From: Verrucomicrobia bacterium ADurb.Bin122
GTDB lineage: Bacteria; Verrucomicrobiota; Verrucomicrobiia; Opitutales; Opitutaceae
Direction of reading: 5' to 3'
Length of the DNA stretch: 50,527 nt
Assembly: GCA_002070825.1 (NCBI GenBank)
Contig: MWDT01000002.1
Location: 1-50,527, forward strand
The notes beneath the pieces were generated by a model, which worked only from the letters and a program-made list of their open reading frames with translations, made no database searches and was not told the DNA's origin. The position numbers were made by a program, and so were the translations under genes. This document shows, in pieces, positions 1 to 50,527 of the stretch (the stretch's first letter is position 1; each line of letters starts with the position of its first letter).

Positions 1-1236
1 GAGGGGCGGCCGAAGTCGGTGTTCGCAATCAATACCGACATCACGGAGAAAAAGCAGTTGGAGGTGCAGTTCCTGCGCGCGCAGCGGCTGGAGAGTCTCG
101 GGGCATTGGCCAGCGGGATCGCTCACGATCTGAACAATGTGCTCGCGCCGATCATCATGGGCGCTCCCTTGTTGCGCGAGTGTGCGACTGACGGCAGTTC
201 GGCAAAACTGCTGGAGACGATGGAGGAGAGTGCCAAGCGCGGGGCGGGTATCGTGAAGCAGGTGCTCACGTTTGCCCGCGGGGTGGTGAGCGAGCGGGTG
301 GCGATTCAGCCGCGGCATTTCATCCGCGACATGTCCAAGATCGCCGCGGAGACCTTCCCAAAGAGTATTCGCATCCAGCCCCAGGCCGCCACGGATCTTT
401 GGCCGATCATCGGCGACCCGACCCAGCTGCACCAGACGCTCATGAATCTTTGCGTGAACGCGCGCGATGCGATGCCGGAGGGCGGAGTGCTGACGATCAG
501 CGGAGAAAATGTGATCGCCCCCGAGCACGGTGCCCGGCTGGTGGTGGGGCTGCGTCCGGGCCCCTACGTGCGTCTGTGCGTGTGCGACACGGGGACGGGG
601 ATCGCGCCCGAGGTGCTCGACCGGATTTTCGAACCGTTTTTCACGACCAAGGAGCCCGGGCATGGCACGGGTTTGGGGCTTTCGACCGTCATGGGCATCG
701 TGAAAAATCACGGTGGGGTGGTGGAAGTGAAGAGCGAGCTTGGCAAGGGGACGCGGTTTGAGGTGTACCTGCCCGCGACCCCGGATGTTTCGGTCGACGG
801 GCCCCTGCCGGTGTCGCGCAATCTGCCGAAGGCAAACGGGGAACTCGTCCTTGTGGCCGATGACGAGCAGGGGGTGCGTGATGTGACCCGGCGCGTGCTT
901 GAGGCACACGGTCACAGGGTGCTTCTGGCTGTGGATGGCGTGGACGCGGTGGCGTTGTACATGCGGCATCGCACGGAAATCCGGGCGGTGGTCACCGACA
1001 TGATGATGCCAGGGGTCGATGGAGCGTCGCTGGTGTGCATCCTTCGCCGGGTCGATCCACTCGTGCCGGTAATTGGGATGAGTGGCATCGGGGACCCGGC
1101 GCAGCTCGCCGAGCTCGAGTCGCTTGCTCTGCCGGTCCTGCTGCAAAAACCGTTTCCCCCCGAGAAGCTGTTGGAGGCGTTGCACGAGACCATCCATGCG
1201 TTTGGTCGCCCGGGAGGGAGCGGGCGTGGAAAATAA
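1..1236 (+). CDS. Hybrid sensor histidine kinase with C-terminal receiver domain (5' truncated by window edge)
   Basis: The frame is open from base 1, so the gene starts upstream. The first possible start inside is a GTG at 19, but the sequence there reads as the tail of a PAS domain (DITEKK). A HisKA region follows, with the phospho-accepting His in GIAHDLNN about 40 residues in. An HATPase domain comes next, with its N box ([10 protein letters not shown]) and G boxes (DTGTGIAP, then [11 protein letters not shown]). A REC domain starts near residue 285 with the acidic pair in VADDE, the acceptor Asp in VVTDMMMPG and the Lys in LQKPF. It should autophosphorylate and pass phosphate to its own receiver. 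The signal is unknown because the sensor part is outside the window. It converges on adk. Confidence 0.93.
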
Positions 1237-1265
1237 AAACCCCTCGCGGCGGGGCCGGCGAGGGG
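1235..1265 (-). terminator. Intrinsic terminator of adk
   Basis: The arms CCCCTCGC (1240-1247) and GCGAGGGG (1258-1265) form an 8-bp stem. On the minus strand it is followed by a T tract, the AAAAA at 1235-1239 on the plus strand. It lies just past the adk stop and overlaps the end of the convergent kinase gene. Confidence 0.7.
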
Positions 1266-1294
1266 CGGAAGATTGCGCGGGTGAGCCGTGGACG

Positions 1295-1999
1295 TCAGGC
1301 GAGCTTCAGCGCCTGGAGCGTCCGGGCAAAGGTCTCCTGCGGTGTCTCGCCGCACTCGACGCGGATGAGCAGGCCCTTTTTCTGGTAATACTCGATGAGC
1401 GGCGCGGTCTTGCGGTCGTAGGTTTCGAGGCGCACGCGGATGGCCTCCGGGCGGTCGTCGTCGCGCTGGATGAGCTCGGTGCCGCACTGGTCGCAGATGC
1501 CCTTCACGCGGGGCTGGCGATCCTTGATGTGGAACGAGGCGCCGCACTTCGGGCAGGTGCGGCGGCCACCGAGGCGCTCAAGCACCTGTTCGATCGGGAG
1601 CTCGTAGCTGAGCACGGCGTCGAGCGGGATGTTCTCGGTGTTGAGGATGTCGCTGAGGGCTTCGGCCTGTGGCACGGTGCGCGGGAAACCGTCGAGCAGG
1701 AGGCCGCGATGCAGCTCCGGGCAATGGAGTTTCTCGCGGACGATGGCGACGACCGTCGAGTCGGGCACGAGGTTGCCGGCCTGCATGTAGGAGATGGCTT
1801 CCTTGATGGCCGGAGTCTGTTCCGACACCGGCAGCTTCTTGGCCGCGCGGAACACTTCGCCGGTCGAGAGCTGCACGGCGCCGAAGCGTTTCGTGAGCAG
1901 TTCGGCCTGTGTGCCTTTGCCGACGCCGGGGGCGCCGAGCAGGATGAAGTTCCAAACTTTGCCCGCAGGGGTCGAGTCGAGTCGCGATTGGTCGGACAT
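1295..1999 (-). CDS. adk: Adenylate kinase
   Basis: This 234-residue protein converts ATP + AMP to 2 ADP in the cytoplasm and balances adenine nucleotides. The P-loop GAPGVGKGT is near residue 22, the AMP-binding LSTGEVFR follows, and LLDGFPRT is the conserved NMP/core motif. The LID is the long, zinc-binding type: CPKC and CDQC around residues 145-165 give four cysteines. The start chosen is the ATG at 1999, giving MSDQSRL; longer open sequence upstream overlaps nothing recognisable and would give an untypical N-terminus. It lies 104 bp downstream of thrH on the same strand and ends in a clear terminator. Confidence 0.95.
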   Translation of the reverse strand: MSDQSRLDSTPAGKVWNFILLGAPGVGKGTQAELLTKRFGAVQLSTGEVFRAAKKLPVSEQTPAIKEAISYMQAGNLVPDSTVVAIVREKLHCPELHRGLLLDGFPRTVPQAEALSDILNTENIPLDAVLSYELPIEQVLERLGGRRTCPKCGASFHIKDRQPRVKGICDQCGTELIQRDDDRPEAIRVRLETYDRKTAPLIEYYQKKGLLIRVECGETPQETFARTLQALKLA

Positions 2000-2103
2000 A
2001 AAAAGGGTGCTTTTTCGGTGAAGCGGGCCGCGTTTGCCAACAGGAAAATCCACGGGGCGCCTCAGTGAAGCGCTCTGCCGGCTCGTGCGGACCGTGTTTG
2101 CGA

Positions 2104-2709
2104 TCAGCCGATCTGGCCTTTGATCAGGCCGAGGAGGTCGGCGTAGCTGTCTATCGCGCGGAACTTTGGATAACGTTCCTTCACGTTGGCCGGGGCGCGG
2201 AATAGGTAGCCGACATCGGCTTTGCTGATCATCGCGATGTCGTTGAACGAATCGCCGGCGGCGATCACCTGGTAGTTCATCGATTGGAAGGCGGCGACGG
2301 CCTTCTCCTTCTGCTCGGCGATGCGGATCTGGTAGCCGGCGATGCGGTCGTTTTCGACGACGAGGCGGTGGCAAAGGAGGCTGGGCCAGGCGAGCTTGCG
2401 CAGGAGCGGCGAGGCGAACTGCTCGAAGGTGTCGGAGAGGATCACGACCTGCACGAGCGAGCGCAGCTCGTCGAGGAAGGCCTTGGCGCCGTCGAGCGGT
2501 TCGAGGCTGCCGATCACGGCCTGGATGTCGGAAAGTTTGAGCCCGTGCTGGTCGAGGATTTCGAGGCGGCCGCGCATGAGCTTGTCGTAGTCGGGCTCGT
2601 CACGCGTGGTGCGGCGCAGGGCCGGGATGCCGGTCTTTTCAGCCACGGCAATCCAGATCTCGGGCGTGAGTACGCCTTCCATGTCCAAGGTGACGATCGC
2701 TTGTTTCAC
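2104..2709 (-). CDS. thrH: ThrH-type phosphoserine phosphatase / homoserine phosphotransferase
   Basis: This 201-residue HAD-superfamily enzyme closely resembles ThrH of Pseudomonas. Family members dephosphorylate phosphoserine and can transfer phosphate to homoserine, linking serine and threonine synthesis. The nucleophile motif is DMEGVLTPE near residue 9. The second catalytic acid is Glu rather than the usual Asp, which is characteristic of ThrH. Later motifs are VVILSDTF (motif II Ser), the Lys in EQKEKAV and AAGDSFNDIAM (motif IV). The phrases PEIWIAVAEKTGI and LLCHRL are family hallmarks. It lies 72 bp downstream of the ABC ATPase gene and 104 bp upstream of adk, so co-transcription is plausible. 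The biochemical role is inferred from homology. Confidence 0.9.
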   Translation of the reverse strand: MKQAIVTLDMEGVLTPEIWIAVAEKTGIPALRRTTRDEPDYDKLMRGRLEILDQHGLKLSDIQAVIGSLEPLDGAKAFLDELRSLVQVVILSDTFEQFASPLLRKLAWPSLLCHRLVVENDRIAGYQIRIAEQKEKAVAAFQSMNYQVIAAGDSFNDIAMISKADVGYLFRAPANVKERYPKFRAIDSYADLLGLIKGQIG

Positions 2710-2781
2710 GCGGCGCAGTGTTGAAAAAAAAGTCGCCCTGTCCAGCGAATGGCGAGGCGATCTTACGCCAGCCGCTTTCGT

Positions 2782-3756
2782 TTAGCGTGCGGCGGTAAAG
2801 AGCTCGGCGATGATGTCTTCGAGCGGCACGTCCTCGATGGTGATGTCGGCCACGGGGCCGGCGGCGAGGATCTGTTGCGAGACCGCGACGACCTGAGCGC
2901 TGTGTACGTGGACGGTGAAATTGCCTTCGGCGTCGCGCGTGGCGGTGCCGGAGAGCGGACGCCAATCGGCCGGGAAACCGCTCCCGGATGGGGCGAACCG
3001 GATGATTTTCCCCTGGCTGCCGGGCGTGTCGAGGCGCGCGAGGTCGCCGTCGTAGATTTTGCGCCCGCGGTGGATGACGATGACGCGTTCGCAGAGCTCC
3101 TTGATGTCGGCCATGTAGTGGCTGGTGAGCAGGATCGTGACGCGGTAGCGGCGGTTGTAGTCGCGCAGGAACTGGCGCACGGCGCGTTGGGAGACGACGT
3201 CGAGGCCGATGGTGGGCTCGTCGAGGAACAGGACGCGCGGGCGGTGGAGCAGGGCGGCGATGAGCTCCATCTTCATGCGCTCGCCGAGCGAAAGCTCGCG
3301 CACCTGCGTGGAGAGTTTCTCGCGCACGCCGAGCAGATCGACGAGTTCGTCGAGCGTTTTGCGGTAGTCGGCGGCATCCAGGCCGTAGATATGGCGCAGA
3401 AGGTGGAACGACTCGATGGCGGGCAGATCCCACCAGAGCTGATTTTTCTGGCCGAGCACGAGCGCGAAGAGCCGGCGGTAGGCGGTGGCGCGCTGCGAAG
3501 GATCGTGGCCGGCGACACGGGCGCGGCCCGAGGTCGGGTAGATCAGGCCCGAAAGCATCTTGAGCGTCGTGGTCTTGCCGGCGCCGTTGGGGCCGAGAAA
3601 GCCGACGAACTCGCCCTCGTTAATCGAAAACGAGATGTCGTTGGCCGCCGCCACCTCGTCGAACTGGCGGTGGAAAAGGCCCTTCACGCCGCCCCAGAAA
3701 CCGGGCTGCTTCTTGTAGGTCCGGAAGACGCGCGTGAGGTGTTCGACTTCGATCAT
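2782..3756 (-). CDS. ABC-2 type transporter ATP-binding protein
   Basis: This 324-residue nucleotide-binding subunit powers membrane export. It has Walker A GPNGAGKTTT near residue 58, the Q-loop within LVLGQKNQLWWDLP, the signature LSLGERMKMEL, Walker B VLFLDEPTIGLD and the H-loop SHYMAD. The N-terminus (IEVEHLTRVFRTYKK with a following PGFWGGVKGLFHR) and the QLWWDLP insertion fit the COG4586 group. That group normally works with two ABC-2 permeases of the COG4587 and COG3694 groups. No permease is adjacent, but such a pair without an ATPase sits at 46900-48510. The substrate is unknown. It begins 52 bp after the upstream flavoprotein stop, with a terminator-like hairpin between them. Confidence 0.9.
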   Translation of the reverse strand: MIEVEHLTRVFRTYKKQPGFWGGVKGLFHRQFDEVAAANDISFSINEGEFVGFLGPNGAGKTTTLKMLSGLIYPTSGRARVAGHDPSQRATAYRRLFALVLGQKNQLWWDLPAIESFHLLRHIYGLDAADYRKTLDELVDLLGVREKLSTQVRELSLGERMKMELIAALLHRPRVLFLDEPTIGLDVVSQRAVRQFLRDYNRRYRVTILLTSHYMADIKELCERVIVIHRGRKIYDGDLARLDTPGSQGKIIRFAPSGSGFPADWRPLSGTATRDAEGNFTVHVHSAQVVAVSQQILAAGPVADITIEDVPLEDIIAELFTAAR

Positions 3757-3776
3757 TGGCAGGCGCAGCGAAACGA

Positions 3777-3808
3777 AAACCCCACGCGAAGCAAAGCCGA
3801 AGCGTGGG
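3777..3808 (-). terminator. Intrinsic terminator directly after the nitronate-monooxygenase-like gene
   Basis: The arms CCCACGC (3781-3787) and GCGTGGG (3802-3808) form a hairpin that begins at the base after the TGA stop of the minus-strand flavoprotein gene. A run of four Ts follows on the minus strand. This suggests the ABC ATPase gene downstream has its own promoter or is read at a reduced level. Confidence 0.55.
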
Positions 3809-5233
3809 TCAGGCTTGAGCGACCGGGGAGAGAATGTAGCGGATGACGTCCGCTGCGGTGTAGCTGGTTGCGCCGGGGGCGATGTAACGCGAGATATTTG
3901 CGACGTCGTTGCCCGCTGTGACGATAGGGAACTCTCCGGTGGGGCGAGCCTGGCCGAGGCCGACGGTGGCGAGCAATCCGTTGCACAGGCATTGGCGTTT
4001 GTCGGTGCCGTCGGCGGTGCCGCCTTTTCTCACAAACTCGTCCACCGGCTCGGCTGCGCAGCGATAGCCGAGTGTGCCATCGGGGCGGCGGTAGCTCTGG
4101 CGCAGGTAGCCGAGATCGCAGACGCGCTGGCGTTGCGTGTAAATGCCGGGTTCGGAGAGCGAGCCGGGCATGCGCATGACCTTGAATGGAAATCCGGTGG
4201 GTGAGGCGCACGGATCGGTAAAGACGTGGGCGGTGCCATCGAGGCTCATCTGGCAGGCCTGGCGCTTGAGGTCGTCGGTGATGCCGGACTCTTCGCAGAA
4301 GGCGAAAGGTGTGCCAACTTGCACTCCGGCGGCTCCGAGCTGGCGGGCCTCGGCGAGTTTTTCCGGGGTGGCGTAGCCGCCGGCCAGCCAGAAGGGCAGG
4401 CCGAGGTCGCGGAATTTGGCCAACTCGGGCACGTCGCGCGGACCGTAGATCGGCTCGCCTGCGGGTGTGAGCTGCATGGGACCGCGCGGTGGCGCGTTGT
4501 GGCCACCGGCGATGTCGCCCTCGATGATGAAGCCATCGACGCGCCCGTTGGACTTTTTAGCGAGCGTGGTGGCGAGGGCGGCGGACGAGACGATGGCCAG
4601 GAATTGAGGGCGCGTGAGTGTGGGGAGCGGACCGGCCTGGAGCGTCGAGGGATCGAAGCTCATCGGGGCCTCGGGGCCGGCGGCGTTATCCTCGACATCG
4701 AGCTTGAGCTCGGCGGCTTTGCCCTCGGCGAAACGGTCCAGCACGCCGGGGATCGAGCGCGGGATGCCGGCGCCCATCAGCACATAGTCCACGCCGGCGA
4801 GCATCGCGCCGTAGATCGAGGCGAGTGAGGCGGCCTGGATTTTCTCCAGGAGGTTGATGCCGACACGGCCCTGGTGGCCTTCCTTGGCGAGGAAAACCTC
4901 GGTGAAGTTTGCGGCGACGGTGAGCTCGGTGAGCGCCTGGCTGGGGAACTGGCCGGGCATGCTGACGGGGCGGTAGGGGGCATCGACGGGTTTACCGCCT
5001 TCCACATAGTAAGTGTCGATCACCCGCTCAGCGACTTGGGAAAAGGGCAGGTGGGCGAGGGCGTGGCGCATCAGGCCGTTGGGATCGCCTTCCTGGAGGC
5101 GACGGGCGAGCACGACGGCCAGAAGCGTGCCGGAGACGACGCCGAGCTGTCCGAGCTGCGAGACGGCGCGGGCGAGGCGCCAGCCAGAGGTGGCGACACC
5201 CATGCCGCCTTGAATGATGATCGGTTGAAACAT
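3809..5233 (-). CDS. Nitronate monooxygenase-like flavoprotein (2-nitropropane dioxygenase family)
   Basis: This 474-residue TIM-barrel protein is of the NPD/FMN-dependent type. The start PIIIQGGMGVATS is the typical N-terminal phosphate/FMN region. GFIIEGDIAGGHNAP carries the conserved His-containing motif, and LPFWLAGGYATPEKLAEA followed by GAAGVQVGTPFAFCEES is the C-terminal FMN-phosphate site. Family members oxidise nitronates or act as enoyl-type flavoenzymes. The true substrate cannot be read here. It is longer than classical nitronate monooxygenases (about 320-380 residues), with a cysteine-containing C-terminal extension (QCLCNGLLA). The start chosen is the ATG at 5233 (MFQPI); upstream in-frame starts add non-conserved sequence. 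The gene is followed immediately by a terminator. Confidence 0.8.
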   Translation of the reverse strand: MFQPIIIQGGMGVATSGWRLARAVSQLGQLGVVSGTLLAVVLARRLQEGDPNGLMRHALAHLPFSQVAERVIDTYYVEGGKPVDAPYRPVSMPGQFPSQALTELTVAANFTEVFLAKEGHQGRVGINLLEKIQAASLASIYGAMLAGVDYVLMGAGIPRSIPGVLDRFAEGKAAELKLDVEDNAAGPEAPMSFDPSTLQAGPLPTLTRPQFLAIVSSAALATTLAKKSNGRVDGFIIEGDIAGGHNAPPRGPMQLTPAGEPIYGPRDVPELAKFRDLGLPFWLAGGYATPEKLAEARQLGAAGVQVGTPFAFCEESGITDDLKRQACQMSLDGTAHVFTDPCASPTGFPFKVMRMPGSLSEPGIYTQRQRVCDLGYLRQSYRRPDGTLGYRCAAEPVDEFVRKGGTADGTDKRQCLCNGLLATVGLGQARPTGEFPIVTAGNDVANISRYIAPGATSYTAADVIRYILSPVAQA

Positions 5234-5649
5234 AGGAAACCCGAGGGGGATGCGCCCGCCGTGATGGCAGGCTGGCGGCAGCAGGATCAGAACCGCCTGT
5301 GGCCTCATCGCGCGCGATAGAGAGTCAGGGTAGGTCGTAACAGAACCGACGCGTTGGCGGACGTTGAGAGGCTCCGTGCCGCAAGGGAAGCCCGATTTCG
5401 TCGGCGTGGCTCCTTTGGGTGTAAATCCCCATCGAAAATGGGCCGTTTTTTGCAGAGATTTTTTTAAGTTTGGAGGCGGAGTTTCCGATAAACAGGCAGT
5501 CACCGCTCATTGAAGTGACACCCCAAAAAAGACAGTCCGCTCCGCCGGACACCGACGAAGATCGCCACACATACAAGTGGTAGTGGGCTCGACCCACAAA
5601 CGAATGCCACCGCCGATCCACCCGCTGGACGGCGGTGCGCCGTTTTTAT
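5234..5649. other. Intergenic region with nested inverted repeats
   Basis: No credible gene lies here. The arms GGCGGAG (5475-5481) and CTCCGCC (5540-5546) enclose a second pair, GTCAC (5499-5503) and GTGAC (5515-5519), so a transcript could fold into a nested hairpin. CACCGCCG (5608-5615) and CGGCGGTG (5630-5637) form another hairpin just past the stop of the epimerase gene. That hairpin lacks a T tract on the minus strand, although five Ts follow it on the plus strand. The promoter of the nitronate-monooxygenase-like gene must lie in the left part, but no box is clear. Confidence 0.5.
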
Positions 5650-6993
5650 CTACCGGTGCTCAGGGACGCTTTTCTCGGCTGCGCTGGCCGAACTACTGGA
5701 GAGGTGCTGGAGACGTTCGACGAGCTCCAGGCATGCTCGGGCGTTGTGATAGGGGCATTTCCAGAAGCCAGCCTTCGGGTGGCGGGCGCGACGGTCCGGC
5801 GCGAGATCGGCGCTCCAAAACCACTCGCCGTACACGCGGTCGCGAAGCCGTGCGTCAATGAATGCCCACGTTTGTCGCGAGGCTTGGAAATGGCGGGTCT
5901 CGCCGGTGAGTTGATACGCGTTGAGGAAGCCGACGACGGCCTCCGCCTGGGGCCACCAGTCTTTTGAGCGGTCGGTGACGCCGGTGGGGTTGCCCTCGTT
6001 GAAAACACCTCCGTCGGCCGGATCGACGCCGGCTGAGAGCGTGGCCTGGGCGATGGCCACCGACTCTCGGCGGACGCGCGCCAGTAGGGCGGGGTCTCCG
6101 AGGACTTCGGCGGCTTCGACGAGCAGCCAGCTGACCTCGATGTCGTGCCCGTACGAAATGGCATCGCCCTGGGGGCGCCAGTTTTCATCGAGGAAGAGCA
6201 CGAGGTGGTGGGTCTGCGAATCGAGGATGCGATCGAGCATGACCTCGATCATCTCGCGCAGGCTTTGGCGGATGGAGTCGTCGGGCCAGATGCGAAGCAG
6301 CGCCGTGAAGGCCTCCATGACGTGGAGGTTGGTGTTTTGCGATTTGGCGGTGGGCACCCCCATGATGTGCGCATCCCATTGGGCGGGGTGGTGCCAGTCG
6401 CGGGTGGCCGTTTCGAGGAAACCGCCGAGCTGGTGGTCGTGCGTGTGTTGGTTGATCAGCTGGTAGGTCTGGATGGCGAGGTCGCGGGTGGCGGTGTCGC
6501 CGGTGGCGCGGGCATACTCGCTCAGTCCGTAGATGGCGAATACCTGGCCGTAGGTTTGCTTGCGCGTTTCGCGCGGGCTCAGGTCGGCGTTGAGCGACCA
6601 GTAAAAGCCTCCATGCTCGCGGTCCAGAAAGTGTGTGGTGAGGTCGGCCAAGGCCCAGCGGGCCATTTCGAGATAGGCCGGGTCCTGGTAGCGACGGTAG
6701 GCGGCGGAAAACGTCCAGAGGATGCGGGCGGAGAGGAGGAGCCCGCGCGGGGCGGCTGGATTGACCGAGAGCTCGTTGTCGATTTCGCCGTGGAAGCCCC
6801 CACGTTTCTGATCGCGTGCATGGGCGAGCCAGAATGGAAGGATGTGCTCGCGCAGCTCGGTCTCCGCCGCGCGGGCGTAGTGCGCGAGGGCGTCGCCATC
6901 GGGGGCCGCCATGGCGGAGGCAGTAGAAGTGGACTCGGTCGCTGAGAGCGTTTGGGCCATAATAATGAGGGCGAAAATCAGGAGACGTCGCAT
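5650..6993 (-). CDS. Secreted cellobiose/mannobiose 2-epimerase-like protein (AGE superfamily)
   Basis: This 447-residue (alpha/alpha)6-barrel protein is of the N-acylglucosamine 2-epimerase family. Motifs match the cellobiose 2-epimerase branch: GGFHGEID near residue 60, KSQNTNLHVMEAFTAL, YGHDIEVSWLL (first catalytic His), KDWWPQAEAVVGFLNAY and GFWKCPYHNARACLE (second catalytic His). Such enzymes convert the reducing-end glucose of beta-1,4 disaccharides to mannose and back. The N-terminus MRRLLIFALIIMAQTLSA looks like a signal peptide, so it may act in the periplasm, which is unusual for this family. The ATG at 6993 was chosen because the signal peptide begins there. It is divergent from the GH44 gene with 245 bp between, which fits shared control of beta-glucan or glucomannan use. 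Confidence 0.85.
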   Translation of the reverse strand: MRRLLIFALIIMAQTLSATESTSTASAMAAPDGDALAHYARAAETELREHILPFWLAHARDQKRGGFHGEIDNELSVNPAAPRGLLLSARILWTFSAAYRRYQDPAYLEMARWALADLTTHFLDREHGGFYWSLNADLSPRETRKQTYGQVFAIYGLSEYARATGDTATRDLAIQTYQLINQHTHDHQLGGFLETATRDWHHPAQWDAHIMGVPTAKSQNTNLHVMEAFTALLRIWPDDSIRQSLREMIEVMLDRILDSQTHHLVLFLDENWRPQGDAISYGHDIEVSWLLVEAAEVLGDPALLARVRRESVAIAQATLSAGVDPADGGVFNEGNPTGVTDRSKDWWPQAEAVVGFLNAYQLTGETRHFQASRQTWAFIDARLRDRVYGEWFWSADLAPDRRARHPKAGFWKCPYHNARACLELVERLQHLSSSSASAAEKSVPEHR

Positions 6994-7134
6994 GGTGGGC
7001 GAGACATCGTTAACGCGTCCCCGGGCCGGTCGGCAAGGTGTGGCGCGCGTGGAGCCGCTCAGACATTTGAGCACGATGCGGGCAGCCAGGCGTGCCGGAC
7101 GCGAGCCGGGAAAGTGGCGAAATGTCCTGAAAGC

Positions 7135-7173
7135 GTGAGAGCCCGCTTGCAGTGCTGGGGGGAGGGCTTTCAC
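7135..7173. promoter_or_regulatory. Imperfect inverted repeat in divergent glycan-gene promoter region
   Basis: GTGAGAGCCC (7135-7144) and GGGCTTTCAC (7164-7173) pair with one mismatch across a 19-bp centre. The repeat lies between the divergent starts of the epimerase (6993) and GH44 (7239) genes. It is a candidate operator for one of the LacI-family regulators encoded just downstream, but the spacing is longer than a classical LacI-family operator. Confidence 0.3.
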
Positions 7174-7238
7174 TGGAGTCTAACGAATGAGTCCGCGCGC
7201 TCTTTTGGGCGCGCACAACTTTGGCCACCGTCCCCGCC

Positions 7239-8858
7239 ATGCCACGCACCTGGTGCCTTTTTGCCGGCCTAATTTTCGCCTTTGTGGCGCCTCTCCGGGC
7301 GCAGATCGACATCGAGGTCGCGGTGGATCTGAGCGCGCCTCGCACGCCGATCAGCCCGCTGATTTTTGGATTCAATCACGACCTTGCGGGCTGGCAGAAG
7401 GCGACGCTCCGGCGCTGGGGGGGCAACTCCACGGAGACCTACAACTGGGTCAATAATTGCAGCAACTCCGGCAACGACTACCTGCAGGCCAACAGCCGCT
7501 GGCTGGCCCGGCACATGCCGGCAGCGCGCCGTGGCGAGCCCGCCGCCGTGCTCACGGCGTTTCATGAGGAGTCGGTGCGCCGCGGGGTGCCGTCGATCGT
7601 GACGCTGCCTTTGATGGGTTACGTGGCGGCCGACGATTTGGGCCCCGTGCTGCCGGGAGAGGCGCCGCCGTCCCGCCGCTGGAAACGCGTCGTGCTCGAA
7701 AAGGGGGCGCCGCTGTCGGATCAGCCCGATCCGTCCCTCGATACGGTGTATCTGGACGAAGAGGTCGCCTATCTTACTCGGAAATTCGGCCCGGCCGAGG
7801 GGCCGACGGGCATTCGATTCTGGGCGCTGGGCAACGAACCCGGCCTGTGGGCCGAGACCCACCCACTTGCACAGCGCGAGCCCATGAAGTGTCGCGAGTA
7901 TGTGGAGCGCGCCATCGCCGCCGCACGTGTGGTCAAACGCATCGATCCGACTGCGCAGGTCGTCGGCTTCACCGCCTTTGGCATCTCCGAGTACGCCCGA
8001 TTCCACCGGGCGCCTGACTGGGAAACGCTGCGTCGCGAGCGTGGCTACCATTGGTTTGTCGATTATTTCCTCGACGAATTCGCGCGCGCTTCCGCGGCCG
8101 ACGGCCGCCGCCTGCTCGATGTGCTTGCGCTGAATTACTACGGGGAGGACGAGCTCGAACGGCACGGCGGGCTGCTCGGAGTGATGCAGAGCCCCCGCAC
8201 GCTGTGGGACCCGGGTTTTCGAGAGGCGAGCTGGGTGGGCGAGGTGATGGCCAATTTCACGCCGATCATTCCCCGCGTGCGTGACTCCGTGGCGCGTTAT
8301 TATCCGGATACCAAAATCGGTTTTACGGAGTACGATTTTGCCCTGCCTGATGCCTATCCGGGCGGCGTCGCGATGGCCGATACGCTTGGAATATTCATCG
8401 ACCAGGGGGTCTTCCTCGCCGCGGCCTGGCCACGCGTGGGACACGATCTGATGACGCAGGCGCCTGCGCGCTATGCGGTGGCGGCTCATAGACTCTATCG
8501 GGACTTCGATGGTCGCGGAGGCACCTTTGGCGATCTCCTGCTGACTGCGACGAGCTCGGATACCGCCAGCCTCAGCGCGCACGCCTCGCTCGATTCGCAC
8601 ACCGGATGCGTCCACTTGGTCCTCCTCGGAAAGACGCTGCACGCGACGGACAACGTCACGGTGACGTTGAAGGGGGCGGGGACGGATTTCCGCAAGGTCC
8701 GCGCTTGGGGTTTCGATGGCGCGACTCCCCAGCTGCAGGAGCTGTCGAGCGTGGAGTCGATTGATGGAAACCGTTTTGTTTACACGCTGCCGCGGCAGAC
8801 GTCGGTACACCTGGTGATCGAGCCGGCGCCGGCCGTGGGGGGCCCGGGCCGGGAGTGA
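7239..8858 (+). CDS. Secreted glycoside hydrolase family 44 (endoglucanase/xyloglucanase-type)
   Basis: This 539-residue protein starts with a signal peptide (MPRTWCLFAGLIFAF, cleavage probably after APLRA). The GH44 core follows: ISPLIFGFNHD near residue 40, RRWGGNSTETYNWVNN with SNSGNDY, FWALGNEPGLW (acid/base Glu near residue 200) and GFTEYDFALPD (nucleophile Glu near residue 363). The catalytic spacing fits characterised GH44 enzymes. A C-terminal beta-sandwich of about 90 residues follows. Family members cleave internal beta-1,4 bonds in cellulose derivatives, xyloglucan or glucomannan. No carbohydrate-binding or dockerin module is visible. The ATG at 7239 is preferred over a TTG at 7221 because it opens the signal peptide. 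The two LacI genes follow after 36 bp. Confidence 0.92.
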   Translation: MPRTWCLFAGLIFAFVAPLRAQIDIEVAVDLSAPRTPISPLIFGFNHDLAGWQKATLRRWGGNSTETYNWVNNCSNSGNDYLQANSRWLARHMPAARRGEPAAVLTAFHEESVRRGVPSIVTLPLMGYVAADDLGPVLPGEAPPSRRWKRVVLEKGAPLSDQPDPSLDTVYLDEEVAYLTRKFGPAEGPTGIRFWALGNEPGLWAETHPLAQREPMKCREYVERAIAAARVVKRIDPTAQVVGFTAFGISEYARFHRAPDWETLRRERGYHWFVDYFLDEFARASAADGRRLLDVLALNYYGEDELERHGGLLGVMQSPRTLWDPGFREASWVGEVMANFTPIIPRVRDSVARYYPDTKIGFTEYDFALPDAYPGGVAMADTLGIFIDQGVFLAAAWPRVGHDLMTQAPARYAVAAHRLYRDFDGRGGTFGDLLLTATSSDTASLSAHASLDSHTGCVHLVLLGKTLHATDNVTVTLKGAGTDFRKVRAWGFDGATPQLQELSSVESIDGNRFVYTLPRQTSVHLVIEPAPAVGGPGRE

Positions 8859-8894
8859 CACGCCCTTTGGGCGCTCTATCCGCTGACTTTCTCC

Positions 8895-9950
8895 ATGGAT
8901 GCAGGACATTCCAAACGCCCGACGGTGAAGGATGTTGCCCGGCTTGCCCAGGTGCACTTCACCACGGTGTCGCTCGCGTTGCGCGATCACCCGCGCATCC
9001 CGCAGGCCACGCGCGACCGCATCCGCCGCATCGCCGAGGAGATCGGGTATAAGCGCGACCCGCTGTTCATGGCGCTGGTGGCGCGCCGCGGTGGGGCGCA
9101 GCAGCCGGTGCCCACGCCGAGGATGGCGTTTATCACGAACCGCTCGACGCGGGAGGCGTTTGACGCGGGCGTGCATCTGCGCGGGTTTTACGAGGGGGCG
9201 CGCCTGCAGGCGGAGGCGATGGGCTATTCCTGCGATCTTCTGTTTGCGGGCCCCGGAGCGATGACGGCCGAGGCTCTGTCTGCCCACCTCAAACAGACGG
9301 GCACGGAGGGCGTGATTATCGGCGCCTTCGAGCCGCAGCTGGGCACGATCGAGATGGACTGGTCGCGCTACGCAGTGGTGAAGATCGACGCGCGCTATAT
9401 GGCGCCGGTGGCGACTTTTGTTTCCAACGATCAGATGCAGGTGGCCCGGCTGGCGCACCAACGGCTGCGGGCGCTGGGCTACCGGCGGATCGGAATGGCG
9501 ATCAACCGGCACGACGAGGAGGCGACCGGGGGGCTGTTTTCCGCCGGGTGTCTGGTGGAGCAGGTGGGGTTCCCGCTCTCGGAGCGAGTGCCGCCGTTGA
9601 GCTTTGGCTACAATTTGCGGATGGACTCGGCGGCGCGGCAGTTCCGTGAGTGGGTGCTGAAACATCGCATCGATGCGGTGCTGTGCAACTGGACGTCGAT
9701 TCTCGATCTGGCGGCGGCGGCGGGCTTTCGTGTGCCGGGCGATCTGGCATGCTGCTGCGTATGCCTGACGGAGCCGGTTCCAGAGGGGCTGGCCGGCGTG
9801 GTTCAAAATCACCGGGCGGTGGGCCAAAAAGCAGCCGAGGCGCTGGCGCTGAGCCTGAAGACTGGGGCGCGGGGCGTGCCGGCGCGTCCGTCGTTTACCT
9901 ACGTGGAAGGTTACTGGAGGGACGGGGCGTCGGCTCCGGCGGTGGTATGA
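8895..9950 (+). CDS. LacI-family transcriptional regulator (first of tandem pair)
   Basis: This 351-residue protein has an N-terminal LacI-type helix-turn-helix at residues 8-55: PTVKDVARLAQVHFTTVSLA, then ALRDHPRIP, then IGYKRDP. A periplasmic-binding-protein-like effector domain follows. The hinge-helix segment does not match the classic YxPN pattern but reads IGYKRDPLFMAL. Near the C-terminus, VQNHRAVGQKAAEALALSL is the conserved effector-domain helix. It starts 36 bp after the GH44 stop on the same strand and its stop overlaps the next regulator start as ATGA. The likely role is sensing a sugar from glycan degradation and controlling the nearby epimerase/GH44 genes. The ligand is unknown. 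Confidence 0.92.
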   Translation: MDAGHSKRPTVKDVARLAQVHFTTVSLALRDHPRIPQATRDRIRRIAEEIGYKRDPLFMALVARRGGAQQPVPTPRMAFITNRSTREAFDAGVHLRGFYEGARLQAEAMGYSCDLLFAGPGAMTAEALSAHLKQTGTEGVIIGAFEPQLGTIEMDWSRYAVVKIDARYMAPVATFVSNDQMQVARLAHQRLRALGYRRIGMAINRHDEEATGGLFSAGCLVEQVGFPLSERVPPLSFGYNLRMDSAARQFREWVLKHRIDAVLCNWTSILDLAAAAGFRVPGDLACCCVCLTEPVPEGLAGVVQNHRAVGQKAAEALALSLKTGARGVPARPSFTYVEGYWRDGASAPAVV

Positions 9951-11062
9951 AGACGCTGAGCACACCGCTAGCCACGACTCCGGGAGCACCGGGCCGACGT
10001 CCGACCATGAAGGACGTGGCGGCGTTGGTGGGCGTGCACCAGACGACGGTGTCGCTGGCGCTGCGCGATCATCCGGGCATCCCGGTGGCGACACGCGAAA
10101 AGATCCGTGAGGCGGCGGCGCGGATTGGCTACCGTCCAGACCCGGCGCTGGATGCGTTTAACTTTTACCGGTTGTCGAATCATCCGATCCGGTCGGCCCC
10201 GTTGATGGCGTTTCTATCGGATCAGCCTTCGGCCGCGGCGTTTTCAGGCTCGGCGGTGCATCGGGATTTGTACGAGGGGGCTCGGGCGCAGGCGGAAAAG
10301 CTGGGCTTTGTGCTGGAGCGTTTTCTGGTGGGCCCCGGGCAGCTTTCGGCGGCGCGGCTCGATCATGTGCTGGTGGCGCGCAACATCGGGTGCGTGCTCC
10401 TGGGGGCGTTTTCTCTGGAGACGGCGGAGCTGCCGCTGGACTGGTCGCGCTTGTGTGCGCTGAAGATCGATTCCTTTCATGTGCAGCCGCGGCTCGATGT
10501 GGTGTCGGCCAACTACCAGGATGCGGCGCGGCAGGCGGTGCTCCGGCTGCGCGCCCAGGGACGGCGTCGCATCGGATTGGTGATCGCGCGCGGGGACGAG
10601 ACGCGTCTGGAGAACCACGCGTATGCGGGCTTTTTGGTGGAGCATGCGACGACGGACTGGGAGCGCACGATCCCGCCGTTTGCCATCGATGATGCATCGG
10701 CCGGTCCGGTCCGTGATTGGGCGGAATGGCTGTCGAGGCATCGGATTGATGCGCTGGTAGTGGCGGCTCCTGGCTGGGACGGGTGGTTGGAGCAGGCGGG
10801 TATCCAGGCGCCTGGGATTCCGGTGGTGCGTTTCCGTGTGCGTGCCGAGCGAGGGCAGCCGGGCTTGGTGCTGAATCACCGCGAGGTCGGAGTCCGCGCG
10901 GTGGAGTTGCTGGCGATGCGCTGGCACACCAACCAGCGCGGGCTGCCGGCGTTTGTCTCAAACACGTTTACGCCGGTGGATTGGTCCGATGGCTCGGAGC
11001 TGGGAGCGCCGGCCGTGGCCGAGGCTGGGACTCGGGCGAATGCTCGCGCCGGAGGGCGGTGA
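9947..11062 (+). CDS. LacI-family transcriptional regulator (second of tandem pair)
   Basis: This 371-residue protein starts at an ATG (9947) that overlaps the stop of the previous regulator as ATGA, so translation is probably coupled. After about 17 non-conserved residues comes the HTH (RPTMKDVAALVGVHQTTVSL, then ALRDHPGIP), followed by IGYRPDPAL. The effector domain is clearly paralogous to the first regulator: both share a DWSR...KID stretch and RRIG. The last 30 residues are low-complexity (Ala/Gly/Arg rich). LacI proteins normally act as homodimers or tetramers; a coupled paralogous pair might form mixed dimers. The gene converges on the tail-specific protease gene with 16 bp between them. 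Confidence 0.92.
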   Translation: MKTLSTPLATTPGAPGRRPTMKDVAALVGVHQTTVSLALRDHPGIPVATREKIREAAARIGYRPDPALDAFNFYRLSNHPIRSAPLMAFLSDQPSAAAFSGSAVHRDLYEGARAQAEKLGFVLERFLVGPGQLSAARLDHVLVARNIGCVLLGAFSLETAELPLDWSRLCALKIDSFHVQPRLDVVSANYQDAARQAVLRLRAQGRRRIGLVIARGDETRLENHAYAGFLVEHATTDWERTIPPFAIDDASAGPVRDWAEWLSRHRIDALVVAAPGWDGWLEQAGIQAPGIPVVRFRVRAERGQPGLVLNHREVGVRAVELLAMRWHTNQRGLPAFVSNTFTPVDWSDGSELGAPAVAEAGTRANARAGGR

Positions 11063-11078
11063 GGCGCGCGGGCCGCGA

Positions 11079-13292
11079 TCAGCGGCGCACGGCCTGGGCG
11101 GTGAGGGGGGCGGCGTGCGGGTCGCTCCAGACCTCGGGATTCTGCCCGAGTTGGAGGGCGTCGGCGAGGATGCGAAGAGCCTCGCGGAGGTGGACGTCGG
11201 ACTTCGGATAAGCTTCGTCGGAGTCGTCGTCGAGGATGGGCGTCTCGCTTTCATCGGCGGGCTTTTCGTCGGGGGCCTTGATGCGCGGAGGCGGGGCCGG
11301 GACGATGCGGATTTCGCGGTAGGGGTAGGCGCCTTGGGCGATTTTTTCGCGTTCGGCCTTGTTGGTCTTGTCAAAGGCGTCGTCGGACTCCTTTTGCCGG
11401 CGGCGGTCGTCGATGTTGAGGGAGATGGTTTTCTGTTCCTGCCGTTGTTTGAACCACTCGATCGAGCGCTTGAGGTAGGCGAACTCATCGAGCGTTTCCT
11501 GGCGACGTTGGCTGGCGGAGCGGAGCGGCGTGATGAGGGTGGGTTGAAGGGGTTTGCCGTTGAAGAAACTCGAGGGGATTTCGTCCCAGACGAGGGCGTG
11601 TGGGAGGTCTGATTCGCCGACTGGGAGGTAGTCTTCGAAGGAGGGAAGGACGATGTCGGGGACGACGCCCTTGAGCTGGGTGGAGGCGCCGCTGGGGAGG
11701 TAGAATTTTTGGATGGTGAGTTTGGCGGCGCCGGTTTTGCCGGCGGGGCGCAGGAGCGTCGGGAGGACTTCGCTCATCGGGATGACCTGCTGGACACTGC
11801 CTTTGCCGTGAGTGGAGCTGTCGCCTACGATGATGGCGCGGCCGTAGTTTTGCAGGGCGCCGGCGACGATCTCGGAGGCGGATGCGCTGAAGCGGTCGAC
11901 GATGACCGCGAGGGGGCCGTCGTAGGCGATTTTGGGATCTTCGTCGCCGTTGACGTTGATGCGGCTTTCGAAGTTGCGGACTTGGACGACGGGGCCGGTT
12001 TTGATGAAGAGGCCGGTGAGGTCGATGGCCTCGGAGAGGAGTCCGCCGCCGTTGCGACGCAGGTCGAGGACGATGCCTTGGACTTTTTCGGCCTGAAGCC
12101 GGGTGATGAGCTCGGCGACATCCTGGGCGGCGCTGGTGCGCACGCCGTCATCGGCTTCGGATTCGCCACCGTAGAAGGAGGGGAGGGAGATGACGCCGAG
12201 GGGGATCGTGGCCTGGCCGTTGCTGGAGGGGATGTCGAAGACGGCGGCGTGGGCGCGGGCGGAGTCGAGTTTCACGACATCGCGGATGATGCTGATCTCT
12301 TTGCGCGTGGAGGAGTCGGTGGCGGAGCCTGGCTGAACGATCAGGCGGACTTGGGTGCCTTTGGTGCCACGGATGAGCTCGACGATGCGGCGTAGTTTCA
12401 TGCCGATGACTTCGACGGGCTCGCCATCGCCTTGGGCAACGGCGATGATTTTGTCGTTGGGTTTGAGGCTTTTTTCGAGGTCGGCGGGGCCGCCCGGGAC
12501 GAGTTCTCGGACGACGCAGTAGTCCTCCTTGTCCATGCTGAGCATGGCGCCGATGCCGACGAGCTGGAGCTTCATCTTGATGTCGAAGTCCTTGAAATTC
12601 TCGGCCGACATGTAGGTGGAGTGGGGGTCGTAGAGCTGGGTGATGCTGGTGAGGAAGAGTTCGGCGAGGTCGGCGCCTTCGAGCTCGGCGATGTTTTTAA
12701 GCATGCGCTCGTAGCGTTTGCGGACGATTTCGCGGGCCTCTTCGACGGTTTTTTTGTTCAGGACTTCGGAGCCGATTTCGAATTTGAGGCGGCTGCGCCA
12801 GAGGGTGTCTGCGGCGGCGGGTGTCTCCGGCCACTCGGCTTTGGATCGGTCTAGGCAGTAGGAGTCGGGTTGGGTGAGGTCGAAATCGCGTTTGAGTTCC
12901 TCGTTGATCCAAGCGATGCGTTCGCGGGAGCGCTGGTCGTAGACGGCGAAGATTTCGTAGGCGGCGTCGATGTTGCCGAGGTCGTGTACGTTGTAGTACA
13001 GGTTGTTGGAGTAGCGCTTTTCGAAGGCGGCCTTGTCGGAGGCCAGAAAGAAGAGGCGTTGCCCGTCGACCGCGCCCATGTAGTCGGCGATCACGCCGGA
13101 GTAGCTGGCGGGGCGGACGGCGTCGCGGTTGTAGTGGTATTGTTCGAGCAGGGAGAGGAGCTGCCGGATTTCGAGCCGGAGGGTGGATGGGGTGGAAAAC
13201 TTCCTCTCGGTGGCCGGTGCGGAGCATGCCAGGGTGACCGCGAAGAGCGCGAAGAACAGGGCGGTGGTGAATCGGCGGAGACGGGTGGGCAT
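11079..13292 (-). CDS. prc: Tail-specific protease (C-terminal processing peptidase, S41A)
   Basis: This 737-residue envelope protease degrades proteins with non-polar C-termini and tunes cell-wall enzymes. An N-terminal hydrophobic segment (TTALFFALFAVTLACSA) is a signal peptide with a possible lipoprotein cysteine. A long N-terminal Prc helical domain follows. The PDZ domain is near residues 245-330 (LQLVGIGAML, then VRELVPGGPA). The S41 catalytic domain has RNNGGGLLSEA-type sequence (VLDLRRNGGGLL), nucleophile Ser near residue 469 in SASASEIVAGALQNYG and general-base Lys near 494 in GKGSVQQ. The C-terminal region, rich in charged residues, matches the Prc-specific tail domain. The length is close to E. 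coli Prc. The rhomboid gene lies 53 bp upstream on the same strand. Confidence 0.93.
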   Translation of the reverse strand: MPTRLRRFTTALFFALFAVTLACSAPATERKFSTPSTLRLEIRQLLSLLEQYHYNRDAVRPASYSGVIADYMGAVDGQRLFFLASDKAAFEKRYSNNLYYNVHDLGNIDAAYEIFAVYDQRSRERIAWINEELKRDFDLTQPDSYCLDRSKAEWPETPAAADTLWRSRLKFEIGSEVLNKKTVEEAREIVRKRYERMLKNIAELEGADLAELFLTSITQLYDPHSTYMSAENFKDFDIKMKLQLVGIGAMLSMDKEDYCVVRELVPGGPADLEKSLKPNDKIIAVAQGDGEPVEVIGMKLRRIVELIRGTKGTQVRLIVQPGSATDSSTRKEISIIRDVVKLDSARAHAAVFDIPSSNGQATIPLGVISLPSFYGGESEADDGVRTSAAQDVAELITRLQAEKVQGIVLDLRRNGGGLLSEAIDLTGLFIKTGPVVQVRNFESRINVNGDEDPKIAYDGPLAVIVDRFSASASEIVAGALQNYGRAIIVGDSSTHGKGSVQQVIPMSEVLPTLLRPAGKTGAAKLTIQKFYLPSGASTQLKGVVPDIVLPSFEDYLPVGESDLPHALVWDEIPSSFFNGKPLQPTLITPLRSASQRRQETLDEFAYLKRSIEWFKQRQEQKTISLNIDDRRRQKESDDAFDKTNKAEREKIAQGAYPYREIRIVPAPPPRIKAPDEKPADESETPILDDDSDEAYPKSDVHLREALRILADALQLGQNPEVWSDPHAAPLTAQAVRR

Positions 13293-13345
13293 CGAGTAGA
13301 GGGGCTCGTAGGGGAGCGTTAAACCAAAGTGCGGTGAAGCGGGGC

Positions 13346-14239
13346 TCAGCTGCGGTTGAGCAGATTGCGCGCCTCGTCGAGGGTGCGCTTCTCATCGGGG
13401 GAGAGCGATTGGAAGCCCTTGCTGTTGATCTTGTCGAGGATGCGGTCGACCTCGGCGCGCAGCTCGTCCTTGCTGGCGGGGGTGACGTTGACGCGGTAGG
13501 CCGGTGGCTCCGGGGCTGCGTTTTTTTTGCGCATCCATTTCGGCGGTTCGACGTGGACGTGGCCGAACGAGGGGAGTTTCCATCCGTCGCCAGTCGTGAA
13601 CCGGTAGTAAAGCCAGCCGACGGCCATGCCGCCGAGATGGGCGGAGTGCGCGAATCCGAAGGGGGAATGCGCCCGGAGGACTTCGTAGAAGAGGAATCCG
13701 CACAGGTCGATGAGGAGCGCGGCGAGCGCGACGTAGCGGGGCTTGATGGTGACCGGGAGGATGAAAAACAGCAGGAGGGTGATGGGGCGGTCGGGGTGGA
13801 GACAGGCGAAGAGGATGAGCAGGCCGGCGACCGCGGCGGAGGCGCCCACGACGAGCCCTCCCTGCACCCAGTGGGTCGCGCCCCAAGCCAGCCCACCGCC
13901 TAAGACCATGGCACCGTAGAGAATGAGAAAGCGTTTGGGGCCGGTGTGCGCGAGGACTTCCCGGCCGAAGAAAAACAGGCCAAGGAGATTGCCGATGATG
14001 TGGAGCAGGTTGTCGGGGTCGTGGAGGAGCGAGTAGGTCAGGAGCGTCCAGACGTGGCCTTCCCTGAGACTGGCAATGCTCAGGGCGAGGTATTGCTCGA
14101 TGCGCGCGCCTTGGTCGAACCAGCGGCCGAGGACATTTTGAAGGAGGAAGCCGGCGACGATGGCACAGATCAGCCAGATGAGTACAGAGGTGCGTTCGGC
14201 CTGGTAGTCGTTCTGAAAATAGCCCCGATCTTGTCGCAT
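13346..14239 (-). CDS. Rhomboid-family intramembrane serine protease
   Basis: This 297-residue membrane protein has about six transmembrane segments in residues 15-220. HIIGNLLGLFFFG in TM2 holds the HxxxN motif. VVGASAAVAGLL holds the nucleophile Ser, but the usual GxSG reads GASA. AHSAHLGGMAVGWLYYR supplies the catalytic His (AHxxG) in TM6. The soluble C-terminal tail of about 80 residues (PASKDELRAEVDRILDKI, then LSPDEKRTLDEARNLL) is charged and helical, like the tails of many bacterial rhomboids. It should cleave single-pass membrane proteins within the bilayer; the substrate is unknown. It lies 53 bp upstream of prc, which suggests a shared envelope proteolysis unit. Confidence 0.9.
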   Translation of the reverse strand: MRQDRGYFQNDYQAERTSVLIWLICAIVAGFLLQNVLGRWFDQGARIEQYLALSIASLREGHVWTLLTYSLLHDPDNLLHIIGNLLGLFFFGREVLAHTGPKRFLILYGAMVLGGGLAWGATHWVQGGLVVGASAAVAGLLILFACLHPDRPITLLLFFILPVTIKPRYVALAALLIDLCGFLFYEVLRAHSPFGFAHSAHLGGMAVGWLYYRFTTGDGWKLPSFGHVHVEPPKWMRKKNAAPEPPAYRVNVTPASKDELRAEVDRILDKINSKGFQSLSPDEKRTLDEARNLLNRS

Positions 14240-14375
14240 GTCCGGGCCAAGCTAGGGTGCGGCGGGGCGAATACAAGTCGGCAGGCGGAGAAAAACCACG
14301 CCCCCGGCAATGGGTTGGGCGGAATGGTGGCGTCCCTTGACAGGGGGCCGGGAGGGGCATTTCTTCCGCTCACCT

Positions 14376-14609
14376 ATGGCAAATAAAGCTGAAAAATGGC
14401 CCTCGAACGCTCCCGGTAAGTTCTATGTCGATCAGCAGTGTATCGACTGCGATCTGTGCCGAGAGACGGCACCTGCTTTCTTCGGCCGCAATGACGACGG
14501 CGGTTACACCTTTGTCGTCAAGCAGCCGGCAACCGCGGAGGATATCGCGCTTTGCACGGAGGCCCTCGAGGGTTGCCCTGTCGAGGCGATCGGTAACGAC
14601 GGCGAGTAA
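14376..14609 (+). CDS. Small [4Fe-4S] ferredoxin
   Basis: This 77-residue electron carrier has a single cluster motif, CIDCDLC (CxxCxxC) near residues 22-28, and a distant Cys in EGCPVEAIG near residue 67, the C-terminal CP of a one-cluster ferredoxin. The second cluster positions of bacterial 2[4Fe-4S] ferredoxins are absent. The ATG at 14376 gives MANKAEKWP; further upstream in-frame starts would read through low-complexity non-conserved sequence. It is monocistronic, divergent from the rhomboid gene and closed by a strong terminator. The redox partner is not evident from the neighbours. Confidence 0.9.
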   Translation: MANKAEKWPSNAPGKFYVDQQCIDCDLCRETAPAFFGRNDDGGYTFVVKQPATAEDIALCTEALEGCPVEAIGNDGE

Positions 14610-14643
14610 GCGCTCCGCCCTCACGGTTTTCGCCGTGCTTTCG

Positions 14644-14673
14644 AAGACTCCGGTTTCGGCCGGAGTCTTTTTT
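14644..14673 (+). terminator. Intrinsic terminator of the ferredoxin gene
   Basis: AAGACTCCGG (14644-14653) pairs perfectly with CCGGAGTCTT (14660-14669) around a 6-nt loop, followed by a run of Ts through 14673. Confidence 0.9.
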
Positions 14674-14762
14674 ATGCTGCACACAGCCTATTGTTAGTTT
14701 GATTTTATATCTGAATTAACAATGCGCTTGTTTTTCTGGGGTCGGGTGCTACGGGTTGGGCG

Positions 14763-16601
14763 ATGAACCGATACCTCTTCTCGTTGGGTGCGCTGTGGAC
14801 CGTTTGTGGTGCATACGCGCAAAGTTCTGATGCGACAGCGGAGCTCGCGCCGATCGCCGTTTATTCTGAGCGTGTGGCCAACCAGGAGGTGGTGGGCACG
14901 TTTGCCATGCCGGTGTCGGGCTTGAGCTACGAGCCGCAGGTCGATGTGCAATCGCGCAATCTTTCGGAAGGGCAGGCGGACGTCTCGATCCGCGGTGGCA
15001 TTTTTGAGAACACCGGTTTCCGCATCGGCGCAGTGGCGCTCTACGATCCCCAGACCGGGCACTATCTCGCCGAGATTCCGGTGGCGCCCTCGATGCTTCA
15101 GCCGCCGGCGATTCTCGTCGGCATGGATAACGCACTCCTCGGCTTCAACGCCAACGCCGGCACCGTCGCTTACGGGTGGCGCCCCATTCGCACCGCAGGC
15201 TCGGCCACCGTGGCCTTTGGCGAGGACGATACCAACCGGCAGGAATTTTATCAGGGCTACTCCCAGCGCCTCGGCTCCAGCGGGCTCCGCCTCGGTGCCG
15301 ACGTGGCCCTGGCGCGTTCGGAGTCGGATGGCACGGTGGCCTACGGCGACCACGATTTCGACCGCGGCAATGTCCGCCTCCAGCTCTCCGGCGAAGGCCA
15401 CCAGACCGACCTGTTTGCCGGTTATCAGTCCAAATTCTTCAGCTGGCCCAACCTCTACACGCCGTTTGGCGTCATCGAGACTGAGGACCTGCAGACACTC
15501 CTCGTCGCACTCAACCACCGTCGCACCTGGGCCGACCATGGCTGGCTCGAAGTCGGGGCCTTCTGGCGCCGCAACCGCGACGAGTACGTGTACGACCGTT
15601 TCGCTCCCAAGGGCCTCTATCAGCACACCTCCTGGGCCCGCGGCGTCTCCCTCGCTGGGCGCAACGCCTTTGAGCAGTTTGCGCTCAACTACGACGCGCA
15701 GTTCGCCAGCGACTCCCTCAAATCCACGACGCTCACCAAGGGGCATTTCAACTCCCGCACTTATACCAAGCTCGGACTTGTGCCCGAAACCAGCTGGACC
15801 CTCGGTGACCGCCAGCGCGTCACGGTCAAAGCCGGCGCCACCTTCGACGACACCAACCGCGACGACTCCGCCGTCTCTCCCGTGGCCGAGGTCGTGCATG
15901 AGCAGACGCTTGGCAACGGCACCGCACGCCGGCTCGCCCTCAGCTATACCGAGACAACTCAGGTCGCCACTTACACCGCGCTCAACTCGAGCATGACCGC
16001 CGGCCTGTTCCGCGGCAACCCGGACCTCGGGCGCGCCACCAGCCACAACCTCGAGCTTTCGATCGCCCAGCCGCTCGCGGGCTGGAAACTGAAGGCCGCC
16101 GTCTTCTACCGCTACGACGACGACCTCGTCGATTGGACCTTCCGCAACGGCGTGACCGCCCGCCTCGCCAACCCCGTCGATATCGACAACACCGGCGTCG
16201 AGCTCTCGGCCACGCGCACCTGGTCGCGCGTCGACGTCATCTTCGGCTACACTGGCCTCACGAAGGATGCCGACTACGGGCTCGTCACCACCGACGGCAG
16301 CTTCTACGCGCTCAACTATCCCAAGCACCGCCTCACCGCCGCGCTCGTCGCGCGGCTCGGCGCCGGTTTCGAGTTCCGCATGGATAACGAAGCACGCCTC
16401 CAGGCCGACAATCCCCTGCGCAAAGCGCACGGAGATTCCGCCATGCTCTCCACGGTCAGCCTTGGATATCGCCCGTCTTTCCTCCCCCGATGTGTCCTCA
16501 CCATGCATGTGAGCAACCTCTGGGACGAGGAGTTCGAAGAAGTGCCTGCGGTGCCCGCCTCGCGCCGTCAGTACGTCATGAGCGCCAGCTACAGCTGGTG
16601 A
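14763..16601 (+). CDS. TonB-dependent outer-membrane receptor
   Basis: This 612-residue receptor begins with a signal peptide (MNRYLFSLGALWTVCGAYAQ). A TonB-box-like stretch follows (ELAPIAVYSERV near residue 28), then a plug domain with QADVSIRGG near residue 72 and a 22-strand-type barrel rich in alternating aromatic/polar residues. It ends in SASYSW with a terminal aromatic residue typical of outer-membrane barrels. The size is close to BtuB-class receptors, smaller than SusC or siderophore receptors. The substrate cannot be read from sequence. Only about 90 bp separate it from the ferredoxin terminator, too little for a cobalamin riboswitch. The M3 peptidase gene follows after 89 bp. Confidence 0.88.
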   Translation: MNRYLFSLGALWTVCGAYAQSSDATAELAPIAVYSERVANQEVVGTFAMPVSGLSYEPQVDVQSRNLSEGQADVSIRGGIFENTGFRIGAVALYDPQTGHYLAEIPVAPSMLQPPAILVGMDNALLGFNANAGTVAYGWRPIRTAGSATVAFGEDDTNRQEFYQGYSQRLGSSGLRLGADVALARSESDGTVAYGDHDFDRGNVRLQLSGEGHQTDLFAGYQSKFFSWPNLYTPFGVIETEDLQTLLVALNHRRTWADHGWLEVGAFWRRNRDEYVYDRFAPKGLYQHTSWARGVSLAGRNAFEQFALNYDAQFASDSLKSTTLTKGHFNSRTYTKLGLVPETSWTLGDRQRVTVKAGATFDDTNRDDSAVSPVAEVVHEQTLGNGTARRLALSYTETTQVATYTALNSSMTAGLFRGNPDLGRATSHNLELSIAQPLAGWKLKAAVFYRYDDDLVDWTFRNGVTARLANPVDIDNTGVELSATRTWSRVDVIFGYTGLTKDADYGLVTTDGSFYALNYPKHRLTAALVARLGAGFEFRMDNEARLQADNPLRKAHGDSAMLSTVSLGYRPSFLPRCVLTMHVSNLWDEEFEEVPAVPASRRQYVMSASYSW

Positions 16602-16606
16602 TCCTA

Positions 16607-16639
16607 CGTGGCCGGCGTGCGCAGCCCGCGCCGGCCACG
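16607..16639 (+). other. Long GC-rich hairpin between receptor and peptidase genes
   Basis: CGTGGCCGGCG (16607-16617) and CGCCGGCCACG (16629-16639) form a perfect 11-bp stem with an 11-nt loop, six bases after the receptor stop. There is no T tract, so it is more likely a transcript-stabilising or partial-termination structure than a standard intrinsic terminator. Confidence 0.5.
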
Positions 16640-16690
16640 CACGGCTCGGCGATTGACGTTGGCCGTTTCTCGGCGTCAATCGCGCCCGGT

Positions 16691-18748
16691 ATGTCTCTGT
16701 TCCTCGATCCTGCTTTTGAAATCCGCTGGTCCCAACTGCGGCCCGAGCTGATCGCTCCCGCCATCACAGAAGTGCTGGCTCGGGCTCAGGCGGCGGTTGA
16801 TGCTATCGCCGCACGCGATCTGCAGACGCTGACATACGCCAACACCTTTCTCGCGCTTGAACACGCCACCGAGGAGCTCGGTCAGGCGTGGAGCAAGGTC
16901 ACCCACCTGCAGTCGGTCGCCGATTCCCCCGCGTTGCGCGATGCGCACAACGACCTGCTCCCGGCAGTCTCCTCGTTTTACGCCCGGATACCGCTCAATG
17001 CGGCGCTCTGGCTGCGCCTCAAAACCTTCGCTGCCACGCCCGAGGCCGCGGCGCTCACCGGCATCCACCGCCGTTTCATCGACGAGACGGTCGCCGATTT
17101 TCAGCAGGCCGGCGCTGACCTCGCGGCCGACAAGCGTGCCCGGCTCGAAGTCCTCCAAGGCGAGCTCGCGCGCCTGACTCCGCGCTATTCGGAAAACGTC
17201 CTCGATGCCACCAATGCCTGGCAGCTCATCGTCGAAGACGAATCGTGGTTGCGCGGTCTGCCGGCCAGTGCCGTCGCCGCCGCCCGCGCCAGTGCTGAGA
17301 AAAAAGGATACGGCACGGCAACTCGTCCGGCGTGGCGTTTTACCCTGCACATGCCCTCGCAGGAGCCGGTGATGACGTATGCGGAAGACGAGCGCCTCCG
17401 CCGCACCGTCTGGGCGGGGGCCGTCGAAGTCGGCAGCCTGCCGCCCTTCGACAACACCGAGATCGTCCGCCAGATTCTGAAACTGCGCGCCGAAAAAGCC
17501 GCGCTGCTCGGCCAGGCCCATTTTGCGGATCTCGTGCTGGCCCGGCGCATGGCCAAGACCGGCGAGCGCGCACTCGCCTTCATCGACGATCTGCAGCGGC
17601 GTGCGCAGGGAGCGTTTTCCCGCGAGTGCCGCGAGTTGGAGGAGTTCAAGGCGGCACAGACAGGACAACCGCTCGCGCCTCTGGCACCTTGGGAGCTGGG
17701 CTACTGGGCTGAGAAATTGCGCCAGGCCCGCTACGCTTTCGACGAAGAGGCGTTGCGCCCCTATTTCCCGATGAATCGCGTGGTGGCCGGACTCTTCGAG
17801 CTGGCGTCGCGCGTCTTCGGTCTGCGCATCGCAGAGCGCCCGGCCGGTTCGGTTGAGGTCTGGCATCCCGAGGTGAAATTCTACGAGGTGCACGATGCGA
17901 AGGGCCGCCACGTGGGCTCGTTCTACGCGGACTGGCATCCGCGTGAGTCGAAGCGCGGCGGCGCCTGGATGAACTACCTGATCACAGGCGGACCGCAGTC
18001 CGATGGCACTCGGCTTCCCCATCTCGGTCTGATCTGTGGCAACCTCACGCCCCCGCTCGGTGGGCGGCCGGCGCTGCTCTCGCACCGCGAGGTGGAGACG
18101 ATTTTCCACGAATTCGGGCACCTGTTGCACCACTTGCTCGGCGAGGTGGAGATCAAGTCGCTCAATGGCGTGAATGTCGCCTGGGACTTCGTGGAGCTGC
18201 CTTCTCAGATCATGGAGAATTGGTGCTGGGAGCGCGAAAGCCTCGACCTGTTTGCGCGCCATCACGAGACGGGCGCCACGATCCCTGCGCCGCTTTTCGA
18301 GAAGATGATCTCGGCCAAAAATTTTCGCACGGCCTGCGCAATGATGCGGCAGATCCAGTTTGCGAAGCTCGATTTGCTGCTGCACCTGCGCACTGGGGAG
18401 TTTGTCGCCGGTGACTGGGAGGCGCGCGCGCGTGCCGCCGTGGCCGAGACCTTTGTACCGACCGTGCCTGCGGGGCGCACCATTCTCCGGCGCTTCACGC
18501 ATATCTTTGCCGACCCGGTGGGCTACGCCGCCGGCTATTATTCCTACAAGTGGGCCGAGGTGCTTGATGCCGATGCCTTCACCCGTTTCCGCCGCGAGGG
18601 GCTTTTCAACGGCAAGGTCGGCCAGGACTTCGTCGAGAGCATCCTGAGTCAGGGCAACTCGGCGGAACCGATGGAGCTCTACCGCCGGTTCATGGGGCGC
18701 GAGCCCGATTTGCAGGCGCTGTTGGAGCGCGCCGGCCTGATGGCCTGA
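16691..18748 (+). CDS. M3-family metallopeptidase (oligopeptidase A-like)
   Basis: This 685-residue cytoplasmic zinc peptidase is of the thimet/oligopeptidase A group and degrades short peptides, including signal-peptide remnants. The zinc site HEFGH lies near residue 475 (ETIFHEFGHLLHHLL), with the third ligand Glu in WDFVELPSQIMENW. The substrate-binding Tyr-rich region YAAGYYSYKWAEVL is near residue 615. No signal peptide is seen. The ATG at 16691 (MSLFLDP) is the natural start; further upstream the frame runs through the hairpin and receptor end. It resembles PrlC in length and motif order, so a general peptide-turnover role is likely. Confidence 0.93.
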   Translation: MSLFLDPAFEIRWSQLRPELIAPAITEVLARAQAAVDAIAARDLQTLTYANTFLALEHATEELGQAWSKVTHLQSVADSPALRDAHNDLLPAVSSFYARIPLNAALWLRLKTFAATPEAAALTGIHRRFIDETVADFQQAGADLAADKRARLEVLQGELARLTPRYSENVLDATNAWQLIVEDESWLRGLPASAVAAARASAEKKGYGTATRPAWRFTLHMPSQEPVMTYAEDERLRRTVWAGAVEVGSLPPFDNTEIVRQILKLRAEKAALLGQAHFADLVLARRMAKTGERALAFIDDLQRRAQGAFSRECRELEEFKAAQTGQPLAPLAPWELGYWAEKLRQARYAFDEEALRPYFPMNRVVAGLFELASRVFGLRIAERPAGSVEVWHPEVKFYEVHDAKGRHVGSFYADWHPRESKRGGAWMNYLITGGPQSDGTRLPHLGLICGNLTPPLGGRPALLSHREVETIFHEFGHLLHHLLGEVEIKSLNGVNVAWDFVELPSQIMENWCWERESLDLFARHHETGATIPAPLFEKMISAKNFRTACAMMRQIQFAKLDLLLHLRTGEFVAGDWEARARAAVAETFVPTVPAGRTILRRFTHIFADPVGYAAGYYSYKWAEVLDADAFTRFRREGLFNGKVGQDFVESILSQGNSAEPMELYRRFMGREPDLQALLERAGLMA

Positions 18749-18787
18749 TGCGTCGCTCCTCCCGGTGCTGCTGCGGCCGGCCTGGGA

Positions 18788-19177
18788 TCAGGGGAGCGAT
18801 TGCGCGTAGGCTGCGGCGCCCATCAGCGCCGTGGCTTCGGACGGATCGGCGACTGCGAGGCGGATCATCCATCCCTCGTCGTATGGGGCGCGGTTGACCA
18901 ATTCGGGCGCGAGCTCGAGCTCTTCGTTGACGGCGAGGACCGTGCCTGCGACCGGCACATACAAATCGGAGGCGGATTTCACGGACTCGACGACGCCAAA
19001 GACCTCTCCGGTCTTCAACACGGTGCCGACTCTTGGAAGTTGCACGAAGGTGATATCGCCGAGGGCGTCTTGCGCATGTTTGGTGATACCGATGGTGGCG
19101 GTGCCATCGGTGGCGAGGTTCAACCATTCGTGCGTCTTGGCGTAGCGGAGTTCGGGTGGCAGGTCGGAGTGGCTCAT
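18788..19177 (-). CDS. gcvH: Glycine cleavage system H protein
   Basis: This 129-residue lipoyl carrier shuttles the aminomethyl group between the P, T and L proteins of glycine decarboxylation. The lipoylated Lys is in VVESVKSASDLY near residue 66. YAKTHEWL opens the domain and the NRAPYDEGWMIRL stretch is the conserved C-terminal part. Its ATG overlaps the gcvT stop as ATGA, so the two are translationally coupled. gcvP is not in this window. Confidence 0.96.
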   Translation of the reverse strand: MSHSDLPPELRYAKTHEWLNLATDGTATIGITKHAQDALGDITFVQLPRVGTVLKTGEVFGVVESVKSASDLYVPVAGTVLAVNEELELAPELVNRAPYDEGWMIRLAVADPSEATALMGAAAYAQSLP

Positions 19178-20277
19178 GGGGATTTTTTGAGGGGAATAAA
19201 AGGCGGTTGGACGCGGTGCAGGGCGATGGCGGTACCGCGGATTTCGGCGGTGAGCGGCTGGTTGGTCGCGGCGGAGTCGATGAGCGCCGAGCCGATGGCT
19301 TCGTTGAGAATCGGCGAGAGCGTCCCCGACAGCACTTGGCCGACGGTGGCGCCGGTCGCACCGAGCACGGGCGTGCCGTGGCGCACGATCCGCCGGTCGC
19401 CTGTCCTGAAGAAGATGACGCGGCGCGGTGAGCCGTTTAGTTTCTCGGCTTGCAGGGCGGCGCGTCCGATGAAGTCGATGCCTTTGTCGAACTTGACGGT
19501 CCAGCCGAGGCCGGCGGCGAGCGGCGAGATTTCGTCGGAGAGCTCGTGGCCATGGAGCGGGTAGCCGGCTTCGAGGCGCAGACTGTCACGTGCGCCGAGT
19601 CCGGCCAGCACCATGCCGTGCGGAGTGCCGGCGTCGAGTAGGGTCTGGGCCAGCCGAGGGGCTGCATCAGGCGCGTGGTAGAGCTCGAAGCCGTCTTCGC
19701 CGGTGTAGCCTGTGCGGCTGATAAGGCAGGGTGTGCCGGCGACCGTGCCCTCGCAGAAGTGGTAGTACCGCAGCTGGGCGAGGGGCGATCGGGTGAGTGG
19801 CTGAAGGATTTCGAGGGCGCGCGGGCCTTGGAGGGCGAGCAGCGCGTAGGCGTCGGACCGGTCGGCGAGGGTGACGGCAAAGCCGGCGCTCTGTTCGCGG
19901 AGCCACGCGAGATCTTTGGCGATGTTGCCGGCGTTGATGCAGAGCAGGAACTCGTCGGGGCCACGCCGGTAGACGAGGAGATCGTCGACGGTACCTCCGC
20001 TGGCGTTGCACATTGGGGAGTAGAGGACGCCACCGGGGGCGAGTCGGGCGATGTCGTTGGGGAGAAGTCGCTGGAGGTAGGCGAGGGCGGCGGAGCCCTC
20101 GATGGCGACTTCTCCCATATGGGAGACATCGACAAGACCGGCGGCGCGGCGCACGGCTTTGTGTTCTTCGAGGATGGAGTGGTACTGGACCGGCATTTCC
20201 CATCCGGCGAAGTCGACGAGTCGGGCTCCGTGGGCGGCGTGGAAATCGCGCAGGGGTGTGCAGCGGAGCGTACTCAT
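19174..20277 (-). CDS. gcvT: Glycine cleavage system aminomethyltransferase (T protein)
   Basis: This 367-residue enzyme takes the aminomethyl group from lipoyl-GcvH and passes the one-carbon unit to tetrahydrofolate, releasing ammonia. Recognisable parts are FAGWEMPVQY near residue 24, DVSHMGEVAIEG, NASGGTVDDLLVYR, SRTGYTGEDGFELY and LGARDSLRLEAGYPL, which are the folate and substrate motifs, and a C-terminal barrel (RRVIFFRTG, then TSGTLSP-like LSGTLSPILN). The length is standard. It is transcribed with gcvH and divergent from lgt with 143 bp between starts. Confidence 0.96.
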   Translation of the reverse strand: MSTLRCTPLRDFHAAHGARLVDFAGWEMPVQYHSILEEHKAVRRAAGLVDVSHMGEVAIEGSAALAYLQRLLPNDIARLAPGGVLYSPMCNASGGTVDDLLVYRRGPDEFLLCINAGNIAKDLAWLREQSAGFAVTLADRSDAYALLALQGPRALEILQPLTRSPLAQLRYYHFCEGTVAGTPCLISRTGYTGEDGFELYHAPDAAPRLAQTLLDAGTPHGMVLAGLGARDSLRLEAGYPLHGHELSDEISPLAAGLGWTVKFDKGIDFIGRAALQAEKLNGSPRRVIFFRTGDRRIVRHGTPVLGATGATVGQVLSGTLSPILNEAIGSALIDSAATNQPLTAEIRGTAIALHRVQPPFIPLKKSP

Positions 20278-20420
20278 GGTGGCAACTTAGCGCGTGTCAC
20301 GCGGCGGACGCAACTTCATGGGGCGATGGGCATGGGGCGCGCCGCAATTCCTCGGACGTGGGGAACGGCGTTGACGCGTGGGGCGCTCTGGATCCCCCTT
20401 GCAATCGTTTCCCTCTTCGT

Positions 20421-21275
20421 ATGCCGATTCCCTTCGCTTATTGGGTCCACGACCTCAGCCCGTTTCTGGTGCGTTTTTCGGATAATGTGGGCATCCGCTA
20501 CTACGGTCTTGCCTATGTGTTGGGGGCGCTCGCTTCGGTGTGGCTGTTGTTCCGGTATGCGCGTGCGGGCCGCTCGCAACTGCCGGCTGCGTTGGTGTGG
20601 GATTTTATCATGGCGGTGGTGCTGGGCGTGATGCTTGGCGGGCGGATTGGCTCGTATTTGTTGTACGACGGCTGGCGGACTTTTCCGGAGGACCCGCTGG
20701 CGATCTTTCGGGTATGGGAGGGCGGCATGGCTAGCCACGGCGGCTTTGTCGGTGTGGCGTGCGCGCTGGGTTGGTTTTCGTGGCGCCACAAGATTCCGTA
20801 TCTGCACCTGGGAGATTTGATCGTCTCGACGACGCCGGTCGGGCTGGGGGTGCTCGGGCGGACGGCGAACTTCATCAACGGCGAGCTTTGGGGCAAAGTC
20901 ACCGACGTGCCGTGGGCCGTGATTTTTCCCCGGAGTGTACCACCGGGCGTGCCGTTGAGCCTGATCCCGCCGCGGCATCCCTCGCAGCTTTACGAGGCGG
21001 CGCTGGAGGGCGTACTGCTGCTGGCCTTTGTCCAGTGGCGATTCTGGCGCAGCGATATCGTGCGCACGAAGCCCGGCCGGATGGCGGGCGAGTTTCTCGT
21101 CGCGTATTCTGTGCTGCGCGCGGTCGGCGAGGTGTTTCGTGAACCCGATGAGGGGATCGACCTCATCTTTGGCCTGAGCCGGGGAACGTTTTACTCGCTG
21201 TTCCTCGCGGCGGCCGGTGTGTGGCTGGTGTTGCGCCAGCCTCGCGGGGAGACTGGCGCCAAGCCTCAGTCGTGA
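20421..21275 (+). CDS. lgt: Prolipoprotein diacylglyceryl transferase
   Basis: This 284-residue inner-membrane enzyme transfers diacylglycerol from phosphatidylglycerol to the lipobox cysteine of prolipoproteins. It has about seven transmembrane segments. Family motifs are GIRYYGLAYVLG near residue 24, WEGGMASHGGFVG, the signature LGRTANFINGELWGK near residue 144 and RHPSQLYEAALEGV near residue 190. The ATG at 20421 (MPIPFAY) matches the usual N-terminus; longer upstream extensions run through the gcvT promoter. Its stop abuts the stop of glgC exactly, with no spacer. Confidence 0.95.
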   Translation: MPIPFAYWVHDLSPFLVRFSDNVGIRYYGLAYVLGALASVWLLFRYARAGRSQLPAALVWDFIMAVVLGVMLGGRIGSYLLYDGWRTFPEDPLAIFRVWEGGMASHGGFVGVACALGWFSWRHKIPYLHLGDLIVSTTPVGLGVLGRTANFINGELWGKVTDVPWAVIFPRSVPPGVPLSLIPPRHPSQLYEAALEGVLLLAFVQWRFWRSDIVRTKPGRMAGEFLVAYSVLRAVGEVFREPDEGIDLIFGLSRGTFYSLFLAAAGVWLVLRQPRGETGAKPQS

Positions 21276-22562
21276 TCAGACGACGGTGCCGGGGGGCAGG
21301 ATCTGGCCCTTCGGGACGACGAGGATGCCGTCGCGGATGATGACGCTGCCGCCGGCGTAGTTGCCGTCGGGTTTGCCTTCGGGTGAGAGCTGACAGCCGT
21401 CGCCGATGCGGGCGTTTTTATCGATGATGGCGCGGCGGATGTTGCAGTTACGGCCGACGCCGAGCTTGGGGATGCCTTTGCTCGCATGTTCGGCTTCCTG
21501 GGCAGGGGTGTCGTAATAGTCGGCGCCCATCATGACGACGTCTTCCATATGAGCGTGCTCACCGAGGAAGGAGCGGAGGCCGATGATGCAGTGGCGCAGG
21601 TGGGAATCGGTGACGATGGCGCCTTCCCCGATGACGGCGTGGTCGATTTCGCAGTGATTGACTTTGGCCGGAGGGAGCGTGCGGGCGTGGGTGTAGATTT
21701 TGTGCTCCGGATCGAAGAAGTTAAACGGGGGCAGGGGCTGTGCGAGCGCGAGGTTGGCTTCGAAGAAGGCGCGCACGGTGCCGATGTCTTCCCAATAGCT
21801 TTCAAAGAGGTGGGCGCAGAGGCGCGCACGGCCGAGCAGGCTCGGGATGACCTCGCGACCGAAGTCGGTCATGTTGTTGTTGAGCGCATCGGCGAGGACC
21901 GCGCGGTTGAAGACGTAGATGCCCATCGAGGCCAGGCAGCGTTTCTCGTCGCACGGAGTCAGCTGCGCTTCGAGCTTCGGGCTGACGGCCAGGCTGTCGA
22001 TGACCGCGGGGTCCTTGGGTTTTTCCGCAAACTCGGTGATGGTCAGGTCGTCGCCGACGCGCATGAGCCCGAGGCCTTCGACCTTGGATTTAGGCACCGG
22101 GATGGCCGCAATCGTGACATCGGCCTTCGTCGCGATGTGCTGCTCCACGATCTTGCGGAAGTCCATCTTGTAGAGCTGGTCGCCCGAGAGGATGAGCACC
22201 AGATCGTGGGGGAATGTGCGGAAATGGACGATGTTGCGGCGCACGGCGTCGGCCGTGCCTTGGTACCAGTCCGAGGTCTTTTCCGTTTGCTCCGCCGAGA
22301 GTAGATCGACGAAACCACCGTCGAAGACGTCGAAGTGATAGGTGCTCTGAATGTGCCGGTGGAGTGACGCGGTGTGGAATTGCGTCAGCAGGAAGATGCG
22401 GTTGATGCCCGAATTGAGACAGTTGCTAATCGGGATGTCCACGAGCCGGTACTTGCCGGCAAGAGGAACGGCTGGTTTGCAGCGTTCCATCGTGAGCGGA
22501 TACAAGCGGGTGCCACGGCCGCCGCCCATAATTACGGAGATGATTTGTTTAGCGAGAGACAT
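21276..22562 (-). CDS. glgC: Glucose-1-phosphate adenylyltransferase (ADP-glucose pyrophosphorylase)
   Basis: This 428-residue enzyme makes ADP-glucose from glucose-1-phosphate and ATP, the committed step of glycogen synthesis. The nucleotide motif GGGRGTRLYPLT is at residue 13, followed by CKPAVPLAGKYRLVDIPISN, YQGTADAVRRN, LSGDQLYKMDF, TEFAEKP and SYWEDIGTV. A left-handed beta-helix C-terminal regulatory domain completes it. The wording of the N-terminal motifs is closer to plant and cyanobacterial enzymes than to E. coli GlgC. It is divergent from glmS and lies on the same strand as glgA, 5 kb away. Confidence 0.95.
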   Translation of the reverse strand: MSLAKQIISVIMGGGRGTRLYPLTMERCKPAVPLAGKYRLVDIPISNCLNSGINRIFLLTQFHTASLHRHIQSTYHFDVFDGGFVDLLSAEQTEKTSDWYQGTADAVRRNIVHFRTFPHDLVLILSGDQLYKMDFRKIVEQHIATKADVTIAAIPVPKSKVEGLGLMRVGDDLTITEFAEKPKDPAVIDSLAVSPKLEAQLTPCDEKRCLASMGIYVFNRAVLADALNNNMTDFGREVIPSLLGRARLCAHLFESYWEDIGTVRAFFEANLALAQPLPPFNFFDPEHKIYTHARTLPPAKVNHCEIDHAVIGEGAIVTDSHLRHCIIGLRSFLGEHAHMEDVVMMGADYYDTPAQEAEHASKGIPKLGVGRNCNIRRAIIDKNARIGDGCQLSPEGKPDGNYAGGSVIIRDGILVVPKGQILPPGTVV

Positions 22563-22658
22563 AGTGCGTTCGCGGGGGAAAAAGGGGATAGTGGGGTTCT
22601 AAATCCTTGCTCAACTCATACGGGCGTTCGTACTTTCGCCAGTAAAATTCCAAGAAAT

Positions 22659-24509
22659 ATGTGCGGCATCGTTGGCTACGTGGGAACACAAAAAGCGGCA
22701 TCCATCCTGATCGAGGGGTTGAAGCGTCTGGAGTACCGCGGGTACGACTCGGCCGGAGTCGCCATCCAGCAGGAGGGACGCATTGATGTCGCCAAGAAGG
22801 CGGGACGCGTGGAGGTGCTCGCAAAGGAGGTGGCCCGTAGGCATTTTTCCGGCACGGCGGGGATTAGCCACACCCGTTGGGCCACCCATGGCGGCGTCAC
22901 CGATGCCAATGCGCACCCGCATCTGAGCAGCGATGGGAAGATTGCGATCGTGCACAATGGTGTGATCGAGAATTATCTTTCCATTAAGAAGTTCCTGCTG
23001 GGCAAGGGCTATGCCTTCGTCTCGGAGACGGACACGGAAGTGTTGGGCAACCTGATCGCTTATCACTACGCGAAGGAAACTGATACGAAGCCAGGTAGCC
23101 GGCTTTTGGAGTCTGTGCGCAAGACGCTCCGCCATGTCGAGGGCACGTATGGCATCGCTGCCATCTGCATCGATTCCCCCAGCGAGATTGTGGCGGCGCG
23201 TAAAGGCTCACCGCTTCTGCTCGGCGTGGGCGAGGGGGAGCACATCTTGGCCAGCGATGCCGCTGCACTCGTCAGCCGCACCCGCAACGTCGTGTATCTG
23301 AAGGATGGCGAGCTGGTGCAGATCACGCCGGACTCGTTTTCCATCTCGACGGTCGATTCGCTGGAGGTTTCGCCCGTCATCGATCAGATCACCTGGTCCA
23401 TCAAAGACGCGGAGCTGAGCGGCTACGCGCACTTCATGGAGAAGGAAATCTTCGAGCAGCCGGCGGCACTGGAGAATGCCATGCGCGGGCGCTTCTCGGA
23501 GGATGGGAGCACTGCCAACTTCGGTGGTCTCAATCTCTCCGCGACGGATTTTCGCCAGATCGACCGGTTGGTTTTCGCATCGTGCGGTACCGGGTGGCAC
23601 GCCTGCCTCGTGGCGGAGCATTTGATTGAGCGTTTTGCCCGTGTGCCGGTCGAGGTCGATTACGCGTCGGAGTTTCGCTACCGCAACGCGCCGCTCGATC
23701 GCGATGCACTCTTTTTTGTGATCAGCCAGTCTGGCGAGACGATCGACACGCTCGCGGCGCTGCGCGAGGCGCAGCGCAAGGGCTACAAGGCGCTGGCGAT
23801 TTGTAACGTGGTGGGCTCGACGATCGCGCGCGAGTCCGACGGTGGCATCTACCAGCATGCGGGTCCCGAGATCGGCGTCGCTTCGACCAAGGCGTTTACC
23901 TCGCAGCTTCTGATTTCGGCGATGCTCGCGCTCTATCTGGCGCGGCTGCGCGATATGAGCTACAGCGACGGCGTGACCTACGTGCAGGGGCTGAAGGCTG
24001 CGCCGGATCTCGTCCGCCGCGTGTTGGATCAGGCGCCCCGCATCAAGGAGATCGCGCAACGCTACGCGCAGTGCAGCGATTTCCTCTTCCTTGGCCGGCT
24101 CTCGCTGTTTCCCATCGCGCTGGAGGGCGCGCTGAAGTTGAAGGAGATTTCCTACATCCACGCCGAAGGGTATCCGGCGGCTGAGATGAAGCATGGCCCC
24201 ATCGCGTTGATCAGTGAGCGCTGCCCGAGCGTGTTCTTCGTGCCCCAAGGCGAGCTGTTCAACAAGATCGTCTCCTCGATGCAGGAGATCAAAGCGCGCA
24301 AGGGGAAGATCATCGCCATCGTCACCGAGGGCAGCGACCTGCCCGCCGGCCTGGCCGACGAGACGATCTGGATACCCGACTGCCACGAGGCCGTGCTCCC
24401 GATCGTCGCGACGGTGCCTGTCCAGTTGCTCAGCTACTATATCGCCGTGGCCCGCAAGTGCGACGTGGATAAACCGCGCAATCTGGCCAAGTCCGTCACC
24501 GTCGAGTAG
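22659..24509 (+). CDS. glmS: Glutamine--fructose-6-phosphate aminotransferase (isomerizing)
   Basis: This 616-residue enzyme makes glucosamine-6-phosphate, feeding peptidoglycan and LPS precursors. Cys2 (MCGIVGYVG) is the glutaminase nucleophile. LKRLEYRGYDSAG and GISHTRWATHG belong to the glutaminase domain. Two SIS domains follow (ISQSGETIDTLAALREA; GVASTKAFTSQ), and the C-terminus DKPRNLAKSVTVE is the typical ending. The start is fixed by the need for Cys at position 2. Only 96 bp separate it from the glgC start, too short for a glmS ribozyme leader. Confidence 0.97.
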   Translation: MCGIVGYVGTQKAASILIEGLKRLEYRGYDSAGVAIQQEGRIDVAKKAGRVEVLAKEVARRHFSGTAGISHTRWATHGGVTDANAHPHLSSDGKIAIVHNGVIENYLSIKKFLLGKGYAFVSETDTEVLGNLIAYHYAKETDTKPGSRLLESVRKTLRHVEGTYGIAAICIDSPSEIVAARKGSPLLLGVGEGEHILASDAAALVSRTRNVVYLKDGELVQITPDSFSISTVDSLEVSPVIDQITWSIKDAELSGYAHFMEKEIFEQPAALENAMRGRFSEDGSTANFGGLNLSATDFRQIDRLVFASCGTGWHACLVAEHLIERFARVPVEVDYASEFRYRNAPLDRDALFFVISQSGETIDTLAALREAQRKGYKALAICNVVGSTIARESDGGIYQHAGPEIGVASTKAFTSQLLISAMLALYLARLRDMSYSDGVTYVQGLKAAPDLVRRVLDQAPRIKEIAQRYAQCSDFLFLGRLSLFPIALEGALKLKEISYIHAEGYPAAEMKHGPIALISERCPSVFFVPQGELFNKIVSSMQEIKARKGKIIAIVTEGSDLPAGLADETIWIPDCHEAVLPIVATVPVQLLSYYIAVARKCDVDKPRNLAKSVTVE

Positions 24510-24529
24510 ATTCTGCGGCCCTTCCAGAT

Positions 24530-24549
24530 GGCGCTTCCGGGCGCCTTTT
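24530..24549 (+). terminator. Candidate terminator of glmS
   Basis: GGCGC (24530-24534) and GCGCC (24541-24545) flank a 6-nt loop and are followed by four Ts. It is a short hairpin, 20 bases after the glmS stop and before the trpE start. Confidence 0.4.
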
Positions 24550-24614
24550 GCAGGGCCTCTGCCATTCGCCTTGCCGAGGCGGAGGCTGGCACCATAAGTG
24601 CAGTGCTTTTCCCG

Positions 24615-26096
24615 ATGAATATCCATCCCAGCCGCGAAGAGTTTCTAGGTCTGTGCACCCAGGGCAACGTGATCCCCGTTTACACCGACCTGATGGCGGA
24701 TTTCGAGACGCCGGTCTCCGCCTACGCCAAACTCAAGTCGGCTGGCCCGTCCTATCTGCTCGAGTCCGTCGAGGGTGGCGAGCACCTGTCGCGCTATAGC
24801 TTCATCGGATGTCGCCCGCGCAAGGTCTTTATCTGCGGCCCGCAGACGACCGAGATTCGCCGTCCGGGGCAGCCCAGCGAAACCATCCCGACGCCTGCCG
24901 ATCCGCTCCGCCTGATCGAGGCTGAGATGCAGGGCTACAAGCCTGTCACGCACCCCGCGCTGCCGCGTTTCACCGGTGGCGCCGTCGGCTTTGTCGGCTA
25001 CGAGTACGTGACGCGCATCGAGCCGAGCGTGCCGGCTGCTGCTGTGGATGAACTCGGCACGCCGCTGCTGTACTTCATGCTCTCGGATTCGCTCCTGATC
25101 TTCGACCGTGCGAAGCAGACGCTGCGCCTGTGCGTCAACGCGCATGTCGAGGGCGATCCTGCTGCGGCGTATGCGGCGGCGGTCGCGGAGTTGCAGGAGT
25201 TGCACACGATTTTGAAACACCCACGTGAACTTGCACCGGCTCCGTTGATTGAGCCGCGGGCCGTCCAGGTGCCGGCGGGCAATTTCACCAAGGAGCGCTT
25301 CGAGGCGGCGGTCGAATCCACCAAGGAGTACATTCGTTCCGGCGACATCATCCAGATCGTCCCCTCGCAGCGTTTTTCGAAGCCGTTTTCCCGCACTCCG
25401 CTCGACCTCTACCGTGCACTCCGCACGGTCAACCCGTCGCCGTACATGTTTATCCTCGATGCCGGGGATTTCTCGATCGTCGGCGCATCGCCCGAGGTCC
25501 ACGTGCGCCTGACCGACGGCGTCGTCGAAATCCGCCCCATCGCCGGCACTCGCAAACGCGGTGCTTCCGCCTCCGAGGATGTTGCATTGGAAAAGGACCT
25601 GCTCGCCGACGAAAAGGAACGCGCCGAGCACCTCATGCTCGTCGATCTCGCGCGCAACGACATCGGACGCGTCTGCCGGTACGGCTCGATCCGCGTACCC
25701 GAGTACATGGTCATCGAGCGCTATTCGCACGTGATGCACATCGTCTCACAGGTCGAGGGCGACATCGCACCAGATAAGAACGCCTACGATTTGATGCGTG
25801 CGACCTTCCCAGCGGGTACCGTCTCGGGCGCGCCGAAAATCCGCGCGATGCAAATCATCGCGGAGAAAGAGCCCTCGCAACGCGGCTTCTACGCCGGCGC
25901 ACTCGGCTATTTCGGCTACGATGGAAACATGGATACGTGCATCATGCTGCGCACGGCTCTGCTCAAGGGCGGGAGGATCCACATCCAGGCCGGTGCCGGC
26001 ATCGTGGCGGACTCCGTGCCTGAATCGGAGTACCAGGAGACGATAAACAAGGCCTCCGCGCTATTTAAGGCCGTTGCGATGGCTGAGGAGTTTTGA
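24615..26096 (+). CDS. trpE: Anthranilate synthase component I
   Basis: This 493-residue enzyme converts chorismate to anthranilate using ammonia from the TrpG subunit, opening tryptophan synthesis. The N-terminal region carries the feedback-site-type LLESVEGGEHLSRYSFIG. The chorismate-binding core holds DIIQIVPSQRFSKPF, NPSPYMFIL, IRPIAGTRKRG, LVDLARNDIGRV, TFPAGTVSGAPKIRAM and the closing AGAGIVADSVPESEYQET. The MNIHPSREEF start at 24615 is preferred over an in-frame upstream ATG that crosses the glmS terminator. No trpG lies beside it, so the partner must be elsewhere. A strong terminator follows. Confidence 0.95.
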   Translation: MNIHPSREEFLGLCTQGNVIPVYTDLMADFETPVSAYAKLKSAGPSYLLESVEGGEHLSRYSFIGCRPRKVFICGPQTTEIRRPGQPSETIPTPADPLRLIEAEMQGYKPVTHPALPRFTGGAVGFVGYEYVTRIEPSVPAAAVDELGTPLLYFMLSDSLLIFDRAKQTLRLCVNAHVEGDPAAAYAAAVAELQELHTILKHPRELAPAPLIEPRAVQVPAGNFTKERFEAAVESTKEYIRSGDIIQIVPSQRFSKPFSRTPLDLYRALRTVNPSPYMFILDAGDFSIVGASPEVHVRLTDGVVEIRPIAGTRKRGASASEDVALEKDLLADEKERAEHLMLVDLARNDIGRVCRYGSIRVPEYMVIERYSHVMHIVSQVEGDIAPDKNAYDLMRATFPAGTVSGAPKIRAMQIIAEKEPSQRGFYAGALGYFGYDGNMDTCIMLRTALLKGGRIHIQAGAGIVADSVPESEYQETINKASALFKAVAMAEEF

Positions 26097-26181
26097 CCAT
26101 CAAGAGGCTCGTAGGATGCTGGTAGAAAGAATCCTGCGTATTTAGTGTCCGCGGTTTTTCGCTGCAAAGTCCCCCTGCTTT

Positions 26182-26221
26182 ACGCCCCGTCAGAGCTATC
26201 CTCTGACGGGGCGTCGCTTTT
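26182..26221 (+). terminator. Strong intrinsic terminator of trpE
   Basis: ACGCCCCGTCAGAG (26182-26195) pairs perfectly over 14 bp with CTCTGACGGGGCGT (26201-26214) around a 5-nt loop. A short T tract at 26218-26221 follows. Confidence 0.85.
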
Positions 26222-26275
26222 GCCGTGTCACGATCTCGCAAATGATGGGTCTCTGGGCGTGTGATGCCCTAAGGG

Positions 26276-26304
26276 TTTTCGCCGTCGTTGCTTCGCAATA
26301 TACT
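26276..26304 (+). promoter_or_regulatory. Candidate sigma-70 promoter upstream of the sigma-factor gene
   Basis: TATACT (26299-26304) is a good -10 box. The hexamer 17 bp upstream (TTTTCG, 26276-26281) is only a weak -35 match. A transcript would start near 26311. Confidence 0.3.
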
Positions 26305-26378
26305 TAACAATAAAGGTTAGCCAGAGGCCGATCGGAGTCTCAGCGTGTCGGCACAGGTTCATTCACCTCACCAGAACC

Positions 26379-26401
26379 CGGGCTGACAGCCCGCTGTTTT
26401 T
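26379..26401 (+). terminator. Possible attenuator in the sigma-factor leader
   Basis: CGGGCT (26379-26384) and AGCCCG (26388-26393) form a 6-bp GC-rich stem with a GAC triloop, followed after three bases by TTTTT (26397-26401). It lies upstream of all plausible sigma-factor starts, so it could end a short leader RNA. Confidence 0.45.
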
Positions 26402-26556
26402 GCCCTCGTTTTGTGCCGTTAGTTATTAAGGAAATTACAACGACGATTAGAGTCACTAATCATCAGATCGATCCATTATCACCTTATAAAATGACTGAAG
26501 GCGCGGACCTAAACGATCTTGCGCTACTTGAGAATCAATTCCATCCAAGGCCTCAC

Positions 26557-27618
26557 ATGCACGCGAAAACCAAAATCCATTCCACGAACGACTCAAAAGA
26601 CGATTTGGTTTCCCACCGCGAGACCGTCGCCCTTGCTCCCGCTCCTTTGGACGCACCGCCGTCCTTCTTGGAGAAATCCGAGCCCGCGGCGAGCGAGGCC
26701 GCGCCGCTGGAGCGAAGCCACCTGCAACTCTACTTGCAGGAAATCGCCAAGACGCCCCTCCTCACCATCGAGGAGGAGGTCACGCTCGCCCGCCGGATCC
26801 GCCGGGGCGATCAGGCTGCACGCGATCACATGATCAAGGCCAATCTGCGCTTGGTTGTTAAGATCGCTATGGATTACAAAGACTTCGGTCTTCCTTTGCT
26901 CGATCTTATCAGCGAGGGCAACATCGGCCTGGTCAAGGCAGTCGAGCGTTTCGACCCCCGCAAGGGTGGTAAACTCTCCACGTATGCTGCGTGGTGGATC
27001 AAACAATCCATCAAGCGTGCCTTGGCCAACCAGTCGAAGACCATCCGCCTCCCGGTGCACTTGGTCGACAAGATCTCCAAAATGCGCCGCACCGCCATGG
27101 CGCTGACTGAGACCCTCGGGCGCGAGCCCACGGACGAAGAGTTGGCGATCGAACTCGCCATCCCGACCAGCAAGGTCGCCCACTTGAAGTCCGTCAGCGT
27201 CCGCCCGGCCTCACTTGATGCGCCTGTCGGCGATGAGCACGACTCGGCCTCCTTCGGTGAAATCGTCGGCGACGAGAATGCCACGAGTCCCTTTGAGTCG
27301 CTGCGTGCCAAAAACGTGACGGATAATCTCCACGCGATGGTCGCCAACCTCGATCCCCGCGAAGCGGAAATCATCAAGTACCGTTTTGGCTTGGATGGCT
27401 ACGACGAGCTCACGCTGGAGGAGGTGGGGCGCAAGTTCCGCGTCACCCGCGAGCGCGTGCGCCAGCTGCAAAACATCGCGCTCTCCAAGATGCGTAAGGA
27501 AATCGCGATTCACGAGACCCAGCGCACCACGGAGGAGATCGCCGAAGAGCACCGCCTGCGCCGTCGCATGGAGGTCATCCGCGAGTTTATCCAGGCGCGC
27601 TCGGGTAATAACAACTGA
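26557..27618 (+). CDS. RpoD/SigA-family RNA polymerase sigma factor
   Basis: This 353-residue sigma-70 protein directs RNA polymerase to promoters. It has region 1.2 (LQLYLQEIAKTPLLTIEEE near residue 55), region 2 (LVVKIAMDYKDFGLPLLDLI, then EGNIGLVKAVERFDP and YAAWWIKQSIKRALANQ), region 3, and region 4 with the HTH LTLEEVGRKFRVTRERVRQ. It lacks a long region 1.1 and the non-conserved insertion, so it could be a compact primary factor or a group 2 (RpoS-like) factor; sequence alone does not decide. Starts at 26413 (GTG), 26491 and 26557 are all in frame. I chose 26557 because AAGG lies six bases upstream and the earlier region is AT-rich, leader-like sequence. It is monocistronic with a clear terminator. 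Confidence 0.9.
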   Translation: MHAKTKIHSTNDSKDDLVSHRETVALAPAPLDAPPSFLEKSEPAASEAAPLERSHLQLYLQEIAKTPLLTIEEEVTLARRIRRGDQAARDHMIKANLRLVVKIAMDYKDFGLPLLDLISEGNIGLVKAVERFDPRKGGKLSTYAAWWIKQSIKRALANQSKTIRLPVHLVDKISKMRRTAMALTETLGREPTDEELAIELAIPTSKVAHLKSVSVRPASLDAPVGDEHDSASFGEIVGDENATSPFESLRAKNVTDNLHAMVANLDPREAEIIKYRFGLDGYDELTLEEVGRKFRVTRERVRQLQNIALSKMRKEIAIHETQRTTEEIAEEHRLRRRMEVIREFIQARSGNNN

Positions 27619-27650
27619 TCCCGCCTATTCCTTTGTCCTCGGTTCATGTT

Positions 27651-27679
27651 GGCCGGCGTCTCGGGACGCCGGCCTTTTT
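27651..27679 (+). terminator. Intrinsic terminator of the sigma-factor gene
   Basis: GGCCGGCGTC (27651-27660) and GACGCCGGCC (27665-27674) form a 10-bp stem with a TCGG tetraloop, followed by TTTTT. Confidence 0.92.
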
Positions 27680-27734
27680 ATTGCGGCTCGTCAGTGGCCC
27701 GCCTTCTGCGGTTGGCTCGTCCAACCCAATCCAC

Positions 27735-29177
27735 CTAGCCCACGTCTTGATAAAGTTTCTCGTAGGCGGTTGCGGCGGTCGCCCAGCCGAAATCTTTCGT
27801 CATGCCCCGACGCTGTGCCGCCGAATAGCGTGCCGGATCCGCGAAGAGCCGTAGCGAGCGTTTCAATGCGTGGCGCAATCCCTCTATGGTGGCGGCAAAG
27901 GTGAGGCCGGTGCCCGCCCGTGGTTCACGGTCGAGGTCGATTACGGTATCCGAAAGTCCGCCGACGTCGCTGGCCAGCGGGAGTGTCCCGTAGACTTGGG
28001 AGTACATCTGGTTGAGCCCGCATGGCTCGAAGAGGGAGGGCATCAAGAAAAAGTCGCTGCCGGCCTCGATGAGATGGCTCATGCCTTCGTCGAGACGGTG
28101 CGCAAACGCCATTTTGCCCGGCGCGCTTTCGCAGAGAGCCTTCACCGCCTCCTCGTAGCGTTTTTCTCCTGAGCCGAGCACGACGAGCCGGACTTTCTCT
28201 TTCAGGAAGAAATCCTTGTTGGCGAGGAGCAGGTTGATGCCCTTTTGTTCCGTCAACCGGCACACCATGCCGTAGATTGGCGTCTTGGCCGTGGCCTCCA
28301 GTCCGGTGAGTTTGAGCAACGCCTGGCGACATGCGGCTTTGCCCGCGAGGTCCTCGCTGTTGTAGCGTGCGGGCAGCAACGGATCGATCGCTGGATTCCA
28401 TACTGTCGGGTCGATGCCGTTGATCAGGCCATGCAGGTCGCCACGGCGAGTCGCGATCACGCCTTCCAAACCGCAGCCGAAAGCCGGCGTTTGGATCTCT
28501 TCGGCGTAACGGGGGCTTACCGTGGTGATCTTGTCAGCGTAGAGCAGTCCGCCTTTGAGCCAGTTCATCTGGCCGTAGAATTCGAGCCCATCGATCCCGC
28601 GATATTCTGGCGGCAGGTTCGTGGCATCGAAATGACGCATAGGGAACAACCCTTGAAACAGGATGTTGTGGATGGTGAACACCGTTTTGGCTGCCAGGAC
28701 GGTGCGCGTGCGGCGTTCGGCCTCGCGCAGTAGCAGTGGCAGTAGCGCGGCTTGCCAGTCGTGGCAGTGTACGATGTCCGCGGTGCCATCGAGCAGACTC
28801 ATCGCTTCGATTGCTCCCTTCTGAAAAAAGAGAAACCGGTGCGCGTTGTCCTCGTAGTCGCGCTCCCCGTTACCGTACAGCCCGCGCCGGTCGAAACACT
28901 CGTCGCGGCAGATCAGGTACACCGTGAGCCGCGGACGCGGCGAAAACGCCCGCACCTCGCCGACGTAGGTGACGTCGCCCATCGGGATGTGCAGCCGGAG
29001 CGCACGCGCGGCGCCGGCTGCTTCGGGCCGGTCCAGCAGGGCACGGTAGCCCGGCACGATGGCCGCCACTTCGTGACCTCGCTCGGCCAGCGTGGTGACC
29101 AGCGCGCCGACTGCATCCGCCAGCCCGCCAGTTTTCACGTAGGGGTAGAGCTCGCTCGCCACGTGGACAATTTTCAT
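27735..29177 (-). CDS. glgA: Glycogen synthase (ADP-glucose)
   Basis: This 480-residue GT5 glycosyltransferase extends alpha-1,4-glucan chains from ADP-glucose. The start MKIVHVASELYPYVKTGG holds the KTGG nucleotide-sugar loop and LADAVGAL. VHCHDWQAALLPLLL, FTIHNILFQGLFP, GLLYADKITTVSP and NGIDPTVWNP are family signatures. The C-terminal domain has CRLTEQKGINLL, PSLFEPCGLNQMYSQ and the nearby VGGLSDTV. The start ATG at 29177 matches the typical N-terminus exactly; 26 upstream in-frame residues are not conserved. It works with glgC, which lies on the same strand about 5 kb to the left. It is divergent from the RNase R gene. Confidence 0.95.
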   Translation of the reverse strand: MKIVHVASELYPYVKTGGLADAVGALVTTLAERGHEVAAIVPGYRALLDRPEAAGAARALRLHIPMGDVTYVGEVRAFSPRPRLTVYLICRDECFDRRGLYGNGERDYEDNAHRFLFFQKGAIEAMSLLDGTADIVHCHDWQAALLPLLLREAERRTRTVLAAKTVFTIHNILFQGLFPMRHFDATNLPPEYRGIDGLEFYGQMNWLKGGLLYADKITTVSPRYAEEIQTPAFGCGLEGVIATRRGDLHGLINGIDPTVWNPAIDPLLPARYNSEDLAGKAACRQALLKLTGLEATAKTPIYGMVCRLTEQKGINLLLANKDFFLKEKVRLVVLGSGEKRYEEAVKALCESAPGKMAFAHRLDEGMSHLIEAGSDFFLMPSLFEPCGLNQMYSQVYGTLPLASDVGGLSDTVIDLDREPRAGTGLTFAATIEGLRHALKRSLRLFADPARYSAAQRRGMTKDFGWATAATAYEKLYQDVG

Positions 29178-29356
29178 CGGGCCGTGATTAAGTGCGGCCT
29201 CGGTGTCAGGCCAACTCCAAACATCGATCGTTGCGTCACCTTTCGGCAACGACATCGGCGGCGCAACGCTTGCGCGACTCCTTGGTCTTTACCGTACCGT
29301 CCCCCCCCTGTGTTTTTTCCCTGTCTATTCACGGAGCCAGAGGCCATGCTTTGCGC

Positions 29357-31618
29357 ATGTCCCTCCGTGATCGCCTCCTCACGCACCTCCAGCATCCTGA
29401 TTACCGTCCGTCCGATGAGGTCGCCTTGGCGCGTGCGCTCGGACTGGCCAAAAAACAACGCGCCGTGCTCACGCACGAGGTTCGCCGGATGCTCAGCGGC
29501 GGCGAGTTGGTCCGCGTGCAAGGCGATCGCTTGCGGCTCGCCGGCAGCGAGGGCGAGGTCGAGGGGCGCATTCATTTTCGTCAGGGCGGCTATGCATCCG
29601 TCAATCCCACACTCGGCCCATCCACCGAACCGGCGGCTGAGCCGATCCAGATTTCCCCGGAGGACAGCCACGTCGCGCTCCCGGGAGACAAGGTCGTGGT
29701 GCGCGTGTACGCGAGGCGCTTGCCGCCGCGCGACGGACGCGGGGCTCAATTGGCCGGGCGCGTGGTGCGCGTCGTCGAGCGCTCGCGGACGTCGTTCGTG
29801 GGTACATTGCGCCGTGCCGGGCGCGGGCTCCAGTTTTTGCCCGACGATCCGCGCGTCCCGGTGCCAGTGACGCTGCGTGCGGTGGAGACGCCAGAGCCGC
29901 TCGATCCACCGCTCACGGCGGGCGACAAGGTCGTGGTGCAACTCGACGAGTGGCTGGACCGCGATTCGCCGTTGACCGGCGTGCTCGTGCAACGGCTGGG
30001 CCGGCAATACGAGCCGCGTGCCGAGCTGCTCGGCGTCTACGAAAAGTTTTCCCTTTCGCCGGATTTCCCCACGGAGGTGTTGCAAGAGGCTGCCGCACTG
30101 CCGGCGCGCGTTCGCCCGTCGGAGCTCGTCAACCGTCTCGACTACCGCGAGACGCCGACCATCACCATCGACCCGGACGACGCGAAGGATTTCGACGACG
30201 CGCTCTCGATCGAGACGCTCGACGGCGGCGAGGTGCGCGTGGGCGTGCACATCGCGGATGTCTCCGCCTACGTCGCGCCGGGCACCGCGCTCGACCGCGA
30301 GGCGCAACGCCGCGGCAATTCGACCTATCTCGTCGGCACCGTGGTGCCGATGCTTCCGGAGAAGTTGTCCAACGGGCTCTGTTCCCTGGTCGAAGGCCAG
30401 GACCGCCTCACCAAGGCCGTCCTGTTGACCTTCGACCGCACCGGGCGCCTGCGCGAGACGACGTTTGCCAACACCGTCATCCGCAGCCGCAAGCGCCTCA
30501 CGTACCGGCAGGCCTACGCGTTGCTCTTCGAGGGTGACCTCAACCGCATCCGCGCGCTCCCTCTGCCTGCGAAGCACCAGACCGGCTCAACGGGGCGGGC
30601 CCTCAACTCGCTCGATGACCTGGAACTCGTCGATCTCCAGAGTTGGGTTCGTAAACTCTGGGCAATTGCCAAGCGCCTGCGCACGGACCGCATGGCCGCG
30701 GGGAGCCTCGATCTCGACATGCCCGAGACCAAGATTTTTGTAAACGCCGAGGGCTACGCCGACCGATTGGAGAAGATTGAGAACGACGAGAGCCACCAGC
30801 TCATCGAGGAGTTCATGCTCGCGGCCAACGAGGCCGTGGCCCGCCTCACGCGTTCACACCGTATGCCGTCGATTTACCGCGTGCACGATGCGCCGGACGA
30901 TGATCGCCTCGCCGAGTTTCGCCAGTACGTGGCCACCTTCAACCTCGCGTGCGGCGACCTGACGCGTCGCGCGGAAATCGGCAGACTTCTCCGTGCGCTG
31001 ACGACCCACCCGCAGGGCTATCTCCTGCGCTCGCAGTTGCTCCGGCACCTGAAGAAAGCCTGCTACCGCGCGACGGCCGATGGCCACTACGGGCTCAACA
31101 AAAAAGACTACACTCATTTCACGTCGCCGATCCGCCGCTACTCCGATCTCGTGGTGCACCGCGTTTTCGACACCTATCTGGTGAAACATGCCGGACAGCC
31201 GACGTCGGCGCGCCCGCGTTTCGCCTACACGACGGCGCAGCTCGATGCGATGGGCGAGCACCTCAGCGCCACGGAGACCAACTCGCAGGAGGCCGAACGC
31301 GAGTCGCAGAAGATCAAGCTGCTGGAGTATTTCGAGCGCGAGATGGCCAAGCGCCAGAAGACAAAGTTTGCTGCCGTCATCACCGACGTGCGCGCCAACG
31401 GCCTGTTTATCGAGCTCACCGAGTCGCTCACCTTCGGCTTCGTGCCGATCGATGCGCTGCCGGGTGACGCATACCGCCGCGATGCGGCGGGTACGGCACT
31501 CGTCGGCCGGCGCGGCAAACACCGCTACGCCTTGGGCAGCTCACTGGAGGTCGTGGTGGCGAGCGTGGACCGCTACCGTCGCATGCTCGATTTTCGCCCC
31601 GTGGCTGCAATATCTTGA
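29357..31618 (+). CDS. rnr: Ribonuclease R
   Basis: This 753-residue 3'-5' exoribonuclease degrades structured RNA. An N-terminal winged-helix-like region (MSLRDRLLTHLQ..., LGLAKKQRAVLTHEVRRML) comes first, then cold-shock OB domains. The RNB catalytic domain has TITIDPDDAKDFDDALS near residue 270 with the metal-binding aspartates, HIADVSAYV, RRGNSTYLV, LPEKLSNGLCSLVEGQDR and HFTSPIRRYSDLVVHR. A C-terminal S1 domain follows (FAAVITDVRANGLFIEL). There is no long lysine-rich tail. The ATG at 29357 is preferred; upstream in-frame sequence is not conserved. It starts 179 bp from the divergent glgA start. Confidence 0.94.
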   Translation: MSLRDRLLTHLQHPDYRPSDEVALARALGLAKKQRAVLTHEVRRMLSGGELVRVQGDRLRLAGSEGEVEGRIHFRQGGYASVNPTLGPSTEPAAEPIQISPEDSHVALPGDKVVVRVYARRLPPRDGRGAQLAGRVVRVVERSRTSFVGTLRRAGRGLQFLPDDPRVPVPVTLRAVETPEPLDPPLTAGDKVVVQLDEWLDRDSPLTGVLVQRLGRQYEPRAELLGVYEKFSLSPDFPTEVLQEAAALPARVRPSELVNRLDYRETPTITIDPDDAKDFDDALSIETLDGGEVRVGVHIADVSAYVAPGTALDREAQRRGNSTYLVGTVVPMLPEKLSNGLCSLVEGQDRLTKAVLLTFDRTGRLRETTFANTVIRSRKRLTYRQAYALLFEGDLNRIRALPLPAKHQTGSTGRALNSLDDLELVDLQSWVRKLWAIAKRLRTDRMAAGSLDLDMPETKIFVNAEGYADRLEKIENDESHQLIEEFMLAANEAVARLTRSHRMPSIYRVHDAPDDDRLAEFRQYVATFNLACGDLTRRAEIGRLLRALTTHPQGYLLRSQLLRHLKKACYRATADGHYGLNKKDYTHFTSPIRRYSDLVVHRVFDTYLVKHAGQPTSARPRFAYTTAQLDAMGEHLSATETNSQEAERESQKIKLLEYFEREMAKRQKTKFAAVITDVRANGLFIELTESLTFGFVPIDALPGDAYRRDAAGTALVGRRGKHRYALGSSLEVVVASVDRYRRMLDFRPVAAIS

Positions 31619-31656
31619 CTTAGAGCTGCTAACCAACAACTAGGCAGAAGCCCCCG

Positions 31657-32106
31657 ATGAAAAAACTACTGCTGTTGCTCATGATTGCGCTGACTGGTTT
31701 GGCGCCTGTGTTGATGGTGCAAGCTGCGGAGCCCACCGCATTGGATAGTACTGAACCCGCGCATGTGCGATCTGTGGCAGAGCGCCTTTGCAGGAATTAT
31801 TTTGCTGAGAGGTATCGGATGATGGGCGCGGAGTGTGTATGCGATGTGGAGCTGGATGCGCCTGAAGCGATCCAAGGCTGGTCCGGCCGCTGGCGCATGC
31901 ATGGCTTTGCGACCGTGCGGAACTACCGGAGCGACGGTAATTGGACCGCGAGGGAGGATGCTATCCGAGGGGACACGCAACGGAGCGCAAAACAGAAGCG
32001 GCGGCAGATAGAGCGCGAGCGGCTGATCAAATCCGAGAGGATTGAATTTGAGGCGATCCTCTCAAACTTGGACTCCAAGCCGGAGATTGATGTGACACTC
32101 CGGTAG
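31657..32106 (+). CDS. Small secreted protein of unknown function
   Basis: I do not recognise this 149-residue protein. It begins with a strong signal peptide (MKKLLLLLMIALTGLAPVLM, cleavage probably after VQA). The mature part has two close cysteines (GAECVCDVEL near residue 60) plus one in RLCRNYF, a Trp-rich stretch (QGWSGRWRM) and a basic helix (QRSAKQKRRQIERERLI near residue 110). The end is acidic to neutral. It lies 38 bp after the rnr stop and 90 bp before another secreted unknown, so the two may form a unit. It is less GC-rich than its neighbours, which hints at an accessory gene. Confidence 0.7.
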   Translation: MKKLLLLLMIALTGLAPVLMVQAAEPTALDSTEPAHVRSVAERLCRNYFAERYRMMGAECVCDVELDAPEAIQGWSGRWRMHGFATVRNYRSDGNWTAREDAIRGDTQRSAKQKRRQIERERLIKSERIEFEAILSNLDSKPEIDVTLR

Positions 32107-32196
32107 GAGCTCCGCGGAGCCTTCCTTCGGAATCGATGGGGCCAGCCTCACTGACCGCCCATTACCCCTGGAAAAGCACATCCCCAAAAATCTACC

Positions 32197-32988
32197 ATGA
32201 GACATTTTATCAGTCTGCTATCCATCTTTCTGTGCACATCCTTTGCGGCTTTGGCCCAAGATGAAAGCGCTGGAGAAGAAGCGTTGATTGAGCTGAGCCC
32301 ATTCAGCGTGGCTTCTGGGGCGGACGCTGGCTATCAAGCGAGCAGCGTGCTCGCCGGGTCTCGGATTGTGACGCCTATCGCTGATCCCAACCAGCATGCG
32401 CCGTTGGTCCCGATCACTCTGGTGAAAAAGGCGGAAGCGGTCGTGGTCCAGTTTGTCTTGTCGAACAACGCCGACAAACAGGACGTCCGTAATCGCGAGC
32501 TCTATGCTACCATCGAAAATCTGCAGAAGACGGTGACAAAAACGGCTGGATTGCGTCTGGAACAGCGCGAGGTGCGCTTTGCCAGCGGCAATCGCAAACT
32601 TTCGCTCATTTCGCGCTCAGACCGGCCTGCGTCGTTTGCCAGCATTGTGGTTTTTGCCGATCTGACTTCAGACGCCAAACTGCTTGATCGCGTGAAACAG
32701 GTGCGCGACCTACTCGACGGGGTGGAACTCGTCGGACAGACCAAGTTGCTTGATGGTGTCGTGGGACTGTACCTTCGCCAACCGAGCCAGTACCGGCGTG
32801 AGCTTCTCGAAAAGATTTTCGCCGACCTGGAATTCGTGCGCAAGGGGCTTGGTGCGGGTTGCGAGGTGATTCCCAACGGGCTCGCGCAGCGTGTGCAGAT
32901 GCGCGCGTGCTCCGAAAACGAGATCGAGCTGTGGATTGATTATAGCTTTCAGATTCGCTCGGTACGCGAACTCGAGGCCAAGAAGTGA
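32197..32988 (+). CDS. Secreted protein with TonB-receptor-style leader and possible SIMPL-like domain
   Basis: This 263-residue protein has a signal peptide (MRHFISLLSIFLCTSFAALA) followed directly by IELSPFSVASGADAGYQASS, then VLAGSRI. That pattern is the leader of many Opitutaceae TonB-dependent receptors, where it precedes the plug. Here no plug or barrel follows. Instead there is a soluble alpha/beta domain of about 190 residues (VVVQFVLSNNADKQDVRNRE near residue 85, then ENLQKTVTKTAGL and a final YSFQIRSV strand) with the look of a SIMPL/DUF541-type periplasmic domain. The domain assignment is tentative and the function unknown. It converges on the PQQ-repeat gene with 64 bp between. 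Confidence 0.75.
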   Translation: MRHFISLLSIFLCTSFAALAQDESAGEEALIELSPFSVASGADAGYQASSVLAGSRIVTPIADPNQHAPLVPITLVKKAEAVVVQFVLSNNADKQDVRNRELYATIENLQKTVTKTAGLRLEQREVRFASGNRKLSLISRSDRPASFASIVVFADLTSDAKLLDRVKQVRDLLDGVELVGQTKLLDGVVGLYLRQPSQYRRELLEKIFADLEFVRKGLGAGCEVIPNGLAQRVQMRACSENEIELWIDYSFQIRSVRELEAKK

Positions 32989-33052
32989 GGCAATTTAGTG
33001 GCCCGATATTTGGCGGATGGCGTGATGCGCCTGTTGCGTGCGCACGGCGCGC

Positions 33053-34210
33053 TCAGGGCGCTGGGGCACTGGGCTTGGTGAGCTCGCTTAGCTTGAGCCC
33101 GTAGAGGCAGCCGTCGCCGGCACCGAGGTAAACGCGCTCGCTGTCGAGCGCCGGGGCGGAGGCGGTGGCTTTTTCGATGCGCAGGCGGTTGATGAGTTTT
33201 CCGTCGGCGACGTCGAGGAGGTAAAGGTGGCCGGCGCCGCCGAAATTCGTGCTGTTCACGAATAGCGTGGAGCCTTGCAGCACGGGCTTGGTGAAGAAGA
33301 TGCCCTCGCCCTTGAATGCCCAGGCGAGCGCGCCCTTGTCCAGGCAGAGCACCGAGTTGGTGAAGATGGTCGTCGCCGTGATGACGCGGCCCTCGTGGAT
33401 CAGTGGGGTCGCTGGCAGGTAGCTGTGCTTCGGCTCGACGTAGGTCCAGACCGGTTGGCCGGTGGCGATGTCGAGCGGGGCAAACACGTCGTGCTGACTG
33501 CCGAAGTAAACGAGTCCGTCTTGCACGACGAATTCGGAGACGACCGCGCCGTAGTACGGCCGGCAGTCCTGCTGGGTGCGTTGCCAGACCAGTTTCCGGT
33601 CGGCGAGGGAGACGCCGTACACTTCGCCCTCCCAGTCACCAAAGAAGACCATCCCCTTGCTGACGGCGGGCGTGGCGCGGATCGGGCGCTGGGTGGGCGT
33701 CGTGTATTGGAAAACGAGTTTGCCGTCGCGCACATCGACGCCGTTGAGGTTGCCCCAGTCGTCGCCGAAGTAGGCGACGTTGCCTTCGATCACGGGCGAG
33801 GAGCGGTGATAGTCGGTGAGATCCATTGAGGCGATGGGACGGAATGGGCGGGCGACAAATTCCCAACGGACCTTGCCGGTCTTGCGGTCCACTCCGGTGA
33901 GAATGTTGCCGCATTCGAAGCAGACGAGATCGCCAGCGATGGCCGCCTTGGAGCTGACGGGGAACTTGGCGTCGAGTTTCCAGATCAGGGTGCCGGTGGC
34001 GGCATCGATCGCGAAGAAGCCGTAGCTTTTGCTGCCGCAGTAGAGGACGCCGTCGGCGAGGAGCGGAGCCGAGACGACTTCCTGTCCGGTGTTGAATTTC
34101 CAGGCGACGGCTGGCCCGGAGATCGAGGCAGGCTGGTCGTCAGCGAAGGTGTGGGCCGCGAGAATCAGCGAGACGAAGGCTGCGAGGAGGCGGAGAAGAA
34201 AGGTGCGCAT
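33053..34210 (-). CDS. Secreted PQQ-repeat beta-propeller protein
   Basis: This 385-residue protein has a signal peptide (RTFLLRLLAAFVSLILAAH, then TFA). About eight blade repeats follow, each with a pattern like VLYCGSKSYGFFAIDAATG followed by a W: IDAATGTLIW, VDRKTGKVRWEF, VDVRDGKLVFQY, VSLADRKLVWQR, LDIATGQPVWTY and later copies. Such propellers serve as scaffolds (BamB) or quinoprotein-like domains. Cofactor residues of true PQQ dehydrogenases are not evident, and the protein is far shorter than those enzymes. The mature form is probably periplasmic. The ATG at 34210 is chosen as the start of the signal peptide. It lies 78 bp downstream of the sigma-54 activator gene on the same strand and may be in its operon. 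Confidence 0.85.
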   Translation of the reverse strand: MRTFLLRLLAAFVSLILAAHTFADDQPASISGPAVAWKFNTGQEVVSAPLLADGVLYCGSKSYGFFAIDAATGTLIWKLDAKFPVSSKAAIAGDLVCFECGNILTGVDRKTGKVRWEFVARPFRPIASMDLTDYHRSSPVIEGNVAYFGDDWGNLNGVDVRDGKLVFQYTTPTQRPIRATPAVSKGMVFFGDWEGEVYGVSLADRKLVWQRTQQDCRPYYGAVVSEFVVQDGLVYFGSQHDVFAPLDIATGQPVWTYVEPKHSYLPATPLIHEGRVITATTIFTNSVLCLDKGALAWAFKGEGIFFTKPVLQGSTLFVNSTNFGGAGHLYLLDVADGKLINRLRIEKATASAPALDSERVYLGAGDGCLYGLKLSELTKPSAPAP

Positions 34211-34288
34211 GGAGTTTGAGGATAGATGCAAAACACCGGCGCAGTGGATTCCCCTTCGGGCTGCCGAGCGCGTCGTCTCCAGCTCCGC

Positions 34289-35683
34289 TCACTGAGGCGT
34301 CGCCGCGCTGCTGAGGCGGTAGTGCAGGGTGCGGCGGCTCAGGCCGAGCACGCGGGCGGCTTCGGCGCGGTGGCCGTCGAGTTTTTCGAGTGTGTGGCGG
34401 ATGAGCAGCGCTTCGACCTCGGCGGCGGTCATGCCGAAGTGGACGGCAAACATCGGCGCGGCCTCCGCGCGGCTTGCGCCGGCGGCCGTGGTGGCGTTTG
34501 CGGAGTTTGTCGGGATGGGCGGGGCGAGCTCGGGGCCGATCTCGGTGGCGTGCGTGGTGACGACGATCCGCTCGATCAGGTTGCGCAGTTGGCGGATGTT
34601 TCCCGGCCAGGGATGGCGGGCGAGCTGCGCGAGAAACTCGGGCGTGAAGTGCTTTTGCCGGCGGCTGTGGCGCGCGCAGAAGTGGGCGTTGAACGAGGCG
34701 ACGAGCGCGGGGATATCCTCGGCGCGTTTGCGCAGCGGCGGCAGGTCGATCTCGACGATGTTGAGCCGGTAGAGGAGGTCTTCGCGGAAGTGGCCTTCGT
34801 TGGCCCGGCGGGCGAGGTCGCGATTGGTGGCGGCCACGATGCGGACGTTGGCGGTGACGGCGTGCGGGCTGCCGAGCGGGCGAAACACGCCGTCTTCCAG
34901 CACGCGCAGCAGGTCGCCCTGGCCCTTGGGCGAGAGGTCGCCGATCTCGTCGAGGAAGAGGGTGCCGCCGGCGGCGATCTGGAATGCGCCAGGCCGGTCC
35001 TGCACCGCGCCGGTGAAGGCGCCCCGGACGTGTCCAAAAAGCTCCGACTCGATGAGGCTGTCGGCCAGGCCGGCGCAGTTGATGGCGATGAACGGCCCGG
35101 ATTGCCGGCGGCTGCGTGCGTGGATCGCGCGGGCGGCGAGTTCCTTGCCGGTGCCGCTTTCGCCGGTGACGAGCACCGGGACGTCGGTGGTGGCGACTTC
35201 GGCGAGCGTCTCGGTGATCTGGCGCATGCGCGGGCTGGAGCCGGCAAATACATCGGGGCTGGTGCGGCGTTTGAGGCTCTGGCGCAGCTTGGGATCTTCG
35301 GCGACGAGCGACTGGCGGTCGAGTGCCTGCTGGACGGCTTGGGTCAGCGCCGCGGCGTTGACCGGTTTGGGCAGGTATTCGCTGGCGCCTTGGTGGATTG
35401 CCTCGACGGCGGTTTCGATCGTGCCGCCGCGTCCGCAGAGGATGAACTCGGTGTCGCGCGAGAGCGTCTTGATCTGCCGCATGAAGGCGATGACGTCGAC
35501 CTGGCCGGCCTCGAAGCCCTTGACGACGAGGTTGACGGCTTCGGTCTGCACGAAGCGCTCGACATGGGCCGTCGTGCTGGCGCTCAAGACGCGGTACCCG
35601 ATGTCCTCCAAAATCTGTGCAAGCGAGGCGAGGTCGCTGGCGTTGCGGTCGAGGACGACGATGGTGATTTGGGCCGGATTCAC
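34289..35683 (-). CDS. Sigma-54-dependent transcriptional activator with degenerate receiver domain
   Basis: This NtrC-type activator has 464 residues from a GTG at 35683. An ATG at 35722 adds 13 residues but places the coding start over a set of GCGCAA repeats. The receiver-like domain (residues 1-120) keeps one acidic residue in VVLDRN and the Lys in LPKPV. At the phospho-acceptor site NLVVKGFEAG replaces the usual DLVLLDxxMP, so it should not accept phosphate by the normal route. The AAA+ domain is intact: Walker A GESGTGKE near residue 175, GAFTGA sigma-54 contact loop, LFLDEIGDL and REDLLYRLN with LPPLRKR. A Fis-type HTH ends it (AEAARVLGLSRRTLHYRL). No partner kinase is adjacent. Confidence 0.9.
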   Translation of the reverse strand: MNPAQITIVVLDRNASDLASLAQILEDIGYRVLSASTTAHVERFVQTEAVNLVVKGFEAGQVDVIAFMRQIKTLSRDTEFILCGRGGTIETAVEAIHQGASEYLPKPVNAAALTQAVQQALDRQSLVAEDPKLRQSLKRRTSPDVFAGSSPRMRQITETLAEVATTDVPVLVTGESGTGKELAARAIHARSRRQSGPFIAINCAGLADSLIESELFGHVRGAFTGAVQDRPGAFQIAAGGTLFLDEIGDLSPKGQGDLLRVLEDGVFRPLGSPHAVTANVRIVAATNRDLARRANEGHFREDLLYRLNIVEIDLPPLRKRAEDIPALVASFNAHFCARHSRRQKHFTPEFLAQLARHPWPGNIRQLRNLIERIVVTTHATEIGPELAPPIPTNSANATTAAGASRAEAAPMFAVHFGMTAAEVEALLIRHTLEKLDGHRAEAARVLGLSRRTLHYRLSSAATPQ

Positions 35684-35704
35684 GGAATGGTTAGAGCATA
35701 GTTT

Positions 35705-35733
35705 GCGCAATTGCTCGCGCAAAAACTGCGCAA
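35705..35733. promoter_or_regulatory. Three helically phased GCGCAA repeats at the activator start
   Basis: GCGCAA occurs at 35705-35710, 35717-35722 and 35728-35733, about one helical turn apart. The outer copies also form an inverted repeat (TTTGCGCA and TGCGCAAA on either strand). The position, just upstream of the GTG start of the sigma-54 activator, fits an autoregulatory or enhancer-type binding site. Confidence 0.45.
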
Positions 35734-36164
35734 ATTTAAGAAGTAGAGGGCGTCTTCATCCTGACTGAAATCGCCCTTGGTGTGTTATAAAATGATTTAT
35801 ATAAAATGGATGCGGATTTCTGATGTGGATTGGCAGCGCGGCTGCATAAAGAGGCGCCCCATGTTTCCGAGTCCACAGTCGCGCAGCCATGATGTGGCCC
35901 TCTTTACCAAGAGCGGCCGGTCGGTGCTCGGCGGATGGCTCGAGGGCATGGCCGTTGCTTTCTCCCTCCCCAAAGGAAGACACAACCGGAGCCGTTTGCT
36001 GCCGATCAGGTGGCGAACCGAGGCGAACGTGGCAGCTGGCGGCGTTTCATTTCCCCGTGAAACGTGTGCGGCGCGCGTGAGCCCGAGCGGAGTCGCGTAC
36101 TGAGTACGCGCTCGCGCATTTGCGAGGACGCCCGGCGGAGATTGCCGGCGGACTGCATGATTTC
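35734..36164. other. Intergenic region with AT-rich patch and hairpins upstream of DUF1275 gene
   Basis: No convincing gene is present. An AT-rich patch at about 35782-35810 may hold a promoter. Two short inverted repeats precede the DUF1275 gene: CGTTTCA/TGAAACG around 36044-36065, and CGCGTAC (36094-36100) with GTACGCG (36104-36110) around a TGA triloop. CCGGCGGA also occurs twice as a direct repeat between 36133 and 36153. The left part must carry the promoter for the minus-strand activator. Confidence 0.45.
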
Positions 36165-36917
36165 ATGACACCAAAATCGACGCCTCGTTGGGTTTTGATC
36201 GGAGGGTTTATCCTGGCGGTGATCGCCGGAGGTATCAATGCGGTCGGTCTGCTCAGTGTCCACCGGCAGGCGTTCAGTCATATGACGGGCAATGTCACGT
36301 GGGTGGGGCTCGATCTGGTCGGCGGCGACTTGGCTGCGGCGTGGCATGTACTCGCGGTGCTGCTCGCGTTTTTCGTCGGGTGCATGCTCAGCGGATTCAC
36401 GTTGCGCGAGACGAGTGCGAAATTGGGTCGCCGATACGGCATGGTGCTGGCTCTGGAGTCGGCGCTGCTGTTTGGTGCGACTTTCGCCATGCAGGGCGGG
36501 CTGGTTGCGGGAGAGTATCTGGCCGCGATGGCGTGCGGGCTTCAGAATGCGATGGTCACGAGCTACAGCGGGGCGTTGATCCGGACCACGCATGTGACGG
36601 GCATGCTGACGGATCTCGGGATCGCACTGGGCCACTGGATGCAGGGGCGCCCGGTGGACTGGCGGCGCGTGCAATTGTGCGTGATTTTGATGAGCGGATT
36701 TTTCGTCGGGTGCGTGCTCGGCGGTCTGGGCTTTCATTCGATGGGCTATGCGGCGTTGTTCTGGCCGGCGGGATTTGCGGGAATCACGGGCGTGGGTTAC
36801 GGCGTGTTGAAGCACCTGGACCGGCACAAGATGACCGCGCGGGTGACGCGCAAGCTGCGGCCGGCGGTGCCGCGGTTCGTTTTGAAAACGCTCACGCGGG
36901 TCGCTGCGGAGAAATAA
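36165..36917 (+). CDS. DUF1275 (YoaK-like) membrane protein
   Basis: This 250-residue inner-membrane protein has about six transmembrane segments. The first half opens with GGFILAVIAGGINAVGLL and HMTGNVTWVGLDL; the second half has a repeat-like THVTGMLTDLGIALG. The paired TGN/TGM motifs near residues 41 and 148 are typical of the YoaK/DUF1275 family, whose function is unknown and whose fold suggests a transporter. It ends in a basic tail (KMTARVTRKLRPAVPRF). The ATG at 36165 gives a short hydrophilic N-terminus before TM1. It is monocistronic and ends at a bidirectional terminator. Confidence 0.88.
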   Translation: MTPKSTPRWVLIGGFILAVIAGGINAVGLLSVHRQAFSHMTGNVTWVGLDLVGGDLAAAWHVLAVLLAFFVGCMLSGFTLRETSAKLGRRYGMVLALESALLFGATFAMQGGLVAGEYLAAMACGLQNAMVTSYSGALIRTTHVTGMLTDLGIALGHWMQGRPVDWRRVQLCVILMSGFFVGCVLGGLGFHSMGYAALFWPAGFAGITGVGYGVLKHLDRHKMTARVTRKLRPAVPRFVLKTLTRVAAEK

Positions 36918-36948
36918 AAAAGGCGCGACGGGGTATGTCGCGCCTTTC
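36916..36948. terminator. Bidirectional terminator between DUF1275 and LOG-fusion genes
   Basis: AGGCGCGAC (36921-36929) and GTCGCGCCT (36937-36945) form a 9-bp stem with a 7-nt loop. AAAAA precedes it and TTT follows, so it can act on transcripts from both convergent genes. Confidence 0.8.
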
Positions 36949-36966
36949 GTGGTGGGCTGACCGGGG

Positions 36967-38877
36967 TCAGAGCACCTGGAGTTTCTCGCGGTAGAAGGAG
37001 ACGACCTCGTCGGGGTCGTCGCTGAACAGGATGTAGTCCATGATCCATGCGGGGGCGCGCTTGGTCTGGATCATGTGGCGGATCTGTTTGCGGAGGTCGG
37101 CGAAGAAGCGTGAGTCGTAGAAGACGTAGGGCGTACGTGGGCGGATGCCGAGTTTGAGGTTGCACATCTCGATGCCGATTTCTTCGAGGGTGCCGACGCC
37201 GCCGACGTTGAAGATGCAGAAATCGGCCACTTCGAACCATTTTTGGCGGAAGTGTCGGGATGTTTCCTGGAAGGTGTTGAAGAAATCCACGCCGAGCTCG
37301 GGCGGCTGGGCTTCGAGTTCGAGGAAGCAGGCGCCAGTGATCGCGCCTTTTTCGCGGGCCTGATCCGTGGCCAGTCGCATGACGCCGCCGCCGCCGCCGG
37401 TGAGCACGCCGACGTTGGTGCCGATGAAGGCGGAGAGTTTGTCGATGAGTGTGGAGATGCGCCGGGTCTGCTCGTCGTCGAGGCCGACGGCGCTGCCGTA
37501 GAAGGCCAGGATGGTGGCCTCCTGGAAGCGTTTCACGAGCTCTTCGCGGATGAAGAAGCCGTGGCCTTTTTTGTAGGTGTGCAGATAGAGGTCCTTCATC
37601 TGCTCGTTGTACCAGTAAACCTGGATGCCGATGCCGTTGAAGGCATCGAGGCGGCCGTGCGCGGCGCTGGAGAGGAAGAACCCGTGCGTGCGGGAGGGCT
37701 TGCGGAAGACGATGCGGCGCAGCTTCAGTTTTTGGAGACGGGCGAGGAGCTCGATTTGCTCAAGCAGGTTGGGGAAGAAATCGACGACCAGCGTATCGGC
37801 TTCATCGGTGGCGCAGTCGAGGGCCTGGATCATCGTGCGGGCGCTGACGGGATAGGCGTCGGGCGTGGTCCGCCGGGCCTTGAGGTCGGCGAACTGGGCG
37901 GCGTTGAGCAGCATGCTCACGTTTTCCATGGTGGCGCTGCGGCCGCGCACGGAGATCTTGGTCTTGGGGCGCTCGGCGGTTTCCGGGGGCGGGTTTTTGT
38001 CCACGTGCTCGTAGAGGTCGCGCGCGGTGGCGTAGAGGCGGGTGCGGCGTTTCGCGAGGGACTTGCTGCCGGTGTCCTGGGGCGTGGGGGCACGGAAGAC
38101 CTCGACGGAGACCATCGGGTTGACCACGGGCTGGTCGCCCTGGTTGTAGATCTCCAGCATGATGTTCGTGCCAAAAGTCTTTACCGGGTCGAGGAGGACT
38201 GCGCTGGTGTGGATGCCGAAGTTTCCCTCGCCTTGGTTGAGCACGACGTAGTGCTCCTTGAGGAACATGGAGCAACTGGTGAGCAGGCCGGATCGCGGGC
38301 CGATGGACAGGGGGCTGAGGTCGTGGCGGAGCTGGACCTTGTCGAGGTAGGAGCGGCCGGCTTCGCCGTTGACGAGGCGCTCGAACCCGTCGCGCGGGAG
38401 CTTCGGGCTGATCGTGTAGTACACCTGATGCGGGGTGAGGAAGACTCGGCCCAGGCGGTCGATGCTGATCGTGTTGGGCAGCTTGATCTGGTTTTGCTTG
38501 AGAGCGTCCCAGATTTCGGTGGCGGAGAGTTTGGCGGAGGCGGGGGCGAGGTAAAGGCGACCGACGGGCACGCCCGGGCGCAGGAGTTTTTTCCAGAAGG
38601 GAGCGTTGGGGAACTTTTCGTCGAAGAGGAATGCGGTCGCTTCGATGACCAGCCGGCCCTTTTCGATGGTGGGCACGCCCACGCTCATCTCGATGCCGAT
38701 GCGTGCGAGCGTGCTGCGCTCCGTGAAGTGCAGGCGCGGCGCCTGCTCGCGCATGAACTCAAATTCGGCGGGGTGCCGCGGCCAGAAGGCCAGGGTGAGC
38801 GCCACGCTGCGCTCGTTCTGATTGCGCACGGCCAGCACTTGACCGTCCTGGCTCGTCCAAAATTGGTCGGGTGACAT
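36967..38877 (-). CDS. Large protein with C-terminal LOG-family (nucleotide phosphoribohydrolase-like) domain
   Basis: This protein has 636 residues. The last 190 resemble LOG-family enzymes: LAFYGSAVGLDDEQ, the loop VLTGGGGGVMRLATDQARE (LOG GGGxG(I/L)M) and IFNVGGVGTLEEIGIEM (LOG PGGxGTxEE, with P replaced by V). A basic segment before it (RHFRQKWFEVAD) may supply the catalytic Arg. LOG enzymes cleave nucleoside 5'-monophosphates to base and ribose-5-phosphate and are usually about 200 residues. The first 430 residues match nothing I recognise. They contain beta-rich segments, a possible second Rossmann-like part (ADTLVVDFFPNLLEQIELL), and no signal peptide. The start at 38877 (MSPDQFW) is chosen; 23 further upstream residues are not conserved-looking. 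It is divergent from the FKBP gene. Confidence 0.8.
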   Translation of the reverse strand: MSPDQFWTSQDGQVLAVRNQNERSVALTLAFWPRHPAEFEFMREQAPRLHFTERSTLARIGIEMSVGVPTIEKGRLVIEATAFLFDEKFPNAPFWKKLLRPGVPVGRLYLAPASAKLSATEIWDALKQNQIKLPNTISIDRLGRVFLTPHQVYYTISPKLPRDGFERLVNGEAGRSYLDKVQLRHDLSPLSIGPRSGLLTSCSMFLKEHYVVLNQGEGNFGIHTSAVLLDPVKTFGTNIMLEIYNQGDQPVVNPMVSVEVFRAPTPQDTGSKSLAKRRTRLYATARDLYEHVDKNPPPETAERPKTKISVRGRSATMENVSMLLNAAQFADLKARRTTPDAYPVSARTMIQALDCATDEADTLVVDFFPNLLEQIELLARLQKLKLRRIVFRKPSRTHGFFLSSAAHGRLDAFNGIGIQVYWYNEQMKDLYLHTYKKGHGFFIREELVKRFQEATILAFYGSAVGLDDEQTRRISTLIDKLSAFIGTNVGVLTGGGGGVMRLATDQAREKGAITGACFLELEAQPPELGVDFFNTFQETSRHFRQKWFEVADFCIFNVGGVGTLEEIGIEMCNLKLGIRPRTPYVFYDSRFFADLRKQIRHMIQTKRAPAWIMDYILFSDDPDEVVSFYREKLQVL

Positions 38878-39029
38878 GGTGCGCAGGATGGGATGCCCGG
38901 ATGGGGGATACAAGCGGGGAGTGGCGTCTCGGGGATTGCATTTCACAGGGGAGCCGGTCTAGTCAGCCCTTTCCGCGGAACCTCTTTGCCGGTGCCGCAC
39001 TCAAACCCTCACCCCCCTTCAATCATCGC

Positions 39030-39866
39030 ATGAAATTGCAACGCACCCTCACCCTCGGCGTCCTTGCGTTCGGCCTCGTGGCTGGCGCCAGCGCGCAGGA
39101 GATCAAAGTCAACGTCCCTGGCGACGCTTCGGCCGGCGCCAAGGCCACCGCCGCCGCTCCCGCAGCTGAGCCGTCCGCCCCGGCCTCGTTCACCGAGGCC
39201 CAGGTCATCGAGTCGCTTGGCTGGTACATGGGTGTGCAGAGCGGTCTGGCTTCCTATGAGTTTACGCCTGCCCAGCTCGCCTCCGTCGTGAAGGGCCTCG
39301 AACTCGCTGCGCAAGGCAAGGATGCTCCCTACGCCCTCGAGAAGATCGGTCCCGCGATCCAGGAATACGTGCAGGGCAAACAGCGCGCCTGGGTTGCCAA
39401 GCTCAAGAAGGAGAGCGAGACCGAGTCCGCTGCGCTCTTCACCAAGCTGAAGGAAAACAAGAACGTCACCGAGCTGCCGAGCGGCCTCTGCTATGAGGTG
39501 CTCAAGCAGGGTGAAGGCCCGGCTCCGAAGCTGACCGATACCGTCGTCGTCCACTACACGGGCACGCTGGTGAACGGCACGGTGTTCGACACCTCCCGCG
39601 AGGCCCGCGCCCCGGGTGTGCCGGCCGAGCCGGCTGAGTTTGTCCTCGGCGAGGTGATCCCCGGCTGGTCCGAAGGTCTCCAGCGCATCAGCAAGGGCGG
39701 CCACATGAAACTCTATATCCCGGCGAAACTCGCCTACGGCGATCGCGGCCAGCGCGGCATCCCTCCCGGCTCCGCGCTGATCTTCGACGTCGAGCTGCTC
39801 GATGTGAAGGCGACTCCGGCCCCCGAGGCGGCTCCCGCTCCTGCGGCCGCACCGGCTGCCAAGTAA
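39030..39866 (+). CDS. Secreted FKBP-type peptidyl-prolyl isomerase
   Basis: This 278-residue periplasmic folding catalyst has a signal peptide (LQRTLTLGVLAFGLVAGASA). An Ala/Pro-rich linker, a helical FKBP N-terminal dimerisation-type region (VIESLGWYMGVQSGLASYEF near residue 60) and the FKBP domain near residues 155-262 follow. That domain has VVVHYTGTLVNGTVFDTSRE, FVLGEVIPGWSEGLQ, and LYIPAKLAYGDRGQRG with IPPGSALIFDVELLDV. The layout matches FkpA/Mip proteins. It ends in an Ala/Pro tail. The ATG at 39030 opens the signal peptide. A strong terminator follows. Confidence 0.93.
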   Translation: MKLQRTLTLGVLAFGLVAGASAQEIKVNVPGDASAGAKATAAAPAAEPSAPASFTEAQVIESLGWYMGVQSGLASYEFTPAQLASVVKGLELAAQGKDAPYALEKIGPAIQEYVQGKQRAWVAKLKKESETESAALFTKLKENKNVTELPSGLCYEVLKQGEGPAPKLTDTVVVHYTGTLVNGTVFDTSREARAPGVPAEPAEFVLGEVIPGWSEGLQRISKGGHMKLYIPAKLAYGDRGQRGIPPGSALIFDVELLDVKATPAPEAAPAPAAAPAAK

Positions 39867-39898
39867 GGCCCGCGCTACGCTCCACGCATTTTCACGAA

Positions 39899-39927
39899 AC
39901 GCCCTCCGATTCGGAGGGCGTTTTTTT
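39899..39927 (+). terminator. Intrinsic terminator of the FKBP gene
   Basis: ACGCCCTCCG (39899-39908) and CGGAGGGCGT (39912-39921) form a perfect 10-bp stem with an ATT loop, followed by a run of Ts to 39927. Confidence 0.93.
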
Positions 39928-39996
39928 GTCGCGAGGCGGACGCTCTGATTTCGCGATTGGCAGGGCGGGGCACGCTGCGTTTGCTGCCCTCCGCCG

Positions 39997-40554
39997 ATGC
40001 GCACACCAAACGTCAATTTGTATCTCGTGGGCTTTATGGGCGTGGGCAAAACCACGGTGGGGCGCATCGTAGCCCAGCGCCTCGGCTACCGGCTGCTCGA
40101 CAGTGACCACGAGATCGAGCGGCTGACGGGCAAGAGCATCCCCGACATTTTTGCGCAGGACGGCGAGTCCACGTTCCGGCTGCGCGAGCGGGCGTTTATC
40201 GCGGAGGGGCACCCGACGGAGGGCTGTGTCGTCGCCTGTGGCGGTGGACTGATTGTCCAGCCGGGCATGCTGGAGCTGGTGCAGCAGCGTGGCGTGTTGA
40301 TCTGCCTCCACGCCTCCCTCGAAACGATTTTGCAACGCACGTCGGGCAGCCGGAGCCGTCCGCTGCTCAACGTCGAAGATCCGGCAGAGCGCATCCGCAC
40401 GTTGTTTGCCCAGCGCGAGCCGGTGTACCGGCGCGCAGGCACGATGATTCTGACCGACGGGCGTCCGCTGCTGGATGTGACCGCGCACGTGATGCGGGCC
40501 TATCGCCGGGAGGCGTTCGAATGGGAGCAGGCGCATCGCAAGCCGACGCTCTGA
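39997..40554 (+). CDS. aroK: Shikimate kinase
   Basis: This 185-residue enzyme phosphorylates shikimate in aromatic amino-acid synthesis. It has P-loop GFMGVGKTTVG at residue 12, the shikimate-binding DSDHEIE near residue 35, FRLRERAF with the binding Arg, CGGGLIVQ (Gly-rich) near residue 80, and the LID/ADP Arg segment RSRPLL. It ends inside the start of queG, with a 34-bp overlap, so the two are probably co-transcribed. It supplies the same pathway that trpE draws on 15 kb away. Confidence 0.94.
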   Translation: MRTPNVNLYLVGFMGVGKTTVGRIVAQRLGYRLLDSDHEIERLTGKSIPDIFAQDGESTFRLRERAFIAEGHPTEGCVVACGGGLIVQPGMLELVQQRGVLICLHASLETILQRTSGSRSRPLLNVEDPAERIRTLFAQREPVYRRAGTMILTDGRPLLDVTAHVMRAYRREAFEWEQAHRKPTL

Positions 40555-41687
40555 CCGGCGACGCCCGTGCGGCGGAGCTCCGGCGCCGGCTGCTGAAACT
40601 GGGCTTCGACACAGTCCGCTTTGCGGTGCCAGGCGAGCTGCCTGCGGCGGGCGCGCTTCGTGCCTGGCTGGCGCAGGGCATGCACGCTGATATGGCGTGG
40701 ATGGAGCGCTCGGCGGACAAACGGGCCGATCCTGCCGGAGTGTTGCCGGGCGTGCGCTCGGTCGTCGCGCTCGGGGTGAACTATTCTCCGCAGGAACCGC
40801 CAGTGCCCGGGCCCCGCTGGGCACGGTACGCCGGCTACGAGGACTACCACGATACGCTCAAGCCAGCCCTTGTCGCCGCCGGACGCGTGCTGGAGGCGTT
40901 GTACGGGGTGTCGTCGGAGGATTATCGTTATTATGTCGATGCGGGGCCCGTGCTCGAACGGGCGTGGCTCGAACGGGCTGGCACTGGGTTTATCGGCAAA
41001 AACGCGATGCTGATCTCGCCGGAGTGGGGCAACTGGCTGTTTCTCGCGGCGATTCTCACCCGGGTGGAGTTGCCGGCCGATCCGCCCCTGCGTGGGGCCA
41101 CGCGTGGCATCGGGGCTCTGTGCGGGCATTGCGACCGCTGCCAGACCGCCTGCCCGACCGGCGCACTCGTGCGGCCGGGCGTGATCGATGCACGGCGGTG
41201 CGTTTCCTATCTGACGATCGAGCACAGGGGGCCGATCCCGCGCGAGTGGCGTGCTGCCATCGGCGACAAAATTTACGGGTGCGACGACTGTGCTGCGGTC
41301 TGTCCCTGGAATCGTTTTTCCAAGCCTGCCCGCAGCCCGCTGCTCGTGGCGCGGCCGGAGTGTCTCCGCCTGCCGCTGGGCGAGATTCTGGCGCTGACGC
41401 CGGAGCGTTTCGCGGAGGTGTTCCGGCGCACGCCGGTGAAGCGCGTGAAGCTGGCCGGGCTGTTGCGCAACGCGTGTGTGGTGGCGGGCAACTCCGGCGA
41501 CGGCGTCTGGCTGGAGGCGCTGGTGAAGCTGGCCGGGCATGGCGAGCCGCTGGTGCGTGCGCATGCGGTGTGGGCGGTCTCGCGCCTCGTCGGCCGTGCG
41601 GAGGCGGGCGCACTGCTCCGTGGAGTCCGGGCGGTGGAGACCGACCCGCAGGTGCTGGCTGAGTATGCGGCCGAGGGGCTGGTGTAG
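40521..41687 (+). CDS. queG: Epoxyqueuosine reductase
   Basis: This 388-residue cobalamin- and iron-sulfur-dependent enzyme performs the last step of queuosine synthesis in tRNA, reducing epoxyqueuosine. Conserved parts are the ADMAWMERSADKRADP region near residue 57, VDAGPVLERAWLERAGTGFI, GKNAMLISPEWGNW, and two [4Fe-4S] sites (CGHCDRCQTACPTGAL near residue 200, then CDDCAAVCPWNRF near residue 253). A HEAT-repeat-like C-terminus follows (GEPLVRAHAVWAVSRLVG). Its start overlaps aroK by 34 bp. An internal start is possible but would remove little. Confidence 0.94.
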   Translation: MGAGASQADALTGDARAAELRRRLLKLGFDTVRFAVPGELPAAGALRAWLAQGMHADMAWMERSADKRADPAGVLPGVRSVVALGVNYSPQEPPVPGPRWARYAGYEDYHDTLKPALVAAGRVLEALYGVSSEDYRYYVDAGPVLERAWLERAGTGFIGKNAMLISPEWGNWLFLAAILTRVELPADPPLRGATRGIGALCGHCDRCQTACPTGALVRPGVIDARRCVSYLTIEHRGPIPREWRAAIGDKIYGCDDCAAVCPWNRFSKPARSPLLVARPECLRLPLGEILALTPERFAEVFRRTPVKRVKLAGLLRNACVVAGNSGDGVWLEALVKLAGHGEPLVRAHAVWAVSRLVGRAEAGALLRGVRAVETDPQVLAEYAAEGLV

Positions 41688-41702
41688 ACGGTTGCTGGCG
41701 AC

Positions 41703-41731
41703 AAAAAAGCCGGCCCTTGCGGGACCGGCTT
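41703..41731 (-). terminator. Intrinsic terminator of the permease-rnc-mfd-surA operon
   Basis: The arms around 41709-41716 and 41721-41731 (AAGCCGG... and ...CCGGCTT, with one bulge) form a hairpin. On the minus strand it is followed by TTTTTT, the AAAAAA at 41703-41708. It lies 25 bases past the SurA-like stop and faces the convergent queG. Confidence 0.8.
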
Positions 41732-41755
41732 GAAAGGCGAGGGCGTGGCGCGCGC

Positions 41756-42784
41756 TCAGTAGTGTTTCACGTAGCCGTTGCGGCGCAGGCGTTCGAGCCA
41801 GCGCTCGTGCGATTGACGCGACATCTGTTGGATCAGGATACGCTCAATCTCGTCGCGCACGTCGTCGATGGTTTGGGTGCCGGCGTACTTGCGCTCCTCG
41901 ACGAAGAGGACGAAGCAGTTGTCGCCTAGGAGAATCGGGTCGGTGACCTCACCCTTCTTCAGGGCGAAGAGCGGCTCGCTGAACTCTTTTTTGAGGTCCG
42001 GGCGTTTTTGCCAGCCCCAGTCGCCGCCACGGGCGCGGCGGCTTTCCTTGGAGTACTGCTTGGCGATCTCGTCGAAACGCTCGCCGTTGCGCACGCGGTT
42101 GACGATCTCGGTGGCGCGGGTGGTCAGTTGGAGGTCGGATTCGCCCTCCTCGCGGTTGAGCTGGATGAGGCGCATGTGGGCCTCGTCCTCTTGATAAAAG
42201 CGGTCTTTGTTTTCGGCGTAGTACTGCTCGATCTTGACCGGGCTGACGATGTTCTGGTTACGGCGCTGCTGGCCGCGCATGTACTGGTAAATGATGTCGT
42301 TTTCGACCTCGGTGCGGTAGTCGCGCAGGGTGATGCCGCGGGCACGGAGATAAGCGAGGAACTTGGAGCGGTCGCCGCCGAAGTCTTCGGCCTGGATTTC
42401 GTCGAGCCGGTTGTCGACGTAGGTGGAGGGGATGCGGCGGACTTCGTCTTCGCCATCCTTCTTTCGGTAGAACTCCTTCACGATGAGTTCGCGGTCGATC
42501 AGGCTCTGGATGATGTCGTCCTGCAGGGCCTCGAGTTTGACGTTGAACTCCTGCTCGTTGCGGCACTCGCGCTGGAGCGATGGGATGAGCGGCGTGATCT
42601 CGCGGCGGATGTCGTCCACCGTGATCGGCTTGCTTTCCACGATGGCGGCGATGCCGTTGGCGAAGCGCAGATTCAGCCCGTCATCGATGGCCGTGGTGGA
42701 GTTGGAGGCGTTTTCGGCCGCAATGGGTAAGGTTGCGAGGGAGAACGAAAAGAGGGCTCCGAAAACGAAGCGGCGGGTAATCAT
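41756..42784 (-). CDS. SurA-like periplasmic parvulin-type peptidyl-prolyl isomerase
   Basis: This 342-residue protein has a signal peptide (MITRRFVFGALFSFSLATLP, cleavage near AENA). A SurA-N-like helical chaperone region follows (GIAAIVESKPITVDDIRREI, then LQDDIIQSLIDRELIVKEF). A single parvulin domain near residues 210-310 has AHMRLIQLNR, RFDEIAKQYSKES, RARGGDWGW and LFALKKGEVTDPI. SurA of E. coli has two parvulin domains; this has one. The role is probably folding of outer-membrane proteins. Its ATG overlaps the mfd stop as ATGA, so it is translationally coupled to a DNA-repair gene. Confidence 0.88.
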   Translation of the reverse strand: MITRRFVFGALFSFSLATLPIAAENASNSTTAIDDGLNLRFANGIAAIVESKPITVDDIRREITPLIPSLQRECRNEQEFNVKLEALQDDIIQSLIDRELIVKEFYRKKDGEDEVRRIPSTYVDNRLDEIQAEDFGGDRSKFLAYLRARGITLRDYRTEVENDIIYQYMRGQQRRNQNIVSPVKIEQYYAENKDRFYQEDEAHMRLIQLNREEGESDLQLTTRATEIVNRVRNGERFDEIAKQYSKESRRARGGDWGWQKRPDLKKEFSEPLFALKKGEVTDPILLGDNCFVLFVEERKYAGTQTIDDVRDEIERILIQQMSRQSHERWLERLRRNGYVKHY

Positions 42785-45700
42785 GGCAAATTGTTCAGGA
42801 AAGAGACGATTTCGCGCAACCGTAGGAGGGGCTTCGGCGCGGTCAACCTTGGAAACCGGGTGCCGTGCATTACCCAGTCGTCCCGGCGACCGCTGGCTCT
42901 GAGCATCTTCAGACGGTGGGAATCTGCTTCGACGGAGGCGATGTGCTTTTGTTCCGCGCGAATTCGGATTTCGGTGATTAATAGCAGGGCTTTGACTTCG
43001 TCGCCGTACTTGCCGAAGCGGTCGAGCAGGTCGGCCTCCAATTGGCGGAGCTGTTGCAGGTTCTCTGCAAGAGCGAGTTTGCGGTAGAAATCCAGCCGCA
43101 GGCGCAGCTCGGCGATGTACGTGTGCGGCAGGCGCGCCTGGATCATCGCCACGGCCTTGGCGCCACCGGCGGCATCTTCGGCGTCGCGCAGCACGGTGTA
43201 ACCGTCCTCGTAGCCGGGGCGCGTCGAGGTGGCCTTGTCGGGCGTGCCGTCGCCTACGAACACGAAATCGAGTTTCACGCTGGCCCGGATGCTGGCCGCG
43301 GGCGTCTCGCCTTTCAGGCGGGCGACGGATTGGCGCAGGAGTTGGCAATACAGCTCGAAACCGACGCCTACGATGTGCCCGCTTTGTTCGGAGCCGAGCA
43401 GGTTGCCGGCGCCGCGCAGCTCCAGATCGCGCATCGCGATGCGGAAGCCGGCGCCGAGCTGGTTGTGCTGCCGCAGGGCCGCGAGGCGCTGCCGGGCGAC
43501 GTCGAGCAGGTGCGAGTGCCGGTGGAGCAGCAGGTACGCGTAGGCCTGGTGCTTGAAACGCCCGACGCGCCCGCGCAGTTGGTAAAGTTGCGAGAGCCCG
43601 AAACGGTCCGCGCCCTCGATGATGATCGTGTTGCAGTTCGGGATATCGAGGCCGCTCTCGATGATCGTGGTGCAGACGAGCACCTGGTACGTGCCGGCCA
43701 CGAAGTCCGTCATCACGCGCTCCAGCTCGTGCTCGTCCATCTGCCCGTGACCGACGCCGATGTTGAGGTCGGGTAGCAGCTCGCGCAGGCGCGCCGCCAC
43801 GAGGTCGATCGTCATCACGCGATTGTGCAGGTAAAACACCTGGCCGCCGCGCTTGATCTCGAAGCGGATCGCGTCGGTCACGACCTGCTCGTCGTAGGTT
43901 TTGACGACGGTCTGGATCGGGTGGCGGTTGGTCGGGGCGGTCTCGATCACGCTCATGTCGCGCGCGCCGGTCATCGCCATATAGAGTGTGCGCGGGATGG
44001 GCGTGGCGCTCATCGAGAGGAAATCCACCGAGACGCGTAGGCGTTTGAGCGCCTCCTTGTGTTTCACGCCGAAGCGTTGCTCCTCGTCCACGATCACCAG
44101 GCCGAGCTCCTTGAACACGACGTCGCGCTGGAGCAGCCGGTGCGTGCCGATCAGGATGTCCACCTGGCCCGCGCCCGTGGCGGCGAGGATCTTGGTCTGC
44201 TCGGCGCGCGTGCGGAAGCGGCTGACCATTTCGATGGCGATCGGGTAGCCGGCCATGCGCTCGCGAAACGTGTTGAGGTGTTGCTGCGCGAGCACGGTCG
44301 TCGGCACGAGCACCGCCACCTGCTTGCCGCCCTGCACGGCCTTGAATGCCGCGCGGATGGCGACCTCCGTCTTGCCGAAGCCCACGTCGCCGCAGATCAG
44401 CCGGTCCATCGGGCGCGCGCGCTCCAGGTCGGCCTTCGTCTCGTTGATCGCGCGGAGCTGGTCGCGGGTCTCGGTGAAGGGGAACGACGCCTCGAACTCG
44501 CGCTGCCACGCGTTGTCGGCGGGGAACGCGTACCCTGGCTCGGCCTCGCGCGCGGCGTGGATGCGCAACAACTCGGCCGCGAGGTCGATGGTCGCGCGCT
44601 CCGCGGCCTTGCGCGTCTTTTCCCAGCGGTTGCTGCCGATGCGGCCGAGCTGCGGGCGCACCTTGCTCAGGCCGACGTAGCGGCTGATCAGGTGCGACTC
44701 CTGCAACGGCACGTGGAGCGTCACGTGGTCGTCGAACTCCAGCGAGATCACCTCGCGCTCGCCGTCACGCGTCTCGATCTTGGCGAGGCCGCGGTACAGC
44801 GCGATGCCGTGCTGGAGGTGCACGACGAAGTCGCCTTCGACGAGCTCCGAAAAGTCGAGCAACTGGTCCACCTGGTGGCGCTGCACGAGGGCGCGCGGGG
44901 TGCCCGTGGCCCGGCGCGGACGCTGACGCCCGAAAAGCTCCGTCTCCGACACGACCACGAGGCCGCACGCCTTGCGGTCGGCCACGAGCGAATCGAGGCG
45001 CGCTCCGTCGCGGAAGACCACGCGGAATCCCTCGTTGAGCGAGCCGCGCAGGAACTGCGGGCGCAGTTTTTTCCACGCGGCTGATTCCTTTAAAATCTCC
45101 TGCGCGCGCTGCTCCTCGCCCTCCTTCGAGAGGACAAACACCACGCGGTGCCCCTCGCGCTGCCACGCGGCGGCCTGATCCAGGAAACGGTCGCGCGCCT
45201 CGGCCTCCACGCGCAGCCGCTCCTGCGCGACGAGCGTGTCGTCGGGGTAGTGGCGGTGGTGCACGAGGCTCTCGCTGTCCCAGGTCGTTTCCGCGAGGTC
45301 GGGCGGGTTGAAAAGTGCGGCGGCTTCGTCGAGGTCGCCGAGTCCGTAGAGCGCCTCGCTGGCGTCGATGAACGGCTGGAGCGGCGCGAGCGCCTCCGTG
45401 CGGGCGAGCGCGCTGAACGACTCGTCGAGCGTGGCCGGCTCGACGAACACGAGTTGCGTGCCGGCCGGCAGGTAGTCGGCGAGTCCGGTGGAGGAGGGCG
45501 CCAGCTTCACGCGCGGCGAAGAGGCGAGCGTGATGCTCGACACGCTCTCGCCGGAGCGTTGCGTGACAGGATCGAAGGCGCGGATGTCCTCGATCTCGTC
45601 GCCGAAGAAGTCGAGCCGGTAGGGCTGGCTCGCGGTGATCGGATAGACGTCGATGATGCCGCCGCGCACGGCGTAGTGGCCGGGCGCTTCGCAGACGGCC

Positions 45701-46176
45701 TCCGAGTCGTAGTCGAGGGCCTGGAGTCGCTCCAGCAGTTGGGCAAACGGCTGCGTGCTGCCGCGCGCCAGCACGAGCTCACTTGAGGCAAACTCCTGCA
45801 ACGCCGGCACGGGCTGGAGCAGCGCCTCCGGCGTCGTCACGATCAGCGTGGGGCTTTTCGGGGCGGCAGGTGTGCGCAGCGAGCGCAGCCGGGAGAGTAC
45901 GGCGAGCCGGTCGCTCGATGCGGCAAACGCCTCCCGCATGTCGCCGCCCTCGGGCATGTTTTCCGGGAAAACGTAGGCGGCGAGCGCGTCGCCCTTCGGC
46001 TCGGCGTTGTGGTGGAAAAACGCGATGTCTTCGGCGAGCGCGTCGGCCAGTTTGCCGTCGCGGGCGAGCACCAGCCAGAGCGTCGCCGGCTGCGCGCGCA
46101 TCAACCCGGCCACGATGGCGCCGCGTGCCGGCGGGCAGATGCCGGTGAGTTTGTGGCGACGAGGCGAGACGGACAT
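42781..46176 (-). CDS. mfd: Transcription-repair coupling factor
   Basis: This 1131-residue DNA translocase removes RNA polymerase stalled at lesions and recruits UvrA. The UvrB-like N-terminal region includes APGHYAVRGGIIDVYPI near residue 165. The polymerase-interaction (CarD-like) domain starts at LVEGDFVVHLQHGIALYRGL. Helicase motifs follow: RLICGDVGFGKTEVAIRAAF (Walker A), IVDEEQRFGVKHKE (DEEQ), MSATPIPRTLYMAM, TTIIESGLDIPNCNT and QLYQLRGRVGR. The C-terminal TRCF domain follows (AELRLRLDFYRKLA). The chosen ATG at 46176 lies 22 bp after the rnc stop; a GTG three codons upstream is possible. Confidence 0.96.
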   Translation of the reverse strand: MSVSPRRHKLTGICPPARGAIVAGLMRAQPATLWLVLARDGKLADALAEDIAFFHHNAEPKGDALAAYVFPENMPEGGDMREAFAASSDRLAVLSRLRSLRTPAAPKSPTLIVTTPEALLQPVPALQEFASSELVLARGSTQPFAQLLERLQALDYDSEAVCEAPGHYAVRGGIIDVYPITASQPYRLDFFGDEIEDIRAFDPVTQRSGESVSSITLASSPRVKLAPSSTGLADYLPAGTQLVFVEPATLDESFSALARTEALAPLQPFIDASEALYGLGDLDEAAALFNPPDLAETTWDSESLVHHRHYPDDTLVAQERLRVEAEARDRFLDQAAAWQREGHRVVFVLSKEGEEQRAQEILKESAAWKKLRPQFLRGSLNEGFRVVFRDGARLDSLVADRKACGLVVVSETELFGRQRPRRATGTPRALVQRHQVDQLLDFSELVEGDFVVHLQHGIALYRGLAKIETRDGEREVISLEFDDHVTLHVPLQESHLISRYVGLSKVRPQLGRIGSNRWEKTRKAAERATIDLAAELLRIHAAREAEPGYAFPADNAWQREFEASFPFTETRDQLRAINETKADLERARPMDRLICGDVGFGKTEVAIRAAFKAVQGGKQVAVLVPTTVLAQQHLNTFRERMAGYPIAIEMVSRFRTRAEQTKILAATGAGQVDILIGTHRLLQRDVVFKELGLVIVDEEQRFGVKHKEALKRLRVSVDFLSMSATPIPRTLYMAMTGARDMSVIETAPTNRHPIQTVVKTYDEQVVTDAIRFEIKRGGQVFYLHNRVMTIDLVAARLRELLPDLNIGVGHGQMDEHELERVMTDFVAGTYQVLVCTTIIESGLDIPNCNTIIIEGADRFGLSQLYQLRGRVGRFKHQAYAYLLLHRHSHLLDVARQRLAALRQHNQLGAGFRIAMRDLELRGAGNLLGSEQSGHIVGVGFELYCQLLRQSVARLKGETPAASIRASVKLDFVFVGDGTPDKATSTRPGYEDGYTVLRDAEDAAGGAKAVAMIQARLPHTYIAELRLRLDFYRKLALAENLQQLRQLEADLLDRFGKYGDEVKALLLITEIRIRAEQKHIASVEADSHRLKMLRASGRRDDWVMHGTRFPRLTAPKPLLRLREIVSFLNNLP

Positions 46177-46198
46177 GGCGGAGACGCGGCGGCCCGGC

Positions 46199-46903
46199 TC
46201 AGAGCCGGCCTTCGGAGGCGAGCAGGGCGAGCGCCGCGCGGGCGGCGGTTTCCTCGGCGGTCTTTTTGGAGGAGCCCACGCCGGTGCCGAGCTGGCGGTC
46301 GAGCAGGTACACCGCCATTTCAAACTCCTTCGCATGGTCCTCGCCGCGGATGGCGACGACTTCGTAGCGGATCGCGGCGTTGCCGTGGAGCGGTTGCGCG
46401 TACTCCTGTAGCCGGCCCTTCGGGTTTTCCTTTTCCTCCAGGCTCGCGAGCCGGTCGGGGATCGAGCCGTAGAGGCCGAGGATCACGCGCTTGGCGGTGA
46501 GGAAATCGCTGTCGAGATAGACCGCGCCCATCAGCGCCTCAAAGGCGTCTTCGAGCGTCGAGGCGCGCGTGCGGCCGCCGCCTTGCTCCTCGCTGGCGCT
46601 GAGGCGCAGGCAGGCGTCGAGCCCGATGTCGCTGGCGATGCGCGCGAGAAACACGCCCTTGGTCACGGCCGAGCGGCGCTTGCTGAGCAGCCCTTCGCGG
46701 TCGGCGGGAAACAGTTCGAAGAGCGCGTGGGTGAGCGTGAGCTGGATGACGGCGTCACCCAGAAACTCCAGCCGCTGGTTGCTCTCGGTCACCTCGGGGT
46801 GGTCCTGCAGGTACGAGGTGTGCGTGATCGCCTGCTCCAGCAGGGCCGGGTTGCGAAACGTGTACGCGAGGCGGGTCTGAATCTGTGCCGACGGGATGCT
46901 CAT
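46199..46903 (-). CDS. rnc: Ribonuclease III
   Basis: This 234-residue endonuclease cleaves double-stranded RNA in rRNA and mRNA processing. The catalytic signature NQRLEFLGDAVIQL is near residue 40, with the second acidic site in TLEDAFEALMGAVYLD near residue 120. A C-terminal dsRNA-binding domain follows (PKGRLQEYAQPLH, then GTGVGSSKKTAEETAARAAL). Its ATG overlaps the stop of the upstream permease as ATGA. mfd follows after 22 bp. Confidence 0.96.
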   Translation of the reverse strand: MSIPSAQIQTRLAYTFRNPALLEQAITHTSYLQDHPEVTESNQRLEFLGDAVIQLTLTHALFELFPADREGLLSKRRSAVTKGVFLARIASDIGLDACLRLSASEEQGGGRTRASTLEDAFEALMGAVYLDSDFLTAKRVILGLYGSIPDRLASLEEKENPKGRLQEYAQPLHGNAAIRYEVVAIRGEDHAKEFEMAVYLLDRQLGTGVGSSKKTAEETAARAALALLASEGRL

Positions 46904-47694
46904 GAACTGGCGCTGCTGTAGCGTTTCAGGCCGCGGTTGAAAACGAAGATCGCCAGCGCCAGCCAGCCGGCCGCCGTGAGCGCCAGCCACAGCGCGTGCG
47001 TCAGGTTGAAGCCGTGCAGCAGCGCGCTGGCCGGGATGTTGCTCGCGATCACCGCCGGCAGCCCGTACACGAAGAACAGGCTGGCCACGCCGCGAAACGC
47101 CTCGCGCGGCAGCCGCGCGAAATCGAACAGCGTGAAATAACTGCCCTCGATGCCCTGCGTGCCGATCAGCCAGAACGTCGCCGACGTGATCAGCAGCAGC
47201 GCCGCAAAGTGGATGACCAGCCCGCTGCCGAGCAGCGCCGCGTACAGCGCCAGATCGAGCGCGCCAGGGTGCAGCCCGAGCTTGTGCACCGCGTAGACCA
47301 CGATGCCCGCCGAGGCGATCACGTTGACCAGGCTGTCCATGTCGAGCTTGCGCGTGGCCGCCATGAACAGCGGGTTGCCCGGCTGCGCCAGCGTGAAGTC
47401 GAACTGCCCGGTGCGGATGTTTCGCCCCATCTCAAACAGGCTCGACCAGAAAAATCCCATCAACATCCCCTGGAGCAGCCGCGAGGTGCCGAACAAGAGC
47501 AGCATCTCGTACGGCCCCCAGCCGGCGATCGAATCGGTGTGCCGGTAGATCACGCCGATCAGCATCAGGTTGACCATCACCCAAAACACCTCGACCAGCG
47601 ACCACATGATGAAGTCCGCGCGAAACATCATCATCCGCACGAGTGAGTAGCGGACGCATGCCAGCCAGATGCGCAGGTAGTGGATCGCGGGCAT
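46900..47694 (-). CDS. ABC-2 type transporter permease (COG3694-like)
   Basis: This 264-residue inner-membrane subunit has about six transmembrane segments (MWSLVEVFWVMVNLMLIGVI near residue 30; LLLITSATFWLIGT; the C-terminal WLALTAAGWLALAIFVFNR). The motif GQFDFTLAQPGNPLF near residue 96 is characteristic of this permease group. It pairs with the adjacent permease upstream, 3 bp away, to form the channel of an exporter. The ATPase is not adjacent; a fitting one is at 2782-3756. Its stop overlaps the rnc start. Confidence 0.85.
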   Translation of the reverse strand: MPAIHYLRIWLACVRYSLVRMMMFRADFIMWSLVEVFWVMVNLMLIGVIYRHTDSIAGWGPYEMLLLFGTSRLLQGMLMGFFWSSLFEMGRNIRTGQFDFTLAQPGNPLFMAATRKLDMDSLVNVIASAGIVVYAVHKLGLHPGALDLALYAALLGSGLVIHFAALLLITSATFWLIGTQGIEGSYFTLFDFARLPREAFRGVASLFFVYGLPAVIASNIPASALLHGFNLTHALWLALTAAGWLALAIFVFNRGLKRYSSASS

Positions 47695-47697
47695 GGC

Positions 47698-48510
47698 TCA
47701 ACCTCCGACCGCCGTGTGGCGGCGCAGCCCGCGCGTCCACAGCACATGGATCAACCCCAGCAGGGCCACCACCCAGCACGCCTGGATGCCCAGCCCCACC
47801 GCCGCCTCGGCCGGCGTCGCGATGCGCCCCGTGAGAATCGCCGCCGGGAAGTACATCTGGTAATAGTAGGGGAGAAACTGCGAGAGGCGGAACAGCCCCG
47901 CCGGCATCAGATCGAGCGGAAACACCTGCCCGCCCAGCACCGTCTCCACCGCAAAGGACAGGATGACGAACGACTGGATCTCCAGAAACCAGAACGACAG
48001 CAGCCCGAAACAGAATGCGATGCCGAACTGGATCACCGCCGACATCGCCAGCGCCGGCAGCCCCATCCACAGCCGCCACGGATCGGAGGGCAGCGTGAGG
48101 TACTCGTGCAGAAACGGCATCACGAGCGCCAGCGGCACCAGCACCAGCAGCCCCGAGATGGTGCGCGCCGAGACGAAAAGCGTGAACCGGTACGCGAAGT
48201 AGTTCACCGGCTTGAGCAGAAACTGGTTGATCAACCCGTTTCGGATTTCCTCGCTCACCTGGTAGTCCTCGTTGAAGGCGCCGATGAAAAACTGGAGCAC
48301 CATCAGCGTGACGAAGTAGGTGAGCGTCTCTGCCAGACTGAAGCCGCCGATGTCCGTCTTGCCCGCAAACGCCGCGCGCCAGAGCGTGACCGCCGCGATC
48401 AGATGAAACAGCGAGAAGGTCGCGCGGATGGCAAAGTTCCACCGATAGACGAGGTTGCTCTGCACCCCGACCAGGAAAACGTGCCGGTATTTGTGAAACG
48501 CAGTGCGCAC
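47698..48510 (-). CDS. ABC-2 type transporter permease (COG4587-like)
   Basis: This 270-residue protein begins at a GTG (48510). It has about six transmembrane segments, with the motif EEIRNGLINQFLLKPVNYFA near residue 90, the equivalent of the 'LxxPxN' loop seen in its partner permease. Other features are the amphipathic N-terminus (MRTAFHKYRHVFLVGVQSNL), the stretch LGGQVFPLDLMPAGLFRLSQ with a following LPYYYQMYFPA, and a hydrophobic C-terminus. It is the first gene of a five-gene minus-strand operon leading into rnc, mfd and the surA-like gene. The substrate is unknown. Confidence 0.85.
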   Translation of the reverse strand: MRTAFHKYRHVFLVGVQSNLVYRWNFAIRATFSLFHLIAAVTLWRAAFAGKTDIGGFSLAETLTYFVTLMVLQFFIGAFNEDYQVSEEIRNGLINQFLLKPVNYFAYRFTLFVSARTISGLLVLVPLALVMPFLHEYLTLPSDPWRLWMGLPALAMSAVIQFGIAFCFGLLSFWFLEIQSFVILSFAVETVLGGQVFPLDLMPAGLFRLSQFLPYYYQMYFPAAILTGRIATPAEAAVGLGIQACWVVALLGLIHVLWTRGLRRHTAVGG

Positions 48511-48795
48511 GGCGGAAAGTCCGGGCGGCAGCCCGGAGTCGGAAACGGAACCACAGTCGCCCGCTTACTCAAGGCGTCTCTTTGCAGACCGCGCGCCCGC
48601 GCCGTCCGCCGCCGCAGGTGCCACGTGTTCGCGGAGCCGGAAAATGTGGTCGCGACGCGCCACCCGTTTGCGCTCCCGCGAGCCGCCGGCAACAGGCTCG
48701 ACTTTGTCAAATCCCGCGCCTTGATCGGAGCCTCGCAGCCCTCCCAAAAAGAAAATCTATTTAATGCAAGATTAAGGCGGATTTATTGTTTGTAT
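48511..48795. other. Promoter region between the ABC permease operon and the AT-rich membrane gene
   Basis: No gene is visible. The composition shifts from GC-rich on the left to AT-rich from about 48750. The promoter for the minus-strand five-gene operon must lie at the left side. No clear boxes can be named. Confidence 0.4.
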
Positions 48796-49266
48796 ATGAA
48801 GTGTCCTTCAAATTCATGGCTTATCCTTGCAGTCGGGTTTATTGGTGCGGTTCTTGTTGCCCTTAGTGTGATGCTGACTTGGGGTGGGCATGGTGTCTAT
48901 ACTCCGTTAATTATAGTTACATCACCGTTGGGTTTTCTCGGCTGGGGAAAGGCGGTTATTGTTGCTCCATTTTTGCTGATGGGTGAGGGTGTTCTTGCTC
49001 TATGTCGTAGGTGGTGTTGTTTAGGGCTGTTCTGTGTTTGCGTTTTGGGTGGGTATGTGTATGCTTTTATTTCTATATCAATAGCTTGTGCTAGGCCCGG
49101 CGTTGGGTCTGATGACTTGGCTCGTTTTATTGAGTGGTGGGTTGGTGGATATTTTTGGGTTATTACGCCTGCTGCTATTATATACATTGGGATGCAGGCT
49201 CTCCTGTGGAGGATGCTCATGAGCACATGGTCCGAGGGACCGCAGAAGAGGGTAGGGGGCCCGTAG
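48796..49266 (+). CDS. AT-rich gene for a small multi-pass membrane protein of unknown function
   Basis: I recognise no family for this 156-residue protein. It has four predicted transmembrane helices: about residues 7-30 (WLILAVGFIGAVLVALSVML), 36-68, 70-95 (CLGLFCVCVLGGYVYAFISI) and 115-140 (YFWVITPAAIIYIGMQALLW). A short loop (CARPGVGSDDLARFIEWWVG) lies before the last helix. Codon use is strikingly AT-rich in third positions (TTT, GTT, TTA, ATA) compared with the rest of the window, which suggests recent acquisition. Its last codons and TAG stop fall at the boundary of the first copy of the repeat family that fills the region to the right. Confidence 0.65.
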   Translation: MKCPSNSWLILAVGFIGAVLVALSVMLTWGGHGVYTPLIIVTSPLGFLGWGKAVIVAPFLLMGEGVLALCRRWCCLGLFCVCVLGGYVYAFISISIACARPGVGSDDLARFIEWWVGGYFWVITPAAIIYIGMQALLWRMLMSTWSEGPQKRVGGP

Positions 49267-49295
49267 AAGGGACGGGTTGAAAATGGATACGCAAG
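49262..49295 (+). repeat. Structured dispersed repeat, copy 1
   Basis: This is the first of five copies of a roughly 34-bp element with core GGGACGGGCTGAAAATGGCT followed by a GCAAG-type end. It begins CGTAGAAGGG and contains the TAG stop of the AT-rich gene. TGAAAATGG (49278-49286) is complementary to CCATTTTCA at 49331-49339, just before the ATG of the first 74-codon ORF. Confidence 0.8.
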
Positions 49296-49573
49296 TTATT
49301 GGCTTACAGCTTTATGATGGGCTCTAGTTCCCATTTTCAATGAATACGCCCGAACAGCATATAGCGGTGTTTGCGCCACGGTTCGTTGCGCAGGAGCGTT
49401 TCCGCCAAGTGTCGTTCCGAGTGTCTAGAACCGGCATGCTTTCGATCCTGGCGGAAGGCTACGTTTCGACCGTCGCCGATTTCCATGCGTTGAAGGCGGA
49501 GTGGGAGGCGACGTCTCCGCCCTGCACGACGCCGATCTTCGTTCACATCAACCCGCTCCGTTAACCCGACGGC
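49268..49573 (+). repeat. Direct repeat unit A (306 bp)
   Basis: It is colinear with 49861-50166, offset 593 bp. About 8 differences fall in the first 72 bases but only one in the remaining 234, which contain the 74-codon ORF. Confidence 0.92.
49340..49564 (+). CDS. 74-residue ORF, copy A (unknown)
   Basis: It encodes a 74-residue protein beginning MNTPEQHIAVFAPRF and ending in IFVHINPLR. No family is recognised, and no signal peptide or membrane segment is seen. The middle (RQVSFRVSRTGMLSILAEGY) is a mix of basic and hydrophobic residues that could form two strands and a turn. An exact-length twin lies at 49933-50157, differing by one base that changes Pro to Ser in TTPIF/TTSIF. There is no Shine-Dalgarno sequence. 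The start codon lies directly after CCATTTTCA, the arm complementary to the upstream repeat. The reverse strand is also open, so coding status is plausible but not proven. Confidence 0.45.
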   Translation: MNTPEQHIAVFAPRFVAQERFRQVSFRVSRTGMLSILAEGYVSTVADFHALKAEWEATSPPCTTPIFVHINPLR

Positions 49574-49578
49574 GGGCC

Positions 49579-49611
49579 GTTACAGGGGCAGGCTGAAAAT
49601 GGCTTTGCAAG
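49579..49611 (+). repeat. Structured dispersed repeat, copy 2
   Basis: This diverged copy starts GTTACAGGGG and continues to CTGAAAATGGC. AAAATGGC (49596-49603) pairs with GCCATTTT (49630-49637), so again the repeat sits in a hairpin with a downstream arm. Confidence 0.75.
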
Positions 49612-49792
49612 TTGCTGCTCTTCAATGTCGCCATTTTTGCAGGCTACTGCCTTGGGGCAGGCGAAACGCTCACGCGTTCCGCTACACGGAGGTCGTGGCC
49701 GGGGAGGCGAGTGTGGCCGCGCCTGTCGCGGCGTGGCGTAGCGCAGACTTCCAGTCTGCTCGAAAAGATGCCGTAAAGGACGCCGTAGAGGC
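49612..49792. other. Non-coding spacer with two palindromes
   Basis: No credible gene is present. GCCGCG (49716-49721) pairs with CGCGGC (49727-49732), and GCAGACT (49743-49749) pairs with AGTCTGC (49753-49759) around TCC. The second palindrome with its flanks (GTAGCGCAGACTTCCAGTCT) resembles a dispersed element I associate with Verrucomicrobia and Planctomycetes genomes, which often yields spurious 'ADFQSA' peptides. Confidence 0.5.
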
Positions 49793-49826
49793 CGTAGAAG
49801 GGACGGGCTGAAAATGGCTGCGCAAA
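49793..49826 (+). repeat. Structured dispersed repeat, copy 3
   Basis: This copy begins CGTAGAAGGG like copies 1 and 5 and reads GGGACGGGCTGAAAATGGCT exactly. It is followed by a GGCAGGTTCAGTGA-type stretch that recurs after copy 5. Confidence 0.8.
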
Positions 49827-49855
49827 TGCTTTGCTGGCAGGTTCAGTGATGGGCC

Positions 49856-49888
49856 GTTGCAGGGACAGACTGAAAATGGCTACGCAAG
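49856..49888 (+). repeat. Structured dispersed repeat, copy 4
   Basis: This copy starts GTTGCAGGG like copy 2 and contains TGAAAATGG (49871-49879). The complementary CCATTTTCA at 49924-49932 lies just before the ATG of ORF copy B. It forms the left part of direct repeat unit B. Confidence 0.8.
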
Positions 49889-50166
49889 TTATTGGCTGAC
49901 AACTTTAGGGTGGGCTCTAGTTCCCATTTTCAATGAATACGCCCGAACAGCATATAGCGGTGTTTGCGCCACGGTTCGTTGCGCAGGAGCGTTTCCGCCA
50001 AGTGTCGTTCCGAGTGTCTAGAACCGGCATGCTTTCGATCCTGGCGGAAGGCTACGTTTCGACCGTCGCCGATTTCCATGCGTTGAAGGCGGAGTGGGAG
50101 GCGACGTCTCCGCCCTGCACGACGTCGATCTTCGTTCACATCAACCCGCTCCGTTAACCCGACGGC
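49861..50166 (+). repeat. Direct repeat unit B (306 bp)
   Basis: This is the second copy of unit A (49268-49573). The identity stops abruptly after GACGGC at 50161-50166, which marks the duplication boundary on the right. Confidence 0.92.
49933..50157 (+). CDS. 74-residue ORF, copy B (unknown)
   Basis: It is identical in length and sequence to the ORF at 49340-49564 except for one Pro-to-Ser change near residue 65. It has the same leader arrangement: a TGAAAATGG repeat upstream and CCATTTTCA abutting the ATG. No family is recognised. The retention of an intact frame in both copies is consistent with a real gene, but recent duplication would give the same picture. Confidence 0.45.
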   Translation: MNTPEQHIAVFAPRFVAQERFRQVSFRVSRTGMLSILAEGYVSTVADFHALKAEWEATSPPCTTSIFVHINPLR

Positions 50167-50382
50167 CCGTAGTCGGGCTGGGCTGGAGCTGAAGTGGGCC
50201 GGAACGTCTCCCAGACTCGCGGGCGGCGGCGAGGAGGTTGAATCGGACAAACCGGATGCTTGCGCAGAGGCGCAAAGGCGCAGAGAAAACCGGGCGGAAA
50301 GGTCGGGGAAGTGCCTTGATCTCTGCGCCTCCGCGGCTCAAGCGCAGCGGGCGCGAGCCTGGATCGGGCCGACCGGAGCCCG
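50167..50382. other. Non-coding spacer with long inverted repeat
   Basis: No credible gene is present. AGGCGCAGAGA (50276-50286) pairs perfectly over 11 bp with TCTCTGCGCCT (50320-50330) around a 33-nt loop. The left arm sits in a tandem CGCAGAGGCGCAAAGGCGCA tract of a kind seen dispersed in many environmental bacterial genomes. Confidence 0.55.
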
Positions 50383-50416
50383 CGTAGAAGGGACGGGCTG
50401 AAAATGGCTGCGCAAG
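50383..50416 (+). repeat. Structured dispersed repeat, copy 5
   Basis: It is nearly identical to copy 3: CGTAGAAGGG, then GGGACGGGCTGAAAATGGCT, then GCGCAAG and a GGCAGATTCAGTGA tail. The remaining 110 bases to the window end show no gene. Confidence 0.8.
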
Positions 50417-50527
50417 TGATTGGCTGGCAGATTCAGTGACCGCTGACTGGGCGGAAGCCAATCCGGGGTCAGGTTTTAGGTTTTAATATTCGAGGCTGAC
50501 AGCGGGTGTCGCCGCCCGGATTAGGGC

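Follow-up and report, generated by a model that had tools for sequence, protein, structure and literature searches.

The right-hand end of this contig raises the question of what a short repeat is that recurs five times among small reading frames, and how it came to stand there in a row. In the 50,527-nt stretch that was analysed (the window), the GGG of the repeat core lies at positions 49269, 49585, 49800, 49862 and 50390, always on the plus strand. Two of these core matches are exact and three carry 2 mismatches, with 0 expected from 100 shuffles, which bears out the five copies given in a preliminary description of this DNA. Its division into two left-flank types also holds, with CGTAGAA in copies 1, 3, and 5 and GTTRCA in copies 2 and 4. 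The extent of ~34 bp proposed there was too short, as conservation across the aligned genome sites extends from −11 to about +32, counted from the GGG, and gives a unit of ~44 bp (Table 1).

Table 1. Features of the repeat tract in window coordinates; copies 1 to 5 are read as solo left ends of a transposase element (see text).
Feature	Position	Strand	Detail
Copy 1, solo left end	49258..49301	+	GGCCCGTAGAA followed by GGGACGGGTTGAAAATGG...
Passenger block after copy 1	49318..49573	+	74-aa ORF 49340-49564
Inverted partner of copy 1	49332-49341		CCATTTTCAA
Copy 2, solo left end	49574..49617	+	GGGCCGTTACA followed by GGGGCAGGCTGAAAATGG...; matches the initial part of the transposase element at 87%
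Classical REP palindrome	49741..49759	+	GCGCAGACTTCCAGTCTGC; neighbour, outside the ~44 bp unit
Copy 3, solo left end	49789..49832	+	core exact
Copy 4, solo left end	49851..49894	+	62 nt after copy 3
Passenger block, second copy, after copy 4	49911..50166	+	ORF 49933-50157
Copy 5, solo left end	50379..50422	+	core exact; contig end ~105 nt away
Second repeat	50465..50490	+	GGGGTCAGGTTTTAGGTTTTAATATT; fits GGGGWSAS

The repeat had also been described as able to fold into a hairpin. At the sequence level, copies 1, 2, and 4 have an inverted partner (copies 1 and 4 being parts of one duplicated unit), but it is missing from copies 3 and 5 as well as from most dispersed copies and is not a family trait. 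Single-strand folding of copies against shuffles gave z values of −2.3, +0.3, −1.6, −0.1, −2.5, −1.0 and −0.1, that is, folds mostly not better than those of shuffles, with none in common. A common hairpin is ruled out by these foldings together with the missing partner in most copies.

That the core might occur only in this tract did not prove to be the case. At up to 3 mismatches it is dispersed over 16 sites in the genome of origin, a draft of 3.18 Mb in 832 contigs (84% complete, one strain), against 0 sites for the reversed control. The 16 sites are probably an undercount because many lie near contig ends, as is usual for repeats in draft assemblies. Rfam returned nothing at the gathering score for the repeat; two CRISPR-DR58 matches (E=2) were judged to be chance.

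A linked transposase or RAYT gene, which the preliminary description had proposed to look for, was found elsewhere in the same genome. On three contigs (C112, C79 and C169) the core stands directly 5' of a gene for a ~330-aa protein, and the repeat is the left end of the element that carries this gene. The transposase element has at least 5 copies in the genome, the others sharing 88–90% DNA identity with the C112 copy, and the right flanks of these copies part ways at the stop codon. A DNA search of the genome with the complete element retrieved 6 pieces that carry the gene and 14 short ones. Of the short pieces, 13 lie inside query positions 7–56, at the left end, and terminate at positions 40–56, while the remaining one is a weak internal match; right-end pieces numbered 0. 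Window copies 2 to 5 are among these short pieces. The element query did not list copy 1, which nevertheless shares the ~44 bp unit. Each window repeat is very probably the left end of a Y1/HUH transposase element standing on its own, consisting of ~11 nt of flank type and the first ~33 nt of the element, with no gene. The assembled part of the contig, which ends at position 50527, contains no transposase gene with the array.

The protein is 328–331 aa long, carries the tyrosine motif YIDLNP and matches Y1_Tnp with E=1.3e-9 and REP_Tyr_transpos below the cut-off; its HUH residues and tyrosine do not vary across 41 aligned relatives. Searching the PDB by sequence gave nothing useful. For a relative with 65% identity, the AlphaFold model (pLDDT 88) most closely resembled 4er8, in which a REP transposase is complexed with a REP hairpin, and next the ISDra2 and IS608 transposases. 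Accounting for the repeat as a MITE/REP-type element was right in one respect, as the repeat belongs to a mobile element and goes with a gene of RAYT type, but it is structurally neither REP- nor MITE-like, and a MITE is ruled out by the lack of an inverted partner common to the copies.

The left boundary of the element can be placed on C112, where it terminates an IS5-type transposase gene. Intact IS5-type relatives align until 11 nt before the GGG; as they are only 75–76% identical, they give an approximate boundary rather than an exact empty site. The position fits the −11 limit seen across the family as well as the size of the repeated flank, and suggests that the ~11 bases 5' of the GGG may move along with the unit. 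Right ends are poorly defined overall. No inverted partner was found within 450 nt downstream of the two full transposase genes in the genome of origin. In one relative (G009) the elements have a clear inverted right end, and some related elements, if not more, may thus be of the ordinary two-ended kind. The right ends of that genome (GTCCGTCCCCTTTAG; loci L076 and L079) are tandemly repeated with their flank, mirroring the stutter of the left ends.

The inverted right ends of G009 are what might be expected if solo left ends were remnants of two-ended elements that had lost the gene and the right end, with the clusters representing old nested insertions. Such decay would also fit with left-anchored gene fragments of several lengths. 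The internal fragments, small in number, are N-anchored in 6 cases and C-anchored in 1 (one of each nearly full length), which weakly indicates left-anchored truncation of the kind that a one-ended mechanism (see below) would produce. The near absence of C-anchored fragments speaks against decay, however, as does the lack of any right-end piece in the genome of origin; that 13 of the 14 short pieces there stop at almost one place (query 40–56) disfavours random decay. We regard this origin as unlikely.

To place the left end in a wider context, 80 loci were taken from other Opitutia, of which 73 were usable; the locus counts include several loci per genome, and the events are not independent. 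GGGACAG occurs within 130 nt upstream of the gene in 58/73 loci (background, 1.5% of random stretches), with distances from the gene start that peak near −54 and −77, and in many relatives TTGAC follows the left-end unit. Within 500 nt upstream, GGGACAG was found 106 times in forward and 3 times in reverse orientation. Tandem direct repeats were present upstream in 22/70 loci versus 2.6% of controls, and just downstream of the gene in 0/65. Neighbouring ends at most 130 bases apart form 75 direct and 4 inverted pairs over all loci. The left ends of Opitutia therefore cluster in direct orientation, in head-to-tail rows, hinting at an enzyme that works one-ended. The exact form of the core is rare among the relatives; with the shorter motif GGGACRGGYYRAAAA, solo left ends are seen to have expanded in G014 (16 exact sites) and G003 (11 exact sites), the control giving 0 in both.

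A flank of at least 7 nt (7–30 nt; typically 10–11) is repeated along with the end in 18/75 direct pairs, whereas the flank is different in 57/75. Since some pairs repeat the flank and others differ, two processes are indicated: in one, a left end is duplicated locally together with its flank, and in the other, a new end arrives independently next to an existing one. Replication slippage, which would have made the clusters by local tandem duplication with no part for the transposase, could explain pairs with a repeated locus-specific flank and tandem units like GGATAAGAAACAGGGACAGGCTGA, which stands two in succession, but not the majority with differing flanks or the scattering of copies over the genome. 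Nor does it explain why tandem repeats at the left end reach ~12 times the background level yet are lacking behind the gene, and we consider it quite improbable as the source of the clusters.

The two ORF copies of the preliminary description were confirmed, as the passenger blocks that hold them differ at 1/256 bases. In contrast, the left end plus spacer ahead of each block (49258–49317 and 49851–49910) differ at 11/60 bases, and either the left-end part changes faster or blocks were swapped between different left ends. Because the 74-aa passenger ORF belongs to no known family by profile search and has no relatives elsewhere among 95 genomes, it may be no gene. Its presence only in the window among these 95 genomes rules it out as a spreading cassette, so a cassette-boundary reading of the repeats is not needed; nothing requires an integron, as the linkage to the transposase accounts for the repeats. 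A role of the unit as regulatory element of the transposase gene (promoter, operator or RNA leader), with solo copies kept as useful to their neighbours, appears highly improbable as the explanation, since the fixed spacing to the gene start and the TTGAC in many relatives are set against the empty Rfam search, the lack of a common fold and a passenger ORF without relatives, although such a role would be compatible with mobility.

Several other sequences accompany the tract. An AT-rich reading frame (48796–49266) for a small membrane-type protein (MKCPSNSWLILAVGF...) separates the repeat array from GC-rich permease genes; it has no Pfam match, and its final codons run into the flank of copy 1. 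The second repeat, GGGGTCAGGTTTTAGGTTTTAATATT, has 3 genome copies (window 50465–50490; L019 7526–7551; L025 4797–4822), each with a core copy of like orientation no more than ~100 nt away, and because it fits the GGGGWSAS consensus a second TIRYT-type family (see below) may be involved. The palindrome GCGCAGACTTCCAGTCTGC belongs to a REP family with 14 genome sites, whose partner is a different RAYT of 208 aa on contig C87 (L043); several members of this family have a left-end repeat at a distance of up to ~200 nt, pointing to hot spots common to these repeat families. An additional short repeat family, GGCGAAACGCTCACGCGTTCCGCTACACGG or close variants, is found 3' of the left-end repeat at window positions 49660–49689 and at L023, L026, L027 and L028.

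Overall, the explanation that we favour, with reasonable though not strong confidence, is that of solo left ends of a Y1/HUH element produced by a one-ended mechanism. The transposase would recognise left-end DNA in single-stranded form and nick it near the A-rich trinucleotide immediately 5' of GGGAC, after which the strand beginning at the left end would be transferred or re-copied. Most events would abort after a few tens of bases, so that an older left end gains a solo neighbour of like orientation, and a rare event would pass through the gene to give a full copy. Head-to-tail arrays would arise by repeated action at a single spot, and the window tract would be such an array. For left-end nicking with one-ended, mostly abortive strand transfer or copying, as deduced from sequence patterns, we judge the chances to be about even. 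That a one-ended Y1/HUH transposase generates left-anchored copies of any length, mostly solo ends that seed direct arrays, is a tentative and rather doubtful generalisation. The spread of REP-type repeats has been stated to be unresolved (PMC8266576). If true, one-ended action would let short dispersed repeats arise in a way unlike two-ended single-strand IS transposition. With full, truncated, solo, and stuttered copies across many related genomes, the mechanism is directly testable in vitro and gives a lead, open to experiment, on how bacteria come by such repeats.

When compared with known systems, the element shares its catalytic fold with the IS200/IS605 transposases (IS608, ISDra2), and similar HUH/Tyr chemistry would be expected from the model. 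The present protein, however, is about twice as long (328–331 vs. ~150 aa) and has Y---NP rather than Y---Q, and no subterminal hairpins were seen in the element; its length and YIDLNP motif rule out membership of IS200/IS605 (subclass 1.1). With REP/REPIN sequences and their RAYTs it has in common that a short repeat, scattered over the genome, is associated with a REP-type transposase, 4er8 being the best structural match. It differs in that the transposase is multicopy, the pairs are direct (75) rather than inverted (4), and the unit has neither a conserved palindrome nor a consistent GT[AG]G foot (GTAG occurs in window copies 1, 3, and 5 only). A classical REP/REPIN is ruled out by the direct pairs and by the absence of a common fold and of a consistent foot.

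Closer similarities were found with TIRYTs, which are Y1 transposases flanked by inverted repeats, some of them GGGGWSAS (Di Nocera 2013, PMC3733652); some TIRYT repeats are also dispersed, partly as dimers and clusters (PMC3733652). As in TIRYTs/TIRtrons, a Y1/HUH transposase gene here goes with a flanking repeat and with dispersed copies of it. This repeat may be of the GGGGWSAS type: AGGGACAG of the own-genome element fits the consensus at 7/8 positions, and GGGGACAG of several relatives fits exactly. A literature search on GGGGACAG together with the transposase gave an unrelated primer match only. The present clusters are head to tail, not inverted, and the own-genome elements have no inverted right partner within 450 nt downstream, whereas G009 has one. 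The family resembles TIRYTs at the left end but is not filed as a full member because the inverted right end is clear in G009 and was not found in the genome of origin. TnpA-Y1 subclass 2.3 has been described as ~325 aa long, multicopy, without repeats and mainly from Chromatiales and Alteromonadales (Quentin 2018, PMC6006769). By motif comparison only, the present family has the features of that subclass (NHYH, YVDLNP and an insertion between the HUH and Tyr parts): its ~330-aa protein (vs. 325 aa) carries NH[FY]H, a Y-D-L-N-P type Tyr motif and an extra conserved stretch separating HUH from Tyr, and occurs in several copies per genome. Unlike subclass 2.3, it is found in Opitutia and has a left-end repeat in 58/73 loci. 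The family thus joins features of TIRYTs and of subclass 2.3, and through it a transposase class described as repeat-free gains a repeat of its own.
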